Positions 1 through 64,000 of a stretch of DNA of 64,000 bases are shown in pieces (within the stretch, counting starts at the first letter, position 1; each line of letters begins with the position of its first letter). The position numbers and the translations under genes were made by a program. Where the stretch lies: contig JACRIM010000041.1 of assembly GCA_016235815.1 (NCBI GenBank), positions 62,001 to 126,000 of the forward strand, in the 5' to 3' direction. Origin of the DNA: Planctomycetota bacterium. Its GTDB lineage: Bacteria; Planctomycetota; Phycisphaerae; UBA1845; UTPLA1. The notes beneath the pieces were generated by a model. The model worked only from the letters and a program-made list of their open reading frames with translations. It did no database searches and was not told where the DNA came from.

Positions 1-876
1 CTCAATAATCGCCAGCCGCCCGTCGGCCATGACGAAATTGCCGACGCGCTCCAGATCGTCCGCCTTGGGCAGCGTCTTGCTGGACATCTCGGATTGGTGC
101 AGATCGTGAAGCCCGATGAACGCAGGGTCGAGGCAATAGACCAGCGGGTTATCCACCTGAAAATAGCTGATGTGCTCGACGCCATGCGTTGCCATGTCGG
201 CGAGCATTCCGGTGCGAGCCAACGCGAGAAGCGATCCACCATGCCCATCGGGCGAGAGCGCGATGCGATGCGGCTCATCAAGAAGAATCCTCCCATCTCG
301 ATCAAACGCCGGCATCACGCCCTGTTGAAAAAATCTCACACGCTCCGACGGAAGGTCAAAAAAGCGGTGCTCGCGAAAGTAACCTTGAGTCTCCCCATCG
401 TTGGCCGGGCTGGTCATGATGTACCAGCGCGTCGAGCAGCCATACCGACGATCCGTCGCGACGATCGACTCCGCGAAGAGTTGAAACAGCGATTTGTTTT
501 TAACCGGCGAAATGCGGAACGCGCCCTTTGGCCCGTCGAAGCCGAGCCGCGTGCCCTGCCCCCCCGCCACGGTGAACGCCGCCACGCGACCCTTCGCCAG
601 CAGCTCCCGCCCGCGCTCCACGGCTTTCGTCGAAATCTCGTTGGCCCGGATGACCGTAGCCGGCTCGATGCGCCCCGCGACATGCGCCGCGCTGCCCTTC
701 GCCGCGATGCGCGCATGGTCCGGCAGCGCGGCCAGGTTGAGGGATTGGAGGTCGGCCACCAGTTCGGCCCGTTGCCCGGTGGAGAGTGAGGGCCAGAAAT
801 GAAAAACATGGTCCTGACCAACGGCTGCGAGTCGCGTTCGAAGGTCGCCGGGAGGGGTATCGAGGGGCTGTGGCAT
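1..876 (-). CDS. UDP-N-acetylglucosamine pyrophosphorylase-like uridylyltransferase (N-terminal part)
   Basis: These are the first 292 residues of a UAP/AGX-type uridylyltransferase, an enzyme that joins UTP to a sugar 1-phosphate to make a UDP-sugar in the cytoplasm. The nucleotide-binding signature VAGGQGTRLGFDGPKGAF sits at residues 103-120, and a VDNPL stretch near residue 250 fits the second conserved block. The ATG at 876 opens a frame that stays open to the left edge, so the C-terminal third is missing only because the window ends. Apparent frames on the other strand here are shadows. Whether the substrate is GlcNAc, GalNAc or glucose 1-phosphate cannot be told from this part. Confidence 0.88.
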   Translation of the reverse strand, partial: MPQPLDTPPGDLRTRLAAVGQDHVFHFWPSLSTGQRAELVADLQSLNLAALPDHARIAAKGSAAHVAGRIEPATVIRANEISTKAVERGRELLAKGRVAAFTVAGGQGTRLGFDGPKGAFRISPVKNKSLFQLFAESIVATDRRYGCSTRWYIMTSPANDGETQGYFREHRFFDLPSERVRFFQQGVMPAFDRDGRILLDEPHRIALSPDGHGGSLLALARTGMLADMATHGVEHISYFQVDNPLVYCLDPAFIGLHDLHQSEMSSKTLPKADDLERVGNFVMADGRLAIIE

Positions 877-1603
877 TGCGTGACTTTCCGCCTTAGGGAG
901 TTTTTAAGACCGAGCCTGTCATTCTCGGATTTTGGAGCGGGTTAGCCAAGTGGCCCGGGCCTGTTCGCCATTTTTCGGGCGTTGGGATGATTCCGGATAC
1001 TCGGTATCCGCGACCCCCCGCCGGGGTCGAACCCTTGTTAGGTCGTCCGAATAATCTTGACAGCCCTCGGAAATGTGATATCATATAAGTGGTAGGAGCA
1101 TGGGACAGGGTCTGTGCTCTGACTGATAATGGAGTACCAAAGGTCGGCTTACCAAAGCTATCATACCAACGTGTAATCATTCCCGCGGGTCGCACACAGC
1201 GACTCGAATTATCCTCACGCAAGCCCACGCCTTGGTCACGACAACCCTGCAACGATATTCGGTCCGCGATTCGTGAGCCGGCACCATCGCCGGTCAGACG
1301 CCTTGCCTAATCACCACGGGCGTTTGAATTGGATCGAGTGTCCTCAAAGGACGATGGAATTCCGCCCGACGCGTCTCATCCATGTCGATGAGCGTGATCG
1401 AGCAAGACGATTCGCGCAGCCTTTCGGTCATTGCGGACTGCGCGCTGGTTTTGAGGAGTTGGCCCCGTCGGGGTTCGGCCCGACAACCGCGGACGTTGGA
1501 TCGCGGTGAACGCTCTTATCAATTAACCCTGTACTAGGCTGACATCGGCGTGCCAACGGCCTGGAGAACCAGAAGTAAGCAATTGCCATAAGGAGAAGTG
1601 ACT
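877..1603. other. long non-coding gap upstream of the prepilin-like gene
   Basis: This stretch of about 727 bases holds no frame that looks like a protein gene. It contains a small hairpin at 994-1010 (cggatac arms, 3-nt loop) and a near-consensus promoter at 1057-1084 pointing rightwards. The DNA between that promoter and the gene at 1604 is either a very long leader or a non-coding transcript. I recognise no tRNA, tmRNA, SRP, RNase P or 6S motif in it. Confidence 0.5.
1057..1084 (+). promoter_or_regulatory. near-consensus sigma70-type promoter
   Basis: A perfect TTGACA (1057-1062) is followed after 16 nt by TATCAT (1079-1084), five of six bases of the -10 consensus. Transcription would start near 1091. 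No convincing gene begins within 500 nt downstream, which is unusual in this dense region. Confidence 0.5.
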
Positions 1604-2509
1604 GTGAGTGCCGTATTGAAAAAACTGAAAGCCTTCACCCTCATCGAACTGCTGGTGGTTATCGCGATCATCGCCCTGCTGATCTCGATCCTGCTGCCGG
1701 CCCTCTCGCGTGCCCGCGAATTGTCGAAACGCACGGTGTGCTCTTCGAACATGCGCGGCATCGGCCAGGCGTTCTACATCTACGCCCAGGACGGTGACAT
1801 CTTCCCGTGCCAGTACACGCCCTTCCCGGCCAACGGCGGCATGAGCCTGTTCCTTGGCGGCGGTTGGGTCGGACTGCCCAACGAGACCCAGCGCCGAAGC
1901 CAGCCGGACTTCACGGCCCCCGGCCAGAACCCCTACGTCACGGTCGACATGTGGAAGGTCATCAAGGACCTCAACAGCACGCCGAAGCAGTGGATCTGCC
2001 CCAGCACGACGGACCAGGGCGATCCTTCGCAGGACACCACGGTGTATTTCGACTTCTCCCGCAAGGAGAACCTGAGCTACGCCTATCAGATGCAGTATCC
2101 GCCATCGACCGTCAACATGCGGCCGATCGGAACTACGACCCAGGGTCTCTTCCCGTTGGTTGCGGATGCGAACCCGTACCTCCGTGGCAGCGTCGGCCAG
2201 ACGAATGTCGCCGACTTTGTTTCGGATCGACAAAGCGCCAGCAAGGGCAATAGCTACAACCACACCGGTCGCGAAGGCGAAAACGTGCTCTTCAGCGATT
2301 CGCACGTCGAATTCAGCAAGTCGCCGGACGTCGGGTATGCCGGAAATAAAGACCCGGCCATTCCCGGCTCGCGCGGTCGCGACAACATTTACACGGTCCA
2401 CACGGATTCCGGTGGAGCCGGTACCTCATTCATGGATGCCGGTTCGGCAATTCCGACGTCGACCATGTGTCTGCTTGGTTCGCGCTCGGATGCCTGCCTG
2501 GTTCCATAA
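1604..2509 (+). CDS. prepilin-type N-terminal cleavage/methylation domain protein (type II pseudopilin-like)
   Basis: The N-terminus [18 protein letters not shown] is a classic type IV/type II prepilin signal: a short basic leader, Phe at +1, Glu at +5 and a long hydrophobic helix. The body has scattered aromatic residues and Gly, and near residue 230 the motif [18 protein letters not shown] resembles the H-x9-DG C-terminal motif of the large planctomycete pseudopilin-like family (DUF1559-like). Such proteins are processed by a prepilin peptidase and assembled at the inner membrane. I chose the GTG at 1604 because AAGGAG at 1590-1595 is 8 nt from it; the in-frame GTG at 1598 would be only 2 nt away. 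A strong terminator follows. The pilus or secretion machinery is not in the window. Confidence 0.88.
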
Positions 2510-2539
2510 CCCCACTGGGCCGGATTGTTATTAATACGA

Positions 2540-2575
2540 GGCGGCGGTTCGCGATAAGCGGACCGCCGCCTTTTT
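2540..2575 (+). terminator. Rho-independent terminator of the prepilin-like gene
   Basis: A perfect 9-bp stem (ggcggcggt at 2540-2548 with accgccgcc at 2562-2570) and a 13-nt loop are followed directly by TTTTT. It lies 30 nt after the stop codon. Confidence 0.9.
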
Positions 2576-2654
2576 CGTGCGCCCCCCACGCGTCATTCGC
2601 GCCCGCCGCGACACGAGTTGACCGCTCCGGCCGACGGGGGCATCATCGCACGTC

Positions 2655-3251
2655 ATGCCCGAAAAACCCGACCACTCCACCGCTTCAACCGTCGGCGCCG
2701 CCGCGTCGTTTGAGCGTCACCTCGCTGCAATGCAATCCGTGCGTGCCGCCCTGCCGGTGATTGATCGAATTGCCGAACGGATCGAAGCGACGCTTCGCGG
2801 TGGTGGCAAGGTGCTCACCTGCGGTAACGGCGGATCGGCCGCCGAAGCGTTGCACCTCTCGGAAGAAATGATCGGGCGATTCTCAAAGGATCGACCGCCT
2901 TTGGCCGCCGTGTGCCTCGTGTCGGACCCGACGGCCATGACCTGCATCTCCAATGACTTCGGCTTTGAGAACGTCTTTTCGCGCCAGGTGCAGGGGCTGG
3001 GACGCAAAGGCGACGCATTGGTTGCGCTAACGACCAGCGGCAGGAGCAGGAATGTGCTGCTCGCGTTGCAGGAGGCACGCTCGCGCGGAATGACGACGAT
3101 CGGGCTTCTCGGCCCACCGGGAAGTGCCGCCGAGGTCTTGTGCGATCTTGCCTTCACCCTGCCGGGCGCGGAGTCGGCACACGTGCAGGAGGCACATTTG
3201 CTTGTGATTCACCTCGTGCTCGAACACCTCGATCGCGTCTTGGGCGGGTAA
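2655..3251 (+). CDS. gmhA: D-sedoheptulose-7-phosphate isomerase (SIS domain)
   Basis: GmhA converts sedoheptulose 7-phosphate to D-glycero-D-manno-heptose 7-phosphate, the first step of ADP-heptose synthesis for LPS or glycoprotein glycans. The 198-residue protein is of normal length. It shows the SIS-domain phosphosugar-binding motif CGNGGSAAEALHLSEEM near residues 56-72, LTTSGRSRNVLLAL near residues 125-138, and the C-terminal QEAHLLVIHL helix with Glu/His that holds the active-site metal in GmhA. The first 20 residues are a polar extension, so a later start is possible. The stop codon abuts the stop of the convergent UbiA gene with no gap. Confidence 0.88.
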   Translation: MPEKPDHSTASTVGAAASFERHLAAMQSVRAALPVIDRIAERIEATLRGGGKVLTCGNGGSAAEALHLSEEMIGRFSKDRPPLAAVCLVSDPTAMTCISNDFGFENVFSRQVQGLGRKGDALVALTTSGRSRNVLLALQEARSRGMTTIGLLGPPGSAAEVLCDLAFTLPGAESAHVQEAHLLVIHLVLEHLDRVLGG

Positions 3252-4184
3252 TCAGCGGCGCAGCAGCAAATCACCGATGGCCGCGCCGGCGAAGACGAGA
3301 CTCACCACGCCGTTCATCGTGAAGAAGGCCAACGTCACGCGCGACAAATCCGTCGGCTTCACCATCGTCTGTTCGACGATCAGCAAGAGCGTGGTAACGG
3401 CCACGCCCGTCCAATAAAGCCATCCAACATGTTCGACACGGCCAAGCGCGATGAGGCTCGCAACGGTCACGACATGGCATACGCGGGAAAGCCTCAGAGC
3501 GAAGGGGACTCCCATGCGCGACGGAATGGAAAACAGATGGTCAGCGCGATCAACGGCCACATCCTGGCAGGCGTAAATCAAATCAAACCCGGCGATCCAC
3601 ATCATGACGGCCGCGGTGAGCAGCGCTCCGGGCAGACCCAGTGACTCTGGGTGAATTGCGATCCACGCCGCAAGCGGAGCAAAGCCGATGACGCCGCCGA
3701 GGACGAAGTGCGCGAGCGACGTGAACCGCTTGCAATAGGAGTACGCCGCAAGCGCCGCGAGCGTGGGCAACCCGAGCCACGCCGGCCACGGATTCTGAAA
3801 CCAGCGCTGAAATCCGAAGCAGCCGACCAGAAACAGCCCGGCAAACGCAATCGCGAAGTACACGGCACGCCCGCGCGAAATACGACCCGCCGGAATGGGG
3901 CGCATCGCCGTGCGCGGGTTTCTTGCGTCGATGGCGGCGTCGACGATTCGGTTAATGGTCATGGCGAAGCTTCGCGCCGCGACCATGCACACGACGATGA
4001 GGCCGACCTGCCCGATTGAGGGTAACCCGCCGGTACGACGCGACCCGGCCAGAAACGTCGCGACGAGTGCAAAGGGCAGCGCGAAAACGGAGTGCGAAAA
4101 TTTGACCATCTCGCCCCATGTGCGGATGGACTGCCACCACCCGCCGGCGGCGACCTTTGTGATTTCCCCGGATTGGTGGTCCAC
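3252..4184 (-). CDS. UbiA-family prenyltransferase (quinone biosynthesis, MqnP/UbiA-like)
   Basis: This integral membrane enzyme transfers a polyprenyl chain to an aromatic acceptor in quinone synthesis. Both Asp-rich signatures are present: NRIVDAAIDARNPRT at residues 78-92 and DLIYACQDVAVD at residues 201-212. Together they bind Mg-prenyl-diphosphate. About eight hydrophobic segments follow the family pattern, starting with HSVFALPFAL. The N-terminal 25 residues are soluble. The closest types are the 4-hydroxybenzoate prenyltransferase UbiA and the futalosine-pathway enzyme MqnP. I lean to the latter for a planctomycete, but the sequence alone does not decide it. The gene converges on gmhA and diverges from the long GreA gene. 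Confidence 0.85.
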   Translation of the reverse strand: MDHQSGEITKVAAGGWWQSIRTWGEMVKFSHSVFALPFALVATFLAGSRRTGGLPSIGQVGLIVVCMVAARSFAMTINRIVDAAIDARNPRTAMRPIPAGRISRGRAVYFAIAFAGLFLVGCFGFQRWFQNPWPAWLGLPTLAALAAYSYCKRFTSLAHFVLGGVIGFAPLAAWIAIHPESLGLPGALLTAAVMMWIAGFDLIYACQDVAVDRADHLFSIPSRMGVPFALRLSRVCHVVTVASLIALGRVEHVGWLYWTGVAVTTLLLIVEQTMVKPTDLSRVTLAFFTMNGVVSLVFAGAAIGDLLLRR

Positions 4185-4276
4185 AATGCGGCATTAGAAC
4201 CGCTGCCCCGCCGACTCGACAAACCGACCAAAAGGCGGGATACTACAGGGCTTTCCCAAGGGGATACGGAAACGGC

Positions 4277-6478
4277 ATGAACTACGACTCGCTACTGACG
4301 CTCGCAAAAGCCAAAAACTGGGCCGATCTTGAAAAGCAATGGATGTCGGCCGTGGAACAGCCGGATGCGAACCCGGGGCACCTGCTCCCCGTGATCGACA
4401 CACTGGTGAAGGCGGGGAATGCCCCATTAGCCGACACCCTGGGCTGGGCCTGGCTGGCACAACTCAAGGAAAACCGCGCGGCGACCGAGGCCCTCGGCGT
4501 CGGCCGGGAACTTCTGGTTCACCTGACCGACGGCGACCAACTTCGCGAAGAGATTCTGGAGCTTTATAAAAAAACGCACACCGATCGGGCCGATCTGGAT
4601 TCGTGGATTGAGCGTTCGGGATTGAAGGCGGGGAAGTCGGTTCGACGGGCCCTTCGATTCCTCGACGTGGGGTTGGAATTGAAACAAGGCGCCTGCCTCG
4701 TGCATCGCACCGAGGACGTGGCCGCCCAAATCGTGGAAATGGACCTCACCACGGATGAGATCGTGGTCAAGCAGGGTCGCCGCGAGCAGACCTATACGCT
4801 GGCCAAACTGGTCGACGAATTTGACGTTGCGGACCAGAACGATTTCCGTGTGCTGCAACAGTTGAATCCGGCGCGAATATCACAGTTGGCCACGGACGAC
4901 CCCGTGACCCTGGCCATCGGCATTCTCAGCGGCCATCAGAACAAGATGATTCGCGAGAACATCAAGCTACTGCTGTGCCCGCGGTACATTCCAACGGAAA
5001 AATGGGCGGACTGGTGGACCAAGCTCCGCGGCGAACTAAAAAAATCGCCCAACCTGCGGATTGAAGGGCGTTCGCCGGTGTTTCTTATTTACGATCCGGT
5101 GGGGCAGTCGCTGGAGCAGGAATCGTGGGGCGCTTTCTCCAAGGCGACGACACCGCGCGAGTGGCTGGAGATTCTCGAAACCTACCTCCGCGACACCAAG
5201 ACCCAGAAGAAAGAGCCGGATACGACGTATTTGAATCGTGTTCAAAAAACCCTTGTCGACTCGCTGAATCGCTTTATCAAACACAAGGAACCGGCCCAGG
5301 CCTTTGCCACGGCGCTGGTCATTGAACGCGTGGGCGCCGATGGATTGCCCGTTTCGACCGACGCACACGGCATGGCATTAAAAATGCTCGGTGAATCCAA
5401 AGACCCGGTGCCGATGGTGGCCCAGATTCCGGATATTCGTTTGTGGTCGCTGGCCATCGCCTGCGTCGAGCAGGCGTTTCCGCAGAATTGGGCTGAGCAT
5501 CTGGCCAAGCTCATTCTCCATGCGCCGGCCAGTCAGTGCGACGCCCTCGCAAAAAGGGTTGAAAAGGCCGGCCGCGGCGACTTGTTGCCTCTGATCGCAC
5601 GGGAGGCCATGGATGATGGCGGTCGCTACACCGACGCGCTGATGTGGCTCTGGCGGGGACCTGACTGCGAAACGGATTTGCAGCTTCCGGGGCAGATTGA
5701 ATTGTTCAATGTGATCATGACCCTGGTCGGCCCGGCACGAGCGTCGACGGGCAAGGCGGCAGGACACTCGGTTAACGAGATGCGAGCCAAGGTCCGAACC
5801 GGCCTTGCGCACAAGGACTACGCCCGATTCCGCGAGTGCATTAACGGCCTTGAAGACTCGATGGCGCAGACGATTCGACGGCTTGTGGAACGTGCGGATG
5901 GTCTCGGCCCCAGTTTGCAGGAAGACATGAACTGGATCCTGCGAAACAAGTTCCCGCACCTTTACGCGCGGGCCAAGGTGGCGCTGTGGGACGACGACTC
6001 GGTGCTCTACTTCACGTCGGCGGGTCTCAAGACCAAGGAGGACGAACTCGCTGAAATCGTGAACGTGAAGATGCGCGAGAATGCCAAGGCCATCGGCGAG
6101 GCAGCCGCTCACGGCGACCTCAGCGAAAACTCGGAGTACAAATTCGCACTCGAGGAGCGCGATCTGCTTCGGGCGCGCGTGGCGAAATTAAACCGCGAAA
6201 TTTCCATGGCAAAGATCCTGGAGAGTCACGAGATTCCATCGGACTACGTGAGCATCGGTCACCGCGTCGTCATCAAACCGGTTGTCGGCGGGGCATCGGT
6301 TCCGATTACGATTCTCGGGTACGACGAATCCGACCTGGCGAATCATGTGTATTCGTATCACAGCCCGTTCGCCCGATCGCTCCTTGGCAAGAAGCCGGGG
6401 GAAAAGGTCACCGTGGCGCTCGACGAGGCCTCTCCGGCCGAATTCACGATTGAAGACGTGGCTCCGGCAGTTTCGTAA
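4277..6478 (+). CDS. greA: long GreA/GreB-type transcription elongation factor with a large N-terminal domain
   Basis: The last 140 residues of this 733-residue protein are a full Gre factor. A coiled coil carries the tip motif GDLSENSEY (residues 613-621), whose acidic residues enter the RNA polymerase secondary channel and stimulate transcript cleavage, and an FKBP-like C-terminal domain runs from about 655 to 728. The first 590 residues are mostly helical, with TPR/HEAT-like periodicity and Trp-rich spots, and match no domain I can name. Bacterial GreA is usually about 160 residues. From memory, the chlamydial GreA is also about 715 residues, so this may be a PVC-superphylum form. Nothing upstream suggests an operon. 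The CDS begins with ATG at 4277. Confidence 0.85.
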   Translation: MNYDSLLTLAKAKNWADLEKQWMSAVEQPDANPGHLLPVIDTLVKAGNAPLADTLGWAWLAQLKENRAATEALGVGRELLVHLTDGDQLREEILELYKKTHTDRADLDSWIERSGLKAGKSVRRALRFLDVGLELKQGACLVHRTEDVAAQIVEMDLTTDEIVVKQGRREQTYTLAKLVDEFDVADQNDFRVLQQLNPARISQLATDDPVTLAIGILSGHQNKMIRENIKLLLCPRYIPTEKWADWWTKLRGELKKSPNLRIEGRSPVFLIYDPVGQSLEQESWGAFSKATTPREWLEILETYLRDTKTQKKEPDTTYLNRVQKTLVDSLNRFIKHKEPAQAFATALVIERVGADGLPVSTDAHGMALKMLGESKDPVPMVAQIPDIRLWSLAIACVEQAFPQNWAEHLAKLILHAPASQCDALAKRVEKAGRGDLLPLIAREAMDDGGRYTDALMWLWRGPDCETDLQLPGQIELFNVIMTLVGPARASTGKAAGHSVNEMRAKVRTGLAHKDYARFRECINGLEDSMAQTIRRLVERADGLGPSLQEDMNWILRNKFPHLYARAKVALWDDDSVLYFTSAGLKTKEDELAEIVNVKMRENAKAIGEAAAHGDLSENSEYKFALEERDLLRARVAKLNREISMAKILESHEIPSDYVSIGHRVVIKPVVGGASVPITILGYDESDLANHVYSYHSPFARSLLGKKPGEKVTVALDEASPAEFTIEDVAPAVS

Positions 6479-6553
6479 TACACGCATAACTCGCTTACCT
6501 ACAACAACTTAGATAACACGAGAAAATTGGGAACAAAATCCCGCACGCAATGG

Positions 6554-6598
6554 TTGACTTTACAGACTATGCACTGCATACTATGTGATACATAGTAT
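6554..6598 (+). promoter_or_regulatory. promoter with overlapping PadR-type operator
   Basis: TTGACT (6554-6559), a 17-nt gap and CATACT (6577-6582) form a sigma70-like promoter. A perfect inverted repeat with 9-nt arms (atactatgt) around a 3-nt centre spans 6578-6598 and covers the -10 element. It lies just upstream of the PadR gene. PadR repressors bind ATGT/ACAT dyads at their own promoters, so autorepression is the likely use. Confidence 0.7.
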
Positions 6599-6609
6599 AG
6601 GAGTCACCC

Positions 6610-6969
6610 ATGCAGATCGAACGAGAACTTCTCAAAGGCGTCTTGCCCTTGGCCGTGATGAAACTGCTCCGGCGGCGGGCCATGTACGGCTACGAACTTG
6701 TCGCCGAAGTGGCCAAGAAGTCGGACGGCGTCCTCAAGCTCGGCCAAAGCACGCTGTACCCCCTGTTGTACAACCTCGAGGCGCAGGGGCTGGTCAAGAG
6801 TGAGTGGCAATCCGGCGAAAGCGGTCGCGATCGGAAGTACTACCGCCTGACCGACGAAGGCGTGAAGCGACTGGATCGCGATCTCCTCCAATGGGAAGCG
6901 CTGGTTCGCGGCATGGGCCGGCTCGTGATCGAGCGAATGACTCCCGGCCTCGCGTGGACATTGGCATGA
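6610..6969 (+). CDS. PadR-family transcriptional regulator
   Basis: This 119-residue protein has the typical short PadR winged helix: ELLKGVLPLAVMKLLRRRAMYGYEL for the first helices, then LGQSTLYPLLYNLEAQGLV as the recognition helix, and a wing with the GRDRKYYRLTDEG motif. A C-terminal helix for dimerisation follows. PadR proteins repress a neighbouring operon and release it when a small hydrophobic ligand or a membrane stress signal is sensed. Its stop codon overlaps the next gene's start (ATGA at 6966-6969), so the two are translationally coupled and probably share the operator at 6578-6598. Confidence 0.92.
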   Translation: MQIERELLKGVLPLAVMKLLRRRAMYGYELVAEVAKKSDGVLKLGQSTLYPLLYNLEAQGLVKSEWQSGESGRDRKYYRLTDEGVKRLDRDLLQWEALVRGMGRLVIERMTPGLAWTLA

Positions 6970-8693
6970 GCACGACGGCCCCATTTCTGAATCCCGACTC
7001 ATTCGGCGAAGGGCTTCCCGACGCGCTGAAGGACTTGGTCAATCGAGTCGTGCGCAAGACTCGTCTTTGGCCGTCCGAACGCCGCGACGTGAAGGCCGAA
7101 CTGGAGAGTCACTTTCGGGAGGGGCTGATCGAGCTGACCGGCGAGGGACTGAGTTTGAGCGAGTCGATCGCGCATTTGCGCGATGATTTTGGAGACCCCC
7201 AACTCGCGGCGCAATTGATACGCCGCGGCAAGAAACGAGGAAGACCGATGATTTGGAAAGCACTCGTAAGCGTTGTGGCCGTCTGCGGCGTGACGCTATG
7301 CGCCGGGGCGGGCTACGTGGCGTATGTCACATTTGGCAAGCCGAACCCGACGGTGGATTACGTGGCGAAGATCAATGAACCAGTTCAGAAACTGCCGGCG
7401 GAGGAACGCGCGTGGCCGCTGCTGCGCGAAGTTATTTTCGACATGCTTCCGACGGTTAATACCTTCAGCGATTCCACGCTGCAATCGGCCAAGCCCGGTG
7501 ACGCAACCTGGCCCGGCATCGCCGCGGACATTGCCAGGCTGCGCCCGTTTGTTCCGCGATTGGTTGACGCCGCCGCAAAGCCCTACTGGGGCTATGTTTA
7601 TGGCAAGGAGGGTGGGGACTATCTGCAGCGACGCAGTGAGATCATGAAGCAACCAACCAATACGACGGAATCCGTCGATCCACTCGTACCACCCACGATT
7701 GGAATGCTCCTCCCACATTTGACGGACGTGCGCAACGTCGGGCGGTTTCTGACGCAAAACGCAAGGGAGCACATAGCCAATGGCGAGTTCACGCAGGCAT
7801 GGATTTCGCTCGACGTGATCCATCAACTGGGGTTGCACCTGATGTCCGGGCGCACACTTATCGAGCAGTTGGTAGGCGCGGCCATGATTCGTCTTGCCAC
7901 GCAGGAAATGCAGTCCACGCTGTACGCAATGCGCGATCGAATTACACCCGCGATGCTCACCACGATCCGGAACAGCCATGTCATGACCGCGTCGTTGGAT
8001 CCCATCCAACCGCATCTTAAGGCGGAGGAATTCTTTTTTAACGATGTCGTGCAATACCTGTTCACGGACGACGGCAACGGCAATGGACGACTCATCCCCT
8101 CGCAATTCTCGAAAATTGCAGGCTTTGGGACCGCAAATGCCGAACAGACATCCGAAGCCGGCGCGATTGCCATCGCGGCCGTCCACGCAGACCGGCATGA
8201 CACAGTGGCGAAATACCACGAAACCCTCGATCACGTCGTCGAATTTCTGTCGTTGCCGCTCTACGATTCCCGGCGCGCCGAGGCTGACGCGATCATCACG
8301 AAACTGGCAAACGATGCCGCCGAATCCAAACGGTTTGCCGTGATTCACCTGTTGTTCCCGGTGTTTTCTCGAGTCGACATGACGATCCGTGAAACACGGC
8401 AGTCGGTGCTCGCCACGCGAACCATCGTCGGCCTGCTCGGTTACAACGCCGAGCATCAGTCGATGCCGGCCCGACTCGCCGAAATCACGCCGAAGTATCT
8501 GTGTGAACTGCCGACGGACATATTCAGCGGAATGCTGTTCAAATATGTGCCGGCGGCCGACGGGTCGTTCATGCTCTACAGCGTCGGTCACAACCTGACT
8601 GACGACGGCGGATCGCGCGAGTCAATCCTCGATCCGATGAACCGTGGATCCAACACGGACAAGGATTTGGTCTATTGGCCGGGCAAACAATAA
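6966..8693 (+). CDS. PadR-linked HAAS-like membrane-anchored protein of unknown function
   Basis: The 575-residue product starts at the ATG overlapping the PadR stop; the frame is open further upstream but that part is a shadow of padR. Residues 33-90 form a short helical module (ERRDVKAELESHF...HLRDDFGDPQLAAQLI) like the HAAS/permease-prefix modules that commonly sit behind PadR genes. A single membrane segment follows at about 97-123. The remaining 450 residues are a predicted extracytoplasmic, mostly helical domain with no motif I recognise; its end (MPARLAEITPKYL...DIFSGMLFKYVPAADGSFMLYSVG) resembles a C-terminal module found in many planctomycete surface proteins. A good terminator follows. 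The role is unknown, perhaps envelope-stress related given PadR control. Confidence 0.75.
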   Translation: MSTTAPFLNPDSFGEGLPDALKDLVNRVVRKTRLWPSERRDVKAELESHFREGLIELTGEGLSLSESIAHLRDDFGDPQLAAQLIRRGKKRGRPMIWKALVSVVAVCGVTLCAGAGYVAYVTFGKPNPTVDYVAKINEPVQKLPAEERAWPLLREVIFDMLPTVNTFSDSTLQSAKPGDATWPGIAADIARLRPFVPRLVDAAAKPYWGYVYGKEGGDYLQRRSEIMKQPTNTTESVDPLVPPTIGMLLPHLTDVRNVGRFLTQNAREHIANGEFTQAWISLDVIHQLGLHLMSGRTLIEQLVGAAMIRLATQEMQSTLYAMRDRITPAMLTTIRNSHVMTASLDPIQPHLKAEEFFFNDVVQYLFTDDGNGNGRLIPSQFSKIAGFGTANAEQTSEAGAIAIAAVHADRHDTVAKYHETLDHVVEFLSLPLYDSRRAEADAIITKLANDAAESKRFAVIHLLFPVFSRVDMTIRETRQSVLATRTIVGLLGYNAEHQSMPARLAEITPKYLCELPTDIFSGMLFKYVPAADGSFMLYSVGHNLTDDGGSRESILDPMNRGSNTDKDLVYWPGKQ

Positions 8694-8736
8694 TGCGACG
8701 CCGTTGGGCGTTGCCCGTAATGCTGAGTTGATAACG

Positions 8737-8780
8737 CGAGGCCGGTTCCGTTTCGACGGGATCGGTCTCGTTCTTTTCTT
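8737..8780 (+). terminator. Rho-independent terminator
   Basis: A 14-bp stem (8737-8750 with 8757-8770, including G-U pairs) and a 6-nt loop are followed by TTCTTTTCTT. It serves the PadR-linked gene. Confidence 0.65.
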
Positions 8781-8790
8781 ACGAACATCA

Positions 8791-9192
8791 TCACGCCGGC
8801 CATAGTTCGCCGGCGATAAGTTCGACGGAGTTTCCGGCGGGATCGCGGAAGTAGAGTGAAATTGCGCCGGATTCCCAACTGACGTCGCGCTCAATCGGAA
8901 CATTGTGTCCTGAAAGATGGGCACGCCACTCATCGAGCGAGTCGGGCGGAATGGAGAATGCACAGTGGCCGGCACCGATCGCCCCGTGCGCCGGCACCTG
9001 CGCATGCGGCTGCCTCGTTTCATTCGGATTGAAGATCAGCAGAACGCTTTTCGCATCCACGCGAAGCGTCAACCCGCGCGTCGCCATCTCGCTGACTTTC
9101 CGCAGCCCGAGGACGGCGGAGTAGAACCTCTCCATCGCAGCGAGGTCGTCGGCGTAGAGGCAGGTTTCGTGGATGGCAAAGAGCGGGGGCAT
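8791..9192 (-). CDS. VOC-superfamily (glyoxalase/bleomycin-resistance-like) protein
   Basis: The protein of about 133 residues has the paired beta-alpha-beta-beta-beta modules of the vicinal-oxygen-chelate fold. MPPLFAIHETCLYADDLAAMERFYSAVLGL has the first metal ligand His, HCAFSI contributes another, and the end YFRDPAGNSVELIAGELW carries the usual Glu. Such proteins act on small molecules as lyases, dioxygenases or drug-binding proteins; the substrate is unknown here. I chose the Met at 9192, since family similarity begins there and the 20 residues before it look untranslated. It faces away from the membrane-protein gene at 9330. Confidence 0.85.
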   Translation of the reverse strand: MPPLFAIHETCLYADDLAAMERFYSAVLGLRKVSEMATRGLTLRVDAKSVLLIFNPNETRQPHAQVPAHGAIGAGHCAFSIPPDSLDEWRAHLSGHNVPIERDVSWESGAISLYFRDPAGNSVELIAGELWPA

Positions 9193-9329
9193 CGTCGGGC
9201 TTTCTATCACGTCACGTTGGACAATACAATTCAAAAGCAAACCGAGGTCCATTCGGTCTGCAACAACGATCTGTGCACTCCGGCAATATTGGTATACTTT
9301 TCAATTCGCATTAAGGGACAAGGTATACG

Positions 9330-10169
9330 ATGCCTCCATCACTCAAGAAACGACGAATGGCATACGCATTCCTTTGTGCGACTCCATGGCTCGTAGGCGC
9401 CATCGTGGCAATTCGACCATTACGAACCGCCGGCGTTTATCACCTCGTCGGCGCGTTTCAAATTGTTGTGATCTCGCTCGCCGCATGGACCTTGGGCGCA
9501 CGAGCCATCAGGCACCCGGCTCAAACAAAACGAATGCTCGCCTCCGCCAGCCTATTACTGATGAGCCCCTTTGCGATGATGGCGCTACTGTGGCCGGGCC
9601 TCGGCCCACCGTGGGAAGCGACGGCGGCAGAGAATCAAATGCGCTACCTCGTATTGATCGGTGCGACGATCGCCATTGTAGTCGGGTTCATCATGCTCAA
9701 GGCGACGCTGAGCGAAACGGGCGAACGCCATTTTGCGACGCTTGGATTCGCAGCGATCGTACTCGCCGGACCGATCTACCTGGTGTGGGGCACGTTCATG
9801 TTCGGCGCGAATTTCGCGAAGGAGCACACCGGCCGTGTGCCCGAAGGGATAGCCTCTTTGAATGAGGCGCTCGATCTCATGCTGTTCCTTGGCGGGGCAC
9901 TGACCTATCTGGCGACGTCTGCGTTCGCCGTCTCGATGGGCCATGTCCAATGGCTGGGACGCGGGGCGACGCGAATCTATGGCACCTTGAACCTCGTTGC
10001 GTTCTTGTTCCTCTTGATTCGCGGACTTCAGTTCCCTGATCCAAAAGCGCTTTCGGCGCCGTGGTACACGAGTCCGGGTCTGATCGTCGGAATCCCGGCG
10101 GTGCCGTTTATCATGCCCTTCTTGCTCGGCGTCGTCTTGCTCCGTCGAGCGGGCGATGAACTGCAGTGA
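9330..10169 (+). CDS. polytopic membrane protein of unknown function
   Basis: The 279-residue protein has about eight hydrophobic segments spread over its whole length, with a basic N-terminus (MPPSLKKRRM) and a basic cytoplasmic end (LLRRAGDELQ). I recognise no catalytic or transport motif. A TATACT at 9293-9298 could be its -10 box. It stands alone between a VOC gene and the HEPN/MNT pair and shows no operon partner. Confidence 0.7.
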   Translation: MPPSLKKRRMAYAFLCATPWLVGAIVAIRPLRTAGVYHLVGAFQIVVISLAAWTLGARAIRHPAQTKRMLASASLLLMSPFAMMALLWPGLGPPWEATAAENQMRYLVLIGATIAIVVGFIMLKATLSETGERHFATLGFAAIVLAGPIYLVWGTFMFGANFAKEHTGRVPEGIASLNEALDLMLFLGGALTYLATSAFAVSMGHVQWLGRGATRIYGTLNLVAFLFLLIRGLQFPDPKALSAPWYTSPGLIVGIPAVPFIMPFLLGVVLLRRAGDELQ

Positions 10170-10183
10170 GCGCGTTCACTACC

Positions 10184-10264
10184 CGCGCGTCGCCATAAAC
10201 ACCCCCCGGCCTGCGGCCCGAGGCCCGCCGCGTGCTTCATGCGCTGATGGTGAGTTGCGACCAC
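10184..10264 (-). pseudogene. possible relic of an mmsA 3' end
   Basis: On the minus strand this stretch encodes a peptide ending KHAAGLGPQAGG...RRAG before a TAG stop. The real mmsA at 11040 ends HAAGSGPGAGEF..TTRG. The DNA also matches, with a shared 13-nt gcccgccgcgtgc block and similar flanks over about 55 nt. It sits on the far side of the HEPN/MNT pair from mmsA. I read it as a decayed copy of that gene end, but the match is short. Confidence 0.4.
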
Positions 10265-10270
10265 CGATGT

Positions 10271-10657
10271 TCATTGCCCCATCACATTCAACACTATTCG
10301 GTAGACCTCCTCCGCCAGGCGCATTGCCGCCGTTGCGTCCTCGTGCGTCGGCCAGAAGTCGTTGTCATATCTCAGGCGAACCGCGAAATCCGTAAGGCCA
10401 ATGATGTCCGCCCTTGACAGGTTCAACGATGGCTCAAGGTCATCACACAGCCTGGCAAGCTCATCGAGGTTATGAGTAAAGGGGAAAGCCTGCTCACGAC
10501 TTGCCAGAAAGCCCTTCATCAGCTTCTCAGCTGCCTGTTGGCAATGAAAGCACGCGCCGTCATAAGGGCCGGGTCCTGCGAGAAGCGTCCTCGCGGATAC
10601 AAGATCGCTTTCGGCCTTCGCGATCCAGCCCTTTACCAGGTCGCTAGGGCTTTTCAT
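10271..10657 (-). CDS. HEPN-domain protein (toxin of a HEPN/MNT pair)
   Basis: The protein has 128 residues. It shows the HEPN pattern: a helix with WIAKAESDLVSARTLL, the core motif YDGACFHCQQAAEKLMKGFLA, a THNLDELARLC helix, and VRLRYDNDFWPTHEDA leading into the last helix AMRLAEEVYRIVL. HEPN proteins paired with minimal nucleotidyltransferases are usually RNase-type toxins, with a conserved Arg and His in the RY...H segment. Here the Arg-to-His spacing (RYDNDFWPTH) is wider than the classic R-x4-6-H. The start at 10657 overlaps the end of the MNT gene by 14 nt, so they form one transcript. Confidence 0.85.
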   Translation of the reverse strand: MKSPSDLVKGWIAKAESDLVSARTLLAGPGPYDGACFHCQQAAEKLMKGFLASREQAFPFTHNLDELARLCDDLEPSLNLSRADIIGLTDFAVRLRYDNDFWPTHEDATAAMRLAEEVYRIVLNVMGQ

Positions 10658-11003
10658 ACAACATTCGCCCTTCGCGAAGCGCCGTGGTGACAAATGCCTG
10701 TGCGACGCCGGCCCATTCGCGCACTTCGTCCACATCATAAACCACGATGTCTTTGGCTGGATGCACGCCCGTCAACGCCATGCGATAATTCGTCGCTCGA
10801 TGCTGAGGCGGCTGATCGCAACGATCTTCGATGATCATCAGATCCAAATCGCTCGAATCATGCGCCTCCCCCCGCGCATGGGACCCAAATAAGACGATGC
10901 GTCTCGGCGATCCGACTGAAAGGATCCTGCGAACAACTTCATTGAGAAATTGATCATCGACCACCGGGTTTGACCGAAGGTCATTCGTAGTTCGTCGAAC
11001 CAT
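10644..11003 (-). CDS. MNT-type nucleotidyltransferase (antitoxin of the HEPN/MNT pair)
   Basis: This 119-residue protein carries the DNA polymerase-beta-like signature GSHARGEAHDSSDLDLMII, with the two metal-binding Asp residues of the minimal nucleotidyltransferase family, and a third acidic residue in DIVVYDVDEV. In characterised HEPN/MNT systems the MNT protein AMPylates or binds the HEPN toxin and silences it. Its gene is first in the operon, as expected for an antitoxin. The start ATG at 11003 lies only 37 nt downstream of the mmsA stop on the same strand, so read-through from mmsA is possible. Confidence 0.88.
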   Translation of the reverse strand: MVRRTTNDLRSNPVVDDQFLNEVVRRILSVGSPRRIVLFGSHARGEAHDSSDLDLMIIEDRCDQPPQHRATNYRMALTGVHPAKDIVVYDVDEVREWAGVAQAFVTTALREGRMLYEKP

Positions 11004-11039
11004 CGGAGCAGCTCCAATTGATGTGACCGCCGCATTATA

Positions 11040-12578
11040 TCACCCCCGCGTCGTCACAAACTCCCCCGCCCCCGGTCCGCTGCCCGCCGCGTGCCAGCGC
11101 GACAGGATCATCTTGTGCTGCGTGTAGAACTGGATCCCCTCCCGACCCTGGATGTGCAGGTCGCCGAAGAAGCTGCCTTTGGCCCCGGTGAAGGGGAACA
11201 TGGCCATCGGCGCGGGGACGCCGACATTGATGCCGATCATGCCCGCGCCGGCTCGATGCTTGAACTCGCGGGCCGCGTGGCCGTCGCGGGTGTAGATCAC
11301 CGCGCCGTTGCCGTACATGCTGCCGTTGGTCAGGGCGATTGCCTCGTCGAGGTCTTTCACGCGTGAAACGCTCAGCACCGGGCCGAACAGCTCGGTCTTG
11401 CTAACGTGCATTCCCGGCTCGACATGATCAAAAATCGTCGGGCCGAGGTAAAAGCCGTTCGGCGCATCCGGCACCTTCACGCCGCGACCATCGCAAGCCA
11501 GCTTCGCGCCCTCCTTCGCGCCCTTTTCAATATTCGCCAACAGCGTCTCCAGGTGCGGCTTGGTCGTCACCGGGCCCATGTCGGCGTCGCTCTGCACATC
11601 AGTCCGGCCGACCTTCATCTTGTTCGTGCTGGCCACGAGGGCATTCACGAGTGGGTCAGCCGCCTTGCCAATCGCGACGGCCAGACTGCCCGCCATGCAC
11701 CGCTGCCCCGCGCAGCCGAACGCGCTGGTCTGCAGCGCGGCGACGGTCTTGTCCATATCCGCATCGGGCATCACGAGGATGTGATTCTTCGCGCCGCCAT
11801 TGGCCTGACAGCGTTTGCCGTGCTGAGTCGCCGTCTCGTAGATGTACTTCGCAATCGGCGTGCTGCCGACAAAGCTGACGGCCTGCACCAGTGGATGCCG
11901 CAACAGCACATCGACGCACTCCTTGTCGCCATGCACCACATTGAGCACCCCCGGCGGCAGACCGGCCTCAGCGCAAAGCTCGGCCAATTTCATCGCCGAA
12001 AGCGGCACCTTCTCGCTCGGCTTCAGCACGAACGTATTGCCGCAGGTAATCGCAATCGGGAACATCCACAACGGCACCATCAATGGAAAGTTGTACGGTG
12101 TGATGCCGACGCAGACACCGAGCGGATGCGCGTACGTCTCGCAATCGACATCCTGCGCGATGTTGTGCATCGTCTCACCCATGCTGAGCGTGGGGATGCC
12201 GCAGGCGAACTCGACCATCTCAATCCCACGGCGGACGGAGCCGACCGACTCAGCAAGCGTCTTGCCATGTTCCAGCGAAACAGTGCGAGCGAGGCTGTCG
12301 GCATTCTTCTCCAACAAGTTGACCAGCCGGAACATCACGCGGGCGCGTTCGACCACGGGTGTGTCCCTCCACGCAGGGAACGCGTCATGGGCACACTGGA
12401 TGATGCTCGCGGTCTCCTCGGCGGAGCAGAACGGCACTTCGCCGATTTGTTCGCCGGTCGAGGGGTTAAAAACGGGACCGTGGCGGGTGGCTTTGGAGTC
12501 GGTAAGTCGGCCTTTGACGAACAATTGGACCTTCGTAAAGGCCGAACGGGCTGCGGGCTGGGTCATGGTGGCGGACAT
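11040..12578 (-). CDS. mmsA: CoA-acylating methylmalonate-semialdehyde dehydrogenase
   Basis: MmsA oxidises methylmalonate or malonate semialdehyde with NAD and CoA, giving propionyl- or acetyl-CoA plus CO2, in valine and inositol breakdown. The protein of about 512 residues has the full aldehyde-dehydrogenase layout: the NAD-site stretch PLGVCVGITPYNFPLMVPLW, LKPSEKVPLS, SFVGSTPIAKYIY, and the catalytic Cys in GCAGQRCMA. The GCAGQRC context and lack of the usual general-base Glu are typical of the CoA-acylating MmsA branch. I chose the ATG at 12578 because AGGAG lies 8 nt upstream; longer in-frame starts lack a ribosome site. Confidence 0.92.
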   Translation of the reverse strand: MSATMTQPAARSAFTKVQLFVKGRLTDSKATRHGPVFNPSTGEQIGEVPFCSAEETASIIQCAHDAFPAWRDTPVVERARVMFRLVNLLEKNADSLARTVSLEHGKTLAESVGSVRRGIEMVEFACGIPTLSMGETMHNIAQDVDCETYAHPLGVCVGITPYNFPLMVPLWMFPIAITCGNTFVLKPSEKVPLSAMKLAELCAEAGLPPGVLNVVHGDKECVDVLLRHPLVQAVSFVGSTPIAKYIYETATQHGKRCQANGGAKNHILVMPDADMDKTVAALQTSAFGCAGQRCMAGSLAVAIGKAADPLVNALVASTNKMKVGRTDVQSDADMGPVTTKPHLETLLANIEKGAKEGAKLACDGRGVKVPDAPNGFYLGPTIFDHVEPGMHVSKTELFGPVLSVSRVKDLDEAIALTNGSMYGNGAVIYTRDGHAAREFKHRAGAGMIGINVGVPAPMAMFPFTGAKGSFFGDLHIQGREGIQFYTQHKMILSRWHAAGSGPGAGEFVTTRG

Positions 12579-12787
12579 GAAATATGCTCCTGAGGGCATG
12601 AAAATAGGTAGTTTAGCCGTTCGGTTCCGTTTCGTCGCGTCAGTCGGTCCCACGGAGGCGACAAATTCCGCAACAAAATCGCGGGTTTCTTCGAGACTTA
12701 GGATAGCGGCGCCTATGTCCTGCGGGCAGGATACGCAGAATTCTGGACACGCGGGGGCACTACGGCCCCATGTGAGGGAGATTCTTT

Positions 12788-15517
12788 ATGAAGCCATCGA
12801 TTCGACAACGTGGAATTTCAGCCTTGGCAGTGTGCGTTCTAGCGCTCGGGTCAGCCGGTCCGGCCAAGGCGGATTTTAACTATCCCGACTTCAGCAGTGT
12901 GGCGGACCTGACGCTCAACGGCAACGCGACCCAGGCGGCCTGGGTGCTGCGCGTGGTGCCCGCGGCGGAGGGCCAAGCCGGCTCGGCGTGGTACACCGCA
13001 TCCAAGCAACACCTCTCCGACGGGTTCGACACGACGTTTCAGTTCATAATCGTCGGCGGAAGCGGAGGCGATGGGCTTGCCTTTGTCATCCAGAATTCCA
13101 GCAGCACCGCACTGGGCGGCGGCGGGAGCGATCTTGGCTACGGAGGTATCGACAGCAGTCTGGCCATTGAATTCGACACATTCGGATTCTTTCCGGAATT
13201 TCCAAATCACATCAGCGTGCAGTCGCGCGGGACGGATTTCAATTCCTCCGAAGATCAATTTTCCCTGCGGCAGGTCTTTTCACCGATCAACTTTCGTGAC
13301 GGCAATCCTCACACCGTGACGGTGCGCTATCGGCCGGGCGTCTTGCTGGTGTTCCTCGACAACCTGCCCGCTCCGCTGATCGCCATTTCGGTCAACTTAC
13401 AGAATATCAACGGTGACGACATCCTCGACGGAAACGGCGACGCCTGGGTCGGGTTCACCGCGGGGACCGGCGCTGCCACGGACGACCACGACATCCTGTC
13501 CTGGAATTTCGACGAGACAACGAATTTACTTCCGACGGGCGCCTGCTGCATGGCCAAAGGGTGCCTCGAAACGACCGCCTACGATTGCCTCGTAAGTAAC
13601 AATGGGTTCTACAGCGGAGACGGCAGTGATTGCGGCAGTGCCGCGTGCGAAGGCGCTTGTTGCATTTCCGGCAATTGTGAAAACCTGGCATTCTCGAATT
13701 GCCTCGTGCAAGGAGGGACGTTTCTCGGCGTGGACCTCCCCTGCGTTCCCGACTCCTGCCGTGGGGCCTGCTGCGATCCGTTTGGCGGATGCTACGTCAC
13801 GGATGAACTGGATTGCACGGGCAACGGCGGCACCTTTCACGGTTCGGGCACGTCGTGCGCACCATTCCCCTGCTCACTGCCTCCGTTGGGTGCGTGCTGC
13901 ATTATGAACGAGTGTCTCACGATGTCTGAAACGGACTGCGCTATGCAAAGCGGTACCTGGTTTGGACAGGGCACATCATGTTTCGACGTCAGTTGCTTTG
14001 ACGATCCGCCGCCGTTCGGCGCCTGCTGCCAGCCGGGCAATTCATGCGTGGACGGCATCGCCCAGATCGCCTGCGAACACTTCAACGGCGTGTACAAAGG
14101 CGACGGAAGCAATTGCATGACCTCCGATTGTTCAGGTGCCTGCGACTGCCAGAATGCCCAAGTGTTGTCGGAGAACGCGTTCTTCACCGACTCGACGCTC
14201 GGTGCACCGGCCTGCGACGGATCGCCGTGTGCGGGCCCGTCTCCGGCGAAGATCTACTCGTACACGCCATCGCAGGGCGGATTCGCGCTGATCAACACCT
14301 GCAGCTTCTCTAACTTCAACACGGTGATCTCCGTGCATGATGGCTGCCCCATGACGCCTGCAAACCAAGTCGCTTGCGATTTGGACACCTGCGGGCAGGA
14401 TGCGCAAGTTTACTTCTGCGTGACAGCAGGCCATACCTATTACGTCCGTGTTGGCGGCGAAAGTGGCAGCTCAGGCGATTACGACCTGCTCGCCATACTC
14501 ATTGCGGTCGACATCTACGAAGGCCCCTTCCAAAACCCAGCCAACAGCCACTGGTACTACCACACCACGCAAGGTCCGTGGACGGCGCTTGAGCAGCTTG
14601 GCGTCGCAAAGGGCGGCCACCTGGTCACCATCAACGACGCAGCCGAGAACGAGTGGGTGCGAGCCAAGTTTGCAGAAGGCACCGCTGTGTCCATCGGTTT
14701 CACCGATGCCACCACGGAGGGCACGTTTGCATGGACGAGCGGACAAGCCGTGACATATACCAACTGGGAAATGGGCCAACCCGACGATGGTTTCGGAACC
14801 GGGCAAGATTTCAGCATCATGCTTTCGGAAGGCACGTGGCGAGACGAAACCGACTGCTTTGCCGGACTCTATCGCGGCGTGATTGAGGTCACGACCGTTC
14901 CGCTGCCGGCCATCCTGGCGGGCCCAATCATCAACCCCGCCAACTGCCATCAGTACTACATCACGCAGCCCGGAACCTGGATCGAGGGGCAGCTAAAGGC
15001 CGAATCGCTTGGCGGCGATCTCGTCACCATCGACGACGCGGCCGAAAACGAGTTCGTCCGCGCCACCTTCGCCAATTATGGTGGACAGCCAAAGAATGTT
15101 TGGATCGGCCTGAGTGACGCCGCCGTCGAGAACACCTTCGTTTGGGCGGACGGCAGCCCGGTCGGTTACACATCCTGGAGTGCCGGCGAACCCAACAACC
15201 TCGGCAACGAAGACTACGTCCACATGAATGACGCGGTCACCGGCGGATGGAACGATGCCCACGGCGGCGGCCCGTTCTACGCAGTGATTGAAGTTCCGAC
15301 GAATTGCATTTGCAACTGTCGCGGCGACATCAACGGTGACACGACGGTTCGCGGAAACGACATCCGCCAGTTCATCACCTGCTTCCTCGCCGCCAACGGC
15401 GGACCGCCGACGCCGGGCTGCCAGTGCGCCGACGTGAACAACGACGGATTCGTCAACAGCGCGGACATCGGCGCGATGGCGACGGCAGCACTCAACGGCC
15501 CAGCATGTTCGCCATGA
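12788..15517 (+). CDS. large secreted multi-domain lectin with C-terminal dockerin-like domain
   Basis: A signal peptide (cleavage near AKA-DF, residue 28) leads into an L-type lectin-like beta sandwich (about 30-245). Five cysteine-rich repeats of the form GACC...C....DC...GG.(F/W).G.G..C...C follow (about 250-450), then a PPC-like beta domain (455-575), two C-type-lectin-like domains (about 577-702 and 712-838) and a dockerin-like EF-hand pair (840-909; DINGDTTVRGNDI and DVNNDGFVNSADI). The first CTLD carries QPD and the second EPN plus WND, the classic galactose- and mannose-type sugar-binding triplets. The product is probably a cell-surface or released glycan-binding protein. No cohesin partner is in the window. 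Confidence 0.85.
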   Translation: MKPSIRQRGISALAVCVLALGSAGPAKADFNYPDFSSVADLTLNGNATQAAWVLRVVPAAEGQAGSAWYTASKQHLSDGFDTTFQFIIVGGSGGDGLAFVIQNSSSTALGGGGSDLGYGGIDSSLAIEFDTFGFFPEFPNHISVQSRGTDFNSSEDQFSLRQVFSPINFRDGNPHTVTVRYRPGVLLVFLDNLPAPLIAISVNLQNINGDDILDGNGDAWVGFTAGTGAATDDHDILSWNFDETTNLLPTGACCMAKGCLETTAYDCLVSNNGFYSGDGSDCGSAACEGACCISGNCENLAFSNCLVQGGTFLGVDLPCVPDSCRGACCDPFGGCYVTDELDCTGNGGTFHGSGTSCAPFPCSLPPLGACCIMNECLTMSETDCAMQSGTWFGQGTSCFDVSCFDDPPPFGACCQPGNSCVDGIAQIACEHFNGVYKGDGSNCMTSDCSGACDCQNAQVLSENAFFTDSTLGAPACDGSPCAGPSPAKIYSYTPSQGGFALINTCSFSNFNTVISVHDGCPMTPANQVACDLDTCGQDAQVYFCVTAGHTYYVRVGGESGSSGDYDLLAILIAVDIYEGPFQNPANSHWYYHTTQGPWTALEQLGVAKGGHLVTINDAAENEWVRAKFAEGTAVSIGFTDATTEGTFAWTSGQAVTYTNWEMGQPDDGFGTGQDFSIMLSEGTWRDETDCFAGLYRGVIEVTTVPLPAILAGPIINPANCHQYYITQPGTWIEGQLKAESLGGDLVTIDDAAENEFVRATFANYGGQPKNVWIGLSDAAVENTFVWADGSPVGYTSWSAGEPNNLGNEDYVHMNDAVTGGWNDAHGGGPFYAVIEVPTNCICNCRGDINGDTTVRGNDIRQFITCFLAANGGPPTPGCQCADVNNDGFVNSADIGAMATAALNGPACSP

Positions 15518-15556
15518 CCATCGCAACGCGGAATTTGAACTGAGGCTCGAAACATA

Positions 15557-15597
15557 AACGCCCGTCCGTGAATCAAAACGATGCACGGACGGGCGTT
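15557..15597. terminator. long stem-loop between convergent genes
   Basis: A perfect 14-bp inverted repeat (15557-15570 and 15584-15597) with a 13-nt loop lies between the stops of the lectin gene and the PEP-CTERM gene. T-rich sequence follows it on the minus strand, so it probably ends both transcripts, most clearly the leftward one. Confidence 0.7.
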
Positions 15598-15621
15598 GCC
15601 TGTTGGAGAAAGAGAACGCGT

Positions 15622-16248
15622 CTAGCGGCGTCGGATCATCGTGGCCACACCGAGCAGCATGAGAAGGCCGGTCGTCGGCTCGGGAACATAGTGACCCGGG
15701 TTTCCAATGTCACCTCCCGTCGCGACGTACGAACCATACGTGTCGGCATTCACGGCAAGCGTCCACTGAAACGGGTCATTCGCACCCAGTGCGGCCGGCG
15801 TGGTTGGATTGCCGCTCTTGTTTTGCGTTCGAATCGATCCGACAAATGTCTGGTCGCCAAAGGTCAGGCGATCCACCAAGGCGCTCAAGTTGTCGTAGAT
15901 GTTGATTTCGTCATTGCGGCTGAGATTGTTGGTGACGCCGCCGATGACCGAAACACCGATCAGCGACCATGCCGTTGAAAAAGCCGTTGCATCGGCCTCT
16001 GTAAAGACAACGGACTCGCCGGGATCGACAATTCCGAATGCGCTCAGGTCCTGGGCACCGGGAATCTGATCGGAGTCGTCATAGCTCCAGCCGGTCATAT
16101 CGACCGGGGTGACACCAACGTTGGTCAGCTCGACAAACTCCCCTGCCAACCCTGAATACATATATTCCGTGATTCGAATTTGTCCCGCGCTTGCCGAAGC
16201 GGCAAGGGCAAAAACCACCGAAAACCCGACAGCTGTTTGCTTAATCAC
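15622..16248 (-). CDS. secreted lamin-tail-like protein with PEP-CTERM anchor
   Basis: The 208-residue protein has a signal peptide (IKQTAVGFSVVFALAASASAG). Its central domain begins QIRITEYMYSGLAGEFVELTNVG and runs through MTGWSYDDSD and VDPGESVVFTEADA, the hallmark strands of the lamin-tail/immunoglobulin-like domain. It ends in VPEPTTGLLMLLGVATMIRRR, a textbook PEP-CTERM signal cleaved by an exosortase. The start is the GTG at 16248, with AGGAGGAG 8-15 nt upstream; the longer frame is not needed. It is likely exported and tied to extracellular polysaccharide. No exosortase gene is visible here. Confidence 0.85.
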   Translation of the reverse strand: MIKQTAVGFSVVFALAASASAGQIRITEYMYSGLAGEFVELTNVGVTPVDMTGWSYDDSDQIPGAQDLSAFGIVDPGESVVFTEADATAFSTAWSLIGVSVIGGVTNNLSRNDEINIYDNLSALVDRLTFGDQTFVGSIRTQNKSGNPTTPAALGANDPFQWTLAVNADTYGSYVATGGDIGNPGHYVPEPTTGLLMLLGVATMIRRR

Positions 16249-16365
16249 TTCGTTGTCTCCTCCTAGATGTTGATAAGGCCGCAACTCTGCGGAACCTCCC
16301 ATGGACTTTGTAAGGATGCTACCGGTCGACTATTAAGATGAATTGTTTAGATCGTTAAGATCGCG

Positions 16366-17166
16366 CTAAGAGGCGGGCCGCAATCGGGGCTTCTTGCTCC
16401 GTGCAAATTTCAACCCCGACCACGTCGCATCAATCGCACAAACCTTGTAATCCACAATCCCGTTCGCCAGCGCCGCCGTCCGGATGACGCCTTCCGACAG
16501 ATCCGACACGACCCCCGACGCCTTCTTCGGCCAGGCAATCCAAAGCCCCCCGCCGTCCGCCATCGTTTGCTTCGCTTTTTTTAATCCAGCGCGAAACTTA
16601 GCCTCGGTTTTTACAAACCAGATCACGAGGTCGGCCGTGCCGCGCGCTCCGCGGCGAATCTCCGTCCGCGAATTGCCGGCGGCGATCTGCGTCTCAAATC
16701 CCTTCGGAGCGTCGAGGAGCGCGACCGTTTCGGCCTTGTCGACGCCGAGCTTCTTTGGCAACGGCGTCCCCGAATAACCGCTCGTGCTCTTCGGCACGAC
16801 GAAATCCGCAGGCCGCTTTGTCATCGCACGCTTCATCGCGACGGCTATTTCATCCCACATCGTGTACGTCGCATCCGGCATATCCTCCATGATCCGCTTG
16901 ACCTTCTCCGCCGCGCCCTCGACGAAGATGAGCGGGATGCTCCGGGTGGCTTTTGATTGGCGATACGCAAACCCCACCGCCCGGCCATGCGACGGCAATC
17001 GCGACAGATCAATAATGATCGCATCCGGCGGATCGGCCTTCACCACGCGCAGCCCGTCCGTGGTCTGCGAACAATGCGTCGTCACCCGATGACCGACCTT
17101 CTTCAGCCGCGCCACGCGCTCGGGCAGCTCCGACTCTTTCCAGTGAACCAGGAAGACCTTGGCCAT
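16366..17166 (-). CDS. receiver-like domain fused to a DUF3052-like domain
   Basis: The N-terminal 120 residues resemble a response-regulator receiver (KVFLVHWKESELPERVARLK, then DAIIIDLSRLPSHGRAV with a candidate phospho-Asp, then IPLIFVEGA). The C-terminal half starts YSGTPLPKKLGVDKAETVALLDAPKGF and continues DLVIWFVKTEAKFRAGL and GGGLWIAWPKKASG, the pattern of the DUF3052 family. The acidic pocket that pairs with the phospho-Asp in true receivers is weak, so this may be a pseudo-receiver. The start at 17166 follows GGAGG with a 6-nt gap. No kinase is adjacent. Function unknown. Confidence 0.7.
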   Translation of the reverse strand: MAKVFLVHWKESELPERVARLKKVGHRVTTHCSQTTDGLRVVKADPPDAIIIDLSRLPSHGRAVGFAYRQSKATRSIPLIFVEGAAEKVKRIMEDMPDATYTMWDEIAVAMKRAMTKRPADFVVPKSTSGYSGTPLPKKLGVDKAETVALLDAPKGFETQIAAGNSRTEIRRGARGTADLVIWFVKTEAKFRAGLKKAKQTMADGGGLWIAWPKKASGVVSDLSEGVIRTAALANGIVDYKVCAIDATWSGLKFARSKKPRLRPAS

Positions 17167-17270
17167 TGTCAACCTCCGCAACCGACCCCACCTACTCTAC
17201 CGGCTCCTGCGCCCGTGGCTAACGCACGGCATGCTTGCATAGTTTACTATTTCGCACCGGGAGTTAACGC

Positions 17271-18566
17271 ATGGCTCGTCGTCTTTGTTCCATCGGTCTT
17301 TTCTATGTCGTCCTGGCCGGCTGCGCTGCGCCTCATGCAGCTGCACCAAAGCCCTCGCTCGCGGACGCATGGCGCGAGGACATCGATTACCTCGCCCGCG
17401 AACTGCCGCGTCGACACAAGAACGCGTTCTTCAAATGCACGCGGGCCGATTTCGAAACGGCCGCCGCAAAACTGCGCGACGAAATCCCCCGGCTGGCCAA
17501 TCATGAAATCGTCGTCGGCATCCTGCGACTCATCGCCATGGTCGGTGACGGCCACACGCAGGCGCAGAATTATTCTCAGGTCGGCGACTTTCGATCCCTG
17601 CCGATCACGGTCGAATGGCTCAAGGATGGATATTACGTGACGCGCACCACGCGTTCACACTCGGCCATTCTCGGTATGCGACTCACCCGCGTCGGCAAGA
17701 CGCCGATCGACGACGCCGCGAAGCGACTCGCCGAGCTGTTCGCGGCCGAGAACGAAATGCAGTCGCGCCGCCGCGTGCCGGTCGCGCTGCGCTGTCCGGA
17801 GATGCTCCACGCCTGCGGCATCATCAACCAAATCGACACGGCCGAGTTCACATTCGTCGATGACAAGGGAACCGAGTCGCGCGCGACTCTGTCGCCCACG
17901 CCCACCGGTGTCGAGCTTCGCTGGGTCCACGCCGCCGAGACAATCCCGCTCGCTGAGCAGCGACCGGGTGAACCTTACTGGTACAAAATCCTCAAGGTCG
18001 ACGATCGCGGCAAGGCCATGTACCTCGCCTACAACACCTGCAATGGCTTCGGCGCATTTCGCAAACTCGCCGCCGAGATGTTCCGACAGATTCCAACCTC
18101 GCAACCCATCAAGCCCGTACCGTGGCGTCTCATTATCGACCTGCGCCGCAACGGCGGCGGAAACTCCATGGTCATCGACGTCATCTACGGGCACATCGCG
18201 TGGCGACCGGAACTCCTCAAGCCCGGCCGCATCCTCGTCCTCATCGGCCGCGGCACCTTCTCCTCCGCCATGATGAACGCCGTCCAACTCCGCAATCGCT
18301 ACCACGCCGTCCTCATCGGCGAACCCACCGGCGGCAGCCCCAACGGCTACGGCGAGATCAAACCGCTCACCCTGCCGCACTCGCGCCTGACCCTCATGTA
18401 TTCCACGAAATACTTTGAACTACAACCCGGCGGCGCGCAGACCGTCACCCCCGATGTGCTCATCGACACGACCATCGATGATGTCCTCACCGGCCGAGAC
18501 CCGGTCCTGGAGGCCGCCTTGTCCTATACACCCCCCGCCGCGTCGACGGCCGGCAACTCGAAGTGA
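17271..18566 (+). CDS. S41 (C-terminal processing protease)-like lipoprotein
   Basis: The 431-residue protein begins with a lipoprotein signal ending in VLAGC. It then shows the S41 layout: an N-terminal helical segment, a PDZ-like part around MVGDGHTQAQ and GMRLTRVGKTPIDDAA, and the catalytic core with IIDLRRNGGGNS, IGRGTFSSAMMNAVQL (candidate nucleophile Ser in TFSSA) and LIGEPTGGSPNGYGE. Tail-specific proteases use a Ser-Lys pair; the equivalent Lys is not obvious, so activity is uncertain. It would act in the periplasm. A GGGAG ribosome site lies 7 nt before the ATG. Confidence 0.78.
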   Translation: MARRLCSIGLFYVVLAGCAAPHAAAPKPSLADAWREDIDYLARELPRRHKNAFFKCTRADFETAAAKLRDEIPRLANHEIVVGILRLIAMVGDGHTQAQNYSQVGDFRSLPITVEWLKDGYYVTRTTRSHSAILGMRLTRVGKTPIDDAAKRLAELFAAENEMQSRRRVPVALRCPEMLHACGIINQIDTAEFTFVDDKGTESRATLSPTPTGVELRWVHAAETIPLAEQRPGEPYWYKILKVDDRGKAMYLAYNTCNGFGAFRKLAAEMFRQIPTSQPIKPVPWRLIIDLRRNGGGNSMVIDVIYGHIAWRPELLKPGRILVLIGRGTFSSAMMNAVQLRNRYHAVLIGEPTGGSPNGYGEIKPLTLPHSRLTLMYSTKYFELQPGGAQTVTPDVLIDTTIDDVLTGRDPVLEAALSYTPPAASTAGNSK

Positions 18567-18679
18567 TTCGACTCCGCGGCCCATTCTCCCTTGCCAGCCT
18601 TGGGGGGATTTCGTTACAGTAAGCCCGTTTTCATGGGGAGGACGGACTCCTGCCCAGACCCCCGAAAGGAGTCGGATAC

Positions 18680-20086
18680 ATGTCGCGCCTGTTGCCTCGA
18701 ATTATCTGTTTTACTTTCGCCGCCCTTACGCTCGTCGGCTGTAAGAAGCCCGACCAGCCCATGCCGTTGGCGAACATCGAAAAAGACTACGACCGCCAAC
18801 TCCCCTACGGCCAATTCGCCCTGAAGAAGATCGAGCCGGGTCAATACCCCAAGTTCGGCGACGGCTGGTACAAGGCCAAGGGCACCGACCTTCGCCAATC
18901 CATCGTCAACAGCATTCACTACCTGAACAAGCCGTCGAGCAAGAAGTATTACCCGCTCGGGCCTATCACGCATGAACGCGCCCTCACCTCGCTGCAGGCG
19001 TTCCTCATCACCCTCGACGAGGCCAACAGCCCCGAGGCCCTCGATGAGTTAATCCGCCGCGACTACGACGTCTACATGTCCGTCGGCTGCGACGACGTCG
19101 GCACGGTCCTCTTCACCGGTTACTACTCTCCAATCTTCGACGGCGCGCGCGAGCCGAGCGAGAAGTTCAACGTGCCGATGTACAAACTTCCCGCCGACAT
19201 GAAGAAGGACGAAGAAGGCAACCCCGTCGGCGGCCCGTGGAAGACGCGCCAGGAAATCGAACAAGGCGGCCTGCTCGCCGGAAATGAAATCGCATGGCTC
19301 GGCGATCGCTTCCAGGCCTACGTCTTCACCGTCCAAGGCTCGGGCTTCATCCGACTACCGGATAACACGCTTTACGAAATCGGCTACGCCGGTCACAACG
19401 GCCACGACTACACCCCCATCGGCCGACAGATGATCAAAGATGGCAAGATCGAGCGATTCAAACTCTCGCTCGACACCATGATCCGCTACTTCCAGGAACA
19501 CCCCGACGAACTCGATCAGTACCTCTATCAGAACAAACGCTACGTCTTCTTCCAGGAATCCAAGGGCGGGCCCTATGGCTGTCTCGCCGAGCGCGTCACG
19601 CAATACCACAGCATCGCAACGGATAAGGAAATCTTCCCCCGCGGCTGTCTCGCCTTCACCGACACGCGCATCCCGGAGAAGCCCGGCGAATCCATGCGAA
19701 CCTTCCGCCAGTTCGTCCTCGATCAGGACCGAGGCGCAGCCATCCGTGCGCCGGGCCGCACCGACATCTACATGGGCGTCGGCGACGAGGCCGGCAAGAT
19801 GGCGGGCTTCACCTATAGCGAAGGCCGGCTTTATTACCTCTTCCTGAAGGAAGGCATGAAGCCCGGACAGACTGTCACGCAGAACGACGCGACACAAGGC
19901 GGCAATCTGGCCGCAGGCGGCGCACCGGCCGGCGAGACCGAGGGTGAAATGCCGTCGAACGCGGAGAACGGCGTCGGCACCGCCGACTCAGCCGCGGGCA
20001 ACGTCGTAAAGACGCGAACCTCCGACGCACCGGTCACAAAGTCCAAGCCCGCCGCGAAAAAAGCGCCCGCGAAGAAGACCAAATAA
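18680..20086 (+). CDS. MltA-type membrane-bound lytic transglycosylase (lipoprotein)
   Basis: MltA cuts the beta-1,4 bond in peptidoglycan and leaves 1,6-anhydro-muramyl ends. The 468-residue product starts with a lipoprotein signal (LTLVGCKK). It has the MltA core (FTGYYSPIFDGAREPSEKFNVPMYKLP, then QGSGFIRLPDNTLYEIGYAGHNGHDYTPIG) and the 3D double-psi barrel end FVLDQDRGAAIRAPGRTDIY with its catalytic Asp. The last 70 residues are unusual: a low-complexity Gly/Ala/Glu stretch and a Lys-Pro-Ala tail (KPAAKKAPAKKTK) that could bind wall polymers or nucleic acid. It follows the S41-like lipoprotein by 113 nt on the same strand. Confidence 0.9.
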   Translation: MSRLLPRIICFTFAALTLVGCKKPDQPMPLANIEKDYDRQLPYGQFALKKIEPGQYPKFGDGWYKAKGTDLRQSIVNSIHYLNKPSSKKYYPLGPITHERALTSLQAFLITLDEANSPEALDELIRRDYDVYMSVGCDDVGTVLFTGYYSPIFDGAREPSEKFNVPMYKLPADMKKDEEGNPVGGPWKTRQEIEQGGLLAGNEIAWLGDRFQAYVFTVQGSGFIRLPDNTLYEIGYAGHNGHDYTPIGRQMIKDGKIERFKLSLDTMIRYFQEHPDELDQYLYQNKRYVFFQESKGGPYGCLAERVTQYHSIATDKEIFPRGCLAFTDTRIPEKPGESMRTFRQFVLDQDRGAAIRAPGRTDIYMGVGDEAGKMAGFTYSEGRLYYLFLKEGMKPGQTVTQNDATQGGNLAAGGAPAGETEGEMPSNAENGVGTADSAAGNVVKTRTSDAPVTKSKPAAKKAPAKKTK

Positions 20087-20147
20087 GCCGACCGACGCCG
20101 GGCAGTTATACTCCTCGCGTTTCACTACCGCGCGCTTGGAGCATCTT

Positions 20148-21047
20148 TTGGCCGCCCGACTCGTTGAACACCGTCTCGCCGACATCCTCCTCCGCGGCTA
20201 CAGCGTCGCCGGCGAGGAGACCGTCATCGCTGCGCCGGAGCTGAACGTCTGTTTCGACGTCGGCCGCGCCCCGCAGGAAATCATCAGCATCGACAACGTC
20301 TTCCTCACCCACGGCCACATGGACCACTCGGCCGGGCTGGCTTACTACTTCAGCCAACGAAACTTCATCGACAACGCCGCCGGCACGGTCATCTGCCCGC
20401 ACGCACTGGTCCAACCCATCAAGGAGTTGATGCATGTCTGGACGAAGATCGAAGGGCACCTGTCGCCGCACAAGGTCGTCGGCATGGCGGCGGGCGACAG
20501 CTTCGAGATTCGCCGCGGCCTCGTCGCCAAGGCCTTCGATGTGAACCACCGCGTCGCCGCGCTGGGCTTCTCCATCGTCGACGTGCGCCACAAGTTGAAG
20601 CAGGAATATGCGACGCTGACCGGCCCGGAACTGGTCGCACTCAAGAAGCAGGGAACCACCATCGAGCATCAGGTCGAAGTGCCGCTCGTCGCCTACTGCG
20701 GTGACACGGCCGAAGGCGCGTGGCTCGATCTCGATATCGTGCGTCAGGCGAAGGTCATCATCATGGAGTGCACTTTCTTCGAGCCGGATCACATTCGCCG
20801 CGCCCGCGACGGATATCACCTGCACGTGCGCGATGCAGCACGAATCCTCATGAAGCTCACCAACGAGCACATCCTGCTGCACCACGTCAGCCGCCGCACC
20901 GGCATCGCCGAGGCCAAGCGAATGCTCTCCAGCCTCGTCGCCCCCGAAATCATGGAGCGCGTGACGTTCTTCATGGACTATCGCAAGAGCAACCCGCGCC
21001 CGCCCATCGCGCCGGCGGGCACCCCCGATTCAACGCGCACCACGTAG
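20148..21047 (+). CDS. RNase Z-like metallo-beta-lactamase-fold hydrolase
   Basis: The protein has the metal-binding signature LTHGHMDHSAGLAYY, a later His in FDVNHRVAALGFSI, YCGDTAEG with the bridging Asp, and HLHVRDAARI with the last His. This is the arrangement of RNase Z and related phosphodiesterases, which trim tRNA 3' ends or cut cyclic nucleotides. The exosite arm typical of RNase Z is reduced, so tRNA processing is not certain. I prefer the TTG at 20148, which has TTGGAG 6 nt upstream; the TTG at 20136 lacks a ribosome site. TATACT at 20107-20112 may be the -10 box. The stop codon lies inside a palindromic element. Confidence 0.8.
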   Translation: MAARLVEHRLADILLRGYSVAGEETVIAAPELNVCFDVGRAPQEIISIDNVFLTHGHMDHSAGLAYYFSQRNFIDNAAGTVICPHALVQPIKELMHVWTKIEGHLSPHKVVGMAAGDSFEIRRGLVAKAFDVNHRVAALGFSIVDVRHKLKQEYATLTGPELVALKKQGTTIEHQVEVPLVAYCGDTAEGAWLDLDIVRQAKVIIMECTFFEPDHIRRARDGYHLHVRDAARILMKLTNEHILLHHVSRRTGIAEAKRMLSSLVAPEIMERVTFFMDYRKSNPRPPIAPAGTPDSTRTT

Positions 21048-21100
21048 GGTCCGCTGTGCGGACCAATCCTGTGTTCAATGGTCCGCACAGCGGACCCTAC
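21044..21100. repeat. palindromic repeat element carrying both flanking stop codons
   Basis: Two perfectly complementary 21-nt arms (21044-21064 and 21080-21100) surround a 15-nt centre. Each arm is itself a small hairpin, ggtccgc-tgt-gcggacc. The TAG stop of the RNase Z-like gene (21045-21047) and the TAG stop of the convergent glycosyltransferase (21097-21099) both lie in the outer ends of the arms. It could act as a bidirectional terminator and looks like a member of a dispersed REP-like family. Confidence 0.85.
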
Positions 21101-22188
21101 CCCGCCAATTCAGCTGCCAACTCCTCCCAAGATCGGATCGCATCCCGCGAAATCGTCGCTCGATTCATTGACTTCGCGTCGGACAACGCCTGCCGAACGC
21201 TCGCATCGTCGCCGGGCTTGTAATAGAAAAAATTGTTCCGCCCACAGCGAAGAAACTCCGGCACCACGATCGGCAACCGGCAGTACGTGTACTGGATCAC
21301 CTTCAGGCTGTCCGTCAGCGACTCGCTCCCCGGCCGATAGGTGCGATTCTGCAGCCCCACGTCGGCATGGACGATGTACGGCACCGTCTCGGCGAACGCG
21401 CACTCGCCATAGGGAATGATGTTCTCCGCCGACGGCAGATCATCGATCGCACCAAACACGTGAAACCGCCACTCGGGCATGAGCCGCGCCGCCCGCGCGA
21501 GAAAGTCGGCATCAAAAAACGAATTGCCCACGAAGACCGCATTCACGCTGCCCTTGCGATAAGGGCTGTCGCACGGCGTGTCGAACGTCGGTTTGCGGAT
21601 GCCGTGGTAATGCAGCCGGGCATTTGGCAGATGACCGAATCGCCGCAGGATGTACTCGCATGGCACACTCACCACGTCGAACGCCGGCGCAACGCGATCC
21701 TCCGCCTCAATCACCAGCGGATGATTCTTCAGATAGCGCAGATCATCCGACACGCGATACACGAACCGCGCCTTGGGGGCGAGACGCTTGCACCGGTCAA
21801 ACAGCAGAATCCCCGGCGTGCTTTCGAAGATCACCAGATCAGCCGCAGCGACCACCGGCTCCAACTCCCCCAACGGCTGCTCGCCATAGCGCGCGAAGAT
21901 GGGCCGGCTCAGCGCGTTCAGCAATCCCAGCCGCAGATTCGCCGGATGCCACGCGGTGTACCAAATGAAACTGCTCAGCCGCGGATGCACGCGCTCAACA
22001 CGATTGGCCGGATGATCCTTCAGAAACGCCAGCCGAAAATCCCCGCGCAGCCGCGACAACCCGCTAAGCGCGACGGTGACAAACGTGACATCCCACCCGG
22101 CCGCGTGATACGCATCGGCCAGCCCATGAAACCCCGCCCGCCGCTTGGAGGCATAGACGTGGTAAGAAAGAAGGACGACGCGTTTCAT
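21097..22188 (-). CDS. GumK-like glucuronosyltransferase (glycosyltransferase)
   Basis: The 363-residue protein begins MKRVVLLSYHVYASKRRAGFHGLADAYHAAGWDVTFVT. This matches the N-terminal Rossmann half of GumK, the xanthan glucuronosyltransferase that works at the inner membrane on a lipid-linked glycan. The C-terminal half shows SVNAVFVGNSFFDADFLARA, WRFHVFGAID and GSESLTDSLKVIQYTYCRLPIV, the GT-B donor-binding part. The start at 22188 is the first Met with family similarity. It stands alone, convergent with the hydrolase across a palindromic repeat, and points to an exopolysaccharide or glycan pathway encoded elsewhere. Confidence 0.82.
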   Translation of the reverse strand: MKRVVLLSYHVYASKRRAGFHGLADAYHAAGWDVTFVTVALSGLSRLRGDFRLAFLKDHPANRVERVHPRLSSFIWYTAWHPANLRLGLLNALSRPIFARYGEQPLGELEPVVAAADLVIFESTPGILLFDRCKRLAPKARFVYRVSDDLRYLKNHPLVIEAEDRVAPAFDVVSVPCEYILRRFGHLPNARLHYHGIRKPTFDTPCDSPYRKGSVNAVFVGNSFFDADFLARAARLMPEWRFHVFGAIDDLPSAENIIPYGECAFAETVPYIVHADVGLQNRTYRPGSESLTDSLKVIQYTYCRLPIVVPEFLRCGRNNFFYYKPGDDASVRQALSDAKSMNRATISRDAIRSWEELAAELAG

Positions 22189-22316
22189 GGGTGAATGAGG
22201 GGAAGGGTAAGGGGTTGAGGCCGATGGGGGCAATCAAAATCGGCGGCCGATTTGGCGCGCCGGATTGTGCTAGACTAATAGGAGTAGTCGATTGCCCCAG
22301 ACAGGAGTCGCGTCAC

Positions 22317-22517
22317 ATGGCCGTCCGCTCACGAGTCGAAATCAACCCGCGCGTCATGCTTGGCAAACCCGTTATTCGCGGCACGCGCGTACCAGTGGAG
22401 CTGATCGTACGGAAGCTGAACGAAGGTGCGACCGAAGCGGACTTGCTCGATGCTTATCCGCGACTTACCGCCAAGGATATCCAGGCGGCATTGGTATATT
22501 CCGCAACGGGTCAATGA
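22317..22517 (+). CDS. DUF433 protein (VapB-like antitoxin candidate)
   Basis: The 66-residue protein has the full DUF433 pattern: RVEINPRVMLGKPVIRGTRVPVELIVRKLNEGATEADLLDAYPRLTAKDIQAALVYS. This fold is a small HTH and commonly pairs with a PIN-like toxin (DUF5615 type) in toxin-antitoxin modules. No toxin gene follows here; the next gene lies on the opposite strand and overlaps by 7 nt. ACAGGAG upstream fits the ATG at 22317. An extended -10 (TGCTAGACT at 22268-22276) may drive it. Confidence 0.85.
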   Translation: MAVRSRVEINPRVMLGKPVIRGTRVPVELIVRKLNEGATEADLLDAYPRLTAKDIQAALVYSATGQ

Positions 22518-23071
22518 CTAGCGGACAATTTCTTTCCCTTTAAGGAGATTGGCGTCCCACACTCCGGGCAGACCCCACTCGTGTTGCCGGTGAGGTTGTA
22601 GTCGCATATGCGACAACAGCCTCGCTGAGATCCATGATCACGATACCAGAGCAACGCGGTTGGGATGGCGAAGACTAGGAGTAGAAACGGAAGGGGAATT
22701 CGGCCACTTACGCGAATGTACCCGTTTGAACTCGAAATTGAAACTCTGGGAAGTTGGATCCCATAGGCCGAGAGATTTGTCCAATCAGCCCACACATCTA
22801 AGGACTTTAGTTGACTATGCCATTCTGGCTTTATTATTGGATTGGGTGTGCGGCCAAATATCGACGCGTGAAAATCGAAGACTCCCCACCGAATCTCGTA
22901 GTAGCTCAGTGGTTGAGCAATAATCGGAACATACATATGCCTTACGAAAAGGGGTGCCGTTAACGCCCATGCCGCAAAAGTAAGGAGGCAAGCGACTGCG
23001 CCTGCCCACTTTCCGAGCCGCCGCAAGCGATGATATGATCGGCCCATAGGCGCTATTGTAACCAAGCGCAT
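22511..23071 (-). CDS. membrane protein with C-terminal zinc ribbon
   Basis: The 186-residue protein has an N-terminal membrane helix (about 22-45), an extracytoplasmic middle, a second helix (about 127-144) and then the ribbon CRICDYNLTGNTSGVCPECG with two CxxC pairs. This C-x2-C-x-Y-(D/N)-L...G-V-C-P-E-C-G module recurs in planctomycete membrane proteins, and a second one occurs in this window at 28707-30098. Function unknown. The start at 23071 has AGGA almost touching the ATG, so a later start (Met 9) is possible. Confidence 0.7.
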   Translation of the reverse strand: MRLVTIAPMGRSYHRLRRLGKWAGAVACLLTFAAWALTAPLFVRHMYVPIIAQPLSYYEIRWGVFDFHASIFGRTPNPIIKPEWHSQLKSLDVWADWTNLSAYGIQLPRVSISSSNGYIRVSGRIPLPFLLLVFAIPTALLWYRDHGSQRGCCRICDYNLTGNTSGVCPECGTPISLKGKKLSASH

Positions 23072-23132
23072 TTCCTAACGGAGTGTACGAATTAGTATGA
23101 TTCCGAATTCATACGAAGAAAGGCGATCAACT

Positions 23133-23168
23133 ATGAAGCTCTACGAGCAGATTGAAGCAATCCAATGA
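23133..23168 (+). CDS. 11-residue leader ORF coupled to the CoA-binding protein
   Basis: ATG at 23133 opens a frame for MKLYEQIEAIQ ending in TGA at 23166-23168. That stop overlaps the ATG of the next gene (ATGA). AAGG lies 9 nt before this ATG, while the next gene has no ribosome site of its own. This suggests translational coupling through a tiny upstream frame, though it could be chance. Confidence 0.4.
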   Translation: MKLYEQIEAIQ

Positions 23169-23551
23169 GCACCACCAAAACCGTCGCCGTCATCGGCGCT
23201 TCAGCAGACCGATCCAAATACAGCAACAAGGCCGTCCGCGCCTATCTTCGACAAGGCTGGACCGTCTTCCCCATCAACCCCAAGGGCGGCGAAATCGAGG
23301 GGCTGAAGTCCTACCCCTCGATGAAAGACCTACCCGGCCCCGTCGAGCGCGTCACGCTCTACCTGCCGCCGGCCGTCGGCGTGAGAGCTTTACCCGACAT
23401 CGCCGCTGCCAAGCCCGCCGAGTTCTACGTCAATCCCGGCGCGGAGAGCGAAGAACTCGTCGCCGAAGCCAAACGACTTGGACTCGAGCCCATCCTCGCA
23501 TGCAGTATCATTGAAATCGGCGTGACGCCGGCACAATTCCCCGACGAGTAA
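23165..23551 (+). CDS. CoA-binding (YccU-type Rossmann) protein
   Basis: The 128-residue protein matches the small CoA-binding family throughout: KTVAVIGASADRSKYSNKAVRAYLRQGWTVFPINPKG is the nucleotide-binding first half, followed by LYLPPAVGVRALPDIAA, FYVNPGAESEELV and ILACSIIEIG. The fold is that of the CoA-binding domain of succinyl-CoA synthetase. Members are single-domain cytoplasmic proteins that bind CoA; their role is unclear. It appears to lead a small run of short genes (GNAT, YdeI-like, VOC) on the same strand with gaps of 20-30 nt. Confidence 0.88.
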   Translation: MSTTKTVAVIGASADRSKYSNKAVRAYLRQGWTVFPINPKGGEIEGLKSYPSMKDLPGPVERVTLYLPPAVGVRALPDIAAAKPAEFYVNPGAESEELVAEAKRLGLEPILACSIIEIGVTPAQFPDE

Positions 23552-23572
23552 TCACGCCGCCTTGAGACACCC

Positions 23573-24052
23573 ATGTCGACCGCACACGCCGACTCCGTGA
23601 TTCTTCGCAGCGTCGTCGCCGACGACGTCGATACGCTCTTCGACTATCACATGGACGCCGACTCGATCCGCATGGCGGCCTTTCCCCCACGAAGCCGGGA
23701 GGATTTCAATCGCCACTGGGCCGGCGTGATCGTTAATACCGAGGCAATCACCAAGGCCATTCTGCACGACGGGCAACTGGCCGGTTACGTCTGCGGCTTC
23801 ACCCGGGAAGGCGAACGCCTCATCGGCTATTGGCTGGGCCAACGACACTGGGGCAAGGGCATCGCCAGCCGGGCGGTCGCGCAGTTCATCGCCTATGAGC
23901 CACACCGCCCGCTCATCGCCCACGTCGCCGTTCACAACGTCGCCTCGATTCGCGTGTTGATCAAGTGCGGCTTCGTCGAGTTCGGCCGCGACCGGGCCGC
24001 CGCGATCACCGGGGGCGATGTCGTTGAAGAAGTCCTCCTGCGCCTCGACTGA
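23573..24052 (+). CDS. GNAT-family N-acetyltransferase
   Basis: The 159-residue protein follows the GNAT fold: VILRSVVADDVDTLFDYHMD at the start, the acetyl-CoA-binding beta strand and loop LIGYWLGQRHWGKGIASRAVAQFI (the RHWGKG motif corresponds to Q/R-x-x-G-x-G/A), and the end HNVASIRVLIKCGFVEFGRDRA. These are the features of the RimJ/RimL-like branch. The acetylated substrate is unknown. It sits 21 nt after the CoA-binding gene. Confidence 0.88.
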   Translation: MSTAHADSVILRSVVADDVDTLFDYHMDADSIRMAAFPPRSREDFNRHWAGVIVNTEAITKAILHDGQLAGYVCGFTREGERLIGYWLGQRHWGKGIASRAVAQFIAYEPHRPLIAHVAVHNVASIRVLIKCGFVEFGRDRAAAITGGDVVEEVLLRLD

Positions 24053-24081
24053 TCGGCTCTCCGGCGCGTTAGAATCTCGCG

Positions 24082-24645
24082 ATGCCCACCGCCCCAACCT
24101 TCTTTCCGACGCCGGATGCCTTTCGCAAGTGGTTGCAAAAGAACCATGCCAAGGCCGCCGAACTCGTCGTCGGCTTCCACCGCAAGGATTCCGGTAAGCC
24201 CAGCATCACCTGGCCCGAATCCGTCGCCGAAGCCCTCTGCTTCGGCTGGATCGACGGCGTCCGTCGCTCGCACAACCACGAGTCCTACACGATCCGCTTC
24301 ACGCCGCGCCGGAAGACCAGCCGTTGGAGTGCGATCAACATCCGCCTCATGGGTGAATTGGAGGCCGCCGGAAAGATGACCGACGCAGGCCGCGCCATCT
24401 TCGCCGCCCGCCGTGATCCCCATCACCCCGGCTACACCACGTCGAAACGCGAAGGCAAACTCGACACGACGCGCCTCGCCGCGTTCAAGAAGAATAAAAA
24501 AGCGTGGACCTTCTTCGAGGCCCAACCGCCGGGCTATCGCAAGCTCATGCTCTGGTGGGTCATGCAGGCCAAACAGGACGAAACGCGCGATCGTCGACTT
24601 GCAAGACTGATCAAGACCAGTGCCGAAGCAAAGCGGCTGACGTAA
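24082..24645 (+). CDS. YdeI/OmpD-associated family protein
   Basis: The 187-residue protein has the typical order FFPTPDAFRKWLQKNHAKAAELVVGFHRK, SITWPESVAEALCFGWIDGVRRS, YTIRFTPRRKTSRWSAINI and a basic C-terminal helical tail. This matches the bacteriocin-protection YdeI/OmpD-associated family, whose biochemical role is not settled. Its length is normal for the family. It lies in the same-strand run of small genes after the GNAT gene. Confidence 0.88.
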   Translation: MPTAPTFFPTPDAFRKWLQKNHAKAAELVVGFHRKDSGKPSITWPESVAEALCFGWIDGVRRSHNHESYTIRFTPRRKTSRWSAINIRLMGELEAAGKMTDAGRAIFAARRDPHHPGYTTSKREGKLDTTRLAAFKKNKKAWTFFEAQPPGYRKLMLWWVMQAKQDETRDRRLARLIKTSAEAKRLT

Positions 24646-24674
24646 CCAGCGCTTCACAGGAAAGGAATATCACA

Positions 24675-25016
24675 GTGAATCTGAACCTCGCGGGCATTAC
24701 CCTGCACGTCGCTGATGTGGATCGCTCACTCGCCTTCTACAAGCAATTCCCCGGCGCATCCGTGATGTTTCACATGTCCGGAATCTTCGCACTCCTGCGA
24801 ATCGGTAATGGCCGGCTTGGATTGATCGCCGATCAGAAGCGCAAATTCCACGTGGAGATCGACTGCCCCGATCTCGATGCGACCTTCGCCGAATTCGAGC
24901 GACTCGGCATCCCGACCGAAGGCCCGCCGAGCGTCAAACCCTGGGGCGAGCGGGACTTCATGTTGCTTGATCCCGATGGTAATTTGGTGGAATGCGGACA
25001 GCAAAAAAACTCGTGA
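24675..25016 (+). CDS. VOC-superfamily (glyoxalase-like) protein
   Basis: The 113-residue protein has the two-module VOC fold: NLAGITLHVADVDRSLAFYKQFPGA at the start, HVEIDCPDLDATFAEFERLGI in the middle and DFMLLDPDGNLVECGQQ at the end, which carries the final metal-ligand Glu. The substrate is unknown. The start is a GTG at 24675 with AGGA 8 nt upstream; the frame is open further left but overlaps the YdeI gene. It ends 14 nt from the convergent hemW. Confidence 0.85.
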   Translation: MNLNLAGITLHVADVDRSLAFYKQFPGASVMFHMSGIFALLRIGNGRLGLIADQKRKFHVEIDCPDLDATFAEFERLGIPTEGPPSVKPWGERDFMLLDPDGNLVECGQQKNS

Positions 25017-25030
25017 GCGAGTGAGGTCGC

Positions 25031-26203
25031 TTACGGCGCGACCGCAGCCCCAAGGAACTCTTCCATCACACGATTCGACACCAACAAACCGCGTCGCGTC
25101 AGCCGAAACCCTCGAGCGTCGCGTCGCGCCAGCCCTAGGCTCTCGAAATAATCCATTTTCGATGAAAACACTTTCGCAGCATCCGCACCGGTGAGCGAAG
25201 CGAAGCGTCTAAAGTCAATTCCATCCGTCAGCCGCAGCATCTGAATCGCCGTCTCGCCAAGGCGCCGCGTATCATCCAGCCGCTCCTCCTCCAACACAAT
25301 CGACTCCGTCCCGCGCAACATGCCATCGACGTATCGCCGCACGTCCGCGATGTTCTTTCTCCGCAGACCATCAAGATACGACACCGCCGACGGACCAACA
25401 CCGAGATACTCGCGATTCTCCCAGTAGAGCATGTTCGCCGCGCAGCGACGCCCGGGCCGCGCGAAGTTACTGATCTCATAATGCTCAAAACCGGCGCCGG
25501 TCAACTCGTCAATCGTCGCCTCGAACATGTCCGCTTCGATGTTCTCATCACACGCCGCAATCCGTCCCTGCACGCGCAACTTCGTCAGCGACGTTCCCGG
25601 CTCATACATCAGCGCATAACACGACAGATGCTCCGTGCCGACGTCGATCGCCTTCCGAAGCGTCTCTCGCCATGCACCCAACGTCTGCCCCGGAATGCCA
25701 TAGATCAAATCCAGATTGATGTTGTCGAATCCCGCACGCCGTGCCGCCGCGATGGATTCGAAGATATGCACGGGGTCGTGAATCCGTTCCAGAATGCGCA
25801 GCTCTTCCTCTCGAAACGACTGCGCCCCGAACGACACCCGATTCACGCCGCAGCGCCGAAGCAACTCCAGCTTCAACTCGTCCGTGCTGGACGGGTTCGC
25901 CTCGACCGTGGACTCCCCCACCGCCCCGGTATGCCCGCCGATACCCCGGAGAATCGCCTCCAATGCCGCAGCCGGGAGCACCGTCGGCGTCCCGCCCCCG
26001 ACGAAAATCGTCTCCACCGGCCGCCGCGGATCGCGCTCGTCCATCTCTCGTGCCAACGCCCGAACCAGATCATCCACCAGATGCGGCAGCGTCGGCAGCG
26101 AATAGAAATCGCAGTACCCGCACTTGGTCGTGCAAAACGGCAGGTGCACATACCACCCGACCCCCGCCCGGATTTCACTCGTCGCCGCCTCGCGTGTTCC
26201 CAT
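25031..26203 (-). CDS. hemW: HemW-like radical SAM protein
   Basis: The 390-residue protein has the radical-SAM cluster motif CTTKCGYCDF (Cys 24, 28, 31), the SAM-binding FVGGGTPT, VEANPSS, RVSFGAQSF and YGIPGQT, and the C-terminal HemN-type domain (ARPGRRCAANMLYWENREYLGVGPSAVSY). It lacks the N-terminal extra residues and extra Cys of true coproporphyrinogen oxidase HemN. By family knowledge HemW is a heme-binding chaperone that hands heme to target proteins. A run of 8-9-bp repeats lies just upstream of its start. Confidence 0.9.
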   Translation of the reverse strand: MGTREAATSEIRAGVGWYVHLPFCTTKCGYCDFYSLPTLPHLVDDLVRALAREMDERDPRRPVETIFVGGGTPTVLPAAALEAILRGIGGHTGAVGESTVEANPSSTDELKLELLRRCGVNRVSFGAQSFREEELRILERIHDPVHIFESIAAARRAGFDNINLDLIYGIPGQTLGAWRETLRKAIDVGTEHLSCYALMYEPGTSLTKLRVQGRIAACDENIEADMFEATIDELTGAGFEHYEISNFARPGRRCAANMLYWENREYLGVGPSAVSYLDGLRRKNIADVRRYVDGMLRGTESIVLEEERLDDTRRLGETAIQMLRLTDGIDFRRFASLTGADAAKVFSSKMDYFESLGLARRDARGFRLTRRGLLVSNRVMEEFLGAAVAP

Positions 26204-26236
26204 AATGCGATTCTACTGCTGTTGCCCTTCGTCCCC

Positions 26237-26302
26237 TCGAACCATCGAACCCTTGAACCATCGAACCCTTGGACCCTTGAACCCTTGAACCCCTGAACCC
26301 TC
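26237..26302. repeat. short tandem repeat (GAACC(A/C)(C)TT units)
   Basis: About eight head-to-tail units of 7-9 bp of the kind TCGAACCAT / GAACCCTT fill the gap between hemW and the FHA gene. It carries no frame of interest. Such low-complexity runs may be slippage products. Confidence 0.75.
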
Positions 26303-26415
26303 GCTCCCCTTTGTTTTCCCGGCTCATTCCGTTACAGTGTACCCATCGGGGTGTGGTGGAACACGTTTCCGAGCGCTCGGTCCAACCCGGTTTCGTCCTC
26401 GCGGTGTAACCAACT

Positions 26416-26973
26416 ATGAACGTCACGCTGGTGGGCTTCACCAAAAAGGGTGTCCGCAAAGATATTCGCGTGCAAGGCGCGTCCGCCGTCATCGGCCGCA
26501 CGCCCGACGCCGACATCCAAATCCCCGTTGCAGATGTCTCGCGAAAGCACTGCCAGATCGCCGTCGCGGGCAACAAGGTCTCGCTCAAAGATCTCAACAG
26601 CAGCAACGGCACCTTCGTCAATAGTCAGAAGGTTTCCGAAACGACGCTTCGCCCGGGCGACCGCCTGACCGTCGGTCCGTTCACCTTCGTCGTGCAGATC
26701 GACGGCCAGCCCAAGGACATCAAGACGGTCCCATCCAAGCCGGCCGCCCCCGCCGCCCCACAGGCCGCCACGAAGATGGCCGCACCGCCCGCGCCCAAGA
26801 TGCCGGCGGAAGAGTCCGAGTTCGACCTCGACGACATGAGCGATGTGGACCTCGACGATATGAGCCCGATCGGCGATCTCGACGAACTCGAAGAGATCGA
26901 CCCCGACGAGCTCGAAGAAATCAGCGGCAGCGATCTTCTCGACGAAGACGAGCAGCCCAAAGGCAAGAAGTAG
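26416..26973 (+). CDS. FHA-domain protein with acidic tail
   Basis: FHA domains bind phosphothreonine peptides. Here the domain covers about residues 3-95, with the GR (27-28), SRKH (42-45) and LKDLNSSNGTFVN (57-69) motifs all intact, so phosphopeptide binding is likely. A Pro/Ala-rich linker follows, then a tail of about 50 residues built from Asp, Glu and Leu repeats (DLDDMSDVDLDDMS, LDELEEIDPDELEEI) and a short basic end. The protein has no membrane segment. A partner kinase is plausible; a Ser/Thr kinase is encoded 7 kb away. Confidence 0.88.
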   Translation: MNVTLVGFTKKGVRKDIRVQGASAVIGRTPDADIQIPVADVSRKHCQIAVAGNKVSLKDLNSSNGTFVNSQKVSETTLRPGDRLTVGPFTFVVQIDGQPKDIKTVPSKPAAPAAPQAATKMAAPPAPKMPAEESEFDLDDMSDVDLDDMSPIGDLDELEEIDPDELEEISGSDLLDEDEQPKGKK

Positions 26974-27130
26974 CCATCCCCACGTTCTCGGACGCCGGCT
27001 CGACTCCCGCCGCGTCTCAAAACTCCATCATCGATATCAGCCCCACAGCATTCGCTTCTTGAAATGCATGCAGCGCGGCCCCTACCAATAGACGTGGACG
27101 CACGCGCGCCCGCAGGGGGAGGATGCAGCC

Positions 27131-27469
27131 ATGCCTGACAACACCAAACAGCCCAGCGGTGACGACTTCGCATCGCTGATCGCCGATGCGCCCGAACTGT
27201 GGCAGCTCGCGGATCAATTCGCGCTCCACCTGCCCGCGCACGCCACCGTTCTGCTCGATGCCCTGCGCCGCATCTCGGCCGACGAATTGCGCCGCACCGT
27301 CTCGCAACTCACCACCCGCCGCAAACCGCCGAAGCACATCGTGCTCCGCTCGGCGCAGTTCTCATCCGACCTGGAAGAGCAGGCCGTCTCCGACCTCGCC
27401 GCCCGAATGGACGATCTCACGGCGACGATTCTCAAGATTCAGGTGCAGTTGCAAAGCAAGGCGGAGTAA
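27131..27469 (+). CDS. small protein of unknown function
   Basis: The 112-residue protein is soluble and mostly helical, with DFASLIADAPELWQLADQFALHLPAHATVLLDALRRISADELRRTV and an amphipathic C-terminal helix (LEEQAVSDLAARMDDLTATILKIQVQLQ) that could form a coiled coil. I recognise no family. The ribosome site GGGGGAGG about 9 nt before the ATG and normal codon use support a real gene. It converges on the TrmH-like gene with 1 nt between stops. Confidence 0.65.
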   Translation: MPDNTKQPSGDDFASLIADAPELWQLADQFALHLPAHATVLLDALRRISADELRRTVSQLTTRRKPPKHIVLRSAQFSSDLEEQAVSDLAARMDDLTATILKIQVQLQSKAE

Positions 27470-27470
27470 A

Positions 27471-28691
27471 TCACCGCGCTGCGCGCTGCCGAACCGCCTC
27501 ATAGAAAAACAACGCCGCCGTGATCGACACGTTCAGGCTGTCGCCAATCCCGCGCATCGGAATCCGCGCTGCGATTACATCCGACCCTGTCCACGCCCTC
27601 GACAGCCCGCGATCCTCCGCCCCAAACACAAACGCCGTCGGCCCGCGATAGTCGATCGTGGTGAAATCGGCCCCACCCTCCGGCGTCGCGGCGACAACCT
27701 GAAACCGCCGTTCCTTCAAATACGCCATCGCCTCCGCCGCACTAACCTCCACCACCGGAATCCGAAACACCGTCGCCACGCTCGCACGAATCACGTTCGG
27801 GCCATACACATCGATCGCACTATCCACCGCCAGAACCGCTTCTACGCCCGCGCCATCCGCACTCCGCAGAATCGCCCCAAGGTTTCCCGGCTTGCCCACC
27901 TGCTCGACCACGGCGATCAGCGGCGCTGTGGCACCGGTTTCCAACCGGTCGACCCGTGTGGCACCGGTTTCCAACCGGTCGCCCCGTGTGGCACCGGTTT
28001 CCAACCGGTCGCCCCGTGTGGCACCGGTTTCCAACCGGTCGTCCCGTGTGGCACCGGTTTCCAACCGGTCGCCCCGTGTGGCACCGGTTTCCAACCGGTC
28101 GCCCCGTGTGGCACCGGTTTCCAACCGGTCGACCCGTGTGGCACCAGTTTCCAACCGGTCGTCCCGTGTGGCACCGGTTTCCAACCGGTCGCCCCGTGTG
28201 GCACCGGTTTCCAACCGGTCGCCCCGTGTGGCACCGGTTTCCAACCGGTCGCCCCGTGTGGCACCGGTTTCCAACCGGTCGCCCCGTGTGGCACCGGTTT
28301 CCAACCGGTGACTCGCCAGATCCGCCAGTGTTTTTGAAGGCCGCTCCGCCACGGCCACAAGTCCACCCGTGCGATCCCCATAGCGAAACTTCTCGAACAC
28401 ATGCTCGGGCACATCGATAATCCGAGTGCCGTGCGACGATAGCTCCCCCGCCACCGCATCCACTTCTTCACCCGCGAGAAGCGCCCGACACACGTAAAGC
28501 TCACCAATCGCCAGGCCCGCCTGCGCCGCGCGGGTAATCTCGCGCAGGCCGTCAATGAGAATCCGCGGGTCATCGGCCGACGAGCCTTTTCGCCGCAGCG
28601 AGGCAAGCGCCTTGATACGGGGGTTCGCAGCGCTGGTGATGGATTCGATGCGTTGACTCATGTCATGCACTGCCTGGTTGCCCACCATCAT
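27471..28691 (-). CDS. TrmH/SpoU-type RNA 2'-O-methyltransferase interrupted by an in-frame 30-bp repeat array
   Basis: SpoU enzymes methylate ribose 2'-OH in rRNA or tRNA with SAM, using a knotted C-terminal domain. The N-terminal substrate-binding part is intact (IESITSAANPRIKALASLRRK, residues 15-35, through DRTGGLVAVAE). The SPOUT domain from about residue 256 has all three motifs: GNLGAILRSADGAGVEAV, AFVFGAEDRGLS and IPMRGIGDSLNVSITAALFFYEAV. Between them, residues 128-254 are about 12.6 copies of a ten-residue unit DRLETGATRG. The frame is kept through the array. Either of the first two Met codons (28691, 28688) could be used; GGAG lies 3 or 6 nt upstream. Confidence 0.85.
   Translation of the reverse strand: MMVGNQAVHDMSQRIESITSAANPRIKALASLRRKGSSADDPRILIDGLREITRAAQAGLAIGELYVCRALLAGEEVDAVAGELSSHGTRIIDVPEHVFEKFRYGDRTGGLVAVAERPSKTLADLASHRLETGATRGDRLETGATRGDRLETGATRGDRLETGATRGDRLETGATRDDRLETGATRVDRLETGATRGDRLETGATRGDRLETGATRDDRLETGATRGDRLETGATRGDRLETGATRVDRLETGATAPLIAVVEQVGKPGNLGAILRSADGAGVEAVLAVDSAIDVYGPNVIRASVATVFRIPVVEVSAAEAMAYLKERRFQVVAATPEGGADFTTIDYRGPTAFVFGAEDRGLSRAWTGSDVIAARIPMRGIGDSLNVSITAALFFYEAVRQRAAR
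27931..28309. repeat. 30-bp tandem palindromic repeat array, 13 cores, inside the TrmH-like gene
   Basis: Thirteen copies of a 19-nt core (gcaccggtttccaaccggt) recur every 30 nt, joined by 11-nt links that vary at one or two bases (cgacccgtgtg, cgccccgtgtg, cgtcccgtgtg). Copy 8 has one substitution (gcaccagttt). The core contains an inverted repeat, accggtt-tcc-aaccggt, so each unit can fold into a hairpin. The spacing is a multiple of three, which keeps the host gene open. Confidence 0.95.
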
Positions 28692-28706
28692 ACGCTCCGC
28701 ACAGCG

Positions 28707-30098
28707 TCATGAGTTGCTCCAGCGGATGGCGCGGAGGATTCGACGATACTTCACCATCCACGCGAGAATTAACGAGGCGTTTCCGACAAGTAGGACCAGC
28801 AGTTCCCATGGCAAACCGAGCCGCAGCACAGGATGCATGCGCAGCACCGAAGAAACAGTTTTCATCCAGTGGGGGCCATACATCAGCAGCGAAATCCAAA
28901 TCCCGTTGAATCCGCAGAACCACCAAAGATAGGCCGACTCAAACGCACGTACCTTGATCGACCAGCGTGCATCCGGGATCGCCCCGGAATAGAACCAGGA
29001 CAACGTCGATATGAAGAATACAGCCCGGTGGAGCACCCAGCCAATGCAGGGTACGGCAACGGACCATAGGGTTGTCACGAAAAGAACACGAAACAAACCG
29101 GCGTACAGCGGCGGTCGATTCTGATAGACCAATGCCATGCACACGATTAACACCCACAGCCCGCCACCCATTCCAACATAAACAAAGTGCTTCCGTGCGA
29201 ACTGCATAGCCGGCTCGATCGACGTTCGCAATTTGAGTAAGCGATAAAAGTTGTATGGTTCGGTAAGCACGGCATAGCTCGTATGCAGCCATGTCGAGAA
29301 TCTGTCACGCGCTTCCCATCGGCTGCCGGGGCGAACGGCGTCAAGCTCCAGTGACTCTGCCAGCGGCTTGCCGCACTCGGTGCATACACCCTGCGCTGAC
29401 ACGTGCGACAAGTCGTAACCGCATCCTTCACAAAGCGGCCCACGGTCCTCGGGCGATGGCAAACTGTCGCCGATCAGTCGCACGGCGCGCGAAGACAGCA
29501 GGATAAACGTCGCAAAGGACAGGATCACCGACGGCAACAATCCGATCGCCGTTGCCGGTGGGCCCAGCGTCGGAATCAACGACCCCGGCCTTAACGAAAA
29601 GGACTCTATGATCACGGTTACAGCGCCCGCCATTAGAACATAGAGCACCAACAACCATGGCGTGCAGGAGACCATTCGCACAGCCCGAGACACCGTGCAA
29701 CGAATCGGTCCGGCTCGATGCAAATCCGGGAACCAGAGGATTGCCCAAATGCACGAACTGACCGTGACGAAGGACACGACACCGATGTTGAATAACATGA
29801 AGTGTTCAAGAAACGGCGATTCCAGGTAACGAGTGATACCGTCCATGAACGTCGTCCGGCCCAGCCGTGCAGCTGTTTCCGTTCGGGCATTGATGTGGCC
29901 GATCATGAACAGCGCGACCGCTGACAACACCGCCAGCCCCACGACATAAGCAAGCGCAAGCGCGAAGGCAGACCCATGCAGGACACAGGACAGTGTCGCC
30001 CGTGGACGAATGAAAAATGTGACCGGAGCCAAAAACGTACCAAGCCATCCCGCGGCCGGTGCCTGTGAATCGTCGCGGGAAAGATCAGAAACAGTCAT
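28707..30098 (-). CDS. polytopic membrane protein with central zinc ribbon
   Basis: The protein of about 463 residues has a first group of four or five membrane segments, a cytoplasmic loop with the ribbon CEGCGYDLSHVSAQGVCTECG, then a further four or five segments. The ribbon is the same module as in the protein at 22511-23071. I chose the Met at 30098, because upstream residues would overlap the flavin reductase gene. No transport or enzyme motif is visible. It is the last gene before the methyltransferase on the same strand. Confidence 0.72.
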   Translation of the reverse strand: MTVSDLSRDDSQAPAAGWLGTFLAPVTFFIRPRATLSCVLHGSAFALALAYVVGLAVLSAVALFMIGHINARTETAARLGRTTFMDGITRYLESPFLEHFMLFNIGVVSFVTVSSCIWAILWFPDLHRAGPIRCTVSRAVRMVSCTPWLLVLYVLMAGAVTVIIESFSLRPGSLIPTLGPPATAIGLLPSVILSFATFILLSSRAVRLIGDSLPSPEDRGPLCEGCGYDLSHVSAQGVCTECGKPLAESLELDAVRPGSRWEARDRFSTWLHTSYAVLTEPYNFYRLLKLRTSIEPAMQFARKHFVYVGMGGGLWVLIVCMALVYQNRPPLYAGLFRVLFVTTLWSVAVPCIGWVLHRAVFFISTLSWFYSGAIPDARWSIKVRAFESAYLWWFCGFNGIWISLLMYGPHWMKTVSSVLRMHPVLRLGLPWELLVLLVGNASLILAWMVKYRRILRAIRWSNS

Positions 30099-30150
30099 GA
30101 ATTGCGGTTGGCTGTCGGATATCAATGCCGGGTTTCGATCAAGTGCGTGA

Positions 30151-30825
30151 CTACGTCGACCCATGCGGTCGAATCCGCGCCGCACCCTTCTGTACGTACT
30201 CCGCCGGGTCACGGATCGAGTCGAGTTCAAAAATATCCGTCGTCCGGCCGTACTGCGAACCGCCCATGCGGCTGACGGCCTGCAGCTTTAACGGATCGCA
30301 CACCATGTCGCCGGGCGTCAGCACCGCTTCATCCACATGCACCGCGACAATATCGCCGAAGACCACCTGCCCCGCGCCCGGCTGATCGCCCAGCTTCACG
30401 ATTTGTCGCAGCCGGCACTCGATATTGACCGGGCTTTCCTTCACGAGGAAACCCTTAATCTTTTTCGCGGGCACCGGCGTCAGCCCACTCTTTTCAAACT
30501 CGCTGATACCGTGGTCAAACTCCGTGCTGCAAATGTTCATCCGCTCGGCGATTGACTCAGTGACGGTGGCGATCACAAATTCCTTTGTCGCCTCGATATT
30601 CCGCAGCGTGTCCTTCGGCTGCCCATGTCGATTCAGCGCCGGGCTGAACACCACCACCGGCGGATTCGCTGACATCATGTTGTAAAACGAAAACGGCGCA
30701 AGGTTCGGCCGCCCCTGCTCGTCAAGCGTCGACGCAAACGCAATCGGCCGCGGCTGCACGAACGACAAATACAGCCGATGCATGGCTCGCCAGGAATGCT
30801 CAGTGTTGGAAAGGTCGATGAACAT
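30151..30825 (-). CDS. flavin reductase-like FMN-binding protein
   Basis: The 224-residue protein has the split-barrel flavin-reductase pattern: YLSFVQPRPIAFASTLDEQGRPNLAPFSFYNMMSANPPVVVFSPA for the FMN-binding strands, KDTLRNIEATKEFVIATVTE, and SPVNIECRLRQIVKLG near the end. Members bind FMN and reduce it with NAD(P)H or act as flavin-dependent oxidoreductases. The first Met with family similarity is at 30825. A TACAAT box (30837-30832) ends 6 nt before that ATG, so the mRNA may be leaderless. It diverges from the nucleotidyltransferase gene across 63 bp. Confidence 0.85.
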   Translation of the reverse strand: MFIDLSNTEHSWRAMHRLYLSFVQPRPIAFASTLDEQGRPNLAPFSFYNMMSANPPVVVFSPALNRHGQPKDTLRNIEATKEFVIATVTESIAERMNICSTEFDHGISEFEKSGLTPVPAKKIKGFLVKESPVNIECRLRQIVKLGDQPGAGQVVFGDIVAVHVDEAVLTPGDMVCDPLKLQAVSRMGGSQYGRTTDIFELDSIRDPAEYVQKGAARIRPHGST

Positions 30826-30876
30826 GGTCGCATTGTACGGGCAGATAACGGGCCGATCACGCCGCCATGAATCGGA

Positions 30877-30882
30877 TATAAT
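30877..30882 (+). promoter_or_regulatory. -10 box of a probably leaderless transcript
   Basis: A perfect TATAAT lies 6 nt before the ATG at 30889, and no ribosome site is present. The transcript would start at or next to the A of the ATG. The -35 region is poor. Confidence 0.5.
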
Positions 30883-30888
30883 AGAGTC

Positions 30889-31509
30889 ATGAAGATTCCC
30901 GACGTGGACATCCCGATTACGCCGGTCCGGATTCCGATGGAGTGGATCATGCGCGCTGAACGAGCGGTGGAGAAAGTACGGGAACGCCTCTTGAAGACCT
31001 GCCACACGCTTGAGGCGGCTGGCATCCCCTATGTGGTGATCGGTGGAAATGCAGTTGCCGTATGGGTTGGCAGCAAAGACGAAGGCGCAATCCGCAACAC
31101 GAAGGATGTCGATGTGCTGCTGAACCGTTCAGACCTCCCGCGCGCAGCCGAAGCCATGTCCGCGGCAGGCTTCGATTTGGCCGAAGTTGACGGCATCACG
31201 ATGTTCTTGGATCGCAATGATCCCATGCCAAGTCGGGGCGTTCATATCATCTTCGCCGGGGAAAAGATTAAGCCGAATGATCCCTATCCCGCGCCGGCCG
31301 TTGTGAAAGGATTACGCAGCCCAGAGGGTGTCGACGCCATCATGCTGCGAGAATTGCTAATTCTAAAGTTGATCGCATTCCGCGACATTGACCGCGTTCA
31401 CATTCGTGACATGATCCGCGTCGGCCTGATCGACGATGCCGTAGCGAATCTAATCCCACTGGAGCTGCGACCACGTCTCGAAGAGATTCGTGCGAATCCA
31501 GACGGTTGA
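30889..31509 (+). CDS. nucleotidyltransferase-fold protein (AbiEii/DUF1814-like)
   Basis: The 206-residue protein has the pattern GIPYVVIGGNAVAVWVGSKDEGAIRNTKDVDVLLNRSDLPRAAEAM. This is the GG/S...D-x-D core of the polymerase-beta nucleotidyltransferase fold with two metal-binding Asp residues. HIIFAGEKIKPND and LRELLILKLIAFRDIDRVHIRDM follow, as in AbiEii-type or similar uncharacterised proteins, some of which are toxins of toxin-antitoxin systems. No AbiEi-like antitoxin lies next to it. Function remains open. Confidence 0.72.
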   Translation: MKIPDVDIPITPVRIPMEWIMRAERAVEKVRERLLKTCHTLEAAGIPYVVIGGNAVAVWVGSKDEGAIRNTKDVDVLLNRSDLPRAAEAMSAAGFDLAEVDGITMFLDRNDPMPSRGVHIIFAGEKIKPNDPYPAPAVVKGLRSPEGVDAIMLRELLILKLIAFRDIDRVHIRDMIRVGLIDDAVANLIPLELRPRLEEIRANPDG

Positions 31510-31536
31510 TCGCAATCGTCGACAGTGCGGCCACGC

Positions 31537-31701
31537 CTATTCCCAATACCAAACAATCACCACCCCCTCGTTGTGATCCTCCGAATGCGCAATCGTGATC
31601 AGCCGATCCCGCTGAATCGTCGATGCAAACGCCCCTGCCTCCTCGCACAGCGCATCCCAACTCTTAAACGTCGCCTTGAAAATCCGGTGTTTGACGATCA
31701 T
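31537..31701 (-). CDS. small conserved-looking protein of unknown function (54 aa)
   Basis: A short frame downstream of the FAH-family gene encodes MIVKHRIFKATFKSWDALCEEAG... ending ITIAHSEDHNEGVVIVWYWE. I recall similar tiny proteins with the same SW..L...A.F and ISHSED...VVWYW pattern in other bacteria, so it is probably real. AAGGAG lies 8 nt before the Met at 31701; a Met two codons earlier is too close to it. It starts 12 nt after the FAH stop codon and is likely co-transcribed. It is short enough to be missed by a 60-residue cut-off. Confidence 0.7.
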   Translation of the reverse strand: MIVKHRIFKATFKSWDALCEEAGAFASTIQRDRLITIAHSEDHNEGVVIVWYWE

Positions 31702-31713
31702 GGGCATCGCTCC

Positions 31714-32664
31714 TTACTTGTCATGCTCCACCCGATTCTCCACTGCCCCCAGCACATCAATCTCCACCCGAATCGTGTCCCCCGGCTTCATAAATTTCTG
31801 CAACTCCGCCCCGCAGCCACCGCCCACCGTCCCGCTGCCGAGGACATCGCCCGGATACAGCCACCGGCTCCGGCTCGCATACACAATCATCGCCTCGAAT
31901 GAATGCTGCACCGTTCCGTAGCGCCCGTCCGTCCACTTCTCCCCATTCACAAACGCCCGCATCCCCAGCGCCCCCAGATCGGGAATCTCATCCGGCGTTA
32001 CCAGAAAAGGCCCCATCGAGCTACCGAAATCCTTGCCCGGGCTAGGCCCCATGTTGATCGGCATCGCCTTCGTCTGCCTCATGCGCGCGGACAGATCATT
32101 CAACGTCGCATACCCCGCGATCGCGGCCTTCGCCGTCTCCAGCGTCGCATTGCGAATCGGTTTGCCGATGATGCACGCCATCTCGCACTCATAATCCATC
32201 TTCTGCTCGTCCGGCGGATAATACGCCGTCATGCCGTGACCGATCAGGCTCGTCGCGTTCGAGTTGTAATACGCCGGAATCTCATACCACTCGGGCACGA
32301 CGAAATCGAACCCGCGTTGCTTGCGCATGGTCTTCACATGCTGCTCAAACGCGTAGAAGTCAAGAAACTGGCTCGGCCGCAACACGCACGGTCCAAATTG
32401 ATAATTCTCCGGCGCGACGCCATTCTGCCCCGAAAGCCCCTTGATCTCACGGCGCAAATCCGCCCATTCATCCCCCAACGCCACCGACGCGGCCAATATG
32501 CCCGCATACTCGGCCGAGCGTATGTCGCGATGCCGCGACGCGCGATCCGTGATGTCCACAATGCGATTGTCGATGCACACGCCGAGGCGAGCCTTAATGG
32601 GGATGCGCCGGGCAAGGTCGGCGGCGCGCTCTTCGTGCGTGGTGTAGAACTGACAGAGTTTCAT
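31714..32664 (-). CDS. fumarylacetoacetate hydrolase-family protein
   Basis: The 316-residue protein is a typical FAH-fold enzyme: YEIPAYYNSNATSLIGHG, then MDYECEMACIIGK with the metal-binding Glu residues, GYATLNDLSARMRQ, GPSPGKDFGSSMGPFLVT, and near the end YPGDVLGSGTVGGGCG with the conserved GSGT loop. Members hydrolyse or decarboxylate beta-diketo acids in aromatic breakdown, among other roles. The exact substrate is unknown. The following 54-residue gene probably shares its transcript. Confidence 0.88.
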   Translation of the reverse strand: MKLCQFYTTHEERAADLARRIPIKARLGVCIDNRIVDITDRASRHRDIRSAEYAGILAASVALGDEWADLRREIKGLSGQNGVAPENYQFGPCVLRPSQFLDFYAFEQHVKTMRKQRGFDFVVPEWYEIPAYYNSNATSLIGHGMTAYYPPDEQKMDYECEMACIIGKPIRNATLETAKAAIAGYATLNDLSARMRQTKAMPINMGPSPGKDFGSSMGPFLVTPDEIPDLGALGMRAFVNGEKWTDGRYGTVQHSFEAMIVYASRSRWLYPGDVLGSGTVGGGCGAELQKFMKPGDTIRVEIDVLGAVENRVEHDK

Positions 32665-32780
32665 GGTGCTCCTTTTTGCTCAGAGTCCTCTAAGTATCGC
32701 CGGAAAGCCCCCATTCGACAAAACCCCTCGCGCTTCTCGTGCTGCATCGGATATCCTAGTAGACAGAAGAGAGGTTCGTC

Positions 32781-33404
32781 GTGGAACTGTCGTCGCCGAG
32801 TCAAACCGCCCAATCCACGACGGGCACCTACATCCTCGACGGCCTGCGAAGCCCCGCCAATCAAACCGTCTGGAACCTCTACGTCGACCGCTACCGCCCC
32901 ATGCTCATCGCCTTCGGTCGAAAGCTGACGCTCTCCGAGACCGACGCCGAAGACGTCGCCCAGCAAACGCTCATCGAGTTCTGCAATTCCTATCGCGACG
33001 GCAAATACGATCGCGAGAAAGGCCGCCTGCGCGACTGGCTCTTCGGCATCGCCCGCAATCAGATTCACAACTTCCAGCGCCGCCGTCGCGACCGCGAAGT
33101 GCAGGCCCCCCACGCCGCCACCGACGGCACCGATTTCTTCGCGATGCAGTCCGACGACGATCACCTCCGCAACGAATGGGAAGCCCAGTGGCAGGACAGC
33201 GTCCTGCGCCAATCCCTCGCCCAGGTCCGCGAGGAAGTCCAGCCCGCGAGCTACGAAGCCTTCGACCTCTTCGCCCTTCAGGATTGGCCCGCCGCCAAGG
33301 TCGCCGAAAAGCTCGGCATCACCGAAAACGCCGTCTTCGGTGCCAAACGCCGAATCCTCCGCCGCCTGAGAGAGATTTCCACGTACTGGGAAAGCGAATG
33401 GTGA
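32781..33404 (+). CDS. ECF-type RNA polymerase sigma factor
   Basis: The 207-residue protein has sigma region 2 (VWNLYVDRYRPMLIAFGRKL...DAEDVAQQTLIEF...GRLRDWLFGIARNQI) and region 4 (DLFALQDWPAAKVAEKLGITENAVFGAKRRILRRL). It starts with GTG at 32781 behind AGAGAGG. It is 25 nt upstream of a Ser/Thr kinase gene, an arrangement typical of the kinase-linked ECF groups in Planctomycetota. The kinase or its zinc-binding N-terminus probably controls it. Confidence 0.92.
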   Translation: MELSSPSQTAQSTTGTYILDGLRSPANQTVWNLYVDRYRPMLIAFGRKLTLSETDAEDVAQQTLIEFCNSYRDGKYDREKGRLRDWLFGIARNQIHNFQRRRRDREVQAPHAATDGTDFFAMQSDDDHLRNEWEAQWQDSVLRQSLAQVREEVQPASYEAFDLFALQDWPAAKVAEKLGITENAVFGAKRRILRRLREISTYWESEW

Positions 33405-33429
33405 GGCAGATTCAGGCCGGAAAGCGCCA

Positions 33430-35901
33430 ATGAACGTCGACACGATGAACCGTTGCCCCACCGAGGAAGAGTTGGAACGTCTCGCCAACTCGCAGGGAGA
33501 GCCGTCACGCTCACCCGCGATCGACGACCACCTTGCGGCCTGCCCGCGCTGCCGAGCATGGCTCGACGACGCCCGCGCCGATGAAGACCTTCTGGGAAAT
33601 CTGCGCGGCGTCCTCAGCGGCCATGCCTCCAGCGCCGATTGGAAGGGGTTTGCGTCACCTGCGTCGTCGCCCCGCCTCCCCGAACGCATCGGTCATTACC
33701 GAATTCTCTCACGCCTCGGCGAAGGCGGCATGGGTGTGGTCCTCGAAGCCGAGCAGGATTTCCCGCGCCGAACCGTCGCCATCAAACTCATCCGCCCCGG
33801 CCGACGCTACGACGCCCAGGCCATTCGCCTTTTCGAACGCGAGGTCCGCGCCCTCGCCCGGCTGAAACACCCCGCCATCGCCGCCATCTTCGACGCCGGC
33901 CACACCGACGCCGGCGACCCCTATCTCGTCATGGAGCGCGTGCAGGGCGAGGAGCTATCGCGCTTTCTCACGCGCACCAACCCTCCGCTTCGCGAACGCC
34001 TCGCCCTGTTTCGACAAATCTGCGACGGCGTCGTGGCCGCCCACCAGCGCGGCGTCATCCATCGCGACCTAAAACCCGGCAACATCCTCGTCGAAGCGTC
34101 CATGGCGAACCAATCCCACGGCCCCCTGGCCCCCCGGTCCCCCGGTCCCCAGATCAAGATTCTCGACTTCGGCCTCGCTCGAGTTGCCGACCCCGATTCC
34201 TCGGACGCATCGCTCCACACGCAGGAGGGAAGCGTGCGCGGAACCCTCGCCTACATGAGCCCCGAACAGGCCTCAGGACGATCGGAAGAAGTCGACGTGC
34301 GCTCGGATGTCTATTCGCTCGGCGTTGTCCTCTATGAAGTCCTGACCGGATCACTGCCCTACACGGTCGATCGCGCCCGCCCCCATGACGCCGTGCGCGC
34401 CATCCGCGAAACACCGCCGCGACCGCTCGCAAAACAAAACTCCGAGATCAGCGCAGACCTTCAGACGATCTGCCTCAAAGCCCTGGAGAAGGAGCCGCTT
34501 CGCCGATACCAAAGTGTCGCCGCGTTCGCCGACGATCTCGACCGCCACGCCCGCAACGAGCCGATCCTCGCGAGGTCGCCATCCACCACCTATTACCTTC
34601 GCAAGTTTGTCGCCCGGCATACGCTTGCCGTCAGCTTTGCTGCCGCCATGCTTTTCACACTCGCCGGTTTCGGCGTCTGGATGAACGTGCTTTATCGCCG
34701 CGCCGACGTGCAGCGCGAGGAGGCCGTCGCCGCGAAGGCCGCCGCTGATTCCAAGGCCCGCACCGCCGCCGAGGTGCAGCGTTTCCTCGAAGCCATGCTG
34801 TCCTCCTCCAACCCCGAATCCGCCAAAGGTCGCGACATCTCCATCCTTCGCGAGCTGCTCGACTCCGCCGCCGCCCGCGTGCGCACCGATCTCAACGACC
34901 AGCCTGAGGCCGCCGCATCCGTCGAACGCGCCATCGGCAACACCTACCTCAGTCTCGGCCTCTTTGACCTTGCCGAGTTGCACCTCAAGAACGCCCTCGC
35001 CCTGCGCCGCCATCTTTTTGGGGAGTCAAACGGCGCGGTGGCCGAGAGCCTGAACGACCTCGGCGTCATGTACCGTCGGCTGAAAAACAACGCCGAATCC
35101 GAAAAGCACCTCACCTCCGCCCTCAACATCCGCCGTGCCGCCTTCGGAGAAGACTCCGACGAAGTCGCCGAAAGCACCAACAACCTCGGCGCGCTCCGCA
35201 TTCAGCAAGGCCGCCGTGCAGAAGGCGAAGACATGATCCGCCGCGCCCTCGACATCCAACAACGGCGCACCGGCGGCAAGGATCCCGAACTTGCCTTCGG
35301 CCTTCAGAACCTCGCGACCGTCCTCCTCTATGGCGGCAAACTCGACGAGGCCGAAGCCGCCCTTCGACGCGCCATTGCCATTCGAAAGGAAGCCTTCGGC
35401 GACGCCGACCCGCGCCTGCCGACACTGCTCACCAGCCTTGCCCACGTGGCGATTCATTACAAGGGAGACAAACCCGCCGGCGAATTGCTCCTGCGCGAGG
35501 CCGTCGACATCAGCCGAAAAATCATGGGACCCGATCACCCCGACGCCGCCGATGCCCTTGGCGCGCTGGGTTACTGCCTCGAAAGCCGCCGCGCAGACGA
35601 CGAAGCCGCAAAGATCTTCATTGAAGCGGCTCGCCTGCAGGAGCGCCGTGCACTGGCCGAAGACACGGATCTCATGTCGTATCGTTCAGGAGCAGCACGC
35701 GCCCTTGTCCGCCTCGGTCGTTATGCCGATGCACTCCCCATTCTCGAAACCAACCTCAGCCAAATGCAAGCCCATCGAAACATCTCGCACAAAGCCCTCG
35801 AAGAGTCCGTGCAACTTCGCGCGACCATCGCCGAACACCTCGGCGACAAGCCCCGCGCCGAATACTGGCGTCACACGCTCCTGTCCGACTCACCCCCGTA
35901 A
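33430..35901 (+). CDS. receptor-type Ser/Thr protein kinase with N-terminal zinc finger and C-terminal TPRs
   Basis: The 823-residue protein begins with an anti-sigma-like zinc motif (His34, Cys38, Cys41). A complete kinase domain follows (about 90-385) with GEGGMGVV, VAIKL (Lys119), HRDLKPGN (211-218), DFG (246-248) and SPE. One membrane helix lies at about 396-421 and an array of Fis1/KLC-like TPR repeats at about 500-760 (e.g. AESLNDLGVMYRRLKNNAESEKHL). It lies 25 nt after an ECF sigma gene. I infer that the zinc finger holds the sigma factor and that kinase activity or sensing releases it. Confidence 0.9.
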   Translation: MNVDTMNRCPTEEELERLANSQGEPSRSPAIDDHLAACPRCRAWLDDARADEDLLGNLRGVLSGHASSADWKGFASPASSPRLPERIGHYRILSRLGEGGMGVVLEAEQDFPRRTVAIKLIRPGRRYDAQAIRLFEREVRALARLKHPAIAAIFDAGHTDAGDPYLVMERVQGEELSRFLTRTNPPLRERLALFRQICDGVVAAHQRGVIHRDLKPGNILVEASMANQSHGPLAPRSPGPQIKILDFGLARVADPDSSDASLHTQEGSVRGTLAYMSPEQASGRSEEVDVRSDVYSLGVVLYEVLTGSLPYTVDRARPHDAVRAIRETPPRPLAKQNSEISADLQTICLKALEKEPLRRYQSVAAFADDLDRHARNEPILARSPSTTYYLRKFVARHTLAVSFAAAMLFTLAGFGVWMNVLYRRADVQREEAVAAKAAADSKARTAAEVQRFLEAMLSSSNPESAKGRDISILRELLDSAAARVRTDLNDQPEAAASVERAIGNTYLSLGLFDLAELHLKNALALRRHLFGESNGAVAESLNDLGVMYRRLKNNAESEKHLTSALNIRRAAFGEDSDEVAESTNNLGALRIQQGRRAEGEDMIRRALDIQQRRTGGKDPELAFGLQNLATVLLYGGKLDEAEAALRRAIAIRKEAFGDADPRLPTLLTSLAHVAIHYKGDKPAGELLLREAVDISRKIMGPDHPDAADALGALGYCLESRRADDEAAKIFIEAARLQERRALAEDTDLMSYRSGAARALVRLGRYADALPILETNLSQMQAHRNISHKALEESVQLRATIAEHLGDKPRAEYWRHTLLSDSPP

Positions 35902-35908
35902 AATGCAA

Positions 35909-35936
35909 ACGGCCCACGAGAAACCTCGTGAGCCGT
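35909..35936. terminator. stem-loop between convergent kinase and VOC genes
   Basis: A 12-bp stem with one mismatch (35909-35920 and 35925-35936) closes an AAAC loop. T-rich sequence follows on the minus strand, so it most likely ends the leftward VOC transcript. Confidence 0.55.
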
Positions 35937-35966
35937 CGCGTTGTAAACATCACGTATTCGGGTGAA

Positions 35967-36443
35967 TCACCCGCCGCAACCGCCGCCCGAAAACGCCGCG
36001 GCCATCCGCTTCGCGCACTCCTCGGGAGCGACATCTTCCTTGTGCGTGGCGATCGACCAATGGTGGCCGAAAGGATCGGTCACCTTGCCGTAGCGATCGC
36101 CCCAGAACATATCCGTCACCGGCATCGTCGGTGTCGCACCGGCATCGACCGCCCGCTTGTACGACGCATCGACATCGTTGACGTACAGGTGAATCGTGAC
36201 CGGCGAACCGCCCAGCGTCTTCGGGCCGACGCAGCCATAATCAGGGAACTCATCGGCGATCATCAGGATCGAGTTGCCGATCTTGATCTCGCCGTGCATG
36301 ACGGATTTTCCGTCGGGACCGGGAACGCGCATCAACTCTTCCGCGCCGAAAGCCTTCTTGTAGAAGTCGATCGCCTGACCCGCGCCCTTCGCGATCAGGT
36401 GCGTGGTGATCGAGGTGTATCCGTCTGGAATCGGTTTTGCCAT
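35967..36443 (-). CDS. PhnB-like VOC-superfamily protein
   Basis: The 158-residue protein has MAKPIPDGYTSITTHLIAKGAGQAIDFYKKAFGAEELMR at the start and KVTDPFGHHWSIATHKEDV near the end, the two edges of the PhnB-type glyoxalase fold. The start at 36443 has CAGGAG 8 nt upstream; the longer frame adds unrelated residues. The C-terminus is Gly/Cys-rich (FSGGGCGG). The substrate is unknown. Confidence 0.88.
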   Translation of the reverse strand: MAKPIPDGYTSITTHLIAKGAGQAIDFYKKAFGAEELMRVPGPDGKSVMHGEIKIGNSILMIADEFPDYGCVGPKTLGGSPVTIHLYVNDVDASYKRAVDAGATPTMPVTDMFWGDRYGKVTDPFGHHWSIATHKEDVAPEECAKRMAAAFSGGGCGG

Positions 36444-36655
36444 GAGTGAATCTCCTGATGTCGTGTTCATCGCAAAGCCGGCGCCGACATCGCGCGTGGC
36501 GGCCGCGAAGTGAATAGTCGCCATCCATGGACGTGAATAAGGGAGAGATGGGGGCGTCAAACGAACGCGGATCCATGCCCCATCATGTCTGTCTGCGTCG
36601 GCGGTCGGCCCGACTTCCCGAACGATTGAATCGTACCGCCGCGATTCTGCGAACG

Positions 36656-37036
36656 CTAGGCCGCCTGTGGTGAACGTTTCGATCCGGCCAAGGCATACAT
36701 GACGACCCCGCCGATCAGCCCTGCCACCGCCGATCCCATGGTTCCAAACGCCAGAATCATCGGCTCGCTATCCTTCAGAACTACCGAAACGGCAATCCCG
36801 ACGAGGGCACAATCGCCGCCGACCAGGGCCCCGCCCGCCATCGCCCCAGCCTTGCTCCGCGCAGCGACACCTCCGAACCATGCGCCGACGATCAGCGAGA
36901 TGAGCATCCCGCCGGCCGCGAAGACGTTCTGCTTCACGAACTCGTTGTAATGTCCGGCGAGCACCATGCCGACCTGCAGCACGGTGCCGACAACCGACGT
37001 AATCCCAAACCACTTGACGAATTCCTGCTGGTTCAT
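36656..37036 (-). CDS. small membrane protein, last gene of the TetR operon
   Basis: The 126-residue protein has four hydrophobic segments rich in Gly and Ala (e.g. GGMLISLIVGAWFGGVAARSK and AGLIGGVVMYALAG). I recognise no family. It starts 30 nt after the stop of the SRPBCC/WD40 gene on the same strand, so it probably belongs to that operon. Confidence 0.65.
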   Translation of the reverse strand: MNQQEFVKWFGITSVVGTVLQVGMVLAGHYNEFVKQNVFAAGGMLISLIVGAWFGGVAARSKAGAMAGGALVGGDCALVGIAVSVVLKDSEPMILAFGTMGSAVAGLIGGVVMYALAGSKRSPQAA

Positions 37037-37066
37037 GTTCGCTGCTCCTGTTAGATATGTGTTCCA

Positions 37067-40000
37067 TTATCGACCATGTGCCGAGATAAGTTCCCGCATC
37101 GGCCGCGAATCCAAAATCCGTATCGACTTATCCGTGCTCGCCGTCGCCAGTCGCGTGCCATCCTTGCTGAACGAAAGGTGCCAAACGCCGTCCGCGTTAG
37201 GCCGCAACGCCACGACCGAAACGCCATGCTCGACGTCGAGAATCATGCAGCGGTTGCCGCCCGTCGCGACGCGCGAGCCATCCGGACTAAAAGCGACACG
37301 ATAAATGTTGTCATCACTCTTGAGCAGGACGCGAATCTCGTCGCCACTGCGTGCATCCCAAAGTCGAACGGTTCCGTCCGCTGAACCCGATGCAACCTTC
37401 GTGCCATCCGGGCTGAATACTGCCGACTCGATGTTTCCCTCATGCCCTGTCATTACGGCAATCGGCTTGCCCGTCACGGCATCCCACGTGCGAACGGTCT
37501 TATCGGCAGCGCTGGCCGCGACCATCGCACCGTCCGGGCTGATCGCCACGCTCTGCACCTTGCCTTCGGGTCCGTCGAGTTTGAATCTGACCGACTCCGT
37601 CTCTACATCCCACACAGCGACGCTCTTACCCTGTGCCGCAGCTGCAAACGTGCCATCGGCGCTGAGCGCGGCGTGATAAACACCCGACTCATTCTTCAGC
37701 GCCTTAACTTGCTTTTGCGTCGCGGTGTCCCAAATCCTTAAATACTTGTCGTACGAACACGACAACAACCGCGTCCCGTCGGCGCCCAGGCTCAGCGTGT
37801 TCACCGATTGGCCGCCATGTGCATCCCAATGTGCGATCTGCTCTCCCGTCGCCGTGCCCCAGATCGAGATCGTGCCGTCGTAGCCACAGGTGTACATTCG
37901 CTTTCCATCAGGGCTGAACAGCGCTGCATAACACGCCGCTGATTGCACGACCTTGAGTCCGCCGTAATGCGCGAACGACGCATCCCACACTCGCACCGTG
38001 CCGTCCAGCGCCGACGAAATCAGCCGATCGCCCTTCGGCGTCCAACAAATGCCCCGCACATCCATCGAATGCCCGCGCAGCGCTGAGAGTTCTTTCCACG
38101 TCGCCACATCCCAGATTCGCACGCACTCATCCCCGCCCGCCGTTGCCAGGCGCGATCCGTCCGGGCTGAAGCGAACGCCGTTCACATAATCGATATGGCC
38201 CCGTAGCGTCGCGACCGGTTCCAATGTTGCCGCGTTCCACACGCGAGCCGTTCGGTCCTTGGAACCCGCCACCACATACTTTCCATTCGGACTGACGCAC
38301 AGCGCATCAATCGCGCTGTACAACCCCTCCTCGGGAATCGTCACGCTCCGCGGCTTGCCGGATTCTTCGCTGGTCAGGTCCCATGAAAAGACGATCGAAT
38401 CCCACGTACCCGCAAAAATCGTGTTGCCATCGGGCGACCACGCAATCGAACTGATCGGCTTCACGCCGCCATTTCGCAGCACGCGCTTCGCCTTTGGCTC
38501 CCCCGGTGCCCCCGTACTCCAAAGGTGAACCTGCCCCTCGATCACCACGCTTGGAGACGTGGAGTGCAAGACATACGAGCACGACGCGACCTGCGACCCA
38601 TCCGGGCTGAACGCCACACACGGCACTGGGTTCTTATGCCCCTTGTAGGTCGCAAGTAACTCACCGCTGCTTGCCACCCACAGCCGCACTGTCTTGTCTT
38701 GTGATGATGATGCGACCAGTTCGCCATCGGGGCTGAACGCGACGGTGAAGATCGGGGCACTGTGACCGCTAAGCGTGGCAAGCTCCTTGCCCGTCGCGGC
38801 GTCCCAGATCTTCACCAGCGCGTCGTTGCCGCCAGTGGCAATCCGCGTTCCGTCCGGACTAACCGCCACCGTCATGAGTCCTTCTTTGTTTACCTCAATC
38901 GTGCGCAGGGAATCGTCGAGCAGAGAACTCAGGTGCCGCCATTCCCAATTCCGCATCGGCTCGGGCGCCGACAGAATCCAACGCCGCGCCTCGGCCAACT
39001 CATTCAACCGAAACGACGCCTCAGCAGCCGCGAGGTGCGCGGCGTACGATTCCACCTGTTCTGGAGAAGCCACCGAAGGTGCCGCCGCACGCTTTCCTTT
39101 CGAGGCGAATTGCGCCTGCAACTTCTCAATCGTCCACTCGTTGCCGACCTCGAAGAACGCCAGCATCTTCTGCGACTCTTCATCGTCGCCGTAACCCATC
39201 CCGGTCACCGTAAGCCGTGTTCGTCGCTCTCCGACCGGCTCAAAGCGGATAACAGTCCACGCGTTCTTGATCGCCTCCTTGAACGGAAACCCCTCCGGCG
39301 GCTTCCCCACTTTGATTGAAAACACTCGCTCCGGCTCAACCGTCAGCACGATGTTCTCAATCGTCCCGGGATCACCGATCACACCCTCTTTGTTGTAATG
39401 CGTGAGCATTCGCCCGCCGGGACGAAGTTCGATCTCGGCATGCGCCACCATCCAGGACTCCATGCCTTCCTTGGTCGTCATCGCCTTCCAAACATCGGCG
39501 ACAGGCGCATCGATGATGCCTTCCTGCCGCAGGTAGTCCTTCCCGCGCTCGGTGCTCACCGTTGATGTCAGCTTGTCGTACACGCCGTTCAGGAAAATAG
39601 CGTTGTTTTTCAGGAAATACTCGAATGCGTCATCCCATTCCTTCTCGCCCGTCTTCCAGCCCACGCACACCAGCCGCAGCTTCGTCGACTTCGAATCCAC
39701 CTTTTCAAAGTAGTACGCGCTCCACGTTCCGCCCTTGCGCACATTCGGAAACTGCGGCGGCGCACTGCCCGACGTGGACAGCATCTCCAGCGGCACATAC
39801 GACATCACCTTGTTCGTCGCGCCCGGCCAGAACGAATACTTCCCGCCCGGCGTCAACTCAACCTCCGGCGTCTGACCGCCCAGCCGCTTCAGCCCCTTGC
39901 TCGTCGTCAGATGCGTCCACACCTTTTCCAACGGCGCGGGAATCGTCATCTCAAAATCCTGCCGCCGCTCCGGCTTGGAATATGAATGCACCGTCACGTG

Positions 40001-40603
40001 CTTATCCGTCCAGGTCTTGTCCGGCTTCGCCGCCTCGGCCGCCTCGTCGTCGCCCTCGTCCTTGTATTTCTGTTTAAGCTGATTGAGCACATTGCCCCAC
40101 GCCTTGTCGAAGTACGCATACCCCTCATCCCAATCCTTGCCGTCCTTCCATCCCGCGTGCCAGAATCGAACCCGCGTCTTGCCCGGCCCTGCATCGTCGA
40201 ATCGGAGCACCACGTGCGTTTTCACCTTGGCCTTCCGCAGGCTCATCACCTTCGGCGGGAACGACCACTCAAACGAAACCATCTCCATCGGGATGTACGA
40301 GAGCACCTTGCACCCTTCGCTCCCGCGATAGCCCGCCTCGTCCGGCTCCTTCATCCCCATGTAGAGCTCATACGGCCCGCCGATCTCCAGCTCGATCCTG
40401 CAGTCGGGCGAGAAAAACGACTTGATCCCCTCCTCCGTTGTCCACGCATGCCATACCTTCGCACGCGGCGCATCGACGATCACCTCTTTCGCAAGAACGC
40501 GTTCACCCTTCGTCTTCGACTTGTTCGCTTCATCCGCCCGCAATCCTGCGACCACGACGGACAATCCCAACGCCAACATCACCAACATTTTCTTCCGCAA
40601 CAT
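37067..40603 (-). CDS. exported protein with three SRPBCC (AHSA1-like) domains and fourteen WD40 blades
   Basis: After a signal peptide (residues 1-23) the 1178-residue protein has three START/SRPBCC-type ligand-binding domains at about 36-183, 215-346 and 355-500, each opening with a strand such as EVIVDAPRAKVWHAWTTEEGIKS. A short linker (EARRWILSAPEPMRNWEWRHL) follows, of a kind I know from planctomycete kinase-WD40 proteins. Then come fourteen WD-type blades (570-1175; VKIWDAATG, VRLWVASSG, through VRLWDARSG), enough for two seven-blade propellers. SRPBCC domains bind hydrophobic ligands or chaperone clients. The fusion with WD40 is unusual. It lies 25 nt after a TetR gene and is probably under its control. 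Confidence 0.85.
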   Translation of the reverse strand: MLRKKMLVMLALGLSVVVAGLRADEANKSKTKGERVLAKEVIVDAPRAKVWHAWTTEEGIKSFFSPDCRIELEIGGPYELYMGMKEPDEAGYRGSEGCKVLSYIPMEMVSFEWSFPPKVMSLRKAKVKTHVVLRFDDAGPGKTRVRFWHAGWKDGKDWDEGYAYFDKAWGNVLNQLKQKYKDEGDDEAAEAAKPDKTWTDKHVTVHSYSKPERRQDFEMTIPAPLEKVWTHLTTSKGLKRLGGQTPEVELTPGGKYSFWPGATNKVMSYVPLEMLSTSGSAPPQFPNVRKGGTWSAYYFEKVDSKSTKLRLVCVGWKTGEKEWDDAFEYFLKNNAIFLNGVYDKLTSTVSTERGKDYLRQEGIIDAPVADVWKAMTTKEGMESWMVAHAEIELRPGGRMLTHYNKEGVIGDPGTIENIVLTVEPERVFSIKVGKPPEGFPFKEAIKNAWTVIRFEPVGERRTRLTVTGMGYGDDEESQKMLAFFEVGNEWTIEKLQAQFASKGKRAAAPSVASPEQVESYAAHLAAAEASFRLNELAEARRWILSAPEPMRNWEWRHLSSLLDDSLRTIEVNKEGLMTVAVSPDGTRIATGGNDALVKIWDAATGKELATLSGHSAPIFTVAFSPDGELVASSSQDKTVRLWVASSGELLATYKGHKNPVPCVAFSPDGSQVASCSYVLHSTSPSVVIEGQVHLWSTGAPGEPKAKRVLRNGGVKPISSIAWSPDGNTIFAGTWDSIVFSWDLTSEESGKPRSVTIPEEGLYSAIDALCVSPNGKYVVAGSKDRTARVWNAATLEPVATLRGHIDYVNGVRFSPDGSRLATAGGDECVRIWDVATWKELSALRGHSMDVRGICWTPKGDRLISSALDGTVRVWDASFAHYGGLKVVQSAACYAALFSPDGKRMYTCGYDGTISIWGTATGEQIAHWDAHGGQSVNTLSLGADGTRLLSCSYDKYLRIWDTATQKQVKALKNESGVYHAALSADGTFAAAAQGKSVAVWDVETESVRFKLDGPEGKVQSVAISPDGAMVAASAADKTVRTWDAVTGKPIAVMTGHEGNIESAVFSPDGTKVASGSADGTVRLWDARSGDEIRVLLKSDDNIYRVAFSPDGSRVATGGNRCMILDVEHGVSVVALRPNADGVWHLSFSKDGTRLATASTDKSIRILDSRPMRELISAHGR

Positions 40604-40628
40604 CGCTTTGTCCTTTCTGACTCACCGA

Positions 40629-41231
40629 TCACGCCCGGTCAGGGGCCTTCATCAATCGTGCGAAATAATCCTTCAGCATCTCCACCGACGAATCGAACGG
40701 CTCGATGCTCTTCGCCGTCCGCGCCTGCATCACGCCGCCCTCCATCGTCGTGAGCACAAACGTCGCCAGCTTGTCCCGATCCACATCCCCCGGCAGCCGC
40801 GCACCCGCATCCTCCAGGCAACGCCTCACAGCGAGCCGCCAGTTTTCAAAATTCTCAAAAATCTTCTGTCGCGCCGAAGGCAGATGATTCCCCACCTCCA
40901 GCGCCAAGTTTCCAATCGGGCAGCCATAGGTGTAATCCGTCATGATCAAAAACTGCCGATACCCGCCAAGCAGTGCCCACACCCGTTCGATCGGGTCCGT
41001 CACATCCTTCCACAACGGCTCCAATAACACCGGCTGCATCATGTCCTTGTAGAGCTCCAATACCGCGATCAGCAGCTCCTCCTTGCTCTTGAAGAAGTGG
41101 TACAGGCTTCCGCTGTTGGCCTCCGCCTTCTTCAGGATGTCCGCCAACGATGCCCCCGCGAACCCGTGCTCATAGAACAGCTCCCGGGCCGCGTTCACGA
41201 TCCGATCTCGCGTTGTGTTGCTCTCAGCCAT
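40629..41231 (-). CDS. TetR-family transcriptional regulator
   Basis: The 200-residue protein has the TetR HTH (RDRIVNAARELFYEHGFAGASLADILKKAEANSGSLYHFFKSKEELL) and an all-helical ligand-binding half with YTYGCPIGNLALEVG, which resembles the TetR_C-type domain of quinone- or electrophile-sensing members; the Cys in YGCP may be the sensor. I chose the second in-frame Met (41231). The gene heads an operon with the SRPBCC/WD40 gene and a small membrane protein. A near-palindrome lies just upstream. Confidence 0.88.
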   Translation of the reverse strand: MAESNTTRDRIVNAARELFYEHGFAGASLADILKKAEANSGSLYHFFKSKEELLIAVLELYKDMMQPVLLEPLWKDVTDPIERVWALLGGYRQFLIMTDYTYGCPIGNLALEVGNHLPSARQKIFENFENWRLAVRRCLEDAGARLPGDVDRDKLATFVLTTMEGGVMQARTAKSIEPFDSSVEMLKDYFARLMKAPDRA

Positions 41232-41249
41232 TCTTAGTTGATTGCTCAA

Positions 41250-41262
41250 GTAAGTAACCTAC
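41250..41262. promoter_or_regulatory. candidate TetR operator
   Basis: GTAAGTAACCTAC is a near-perfect dyad (ten of twelve paired positions, with one central base) 19 nt upstream of the TetR start. The GTAAGT-like half-sites fit known TetR-type operators, so it may mediate autoregulation. Confidence 0.45.
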
Positions 41263-41485
41263 CAAGAATAAACGCCCTCCGTCAACCCTATTCACTCAAA
41301 AAATGACGAAATTGAGTTATCGGGCATTAGCCGGCCCCCCCCCCCATTCGTCGGCCTCGGCAGTAACCCGGCTTGCAAGACGTGGAGGCCCGAACGATTC
41401 CCGATGCCGCAGCGATGATGTACCTCATCGTTTCTCGATCGAAGGTGGATACAACAACGCATTCGCCAAACCCGAAAGGAACCCC

Positions 41486-42040
41486 ATGGATATCCTCCCC
41501 CTCTGGCTACCCATTCTCCTCTCCGCAGCCATCGTCTGGATTATCTCCGCCATTGTCTGGATGGCCCTGCCCCATCACAAGCGCGACTACATCGGCCTCA
41601 CCGACGAAGACGGATTCATGGACTACATCCGCAAGAGCGGCATCAAGCCGGGCAACTACGCCTTTCCTGACTGCCACAAGCCCGGGGCGATGAAGTCGGA
41701 GAAAGTGCAAAAGTCATGGGTGGAAGGCCCGGTTGGGCACGTCAGCGTCTGGCGAACACCCCTCACCATGGGCGACAAGATGGTCGGCACCTTCATCGTC
41801 TATCTCGTTGTGAGCACCCTCATCGCCTATCTCACGCGCGTCGCCATCCCCGGCGCGGCTTCCTTCGCAAAGGTCTTCCAGGTCGCGGCCACCGCGGGAA
41901 TCCTTGCCTACTGCTTCTCCCACGTCCCCAACGCCATCTGGTGGGGCTCGTACAGGCGCACCATCATCGCCAACATCATCGACGGCATCGTCTACGGCTG
42001 CATCACCGGCGCGATCTTCGCATGGCGGTGGCCCCACTGA
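41486..42040 (+). CDS. membrane protein of unknown function
   Basis: The 184-residue protein has a first membrane helix (LWLPILLSAAIVWIISAIVWMAL), a soluble stretch of 60 residues with the motif HHKRDYIGLTDEDGFMDYIRKSGIKPGNYAFPD, then three further helices. I recall proteins of this pattern in other bacteria without a known role. The ATG at 41486 has AAAGGA 6-7 nt upstream. A run of eleven C residues at 41335-41345 lies upstream in the gap between the TetR gene and this one. Confidence 0.75.
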   Translation: MDILPLWLPILLSAAIVWIISAIVWMALPHHKRDYIGLTDEDGFMDYIRKSGIKPGNYAFPDCHKPGAMKSEKVQKSWVEGPVGHVSVWRTPLTMGDKMVGTFIVYLVVSTLIAYLTRVAIPGAASFAKVFQVAATAGILAYCFSHVPNAIWWGSYRRTIIANIIDGIVYGCITGAIFAWRWPH

Positions 42041-42183
42041 CGCCGCAGTTCCGCCGTGCAACGGACCTTGGCAATGAGATCGTCAATGCGGAATCGTTGG
42101 CATCAAGGATCGCCATCTCCCTCTCCCGTTGCTACATTCCCCTGCGGATTCTGTACAATAACATCAACCAAGCGGAGTCCTTC

Positions 42184-42924
42184 GTGGCGACAGTAAGCAC
42201 CTGGCCCCGTCTTTCCAAAGCCCCAATCGTTGAAGGCCTGATCGACATTCATGTCGAGCGGTCGTCTAACGCAACGATTTCTGCGCTGAAGGCCGTCTGC
42301 GACGAACTTGCCACCGAATTTCCGTCACGGCAAGAAATGCGCACCTTGGTGGCCCAGGTCAACGTTTCGCCTGATCCGAACGCAAGTACCCTGACCACCG
42401 ATGAAACACCAGGCGGGGTCGTTCTTCGTTCCATAGACGAAAAATGGGTGGTGCAATTCCGCTTGGACGGATTCACGGTGTCGCGACTGAAGCCTTACGG
42501 CACGTGGGACGAACTCAAAGGAAAGGCTTCAGCGCTTTGGTTAAAGTACTTGGAGGCAGCAAATCCGAAAAAAATCGTTCGAATCGCATCAAGGTTTATC
42601 AATCGTGTTCAGTTGCCGATCGGCGAGTCCTTCGAGAAAACATTCCTGACCAACTTCGTGATCGGCCCGAGCCTTCCACAGTCTGTTGCAGGCTACCTGC
42701 TTCGTGTGATTATCCCGTTCGAAGAGCTTAATGCGACCGCTATCATGACCCAGTCGCTCGAAGAGAATAGTGCCGATTGCATTCTCGACCTTGATACCTT
42801 TTCAATACAACCGCAAGGTATTGGTGAGCAGAACATGTGGACCAAACTCGATGAACTTCGAGAGGTGAAGAATCGATTGTTCTTCGGGTGCTTTACTGAC
42901 GCAGCCTTGGAGCGATTCAAATGA
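42184..42924 (+). CDS. TIGR04255-family protein
   Basis: The 246-residue protein begins VATVSTWPRLSKAPIVEGLIDIHVERS. This fits the (K/S)-x-P-x-V-E-x-x-I-x-I opening of the sporadically distributed TIGR04255 family, and it has further typical spots (RFINRVQLP and a C-terminal LDELREVKNRLFFGCFTDAALERF, which resembles the H..I...F....T...L..F end of the family). Function is unknown. The start is a GTG at 42184 with GGAG 6 nt upstream. Its stop overlaps the start of the next gene as ATGA (42921-42924), so it is the first of a coupled three-gene set. Confidence 0.8.
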   Translation: MATVSTWPRLSKAPIVEGLIDIHVERSSNATISALKAVCDELATEFPSRQEMRTLVAQVNVSPDPNASTLTTDETPGGVVLRSIDEKWVVQFRLDGFTVSRLKPYGTWDELKGKASALWLKYLEAANPKKIVRIASRFINRVQLPIGESFEKTFLTNFVIGPSLPQSVAGYLLRVIIPFEELNATAIMTQSLEENSADCILDLDTFSIQPQGIGEQNMWTKLDELREVKNRLFFGCFTDAALERFK

Positions 42925-43397
42925 CCAAACCCACTCACGCGAGGCAGGCGCCAACGCGCAGGAGCACTCACTCGCTCGTACGTTCGCCGAACTTATTATT
43001 TGCAGTGTCGGCCCTTGGCGCGAGTACTCAATCCGTCCAACTTCAGCGCCAACTCAACATACTCATGGGGTACTACGCCCTCCCCGCTTCCACCCGGCGG
43101 GATCCTGGCCGTGAACGATTCCGTTTCCTGGCGCAGCAATGGCGAAATGAAACCCAGTGGCTTTCGTCGACGACGGAAATCGCCATGAATCCGGCGTATC
43201 AGGCAATCATCGGCATGGGCGCTGAAGCGCTCCCCATGATCCTGGACGACCTTCGCCAGAACTCGGGCCATTGGTACTGGGCATTGAAGGCCATCTCGAA
43301 TGAGGACCCCGTAGTGCCGCGTGACCGCGGATCAATCAAGAAGATGAAAGACGCTTGGCTTCAATGGGGCGAGACCAAAGGTCTCGTTCGAGCATGA
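42921..43397 (+). CDS. unknown protein, middle gene of the coupled cassette
   Basis: The first 65 residues of this 158-residue protein are basic and look poorly structured. The rest is a compact domain: RFLAQQWRNETQWLSSTTEIAMNPAYQAIIGMGAEALPMILDDLRQNSGHWYWALKAISNEDPV...KMKDAWLQWG. I recall this as a recurring domain (F..L...W...T...SS...I..HPAYQ.IIGMG..A) found next to proteins like the next gene, but it has no function I can name. Its start and stop both overlap neighbouring genes by 4 nt (ATGA at 42921 and 43394). Confidence 0.78.
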   Translation: MTKPTHARQAPTRRSTHSLVRSPNLLFAVSALGASTQSVQLQRQLNILMGYYALPASTRRDPGRERFRFLAQQWRNETQWLSSTTEIAMNPAYQAIIGMGAEALPMILDDLRQNSGHWYWALKAISNEDPVVPRDRGSIKKMKDAWLQWGETKGLVRA

Positions 43398-43843
43398 CGT
43401 TTCAAGAATTGGTGCGCGCAATGCAATTGCGCTTTCCCAATCTCACGGAGGCGAACAGTCGCCCCACCAGTCCATACGACGAAGGATACAACTGCATCGC
43501 GTGGGCAGCGGAAGACACGGACCATTGGTGGTGGCCCGATGCGATGGGTCAAAACTACTGGCCGTCCGACATACCGCGCGAGGAGACAATCGAAGCCTTC
43601 GTGAAGGCGTATGGACTCCAGGGTTACTCGCAACGCTCCAACGCAACCTTGGAGCCGGGTATGCAAAAAGTCGCCATCTACGCGGATCGTAATGGAAAAC
43701 CCACGCACGCCGCACGCCAGGTTGCCGACGGCTGGTGGGCGAGCAAACTCGGGCAGCAGATCGACATCGAACACGAGTTTGAAGCCCTTGATGGCCCGGG
43801 GTATGGAACTGTCGCCGTGATTCTCGCGAGACCTGCGAGGTAG
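43394..43843 (+). CDS. DUF7689-like protein, predicted papain-like fold
   Basis: The 149-residue protein has the conserved blocks DEGYNCIAWAAEDTDHWWWPD, YWPSDIPREETIEAFVKAY, LEPGMQKVAIYADRNGKPTHAARQVADGWWASKLG and DIEHEFEALDGPGYGTVAVIL. I believe this is the family now called DUF7689. Cys at the head of a helix (NCIAWAA), then a later His opening a strand (THAARQ) and an acidic/His position (DIEH) match the order of catalytic residues in NlpC/papain-like thiol hydrolases, so I infer that fold. The start overlaps the previous stop (ATGA at 43394). It ends the coupled cassette. Confidence 0.78.
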   Translation: MTFQELVRAMQLRFPNLTEANSRPTSPYDEGYNCIAWAAEDTDHWWWPDAMGQNYWPSDIPREETIEAFVKAYGLQGYSQRSNATLEPGMQKVAIYADRNGKPTHAARQVADGWWASKLGQQIDIEHEFEALDGPGYGTVAVILARPAR

Positions 43844-44071
43844 TTCACCATCCTCTGGATGGAGGTGTCGAAAGAAAGGGCATCTCCTTCGACCGGCATC
43901 AGCGGGCATTCGACGGTCCCGCGCGGTCGATCTGCAACGGCTGCCGCCCGGTTACGCCACCATATGGGTATTGGTCGAAAGTATTTCCGAAACACCAGCT
44001 TGATCAAATCGCGATTTGAGCAGTCATGAACGATTCGGATCATGCCGATGGCGGGCGCCGCGGGACTGCGG

Positions 44072-44287
44072 CTACAGATGGAAGACGTTCTGAACAATGA
44101 TGTTCACCGCGTTGATCAACACGTTATTGACGAGCAGTTGCAATTGAAAATTGAGGGCCCCGATCGGATCCGGGTAGCAGCCCGTCGCCTGGAAGAGCGG
44201 CATCGACGCCACCGCAAGGCCGATCCACTTCACCGGTCGGCCCAGCAGCCACTTCGCGAGCCGAATGTTTCGTGCTTCCCTGGCCAT
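44072..44287 (-). CDS. tiny lipoprotein 1 (71 aa)
   Basis: A basic N-terminus (MAREARNIRLAKWLLGRPVKW), a hydrophobic segment and the lipobox-like LFQATGC are followed by a 33-residue hydrophobic tail rich in Asn, Val and Ile (LVNNVLINAVNIIVQNVFHL). GGAG lies 8 nt before the ATG. It is the last of three similar small genes on this strand. Confidence 0.7.
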   Translation of the reverse strand: MAREARNIRLAKWLLGRPVKWIGLAVASMPLFQATGCYPDPIGALNFQLQLLVNNVLINAVNIIVQNVFHL

Positions 44288-44299
44288 GCAGCAGGCTCC

Positions 44300-44497
44300 T
44301 CACGCCACGCCGAAAATCGTGTTGAACACGATCGACGTGACCGTCTGAATGATTATGCCCGCCGTAAACACGACATTCTCCGCGAACACCTGCTGAATCC
44401 CTCCCTCCGGAAGGCAGCCCACCGACTGATACAGGAAAAAGAACGGCAGCAGCCGCCCCCACTTCAACAGTCGATGCACAGGCACATGTCGCTTCAC
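44300..44497 (-). CDS. tiny lipoprotein 2 (65 aa)
   Basis: The GTG at 44497 has GGAGG 6 nt upstream. The product has a basic start (MKRHVPVHRLLKWGR), a hydrophobic run FFFLYQSVGC with a lipobox-like end, then a tail rich in Val, Ile and Thr (FTAGIIIQTVTSIVFNTIFGVA). It is 12 nt upstream of lipoprotein 1 and resembles it in layout more than in sequence. Confidence 0.7.
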   Translation of the reverse strand: MKRHVPVHRLLKWGRLLPFFFLYQSVGCLPEGGIQQVFAENVVFTAGIIIQTVTSIVFNTIFGVA

Positions 44498-44587
44498 GGC
44501 GATCCTCCAAAATGGCACTGATCGGTGCGGAACCCGTGGGTCACGCCCGATCAGCCTTGCGTTTACATGCTAATGAGATCGGCCGGC

Positions 44588-44848
44588 CTATGCCAGCAAG
44601 TTGTGAAGATTGTCGAAAACCGCCTGAACGACGGGCTGCGACGTGCTGTTGCTGCCTGCATTGGACAGCGCCTGGAAGAACGCCGTCACAAACGAACTGA
44701 CCAGACCAATGATCGACGTCTGAAGTCCCGTCAGGACCGTATCGCGGGCGGTTTGATCGCAACCGGTGAATTGCAATGCCACGCCGCCGACGAGGACGGG
44801 CAACCAGAGCTTGCTGGTCATCATGCGAACAAGGGCGGAACGCTTCAT
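44588..44848 (-). CDS. tiny lipoprotein 3 (86 aa)
   Basis: AAGGAG lies 7 nt before the ATG at 44848. The product has a basic start (MKRSALVRMMTSK), a hydrophobic helix ending in ALQFTGCDQ (lipobox-like) and a mostly hydrophobic helical tail (LTGLQTSIIGLVSSFVTAFFQAL) with a Ser/Asn-rich hinge. Together with the two genes after it, it forms a tandem set of small lipoproteins. Confidence 0.75.
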   Translation of the reverse strand: MKRSALVRMMTSKLWLPVLVGGVALQFTGCDQTARDTVLTGLQTSIIGLVSSFVTAFFQALSNAGSNSTSQPVVQAVFDNLHNLLA

Positions 44849-44924
44849 GGAGTCACTCCTTGGGAGGCGGCGAGGGACAACCCCTCTAACCGTCCTACAC
44901 ATCGGACCGTCCCCCAGTTGCGGT

Positions 44925-46091
44925 TTAGCTATGTGTTCGCAGGGTCTTCTCGCCATTTCCCCCGACCGATAATCGCTGAATTCGCTGCCCGAGCAGGCAG
45001 GTCACCTCATACGGAATCGTACCCAGCCGGTCGGCAAGGGCCGCGACGCTGTTTGGCTGGCCGGGATCCTCATCGATCAACACCACCTCTGTACCGACGC
45101 CTGCCTTCGCCACATCCGTCAGATCGATCGCCATCTGGTCCATGCTCACCCGCCCGATCACCGGCGCGTGCCCGCCATTGACCCGTACCATCGCCGCATT
45201 CGACAACGCCCGCACATAGCCATCGAAATACCCGACCGGCACGATCCCCACGCGGGTCGGCCGCACGGTCGTATACGTCTTCCCATAGCCCACGCAGTGC
45301 CCGGCAGGAAGCTCCTTCACCATCGACACATGCGACACCAGCCGCAGGATGGGCCGCAGATCCACCATCGGTGCCATGTGTTTGGCCGGCCAGTAGCCAT
45401 ACATCGCCAGGCCCGGCCGCACCATGTCGAAGTGCGCCTCGGGTAGCGTGATCGTCGCCGCGCTGTTGGCAATGTGCCGAATCACGCCGCGCGGCAGATG
45501 ATCCGACACGCGGGCCAGCGTTTCCTTGAAAACGGCAAGTTGCGACGCGACAAGATCGGTCAGCTCAAAGTCCGCGGTTGCAAAATGCGAATAGACCCCC
45601 GCGAGCCGCAAGTTTGCCGCCCCGCGAATCTGCCTCACCAATTCCACCGCGTCGGCCGGCATGGCACCCATGCGGCCCATACCGGTGTCGATCTTGAGAT
45701 GCACGTCAATCGGCTGCATCGATTTCGCTCGCGACAATCGCTCGACCGCCATCCCATCGGCCACCGTCGCGGTAAGTCCGTGCCGCATGATTGCATCAAG
45801 CCGCTCACCGCGCTCCGACTCATCGGCCACCGCCAGCACATTACCCAGCACCAGGATCGGCCGCGTCCACCCGACCTGCCGCAATTCAACCGCCTCGGGC
45901 ACCGTCGCCACGGCCGCCATCTCCGCACCAGCCGCATGAAGCGCCGGCGCAACCACCCGCGCCCCATGCCCATACGCATCGGCCTTCAGCGGAGCACAAA
46001 ACGCGACCCCGGGCGCAAGCCGCGCCCGCAAGGCACGGTAATTATGCACCAGCCGGTCGGTGAAGATTTGGGCAACAAGGTCGCTACGCAT
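44925..46091 (-). CDS. alr: alanine racemase
   Basis: The enzyme of about 388 residues interconverts L- and D-alanine for peptidoglycan with PLP. It has the PLP-lysine motif PLKADAYGHGA (Lys36), IDTGMGRMG, HIANSAATITLPEAHFDMVRPGLAMYGY and GYFDGYVRALSN with the GRVSMDQMAIDL block that carries the second active-site residues. Length is normal. The Met at 46091 is chosen because upstream residues are unrelated. The parS-like palindrome lies 220 nt upstream of this start. Confidence 0.9.
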   Translation of the reverse strand: MRSDLVAQIFTDRLVHNYRALRARLAPGVAFCAPLKADAYGHGARVVAPALHAAGAEMAAVATVPEAVELRQVGWTRPILVLGNVLAVADESERGERLDAIMRHGLTATVADGMAVERLSRAKSMQPIDVHLKIDTGMGRMGAMPADAVELVRQIRGAANLRLAGVYSHFATADFELTDLVASQLAVFKETLARVSDHLPRGVIRHIANSAATITLPEAHFDMVRPGLAMYGYWPAKHMAPMVDLRPILRLVSHVSMVKELPAGHCVGYGKTYTTVRPTRVGIVPVGYFDGYVRALSNAAMVRVNGGHAPVIGRVSMDQMAIDLTDVAKAGVGTEVVLIDEDPGQPNSVAALADRLGTIPYEVTCLLGQRIQRLSVGGNGEKTLRTHS

Positions 46092-46780
46092 GGCGGCACT
46101 ATGGTAATCGGCGGAACGGGGGTTGGAGGTGTGGGGTGGAGGAGAAACGCCAAAACGGCAAAACGCCGAAAAGTCGAAATGGGGGGGGCCAAGGGGGGTA
46201 AGAAGTTGCCGCGCCAGCATTCGATAGGGGGTTTGCGGCAGTTAGTCTTTTGATTTGTTGCAGTCGGCATAGGTTCTCTAGTTTTACATTTGTTTGGTTT
46301 TAGTTAGCAATGTTCCACGTGGAACATTGGTTGCGGGCACGAGGAGAAAGCGGCACGGAAAGGAAAAAAGCTGGGACAACTTGGGATTAGGTCGGATTTT
46401 CCCAGGCTCGCCGGGACACGGTGGAATCGCAAGAGCCTTGGGTTCCGCCGCAGCGGACTTTCGGCCTGAGACTTGAGGAGCCAGACTTGAGGCGCGGTGG
46501 GATGTCAAAGAGCAGGCGCGCGGAAAGGGCGCGGTCGGCGCAACGGCGGTTGGCGCCGCGGGGTTACGCACTTTCCTTTCCCTATCAGTCTTGCTCGGTG
46601 TTTCGCGCCGGATGCAAATCTGTTTGTATCTGATGGGAGGACCTGGGCTTGGAATCGTGGATTGTCGTAGATTGTGAGTGCGATTGGGAGGAGCGGGATG
46701 CCGTGTGAGTGGGAGTGAAAGATTCCACTTCTACCGGTCGCAGATGCAAAAAACGCTCTGTCGCTTTGTATGCGGCGTGA
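46092..46780. other. long intergenic region containing a parS-like site
   Basis: These 689 bases between the divergent-looking alr start and the end of a small HTH gene contain no supported gene. They hold G-rich low-complexity runs (46170-46200), AT-rich DNA at 46275-46310 and the palindrome at 46309-46328. The length and lack of genes stand out in a dense genome. Confidence 0.6.
46309..46328. promoter_or_regulatory. parS-like centromere site
   Basis: A perfect 20-bp palindrome is centred on 46318/46319. Its 16-bp core TGTTCCACGTGGAACA (46311-46326) equals the chromosomal parS sequence described in Pseudomonas and differs from the Bacillus/Caulobacter TGTTTCACGTGAAACA type only at symmetric positions. 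ParB binds such sites, usually near the replication origin. No parA, parB, gidA or dnaA gene is in the window. Confidence 0.8.
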
Positions 46781-47005
46781 TCAGGAAATGCCATCGAGCG
46801 CATCACAAAGGCGGATTCCAAGGGCTCTTGTAAAGCGCCGAATGGTCAACAGGGTGGCGTTGTATTCACCACGTTCCACGCTTCCCACGTAGGTGCGATG
46901 CACGCCGCAACGGAACGCAAGCTCTTCCTGTGAATATCCCCTGTTCTCACGAGCCTTGCGGAGATTACGGCCGAGCCTTAGCAGTACCGGATTCCTCGCG
47001 GCCAT
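46781..47005 (-). CDS. XRE-family helix-turn-helix regulator (74 aa)
   Basis: The small protein is a single Cro/C1-type HTH: LRLGRNLRKARENRGYSQEELAFRCGVHRTYVGSVERGEYNATLLTIRRFTRALGI. The HRTYVGSVERGEYN helix is the recognition region. It has no partner gene next to it and may be a stand-alone repressor or a restriction-modification type controller; no such genes are present here. Confidence 0.88.
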   Translation of the reverse strand: MAARNPVLLRLGRNLRKARENRGYSQEELAFRCGVHRTYVGSVERGEYNATLLTIRRFTRALGIRLCDALDGIS

Positions 47006-47100
47006 GCCGCAAGGATTGGCCTTGACCCAAGAAAGTTCGACAGAGTATAACTAGCGTCTGCTTGGGGGCTGAAAGGGCCTGGGCCATGGGCCACTTGGAA

Positions 47101-47880
47101 TTACGGGAGAATACAGCAGGTCGTGGCGCGGATCTTGCGTCGGTGAAGCATCCATGCGCCGAGCGCGAGAGGAAGAACCAACGTGGGTTCTGGCAATGGC
47201 GTGATCGAAAGTTCAATCGTGCCGTTGTCGGTGGCAGGCACGTTAAGGGGGTCGCGTACGATGAGGCGCATGGAGTAGGAAAGTGTGCAATTACAACCTG
47301 CTGGAATAATGACGTAAGCGGTCTTATCAAAATTGCCGATAACCGGCCCCAGAGAAAAGCCGCCGTACGAGAATTGGCCGTAAAGTACGCCAGCGTTTTC
47401 GTCGTACAACGACACTGTTCCATGCCCGTCCATGAAACCATTCGGCAAAGCGTAGTCATAGCGCAGACGAAGAGCAACGGCGCTGTCCACGTTCGTCGAG
47501 AAATTAATATTGCCACTAGCGCTAGACTCAACGTCCGATGCGGTCGCATCACCCGCCGACTGGATTCCGTCGATTCGAAAGTTTCCCGTATCGCCGTCCC
47601 ATGCGAACGAGTAAGTCATGAACGAGATGTTGTCACCGACAGCACTGTTTCGCGTTGTCATGATCGGTGCGGGAGAGCCGCTGAAATAAGACGAATCATT
47701 GCTGGTATTGGTGCCATTCGCGATGACCGAAACCCGGTTCTGCAACGCCCAGTCCGAGACAATCAAACCACCCAGCGCACGTCCATCCAGCGCCAGAAAG
47801 ATGGCAACCGTCATCGGCAGTGCGACGCGGATCCGTCGAGCCGCGAACTGATAGTGATTTCTGTACATGTGAATGTCCAT
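47101..47880 (-). CDS. secreted PEP-CTERM protein of unknown function
   Basis: The product of about 259 residues has a basic start and hydrophobic signal (RVALPMTVAIFLALDGRALG), a beta-rich, Asn/Ser/Thr-rich body (e.g. GNINFSTNVDSAVALRLRYDYALPNGFMDGHG) and the C-terminal sorting signal LPEPTLVLPLALGAWMLHRRKIR. The last residues extend slightly beyond a typical PEP-CTERM tail. I recognise no domain in the body. The start at 47880 is one of two close Met codons (47880, 47868). It diverges from the large beta-helix gene. Confidence 0.75.
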   Translation of the reverse strand: MDIHMYRNHYQFAARRIRVALPMTVAIFLALDGRALGGLIVSDWALQNRVSVIANGTNTSNDSSYFSGSPAPIMTTRNSAVGDNISFMTYSFAWDGDTGNFRIDGIQSAGDATASDVESSASGNINFSTNVDSAVALRLRYDYALPNGFMDGHGTVSLYDENAGVLYGQFSYGGFSLGPVIGNFDKTAYVIIPAGCNCTLSYSMRLIVRDPLNVPATDNGTIELSITPLPEPTLVLPLALGAWMLHRRKIRATTCCILP

Positions 47881-47932
47881 ATTGATTGTATCCGCATGCA
47901 CTTGAACTACCAAGCCAAGTATGGAGAAAAGT

Positions 47933-50776
47933 ATGTTTACTCGGACCAAAGGCCTCGGCAAAATCACGGTGGCAACGTGCCTCCTCACAGTGCTCAAAAC
48001 CGGCTCGGTCTTTGCCACACCGATCTTCGTCGATGCAAGAGCAACGACCGGCGGCAATAATGGGTCGGATTGGGACAACGCCTATCTCGACCTTCAGGAT
48101 GCAATTACACTGGCGTACAGCGCCCCCGCCACATATCCCGAAATCCGAGTTGCGCAAGGCCGCTACACCCCCGATAGCGGCACACTCGATGCGTCGATGT
48201 TCTTCCGTCTAATGAAAAATGTACATATCAAAGGCGGATACGCGGGCGTGGGGGAATCCAATCCAAACGACCGAAACAGCATCCGCTACATCACAATCCT
48301 GACTGGCGATCTGAACAATGACGATATTGTTTGCGATGTTGAGTCAAACCGGTCGGATAACAGCAGTTACATCATTTCAGGCGTAGAGCCAGACCAGGAA
48401 ACTCCCGTCGATCTGACCGCAGTACTTGACGGCTTTACAATCACAGGGGCTACTGCATCGGCTATTTACCTCGAAAATACTTCCCGGCCAACGATTATCA
48501 ACTGCAACATCAGCTTTAATAAATCGGTCGGAGGCGATGGCGCTGCTCTGTATTGCAGCTTCAACTGCTTTCCTGATATTTTAGAATGCACGTTTGAGGG
48601 AAACGGCGCCAAGTATGCCGGCGCCATATATTTGTCCGGCTTGGCCAATGCTCGAATTATTGACTGTAAGTTCGTCCGAAACGCAACAATCCACAATGGC
48701 GGTGCCATATATCTTGAAGCCAAGGCTCGGCCGACGATTCAAGGATGCATCTTTGAAGCGAACAACGCCGCCTCGGGCGGTGCGATTGCAATCGCGAATT
48801 CTTTGTTTGATGATATTCGGCCCCGCATCGAGGATTGTAAATTCATAAACAACTATGCTGCGACGAATGGCGGCGCAATTACCAATGCGAATAAATGGCC
48901 ATTTGATATATTGTCATGTCTATTTGCTGGCAATCACACCACTAGCTCGCTCTTTGGCGGCGGAAATGGCGGTGCAGTATTCAACGATACTGGCACGACA
49001 AATCAGTTCGTCAACTGCGCCTTCAGTCGCAACTCCTCTGTCCGTATGGGCGGAGCTATCTTCAACGGCTCGACCTCGACCGCAAGTACGCTTGCGCTCA
49101 TCAACTGTTCGTTCAGCAACAACACCGCGACCAACAACGGTGGTGGTGTCCGCGCCGAATCACAAGTATCACTCACCATTCACAACAGTCTGTTTTTGGG
49201 CAATACGTCCAGCGACTCTGGGGCTCTCAATAAGCAGATCAGCACCAATGGCGGGGCGACAACTGTCACTTACAGCAGCATCGAGGGCTGTTCAGGCGGC
49301 TGTTTTTCCGGTACCGCCAACAACGACACCGATCCCACGTTCGTAAACGCGGCGGCCGACAACCTGCGGCTGCAATCCTCGTCACAGGTGATCGACTCAG
49401 CCAACAACTGCCAGATTTCTGGTTCAATTACAACCGACTTGGATGGGGCAACTCGCCGAATCAATGATTCCACAACAAACACCGGCGTTGACTGTACCTC
49501 GCCGGCACCGCCAACGCCGGTTCAATACCTGGACCGCGGCGCGTATGAGTTCAACCGATCGCTCGATTGCAACAACAACACCGTCAATGACAATGCTGAC
49601 ATTGCGAGCGGAACCAGCTACGACTGTAACCGCGACGGCATCCCCGATGAATGCCTCGCCCCCTGCCTCAAAGGCGACGTGAACCATGACACGGTCGTAA
49701 ACGGTCTGGACATCCGCGCCCTCGTCAATCGGCTGCTGGGCGCTTCGACCTGCGCTTACGGCGATTGCGAAACCGATGTCAACGGCGATAACGCGGTAAA
49801 CGTCGGCGACATTCCCTGTTTCGTCGACGTGCTCATGGGTTCGCCGGGCTGCGCCTATTCATGCTCGCCGACGCTGGAAGCGCTCTACTCGCCTGATTGC
49901 AACGCCAACGAAGTCAACGATGCCAACGACATTGCCGATGGCACGAGTCAGGACTGCAACAACAACTTCATCCCCGACGAGTGCGACATCGACACCAGCG
50001 ACCCCGACGGTAACGAGTCGGTATCACCGGACGTGAACAGCAACGGCGTCCCGGATGAATGCGAACCGGACTGTAACAACAACTCGATCCCCGATGCGTG
50101 GGACATTTCAGAATCGACCAGCACCGACGCCAACAGCAACGACATCCCCGACGAGTGTGAGAAGGACTGCAACGAGAACGGTCGCCCCGATGATCTCGAC
50201 ATCGCCTGCGGCGGAGGCAACACCTGCAACAGCCTCGCGGGGAGCTACGACTGCAACGCCAACGGCACCCCCGACGAGTGCGAGGTGGATTGCAACGAAA
50301 ACGGCGTTCCCGATGATTGCGACATTGACCCGCTCGACCCCGATGGCAACGAAGAGGTGAGCGATGATTGCAACGAAGACGGTATGCCCGACGAATGTAA
50401 CCTCGCCCTACCCGCTCCATATGGGAGCTTTGATTGCAACGAGAACGGCGTGCTCGACGAATGCGACATTGCATCGGAATACAGCGACGATGCGAATGAG
50501 AACGGCGTGCCGGATGAGTGCGAGGAAGAAGAGCTACACACCGCGCCGAACGGTGGTACCCGCATGGGCGGGGCGGATTCGAAGGGTCTTACGGATGGCG
50601 ACGACGCAACGTCGGGCGCTTCCATGATGATTCAAGCCCCAAGCGAGGAGGTATGGGAGGCGTTCTTCGAATGGAGCTTCTCGCAATGCTGGGGTCTGGA
50701 CTGTGAAACAACGACCGGCGAGCAGTTTGACGCCTATGTGAACAAGCTCATGGAGTTGGGATTGACCATGCCATAA
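47933..50776 (+). CDS. large secreted beta-helix protein with dockerin-like and Asn/Asp/Cys repeat domains
   Basis: After a signal peptide the protein of about 947 residues has a right-handed parallel beta-helix (about 150-460) whose coils carry N-C-x-F/I and GGA(I/V) motifs (CTFEGNGAKYAGAIYL, FNGSTSTASTLALINC). A dockerin-like EF-hand pair follows (about 575-630; GDVNHDTVVNGLDI and DVNGDNAVNVGDI). About twelve calcium-binding-type repeats of the form DCN(E/N)NG(I/V)PDECD then run from 545 to 860, with a non-repeat end. The start at 47933 follows GGAG by 6 nt. It probably works outside the cell, either surface-bound or in a matrix. Confidence 0.85.
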   Translation: MFTRTKGLGKITVATCLLTVLKTGSVFATPIFVDARATTGGNNGSDWDNAYLDLQDAITLAYSAPATYPEIRVAQGRYTPDSGTLDASMFFRLMKNVHIKGGYAGVGESNPNDRNSIRYITILTGDLNNDDIVCDVESNRSDNSSYIISGVEPDQETPVDLTAVLDGFTITGATASAIYLENTSRPTIINCNISFNKSVGGDGAALYCSFNCFPDILECTFEGNGAKYAGAIYLSGLANARIIDCKFVRNATIHNGGAIYLEAKARPTIQGCIFEANNAASGGAIAIANSLFDDIRPRIEDCKFINNYAATNGGAITNANKWPFDILSCLFAGNHTTSSLFGGGNGGAVFNDTGTTNQFVNCAFSRNSSVRMGGAIFNGSTSTASTLALINCSFSNNTATNNGGGVRAESQVSLTIHNSLFLGNTSSDSGALNKQISTNGGATTVTYSSIEGCSGGCFSGTANNDTDPTFVNAAADNLRLQSSSQVIDSANNCQISGSITTDLDGATRRINDSTTNTGVDCTSPAPPTPVQYLDRGAYEFNRSLDCNNNTVNDNADIASGTSYDCNRDGIPDECLAPCLKGDVNHDTVVNGLDIRALVNRLLGASTCAYGDCETDVNGDNAVNVGDIPCFVDVLMGSPGCAYSCSPTLEALYSPDCNANEVNDANDIADGTSQDCNNNFIPDECDIDTSDPDGNESVSPDVNSNGVPDECEPDCNNNSIPDAWDISESTSTDANSNDIPDECEKDCNENGRPDDLDIACGGGNTCNSLAGSYDCNANGTPDECEVDCNENGVPDDCDIDPLDPDGNEEVSDDCNEDGMPDECNLALPAPYGSFDCNENGVLDECDIASEYSDDANENGVPDECEEEELHTAPNGGTRMGGADSKGLTDGDDATSGASMMIQAPSEEVWEAFFEWSFSQCWGLDCETTTGEQFDAYVNKLMELGLTMP

Positions 50777-50854
50777 CGAGCGCCATACGATGGGCAAACA
50801 GGAATTGACTTGATTGAGCGAATCAAACCCGCTCGGCAACACTCGTTCGCGGTT

Positions 50855-51484
50855 TTAGAACCGAACCTTCCCGTCGTCGGACGGTGCGGGGTCGTCCGAG
50901 CGGGGGAGTTCGTTGAAGGGCTGGAGCAGAATCGTGGTGAACGACAGCGGCTCGGTCGGCGTCTTGCGGAGCAGTTCGGCCTTTTCCAGACCGGTGCGCA
51001 CATCGCTCCTGGCCTGATCGACCGAAATCGTCAGCAGGGTGTTCAGGCTTTCGGCGGCACGCTTGGTGCCATCGACCGCGCTCATCGCCGGGTCGACCAC
51101 CGAATTCTTAACCGCCGAAACGCCGAGGACCTTCGAGCCGTTGCCCGATTCCTGGCGCGGCCAGATGCCGATGGCCACGAACAGCGAGGCCGCCATTGCG
51201 GGAAAGAGGATGCGCCCGATGGTTCGCCGTCGACTGGAGATCGATATGGACGAAGCGCCTGCCGGGATTCGGGCGGCGACCCTGGCGGCGAAGTCGGACG
51301 GAAGCGACGGAGTCGAGTCATCGCGGGCGATCATGTCGCCGACGGTGCGGAGCATCTGAACCTGCCGCCGACACTCGGGGCATTGCAACAAGTGGGCATG
51401 CACTTCGGCCGTCAGGCTCGGGGAAAGCTCACCATCAACAAAGCCGTCGTGAAGCTGTCGAATGTTTCTGCAGGTGAGAGGCAT
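50855..51484 (-). CDS. anti-sigma factor with zinc-finger (zf-HC2) domain
   Basis: The protein of about 209 residues starts with CRNIRQLHDGFVDGELSPSLTAEVHAHLLQCPECRRQV. This has the H-x3-C-x2-C zinc site of zf-HC2 anti-sigma factors and one membrane helix at about 91-109 (GRILFPAMAASLFVAIGI). The periplasmic part is helical. The start at 51484 has GGAG 8 nt upstream. It lies 16 nt after the ECF sigma gene and surely forms a pair with it; release of the sigma factor would need cleavage or a signal. Confidence 0.88.
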   Translation of the reverse strand: MPLTCRNIRQLHDGFVDGELSPSLTAEVHAHLLQCPECRRQVQMLRTVGDMIARDDSTPSLPSDFAARVAARIPAGASSISISSRRRTIGRILFPAMAASLFVAIGIWPRQESGNGSKVLGVSAVKNSVVDPAMSAVDGTKRAAESLNTLLTISVDQARSDVRTGLEKAELLRKTPTEPLSFTTILLQPFNELPRSDDPAPSDDGKVRF

Positions 51485-51500
51485 AGTACAAACTCCGTCC

Positions 51501-52145
51501 TTAGGCGCTACCGCCCGCGGCGCCGAACCGGACATTGGTCCAGTCTTCGCCGACGTGGCCTTCCAGGGTTTCTTTCAGCCGCGCCCGGGCTCGATGCAGG
51601 TGGCTCTTCACGGTGGCCGCCGGCATGCCCAGTACATCGCCGATTTCCTGGCAACTGAGCGACTCTTTATAAAAGAGTAATACCGTCGCGCGCTGCGGCG
51701 GTGTCAGTTGATCCACATTTTCCCATATTGTTTTTTGCAGACGCCGGGCTTCGTCCGTATTCGCCACGCCGTCGGCCACGCTGTCGCGGGCGTCATCGGC
51801 CGAAAATGCGCTGAAATCCACGTCGCCGCTGTAGGTCTTGCGGCGGCGCATGCAGTTGAGGCTGAGGCGATAACCAATGGTGAAGAGCCAGGTGCTGAAG
51901 CGATAATTGAAATCGAAGGTTCTGAGCGAAGTGAACGCGCGGAGGAATGCGTCCTGACAGATCTCCTCGGCATCATCGCGACTTCGCACCAGCCGCCAGA
52001 CAAACGCGTGAAGGCGATCCTGGTGCGCGGCGATCAGCGAGTGCGCACTCGTGGCGCATCCCTTTTGGGCACGCTCGATCAGACGCCGTTCTTCCAGTGG
52101 CGTCAGTCGCCCGTCGCCGGCGGTTGGCTGGTCCATGGCTGTCAT
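51501..52145 (-). CDS. ECF-type RNA polymerase sigma factor (RpoE-like)
   Basis: The 214-residue protein has sigma region 2 (DRLHAFVWRLVRSRDDAEEICQDAFLRAFTSLRTFDFNYRFSTWLFTIGYRLSLNC) and region 4 (LTPPQRATVLLFYKESLSCQEIGDVLGMPAATVKSHLHRARARLKE). The strong SREDAEEICQDAF-type motif is typical. It is followed by its zinc-finger anti-sigma factor and diverges from smpB. It likely controls an envelope-stress regulon. Confidence 0.92.
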   Translation of the reverse strand: MTAMDQPTAGDGRLTPLEERRLIERAQKGCATSAHSLIAAHQDRLHAFVWRLVRSRDDAEEICQDAFLRAFTSLRTFDFNYRFSTWLFTIGYRLSLNCMRRRKTYSGDVDFSAFSADDARDSVADGVANTDEARRLQKTIWENVDQLTPPQRATVLLFYKESLSCQEIGDVLGMPAATVKSHLHRARARLKETLEGHVGEDWTNVRFGAAGGSA

Positions 52146-52226
52146 TACATTATACCTTGTTTCGGCGAGTCGGCTGCAATCATTCTATCGGTTGTTTAGG
52201 GGGGGAAATTTTCATAAGATGTTGCC

Positions 52227-52709
52227 ATGGCCAAGGATACGAAAAAAGGGTCCGATCAGCAGGCCCCCCGCCTGGCCAACAAAAAGGCCCGTTTTTCTTA
52301 CGAGATTCTGGAGACCATCGAGGCCGGCATGGCCCTGATGGGCACGGAAGTGAAGAGCCTCCGGGCTGGGGACGCCAGCCTCAATGAGGCCTTTGCCCGC
52401 GTCGTGAACGGGCAGGTCTTGCTGATGAACTTCCAGATTCAGCCCTACAAGATGGGCACGCACGCCAACCACGACCCAAAGCGCCCGAAGCAATTATTGC
52501 TGCACAAGCGCGAGATCAAGAAGCTCTTCGCCAAGGTGCAGATCAAAGGACAAACGCTGATCCCGCTGGCGGTGTATTTCAAACGCGGAAAAGCCAAAGT
52601 GGAATTGGCGCTGGCCCGCGGAAAGACGCACGGCGACAAGCGCCACGATGAACGCGCCAAGCAGGATAAGAAGGACATGTCACGAGCGCAGCGTCGCGGG
52701 GGTTATTGA
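52227..52709 (+). CDS. smpB: SsrA-binding protein SmpB
   Basis: SmpB carries tmRNA to stalled ribosomes in trans-translation. The 160-residue protein has NKKARFSYEILETIEAGMALMGTEVKSLRAGDASLNEAFARV for the OB-fold core, LLLHKREIKKL, LIPLAVYFKRGKAKVELALARGK, and the basic disordered tail that enters the mRNA channel (RAKQDKKDMSRAQRR). Length is normal. No tmRNA gene is in the window. It converges on the PilZ gene with 15 nt between stops. Confidence 0.92.
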   Translation: MAKDTKKGSDQQAPRLANKKARFSYEILETIEAGMALMGTEVKSLRAGDASLNEAFARVVNGQVLLMNFQIQPYKMGTHANHDPKRPKQLLLHKREIKKLFAKVQIKGQTLIPLAVYFKRGKAKVELALARGKTHGDKRHDERAKQDKKDMSRAQRRGGY

Positions 52710-52724
52710 GTCGCGCGCAAGTTG

Positions 52725-53225
52725 TCAGCGGGGGCGGTTATCCAGTCGAGAGCGAACGGGCAGCCCGCGGACGGCGTCGCGGATCCAAGCGATGGAGGCG
52801 ATCGCGCCCATCGGGTCGTCGTGAAAGACGGATGCGCTCTGCTGCACGACGAGCGACACTCCGATCTCGTGCATGTCGCCGGTGGTCGGGCGGCAGAACG
52901 CGACGATGCCGGCAAGATGAATGCGCGGCCGCTTGGCAACGCTGATTCGGATTTCGATGGGGACACCCTTCACGACCGGATGCGCGGCGAGCAAACCGAC
53001 ACCGCGCTCGGAGATGTTTCGCGTGTGTCCGCCCTGATGTTTCAGACTGCCGTCAAGCCCGGCATAGGACCAGAACTCGCAAGGGACGCGAAAGGGGCGA
53101 CGCCAACTGTCGCGCCGGCATTTCCAGTCTCCGCCGGCGGCGAGGCTGACCTGCCATTGCATGGCCACCTGATCCAGCTCGTCCAGATAGCGATCAACGG
53201 GTAGCTCGGCGGTTTCGTGATTCAC
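52725..53225 (-). CDS. PilZ-domain protein
   Basis: The PilZ domain has the two-part c-di-GMP motif: RRDSWRRPFRVPCEF near the start and NISERGVGLLAAHPV, which matches the (D/N)-x-S-x-x-G part. The second His/Phe parts fit a beta barrel. It therefore probably binds cyclic di-GMP. The start is uncertain: the GTG at 53225 has a distant AGGA, and no better start is clear. It is 137 nt downstream of the GT-C-like gene. Confidence 0.8.
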   Translation of the reverse strand: MNHETAELPVDRYLDELDQVAMQWQVSLAAGGDWKCRRDSWRRPFRVPCEFWSYAGLDGSLKHQGGHTRNISERGVGLLAAHPVVKGVPIEIRISVAKRPRIHLAGIVAFCRPTTGDMHEIGVSLVVQQSASVFHDDPMGAIASIAWIRDAVRGLPVRSRLDNRPR

Positions 53226-53362
53226 GGCAGTGTGTTCCGTCCTTTTTTCGCTGCATGGCCGGCCCCGCTCACGATGCAGACGTGCGTAACGGGAGATTCG
53301 GATGGAAGGGGTGGTCGCTTGATCGACGATCACGCCCGTCCAATAAAGGAAGGGGCCGGCGA

Positions 53363-54613
53363 TTACAGCGCGGGGGTCCACGTGTCTGGAATCCAGGATG
53401 TCGGCAGAGCAAAGACACCCGTGAGCTGGATGACGACGGAGACGGCGATGAGCGCGAGCGCAAGTCGCGACGGGCGCGTGGTCATGCCGAACAGCACAAG
53501 CAGCATCGCCGCGGCGAGGTAGTCCATCGAGAAGCGGTGGCCGAACTGCCAGTAGCCGGCGTTGAAGTAGAGCAACAGCGGAACAAGCGTGGCGGCGATG
53601 CTGATGGTTGCATCGTTCACGGCGCGATCCTTCCAGCGGCGGGCGATGGCAACGATGCCGTAGAACATCGCGGGTGTGGCGAGAAAGAAGCTCATGCCGC
53701 GCGGATCAAAGCCGATGGGGAGAAGACCCTTGGTGCGAATCCACGGTGGCGCGAGGAAGAACCAGAAAAAATTGTGAGCGATGAAGTGCGGATGAAACTG
53801 GCCGTACTGCTTCATCAACTCCAGCCCGCCGCCGGTAAGGTTCATACGGTGGTAGCCGAAATCGAAGGGCGAGCCGAATCGAGCGGCGTTGTATCCGCCA
53901 AGCATGAGCGCGGCGAAAACGGGAATCGCGGCAAGTTGGGTGAGGCCGGCGAGTTTGCGATTGCGAAGAACTGGCAGGATGCAGAAAAGACAGCCAATGG
54001 CAGCGGTCGGTCGCGTGAGCAGGACGAGCGAGATAAACAGGCCGATGTGAAGCGGGCGGTTCTTGTCGAGAAACTCCCTCAGGGCGAGAAGACTTCCGGT
54101 GAGCGCGAGGGCGTGGGCCAGATGCCAGTCGCCGCCGACCTGCGAAACGTGAAGCGTGGCCGTCCCGCAAGCGAAGAGTGCATCAAAGGCGAGCCGCGCG
54201 GCGATGTTGGGTGCGGGGCGGCCGACGGCGCTGCTGCACCGACAGACGGCGGCGTCGAAGATAAGGACATTGAGGACGCCGACCATACGACTGATCGTCT
54301 GGCAATCCACCGCAACGCCGAAGAGTGCGATGAACGGCATCATGAAAACAGCCGGGAGCGGCGGATAGGCGCAGTAGTAATTACCCGGCGACGACGATGG
54401 GATGAGTTCGTTGACGTAGCCGCCGGGCGGCACGGTGATGGCGATGCGACCTGAGAGGAAGGAACGGGCGAGCTTCGGGAAGTGATCGAAATCGTGCGTC
54501 GCGGGGCGGGGCAGTGCCGGCGCTGCGAAATAGATCACCAGCGAGCAGAGGCCGACGGCGAGGCGAATACGCCGCTCAGGACGTAGCGAATCGTCAGGCG
54601 TGGTCGCGGGCAT
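53363..54613 (-). CDS. polytopic membrane protein, GT-C glycosyltransferase-like
   Basis: The protein of about 416 residues has 9-11 membrane segments. Its first periplasmic loop carries acidic residues (ATHDFDHFPKLARSFLSGRIAI), like the Asp sites of GT-C mannosyltransferases and arabinosyltransferases that use lipid-linked sugars. I see no further signature that fixes the family. The Met at 54613 is used because the upstream frame runs over the divergent gpsA region. An integral-membrane glycan or lipid transferase is the best guess. Confidence 0.65.
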   Translation of the reverse strand: MPATTPDDSLRPERRIRLAVGLCSLVIYFAAPALPRPATHDFDHFPKLARSFLSGRIAITVPPGGYVNELIPSSSPGNYYCAYPPLPAVFMMPFIALFGVAVDCQTISRMVGVLNVLIFDAAVCRCSSAVGRPAPNIAARLAFDALFACGTATLHVSQVGGDWHLAHALALTGSLLALREFLDKNRPLHIGLFISLVLLTRPTAAIGCLFCILPVLRNRKLAGLTQLAAIPVFAALMLGGYNAARFGSPFDFGYHRMNLTGGGLELMKQYGQFHPHFIAHNFFWFFLAPPWIRTKGLLPIGFDPRGMSFFLATPAMFYGIVAIARRWKDRAVNDATISIAATLVPLLLYFNAGYWQFGHRFSMDYLAAAMLLVLFGMTTRPSRLALALIAVSVVIQLTGVFALPTSWIPDTWTPAL

Positions 54614-54761
54614 TGGAGCGATTCGACCCGGCCCCCATCGCGCTGTCAAGGTTGAAAGGCAACGACGGCCGCTCCGACTCGCCGGCAAAGAGGCTCGGCC
54701 CATTCGCTCCATCATCGTCGGCGGGTTTGAGTATCAACGCGAACGGCCGCACAATGGCGGC

Positions 54762-55751
54762 ATGGTCGATCAAGTCACCATCATCGGCACCGGACAGATG
54801 GCGACGGTCTGCGCGGTCATGCTCGCGGATCGCGGGATTCATGCGCGGATGTGGGGGCGGCGCGAAACGATCGAGGCGCTCAAGACAACGCGCGAGAATA
54901 AGACGTATCTGCCGGGGCTGCGGATTCCGGATCGCGTGTCGTTCACGACGGATGCGGAAGCGGCCTTCCGCGGGGTCGAGCTGATTGTCTCAGCGGTGCC
55001 GTGCCAGTACATGCGCGAGGTGTGGGGACGAATCGCAGGCGCTGCGCCGCGCGACGTGCCGGTCGTAAGCGTGGCGAAGGGAATCGAAAACGAGACGCTG
55101 CAACGCCCGACGCAGATTCTTCGGGATGTGCTCGGCGGTGTGGCGGTGGCGTCGCTGTCAGGCCCGAGCATCGCGGCCGAGTTGGCGCGTTGCCTGCCGG
55201 CGACGGTGGTCGTTGCGGGCGATCCGCCGGAGCTGGGGAGATTGGTCCAAGATGCCTTCAGCTCGCAGTGGTTTCGGGTTTATACGAATGATGACTTGCT
55301 GGGCGTGGAGTTGGCAGGCGCGATGAAAAACGTGATCGCCCTGGCGGCGGGCATTCTCGATGGGTTGAAGGCCGGCGACAACGCGAAGGCCGCGCTGCTA
55401 TCGCGCGGACTGGTGGAGATCACGCGGCTCGGCACGACCATGGGGGCGCGAAAGGAGACCTTCGCGGGCCTGGCGGGGTTGGGCGATCTCGTCACGACGT
55501 GTGTGTCACCAATGGGGCGCAACCGCAGCGCGGGCGAGCAGATCGGCCGTGGGATGAAGGCCGAGGCGGTGATCGCATCGACACCATCGGTGATCGAAGG
55601 CATACCGACGACCCGAAGCGTGGTGCAACTCGCGCGGCGGTTCGACGTGGAAATGCCGATTACGGAGGCGGTCCACGCCGTGCTGTTCGAGGGCAAAGAG
55701 GTTATTGCGACGCTCAGTGAACTCATGTCCCGACGGCTAAAAGACGAGTAG
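54762..55751 (+). CDS. gpsA: glycerol-3-phosphate dehydrogenase [NAD(P)+]
   Basis: GpsA reduces dihydroxyacetone phosphate to sn-glycerol 3-phosphate for membrane lipid synthesis. The 329-residue protein begins VDQVTIIGTGQMATVCAVMLADRG (NAD-binding GxGxxx), has VSVAKGIE and SLSGPSIAAELA, and the C-terminal LAGAMKNVIALAAGILDGLKAGDNAKAALLSRGLVEI with the catalytic Lys. GLAGLGDLVTTCVSPMGRNRSAG closes the family pattern. The start at 54762 is the first residue of family similarity. Confidence 0.92.
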   Translation: MVDQVTIIGTGQMATVCAVMLADRGIHARMWGRRETIEALKTTRENKTYLPGLRIPDRVSFTTDAEAAFRGVELIVSAVPCQYMREVWGRIAGAAPRDVPVVSVAKGIENETLQRPTQILRDVLGGVAVASLSGPSIAAELARCLPATVVVAGDPPELGRLVQDAFSSQWFRVYTNDDLLGVELAGAMKNVIALAAGILDGLKAGDNAKAALLSRGLVEITRLGTTMGARKETFAGLAGLGDLVTTCVSPMGRNRSAGEQIGRGMKAEAVIASTPSVIEGIPTTRSVVQLARRFDVEMPITEAVHAVLFEGKEVIATLSELMSRRLKDE

Positions 55752-55881
55752 GGCCGCCATATTTCACCAATTTGGCCGGCCATTCGCGTGAATTCAGGGG
55801 GGCACTTTTGGTACACTGGTAACGGCACGTTTCTGGATCGTTTCATGACTGCGCGATCATCATCGCGTCGGGAGTTTATCT

Positions 55882-57801
55882 ATGGCACGTTCGAAGATTG
55901 TCGCGGCGGCGCTGGTCATTCTTGCAACCTCCGTCGCCCGCGCGCAACCCCTTGTGTATTGCCCACCTCTCCCGGGAGGGACTGGTTGCAGCACGAGCCT
56001 TTGTTCACAGACCGGCGAACCATGCATGCCCCGCTGCGTGCGAATGGACAATCATGGCAACTTCACGGTGATCGCCTGCGAGTGTCGCGGCACGTCGGAG
56101 TGCCACGTGGAGTTCCAGCCGTTCTCAACGCCGTACTGCGTGGGCAACTGCCCGCCGGCGCAATATTGCGTACAGAACGTCGTCATGACGGAGCTTGGCG
56201 CCTTCGATGTTTGTTGCGACTGTCTCCCGATTCAATGCGAATGCCCCGGCGACGTGGACGGCAATCGGGTGCTGAATGGACTGGACATCGCGGGGTTTGT
56301 TCGCTGCTATCTTGGGTTTCCGGATTATTACGACAATGGTGGGTGCGCCGATTTGAGCGGCGACGGCTACGTGACCAGCGTCGACGTGCCGATGTTCGTG
56401 ACGCTCCTGCTGACCAAGGCCGGATGCCCCGATACGCCGTGTTGCCCACGAACGAATCTGGCGCTCAACCTCGCCACGGGCGTCGACGACAACAACATTC
56501 TCATTCCCGATAATTCCGACGACGATAATTGGGTGGTGACGGTCGATGCCAATGGAGGCAGCGTGCCGCGGCCGGCGACGGCAGTCTTTCCGCATCCCAA
56601 CTGGGTGACATTCCCCGGCACAAAATGGATTTCTGCCAATTACTTCGGGCAGAACGGCGCCTACGTCTATCAATACTGTTTCTGCCTCGATGACCGTTTC
56701 CGCAATCCGTTGTTGAGCCTGCAAATACGCGCCGACGACGAAGGAGAGATCTATCTCAACGGCAACTTACTGGGTTCTTGTGCCGGAAACAGCGACCCGA
56801 ATCCACCCGTGCTCAGCACCTCAAATCCAGGCTTCTTCCAGAGCGGACAGAATTGCATCACCGTCGTGGTGAGGAACACCGGCGGCGCGCCAACCGGCAT
56901 CAACATGACCGGCACCGTTACGGCAGCCGACGGCAAGTGCTGCTGCCCGGCGGCTCCCTTGAGCAAGGGCATCGCCAGCGCGGTGTATGACTACAGCGGC
57001 GGACTCCTGATTCCCGTCGGACAGAACGATGACACATGGCGCGTCACGGTAGACGCGACCGGTGGCACCGTGCCGAGACCGGCCAAGGTGATGAATCCCA
57101 ATCCCCTGTGGCTCACACAGCCGGGGACGCGATGGGTATCCGCGGTCCCGACCGTCGGCGCATCGACGCCTGGATTCTATACTTATGACTATTGTTTCTG
57201 CCTCGATCCTCGCTTCAAGAATCCGGTCTTGGATATGTGGTTACGCGTCGACGACGGCGCATCCATTTGGCTGAACGGGGCGCAGATTGGCGTGACGTCG
57301 CCCGGCAACGCCTTCAACACGCCTGAACCGTATCACATCTTCGTCACAGATCCGCGCTTGTTCCGTGCGTGTGAGAACTGCATCGAGATTCGCGTGTTTG
57401 ATGCCGGTCATTCGACGGGCATCAATGTGACCGGCTCGATTTCCGCGGTCGACGGATTGTGTTGCGACGATCGCACGATCTCCTGTTGTGCTCCCAGCGG
57501 CGGTTGCAGCACGTTGTTACCCGGCGAGCAGCAATGCCTCGGCGGCGGCGCCGGTCATGACGGTCCATGCGAACCGGCCCAGGGCTGCTGTACCGGAAAC
57601 TCGTGTGTGTCACTATCACCACGGTGCTGCCGATTCATCGGCGGAACGGTTTTGCCGACTGGGACGCCGTGCAGCCCGATTCGAGCGTGTTGCATTCCGG
57701 GTCCGGGTGGGCCTTGTTCGACGTGCGTCAACATTGCTCCGGAATGTTGCACCGCTCAGGGCGGCACGCCGGGTGGACCGGGATCGAGCTGCATTCCCTA
57801 G
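55882..57801 (+). CDS. secreted Cys-rich protein with dockerin-like domain and a duplicated 165-residue domain
   Basis: A signal peptide (MARSKIVAAALVILATSVARA) precedes a Cys-rich part. A dockerin-like EF-hand pair lies at about 119-175 (DVDGNRVLNGLDI, DLSGDGYVTSVDV). Two copies of a domain of about 165 residues follow at about 189-353 and 357-517. Each runs from a (L/Y)..G......IP.....DNW.VTVDA.GG.VPRPA start through PGT(K/R)W(I/V)SA, Y.YDYCFCLD.RF.NP and a (Y/W)LNG strand to a TGIN(M/V)TG end. A Cys-rich tail (GCCTGNSC, CCIPGPGGPC) closes the 639-residue protein. The duplicated domain may be a galactose-binding-like beta sandwich. Function unknown. Confidence 0.8.
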   Translation: MARSKIVAAALVILATSVARAQPLVYCPPLPGGTGCSTSLCSQTGEPCMPRCVRMDNHGNFTVIACECRGTSECHVEFQPFSTPYCVGNCPPAQYCVQNVVMTELGAFDVCCDCLPIQCECPGDVDGNRVLNGLDIAGFVRCYLGFPDYYDNGGCADLSGDGYVTSVDVPMFVTLLLTKAGCPDTPCCPRTNLALNLATGVDDNNILIPDNSDDDNWVVTVDANGGSVPRPATAVFPHPNWVTFPGTKWISANYFGQNGAYVYQYCFCLDDRFRNPLLSLQIRADDEGEIYLNGNLLGSCAGNSDPNPPVLSTSNPGFFQSGQNCITVVVRNTGGAPTGINMTGTVTAADGKCCCPAAPLSKGIASAVYDYSGGLLIPVGQNDDTWRVTVDATGGTVPRPAKVMNPNPLWLTQPGTRWVSAVPTVGASTPGFYTYDYCFCLDPRFKNPVLDMWLRVDDGASIWLNGAQIGVTSPGNAFNTPEPYHIFVTDPRLFRACENCIEIRVFDAGHSTGINVTGSISAVDGLCCDDRTISCCAPSGGCSTLLPGEQQCLGGGAGHDGPCEPAQGCCTGNSCVSLSPRCCRFIGGTVLPTGTPCSPIRACCIPGPGGPCSTCVNIAPECCTAQGGTPGGPGSSCIP

Positions 57802-58012
57802 TCCATTGGGACACATCGTCTGCCCAAAGGACTGTCCCATCGAATGGGGCACGCGTTGCGGCGCGCACCCACCACATTTTCCCATCCCGATTTGCCATAA
57901 CGACTTACGCATTTCGCACGAATCCAGCGTGAATACAAGGCGTTTTGTGTCGCATGAAACGACTGAGGCGGAAAAGCCCATGTCGGGCTTCGCGCATTTC
58001 AGGAGTTAAACC

Positions 58013-60253
58013 ATGAAGCTGGTCCATTTTGCAACAACGGTATGCTTGTTTCTGGCATTGGGGAATGTGCCGTCCTTTGGCGACGACCATGGGAACACCT
58101 GTGGGACCGCCACGGCGATTACCACGGACGGAACTCCGGTAAGCGTCATTGTCGATCCATCGACCGACGTGGACTGGCTCAGCTTCACCGCGGTCGCGGG
58201 GCATCGATACGAGGCAACGACGTTCACGCCGTCGGCCAGTTTCTATTATGAGGCAGAGGTGATCGGGCCGGATTGCAGCACGGTCATCGCCAACTGGGGC
58301 TACGGAAGCCCCGATGAGATCGGTGTCATCACCGCGGCATCGGGAACGCACTACCTGCGATTTGCCTCCATTTCCAATTCGACGGTCGGGTACATCGGCG
58401 TTGGGCTTACGGATCGCGGGGCAACCAGTGACGACCATAGCGGCGGCCGCGCCGATGCGACGGCGATCACGCCGAACGGGACGACCTATGCCGGAACAAC
58501 CAATTACGTCGGCGACATCGATTGGCTGACGTTCACCGGTGTTGCGGAACATCTTTACCAGTTGGAATTGCGGGCCGTGCCGGGTCTGGCATTGTTTGGT
58601 GTTGCCGGAGAGCTTTATTCGACCGGCGGAGGTGTCGGGTCGACCGCGTGGTCGTTCGCCAGCCCGGGCGGTCCTGCAGGTGAATGGGTAACGGTCAACT
58701 ACTTTGTTCCGCCTGCGATGAGCGGCGCGTATCGTGTGCGGCTCGGTGCCTATCCCGGACTAACGGGAGACTACGAAGTTCGCGTGACGGATCTCGGCAC
58801 ATTCGGAGCCGATGAGCATGGCAACACATGCGGCACGGCAACTGCCATTGCCACGGATGGAACCGTCACGTCGATCGTGATCAACCCGATGGCCGATGAA
58901 GATTGGCTGAGCCTGAGCGGAGTCGCCGGGCATCGATACGAGCTTACGACGTTCGCATCGTCGGGGCAGTTCTATTCGGTGGTGCAGTTGTACGACGCGG
59001 ACTGTACGACGCTGCGTCGCGAATGGGCTCCGAACAACCAGGCTGAGCCGGGCTTCTTTACCCCCGCAACCGACACTTACTATTTGCGGGTCACATCTTC
59101 AGGGGCATCGTATGTCGGCCAATTGGCGCTGGGCGTGACCGATCGTGGCGTACAAGCGGACGATCACAGCGGTTATCAGCCCGACGCGACGCTCGCACCT
59201 TCCGATGGCACCGTCCAAAACGGCACCATCCATTACCCCGGCGATTTCGACTACTTCAAGTTTAACGCCACCGCGAACCACTCCTACAGCGTGCAGGTGC
59301 GTGCGTTGGCCGATACCGACCCGTGGTCGGTCAGCCTCTATCTGTTTGAAGGGCCTTACAACCTTGGGTACTCGGGCCTTTCCTACGGCGGTCCCGGTGG
59401 ACCGGGCGCATGGACCGGTGTGGTGTATGGCGTGCCGCCGGGTCCGAATCCGACGCTCCATGTGATGGTGTATGCCGGGCAGACCTACTTCGGCGCGTCA
59501 TACGAAGTGACGATCACTGATTTAGGCGTGACGCCGCCCGATGACCACGCTGACGACTTTGTGTCCGCGACGCTGATCCCCACCGATGGGACGCCGACAG
59601 CCGGTTTGATTGGCTACACCGGCGACTTGGACTATTTCCGATTCACACTCACGGCCCAACGCGTCTATGCCATCGAAGTGAAGGGGCTCGACAGTCCTGA
59701 CACCGGCCTTTTGGGCGCTTCGCTCTTTGGCCTCGACGGAACGACCCAGTTGGGATTCACCGGTTGGTCTTACGCAGGCCCGGGCGTCGACGGCGATTGG
59801 GTGCGCGTGCTTTATTATGTGCCCGCCGGCGAGGCCGGAACGTATTACGCGTCGGCGCTGGGCTATGACTTTGTCCCGGGGTCCTATGAGATTCGCGTCA
59901 TTGTCGGGCAAGGCCAGCCGGGCGACTTTGACGGCGACGGCATTCCGGATGGGACGGACAACTGCCCGACCGTGCCGAACCCCGATCAGGCCGACACCGA
60001 TGGCGACGGCATCGGCGACTGCTGCGACTCCGATGCGCCGGATCAGGATGGCGACGGCATCGCCAATTCCTGCGACAACTGTCCCGCGGTCTACAACGCG
60101 GACCAGGCTGACACGGATGCAGACGGCATCGGCGACGCCTGCGAAAACACGCCAACATGCTGCAAGGGTGATATGAACAACGACGGACAACTCAATGCAC
60201 TGGACATTCAGGGGTTCGTTGATGCGTTGATCAATGGGCAGACCTGTCCGTAA
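58013..60253 (+). CDS. secreted protein with five PPC-like repeats, thrombospondin type-3-like repeats and a dockerin-like end
   Basis: The 746-residue protein has a signal peptide (residues 1-22) and five repeats of about 120 residues (about 22-138, 139-264, 265-381, 382-508, 509-638). Each starts with a D(D/E)H motif, a ....DGT stretch and D.DW(L/F).(F/L), the pattern of PPC domains. Calcium-binding DxDxDGxxD repeats follow (639-715; [27 protein letters not shown]), then a short dockerin-like end ([13 protein letters not shown]). GGAG lies 6 nt before the ATG. It is likely exported and bound to the surface or a matrix. Confidence 0.85.
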
Positions 60254-60307
60254 CATTCGAGTTGCGAACCGAGCCGCGCCCGTAAGGAAGCGGGTTTGAT
60301 TTGCCAC

Positions 60308-60350
60308 GAAACGCCGGCGCGGAAACGTGCCGGCGTTTCTTCCTATCCTC
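60308..60350. terminator. stem-loop terminator between convergent genes
   Basis: An 11-bp perfect stem (60308-60318 with 60329-60339) encloses a 10-nt loop and is followed by a pyrimidine-rich run (TTCCTATCCTCTTT). It ends the PPC-repeat gene's transcript. Confidence 0.7.
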
Positions 60351-60418
60351 TTTGAAATATCACGGTTCGTTCGCGTTCTCCACGGGTCAACGGAGTTGAC
60401 CCATGCCACCCAAGCTGG

Positions 60419-63400
60419 CTACGGGCAACCGACCTCCTCATAGCAGCCGAGGTCGACGACGGGATATTTGTTGCAGTCGCCGTCGGTGATTCGCGCTTGA
60501 CCGGCGAAGTCATCGTCGGGGATGGGTTGCACACCGGGGACGGCCCAGTCGATGTCGGCCGGGTTGTCGCCGGCGTCGATGCAGGGTGAACCGGCCTGCA
60601 GGCTGTGATCCGTCACTGAAACAAACAATGGGTTGAGCGCGGTGTTGCCGGTGCCGCCGAGGGTGGCAAAGGCCTGCACGCAGCAGTAATTCACCGCGAC
60701 GGTGCCTGCTGCGACGTGGACCTGCGCGGATTCATCCGTGCCGCCGCTGTCGGAGTTGCTCCAGAGGATGCAGTTCGTGACATGCACATCGCCGGCGACG
60801 ACGTAGAGCGCGCCGCCCGACGCATCGGCGGTGTTCGAAGCGAGTGTGCAATTCGTAAGCGTGACGATGCTGGTCGAGCCTGCGACGGCCATCGCGCCGC
60901 CGAGGTCGGCATTGTTGTCGTGGAAGAGGCTGTTCACGACGGAGACGTTGCTATCGACGATGCTGATCGCGCCGCCCGGCCCGGTGGATTTGCCGATGCG
61001 ATTCACGACATTGCCCGAAAACTCGCAGCGTTCGAGAAGTACCGAGGCGCAATTCAGGAGCATCAGGCCGCCGCCCTCGCGCACGCCCGCACCCTGCGAA
61101 AGATTGTTGATGAATCGACATTGCATCAGTCGCGGCGAGCCGGCCGTGAAACACGCACCGCCGCCGAAGAAACCGAGATTCTCAGTGAAGGTGCAGTTCA
61201 CGATCGTGGGGCTGCCCGCATCCGAGAAAAGCCCGCCGCCGAACGAGTTGTTTCCGCCTCGAATGGTGACACCGTCGAGGATGGCGGAGGAGTTGGTGTT
61301 GGTCGCGTTCACGACGGCGAAACTGTTGTCAGCGTAATACGTGAACTCGGGCCCATCGTTGGCGGCGAGATCGCCGGTCAGAATGGAGTGGTGCGCGGCG
61401 GGGTCGCGCTGCGAGGCATCGGTCTCAGTGCCTGCGAATCCGCCAAGGATGGCGACGCCGTTTCGCAGTGTGAACGATGACGATTTGTTGCCGGGTGTGT
61501 AATTCGCGCCCACGTCGGGGGTGTAAGAACCGGCAGCGACCCAGATTTGCGTGATGAGGCTGTTGCACGCGGCGGTATCGAGGGCGTCCTGAAGACTGTT
61601 CATGGCGCCGGCCCAGGTGACGCCATCACCGCCGGAAGGGGCATCGCGCTTCACGCGAAGCACACCATCGGCGAAGTCGCAGCCGTCAGGCACGCCGTTG
61701 TTGTTGCAGTCGTAGCAGGCGAGATCGCCCTTGCAATAATTGAGTTCACAGACGTCGCCCACGTGGTCGCCGTCGCAATCGGCCTGATCGGTGTTGGCGT
61801 AGTCCGGGCAATTATCGCAGTCGTCGGGAACACCGTCCTTGTCGTAATCGCCGCTCTTGCTGAAGACCGTGATGGTCGATTCGCAGACGGACTCGTTGTT
61901 TTCGCCATCGAAGACGTGAACCGTCACGGGATGAACGCCAAGTCCGAGGATCGCACCGGCCGCGGGCTCCTGTGTGATGGATGCGATGCCGGAACAGTTG
62001 TCGGAGGCGTCGACGTACTCCGAGATGTCCGGCATCTCCGCCTCGCACGCCTGCGTCGTCGGGATTTGAATCGGGCCGCAGGAGGCAACGGTCGGCGGCA
62101 TCGTGTCGACGATTGTGATGAGTTGATGGCACGTCACGCTGAGACCGCAGCCGTCGGTGGCGGTCCAGACACGGGTGAATTGCCCCGTGCCGCCACGGCC
62201 GTAGTCATCGTAGTAATCCAGCGTGACCTCGGAGCACGTATCGATGGCCTTTGGTTCACCGGTGAATTCGGGATCGATGGAGTCCCCGCATTCAACTTCG
62301 GCGTCAGGATAGCATTCGATCAGCGGCGGCGTGGTGTCAACAATGTGAATCGTCTGAACACATGTCGCCATGTTGCCGGCGGTGTTTTCGGCAATCCACG
62401 TGCGAACGAGGTCGCCCGCGCCTGAACATTCCTGATCACCATACCACTCGTCGGAGTGCGTAATCGTAAGGTCGGGATCGCAATCATCGACCGCCGTGAA
62501 AACGCCGAGCAATTCCGGATCGGTGGAGTCGCCGCACTCGACGGTCGTATCAGCCGGGCAGGAGGTCGGTGTCGGCGTGGTGAAATACGCCTTGATGTCC
62601 GTGTGACAAACCGCTTCGTTGCCTGCGGCATCGGTGACCGTCAGCGTGATCTTTGCGTCGTCTTCATAGCTCGCGCCCGGCTCGGGGAATTGCGTGATTT
62701 CGAGCGACGGTTGCGAGGTGCAATTATCCGACACAACGAGTTGAGATCGCAGATCGGGAATGACGGCGGGGCACGAAGGGCCGACGGGCTGCGAAGTCGG
62801 CGGAGGACACGTGTGGATAATCGGCGGCGCAGCGTCTTCCACCGAGATGTCGAGCGAGCATGTCGCGGTGCGTCCGTCGGCGGTAGACGCTGTGAGCGTA
62901 ACAGTGGTGCCGGGCGGTCCAATGTGTGTACCGGGTGGCGGGGATTGCGTGATCGTCACGGGTACAATTCGAGTGCAATCGGGCGCGAGGTTCATCTGGC
63001 CGCGGAAGTCCGCAAGCGGAATGGTGCAGCCATCCAGCTCGGCGAGCGTCACGGCCGAAGGGCAGCCACTGACCACCAGGTCTTTGAGCACGCATTCGTC
63101 CGGAATGCCGTCGGCATCGCAGTCGGAACTCGTGCCACCGGAAATGTCGGTCGGATCATCGATGCCGTTGTTGTTGCAGTCGGCGGGCGGGGGGCTGATA
63201 ACGACGTTGAGGATTCCGCCGGCGTCGTAGTCGGCGCCGCGCGCGTAGGTGCCCGCGTGGAGAACGAAACCGACGGGGAGTTTGGCGATTGCATTGTCGG
63301 GAGCGATGCGCGCGGTGATGACGACTTGATCGGCAACGGTGCGGAGAATCACCTCCGTGGATTCGACGCCGGTCGCGGAAAGCAGGCGCGATGTGCGCCG

Positions 63401-63631
63401 GACTTCCTGACCGTTGGTGTTAAAGACGGCCTCCAGCGAGACCGCCACGCCCGAGTCGTTTTGCACGAGAACAAGAACGCTGTCGGGAGGAATGTCGGGC
63501 AACTGAGGAATCGGGCTGCCGCCGGGCAACTGAGAGAGCAGATCGGCGAGCAGATTGCAGCCCGGCTGGCTGACCATGAGAACAAGGGTCAGCAGCGAGA
63601 ACAACCCGGTCTTTCTCTGCGCAGTGATCAA
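60419..63631 (-). CDS. large lipoprotein with HYR-like, TSP3-like and beta-helix domains
   Basis: The 1070-residue product has a lipoprotein-type signal (MVSQPGC) and an N-terminal region with the DCNNNGIDDPTDI-type calcium motifs near 150-180. Several HYR-like immunoglobulin modules follow (about 190-590; C....TPP.(I/V).C plus TDAAGN and AVDDCD blocks, e.g. TVECGDSTDPELLGVFTAVDDCD), then TSP3-like repeats (about 595-640; DYDKDGVPDDCDNCPDYANTDQADCDGDHVGD). A parallel beta-helix (about 660-1060) carries GGGL, NCTF and GGA motifs. It is exported and probably tied to the outer face. It is not homologous end to end to the beta-helix protein at 47933. Confidence 0.83.
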   Translation of the reverse strand: MITAQRKTGLFSLLTLVLMVSQPGCNLLADLLSQLPGGSPIPQLPDIPPDSVLVLVQNDSGVAVSLEAVFNTNGQEVRRTSRLLSATGVESTEVILRTVADQVVITARIAPDNAIAKLPVGFVLHAGTYARGADYDAGGILNVVISPPPADCNNNGIDDPTDISGGTSSDCDADGIPDECVLKDLVVSGCPSAVTLAELDGCTIPLADFRGQMNLAPDCTRIVPVTITQSPPPGTHIGPPGTTVTLTASTADGRTATCSLDISVEDAAPPIIHTCPPPTSQPVGPSCPAVIPDLRSQLVVSDNCTSQPSLEITQFPEPGASYEDDAKITLTVTDAAGNEAVCHTDIKAYFTTPTPTSCPADTTVECGDSTDPELLGVFTAVDDCDPDLTITHSDEWYGDQECSGAGDLVRTWIAENTAGNMATCVQTIHIVDTTPPLIECYPDAEVECGDSIDPEFTGEPKAIDTCSEVTLDYYDDYGRGGTGQFTRVWTATDGCGLSVTCHQLITIVDTMPPTVASCGPIQIPTTQACEAEMPDISEYVDASDNCSGIASITQEPAAGAILGLGVHPVTVHVFDGENNESVCESTITVFSKSGDYDKDGVPDDCDNCPDYANTDQADCDGDHVGDVCELNYCKGDLACYDCNNNGVPDGCDFADGVLRVKRDAPSGGDGVTWAGAMNSLQDALDTAACNSLITQIWVAAGSYTPDVGANYTPGNKSSSFTLRNGVAILGGFAGTETDASQRDPAAHHSILTGDLAANDGPEFTYYADNSFAVVNATNTNSSAILDGVTIRGGNNSFGGGLFSDAGSPTIVNCTFTENLGFFGGGACFTAGSPRLMQCRFINNLSQGAGVREGGGLMLLNCASVLLERCEFSGNVVNRIGKSTGPGGAISIVDSNVSVVNSLFHDNNADLGGAMAVAGSTSIVTLTNCTLASNTADASGGALYVVAGDVHVTNCILWSNSDSGGTDESAQVHVAAGTVAVNYCCVQAFATLGGTGNTALNPLFVSVTDHSLQAGSPCIDAGDNPADIDWAVPGVQPIPDDDFAGQARITDGDCNKYPVVDLGCYEEVGCP

Positions 63632-63841
63632 CTGGACCCCTCTCCAACGGGCGGAAACCCCACCACATCTGTGACTTTGATTATACGCGGCGAACGTGGT
63701 TCAACTCGTGGATGTCGCCCGATAAGCCGCCGGAAAATACGGCATCGAAACGAGGGTTTGTCGGACCTGCGAGGACATTTGAGTTCGAAAAGGCGCTGGG
63801 ATGAACAGCGCGCGGCAGTGTGTTACGACCTATTGCACGAA

Positions 63842-64000
63842 TCAGGATTCGGGGCCGATTGGCACCACGACACGCACCGTGCAGGCGCATTCGCTCGTAT
63901 TGCCCGACCCATCGGTGGCGGTCATGCTCATCGTGGTGACCATGCCGCCCGGAAGCAGCGCGCCGGCGGGAATCGATTGACTAAATGTGAGCGGTGAGAC
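63842..64000 (-). CDS. C-terminal end of a HYR-like secreted protein
   Basis: The last 52 residues of a protein that runs off the right edge read VSPLTFSQSIPAGALLPGGM...SMTATDGSGNTSECACTVRVVV. The TDGSGN...C...V strand is the typical end of a HYR domain, as in the neighbouring large protein. The stop codon is at 63842-63844. The body of the gene is outside the window. Confidence 0.75.
   Translation of the reverse strand, partial: VSPLTFSQSIPAGALLPGGMVTTMSMTATDGSGNTSECACTVRVVVPIGPES

Follow-up and report, generated by a model that had tools for sequence, protein, structure and literature searches.

A GT[AG]G-foot REP element appears to have entered a SpoU/TrmH-type methyltransferase gene at the linker between its two domains and then to have been amplified head to tail, while the family to which it belongs appears to have been spread by a cognate RAYT, a Y1 HUH transposase, encoded within purH. 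We put the probability of this reading at roughly 0.8; no transposition, expression or protein data stand behind it. The gene lies within the window, the 64,000-nt stretch of a planctomycete contig that was analysed, and the coordinates of its features are collected in Table 1.

Table 1. Features of the methyltransferase gene and its REP array (positions within the window)
Feature	Position	Strand	Basis
SpoU/TrmH-type (MRM3-like) RNA 2'-O-methyltransferase gene, array host, 406 aa	27471..28691	-	ORF, Pfam, ortholog alignment
Substrate-binding domain MRM3-like_sub_bind, aa 23-113	28353..28625	-	Pfam PF22435, E 5e-10
SPOUT catalytic domain SpoU_methylase, aa 258-397, motifs intact, aligned to 12 orthologs	27501..27920	-	Pfam PF00588, E 2.4e-31
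Inserted segment aa 127-254, missing in 12 same-family orthologs	27930..28313	-	Ortholog matches and alignment
REP array, 13 head-to-tail 30-bp units	27927..28309	.	TRF, core positions, six-frame stops, fold
Single variant core, with a G-to-A change at 28146 that is silent in the methyltransferase frame	28138..28167	.	Unit comparison

The array is by far the strongest repeat that TRF detects in the window, a single run with a period of 30, 12.8 copies, 97% matches and zero indels. Each unit consists of a GTGG foot, the hairpin CACCGGTT-TCC-AACCGGT(G/C) and a spacer. The sequence-only reading had described thirteen hairpin cores at 30-nt spacing, and this is what we find: core starts fall at 27932+30n (n = 0 to 12), with 12 cores identical and the one at 28142 carrying a single mismatch. 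It had also placed the array between the substrate-binding and SPOUT domains with both in frame and all SPOUT motifs kept. Pfam and the ortholog alignment bear this out, the units being read as DRLETGATRG, a hydrophilic peptide in the translated ORF. Five differences separate the units internally, four of them on one spacer base, each changing the amino acid (Gly/Val/Asp), and the fifth synonymous; the hairpin is the nearly invariant part. An inverted-repeat scan across the array returned none at its length threshold. A CRISPR array was rejected, as its spacers would be unique, whereas those between the cores hardly differ from unit to unit.

All six reading frames are open across the array, as they are in none of 1273 other 382-nt stretches of the window (50-nt steps) and in about 31% of shuffled 30-mers placed in tandem. 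Six-frame openness alone is a modest property of the array. Three features would have let the gene tolerate the array: a hairpin that is stop-free in six frames, a unit of 30 bp, divisible by three, and a position in a flexible linker. Because the assembly is a 60-contig draft and the array exceeds short-read length, the exact copy number may be off. These same circumstances would allow the whole array to be an assembly artefact, but its flanks are continuous, unit variants are interspersed along it, and the PurH of two single-contig genomes (G002 and G013) has similar array-bearing insertions in frame, so we give an artefact hardly any weight.

Elsewhere in the window, a degenerate 8-bp repeat (CCCTTGAA-like, 8.5 copies) at 26234-26301 represents a second repeat type, just upstream of a minus-strand HemN/HemW-like gene (25031-26203). 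A 48-bp tandem repeat in 2 copies at 59982-60076 is an ordinary protein repeat within a thrombospondin type 3 repeat protein. A 733-aa frame at 4277-6478 ends in a C-terminal GreA/GreB transcription elongation factor domain and has a long N-terminal part without a Pfam match; Ser/Thr kinase-TPR, WD40 and dockerin proteins are also encoded, which together with the REP/class 3 biology would suit a planctomycete.

The orthologs that the sequence-only reading had proposed as a check all lack the insert (12 of 12 from the same family). Their matches stop at query residue 124-126 and restart at 249-257, and no ortholog residue aligns opposite the array. The insert therefore arose in the lineage of this genome, with the frame kept. 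An ancient protein linker is rejected, the repeat being a mobile-element array. What that reading had called a dispersed hairpin repeat expanded in frame within a linker is thus upheld by the orthologs and by copies elsewhere in the genome, while its description of the host as an essential-type gene has no support. TrmH/RlmB-type methyltransferases are dispensable in E. coli.

A count of the core over the whole genome, following a further check proposed from the sequence alone, gave 50 exact copies of the 15-nt CCGGTTTCCAACCGG in 4.58 Mb and 0 for a reversed control, so the array core is not a chance sequence; BLAST of the genome located the REP family at 45 places. REPs have been searched for as hairpins (stem of 7-20 nt, loop of 2-5 nt) preceded by GTAG or GTGG at a distance of 0-2 nt (PMC6006769), and the GT(A/G)G head is given also in PMC2817692. 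GTGG precedes the window core, and GTAG precedes the second hairpin of the PurH element described below. The 8-bp stem (CACCGGTT/AACCGGTG) and 3-nt TCC loop fall within the stem and loop ranges, the array unit is predicted to fold as single-stranded DNA at -9.5 kcal/mol (z -3.5), and the many dispersed copies per genome expected of REPs are present. Judged by its sequence, the array core is a canonical GT[AG]G REP element; that a RAYT cleaves or moves it is inferred, without biochemistry.

Some copies stand alone, others form A+B pairs spaced by 26-27 bp, and others again make up direct arrays of periods such as 27, 28, 30, 35 and 57 bp. At most REP loci outside host genes no spanning ORF has a good coding score (genes were not rigorously called). 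About ten other genes carry REPs of the same family in frame, several with domains still recognisable; among them are two glycosyltransferases, a Ser/Thr kinase, a Rieske oxygenase, RtcB (four units) and MetH, and probably also a TPR protein and a PMT-like protein. The host proteins read the REP in at least four frames (HRLETGAT, GTGFQPV, VAPVSNR and WHRFSTG). The GTGFQPV reading had been attributed to the other strand of the array; it is correct on the plus strand, REPs in further genes of this genome encode the same peptide, and a literature search found no paper on it. The kinase gene (L036:2-2500, minus strand, contig C21 of this genome, labelled G000) holds several in-frame REP peptides of two families in its kinase domain region, the HRSETGAT / GTGFQPV family and the NPLPDGRGSE family. 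On another contig (L032/L033, C38:4420-24530), five REP loci lie within about 20 kb with the main REP on the same strand, which suggests polarity or local spread.

These frames bear on whether the peptide repeat was selected as a protein linker or binding module, the DNA palindrome being incidental. Such selection would be consistent with an array that stays in frame and encodes a hydrophilic peptide, but not with REPs read in different frames in different genes, with a nearly invariant hairpin beside spacer variants that are all nonsynonymous, or with orthologs that do without the array. Because all four spacer differences alter the amino acid, the units seem to be kept as DNA rather than as protein. 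The array looks like amplified DNA and not a selected peptide, an origin that we consider very improbable.

We find a candidate source of the family in purH. A Y1_Tnp match at C21:82466 (L037) is flanked on both sides by inverted REP pairs of the array family, at 1738/1764 (+) and 2309/2336 (-) of that locus, the arrangement expected around a RAYT. This REP-RAYT-REP unit forms an uninterrupted stretch of a 793-aa purH frame (Pfam MGS, AICARFT_IMPCHas and Y1_Tnp), and this is the only PurH found in the genome. At 8 other RAYT loci fetched from the genome there are no array-family REPs nearby, save one weak degenerate match in L015; one RAYT (C29:132326) was left out of the flank scan, and no REP match lies near it on that contig. 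As the only RAYT found flanked by the array REP family sits in frame in the sole purH, PurH synthesis most likely yields this RAYT within the same protein. It is probably the transposase cognate to the array family, a match for which there are no binding or cleavage data, and we infer that it would act on REPs in trans. Both chimeric proteins, by inference, would be translated whole and functional; internal translation starts giving a separate RAYT are not excluded.

A second RAYT, of class 3 type (NHVH, Y....Q; cf. PMC6006769), lies in frame in the only alaS found (1069-aa AlaS query), between 29-nt perfect inverted repeats that begin with CCGA and so fit the CnGA foot of class 3. Neither embedded RAYT is the stand-alone ORF of about 150-325 aa by which RAYTs are otherwise defined; Y1_Tnp frames in the order typically span 150-230 aa.

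The flanking and dispersed copies also weigh on an ordinary VNTR, in which replication slippage alone, without a mobile element, would have expanded a short sequence in a permissive linker. The units are head to tail and nearly identical, and slippage may well account for their tandem growth, which we infer to have proceeded either in that manner or by rolling-circle-like copying. Yet the core is found at dozens of unrelated places, singly or in arrays of other periods, it flanks a transposase in inverted orientation, and the array is missing from orthologs. The dispersed copies rule out a VNTR as the complete explanation and leave it a place only as an amplification step; as a rival to the REP reading we regard it as unlikely.

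Across 114 genomes of the order, REP abundance tracks the PurH-embedded RAYT. REP-rich genomes, those with at least 10 exact REPs, made up 9 of the 14 that carry the main PurH-RAYT clade but only 4 of the 100 that lack it (p 1.8e-7); the figures before two broken purH genes were added were 7/12 and 6/102 (p 2.6e-5). This p-value is optimistic, because the genomes are related and no tree correction was applied. RAYTs embedded in IleS and AlaS showed no link to REP abundance (p 0.72 and 0.32), and four REP-rich genomes (G046, G083, G031 and G085) have no PurH-embedded RAYT.

The recurrence of in-frame RAYTs was surveyed in the same 114 genomes, with a separate phylum-wide sample of 392. PurH carries one in 24 of the 114, always at one position, which lies between LCAELTRA and the KHTNACG motif: 15 carriers are of type r1, two more have a contig-broken purH (G070 and G104), and 7 are of the class-3-like type r2. 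Two transposase types at one PurH site imply at least two independent entries. In AlaS a common site is occupied in 8 genomes and a second one in 2; in IleS the two sites are occupied in 7 and 3 genomes. GcvP is a host in 2 genomes, a RarA-like AAA protein in 1, and LeuS and a DNA methyltransferase in 1 genome each, these last two hosts being read from sequence. Further hosts in the 392-genome sample, likewise identified without Pfam, are ValS (two genomes, from other families of the class), LeuS, an Eco57I-like enzyme and a third site in AlaS. As some carriers are single-contig genomes (G002 and G013), the recurrence is not an assembly effect.

RAYT matches are present at both IleS sites of one locus (L134, G068 C212), the second of them split over two frames and possibly decaying or misassembled. 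At another locus (L194, G104 C20), a class-3-like RAYT and a long array of SPGIHAGSSAPGDPRA-type repeats come before a MutS-like N-terminus and share its frame. In-frame RAYTs at L118 (G029 C27), L128 (G012 C29) and L132 (G035 C10) stand beside long tandem peptide arrays of the same kind as the window array (GSIGVPPVPSAQSP, EGRGSS and DHRRDACATSGEEG).

The embedded RAYTs are maintained. The HUH motif ([DE]H[VAI]H) and the tyrosine are present in 28 of 28 r1 rows, and an NHVH-like motif with the tyrosine in the class-3-like rows except L153 (DRVH). Host frames were open in 47 of 47 cases, partly by construction, since frames had been chosen stop-free; frame integrity was therefore judged from unselected search matches. 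In genome searches that read through and counted stops, matches running from host to RAYT in one piece contained zero, and the five other frames of the RAYT stretch were open in only 0-28% of cases. For the best-testable, same-genus pair (G002 and G013), dN/dS was 0.13 for the RAYT against 0.115 for the host part, ratios that show purifying selection on an embedded RAYT which occupies one and the same PurH site in both of these related genomes.

The r1 RAYT tree groups by host gene and not by genome (6 changes against a shuffled mean of 13.9, with 0 of 200 shuffles as low), and G019 has its three RAYTs in three separate parts of the tree. The PurH-RAYT of the window's genome pairs with that of G019, which belongs to a different family (98/95), and constraining the f4-family PurH-RAYTs to a single clade was rejected (p-AU 0.008). 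On the host PurH tree the insert state requires at least 13 changes; this tree is quick, with long branches and some badly trimmed rows (e.g. L144), and only its qualitative message is used. On these phylogenies the data favour repeated gain, loss or lateral movement of the PurH insert, and homing is not proven.

Fixed sites in conserved enzymes, recurrently occupied and patchy among relatives, resemble those of inteins, and the in-frame RAYTs might be removed after synthesis in an intein-like manner, or bypassed at the RNA level if the flanking inverted REP pairs formed hairpins in the mRNA. Intein identity was rejected by Pfam, which detects only Y1_Tnp and low-complexity linkers between the host domains and no Hint splicing domain, and two RAYT types share one PurH site. 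Moreover, insertions like the SpoU array lack any processing element, and in the matches that run through the RAYT the host frame is stop-free, which bypass would not need. We consider removal or bypass quite unlikely relative to RAYTs retained within the host proteins.

In-frame insertions of short GT[AG]G-tagged palindromes have been described in genes, those of tRNA synthetases among them, and linkers are where they are probably tolerated (PMC3733652, Di Nocera 2013). The stretches encoded there are mostly 20-30 aa and 43-82 aa at most, whereas the window array is longer, at about 127 aa in 13 units, and here the transposase too lies in frame in host genes. With known RAYTs, or TnpA_REP, and REPtrons (PMC2817692, PMC8266576, PMC6006769) our elements share a Y1 HUH transposase with one tyrosine, inverted REP flanks and the co-variation of REP and RAYT types; they differ in that the RAYT is an internal in-frame segment of PurH, AlaS, IleS, GcvP and others and not a stand-alone gene. 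REPs inside tnpA_REP genes have been described, and unexpectedly long TnpA proteins were discarded as gene fusions or annotation errors (PMC6006769), a warning that proteins such as these have been filtered from at least one published survey. Rickettsia palindromic elements (RPE) similarly lie in frame in many unrelated genes, but RPE-1 is a longer palindromic insertion (PMC3733652). In the literature we found no report of an embedded transposase for RPE. Nor did the literature searched, which did not extend to subscription papers and preprints, contain a report of RAYTs as in-frame internal domains of essential or housekeeping enzymes.

Transposases are expected to break the genes that they enter. 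The class described here is kept under purifying selection inside enzymes that the cell requires, and in at least two cases the host gene is the sole copy. A broader proposition, on which we are evenly divided, is that several RAYT lineages have become permanent in-frame segments of essential enzymes (PurH, AlaS, IleS, LeuS, ValS and GcvP), with a fixed site per lineage, intein-like moves between lineages without splicing, and expression with the host enzyme, and that they drive REPs elsewhere, including in-frame arrays like that of the window. The upkeep of a transposase class inside needed enzymes would explain the persistence of single-copy RAYTs, as expression would be constant and loss would require an in-frame deletion, and would tie the spread of REPs to housekeeping expression. 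The embedded RAYTs would also offer examples from nature of sites where PurH and the tRNA synthetases tolerate large insertions.
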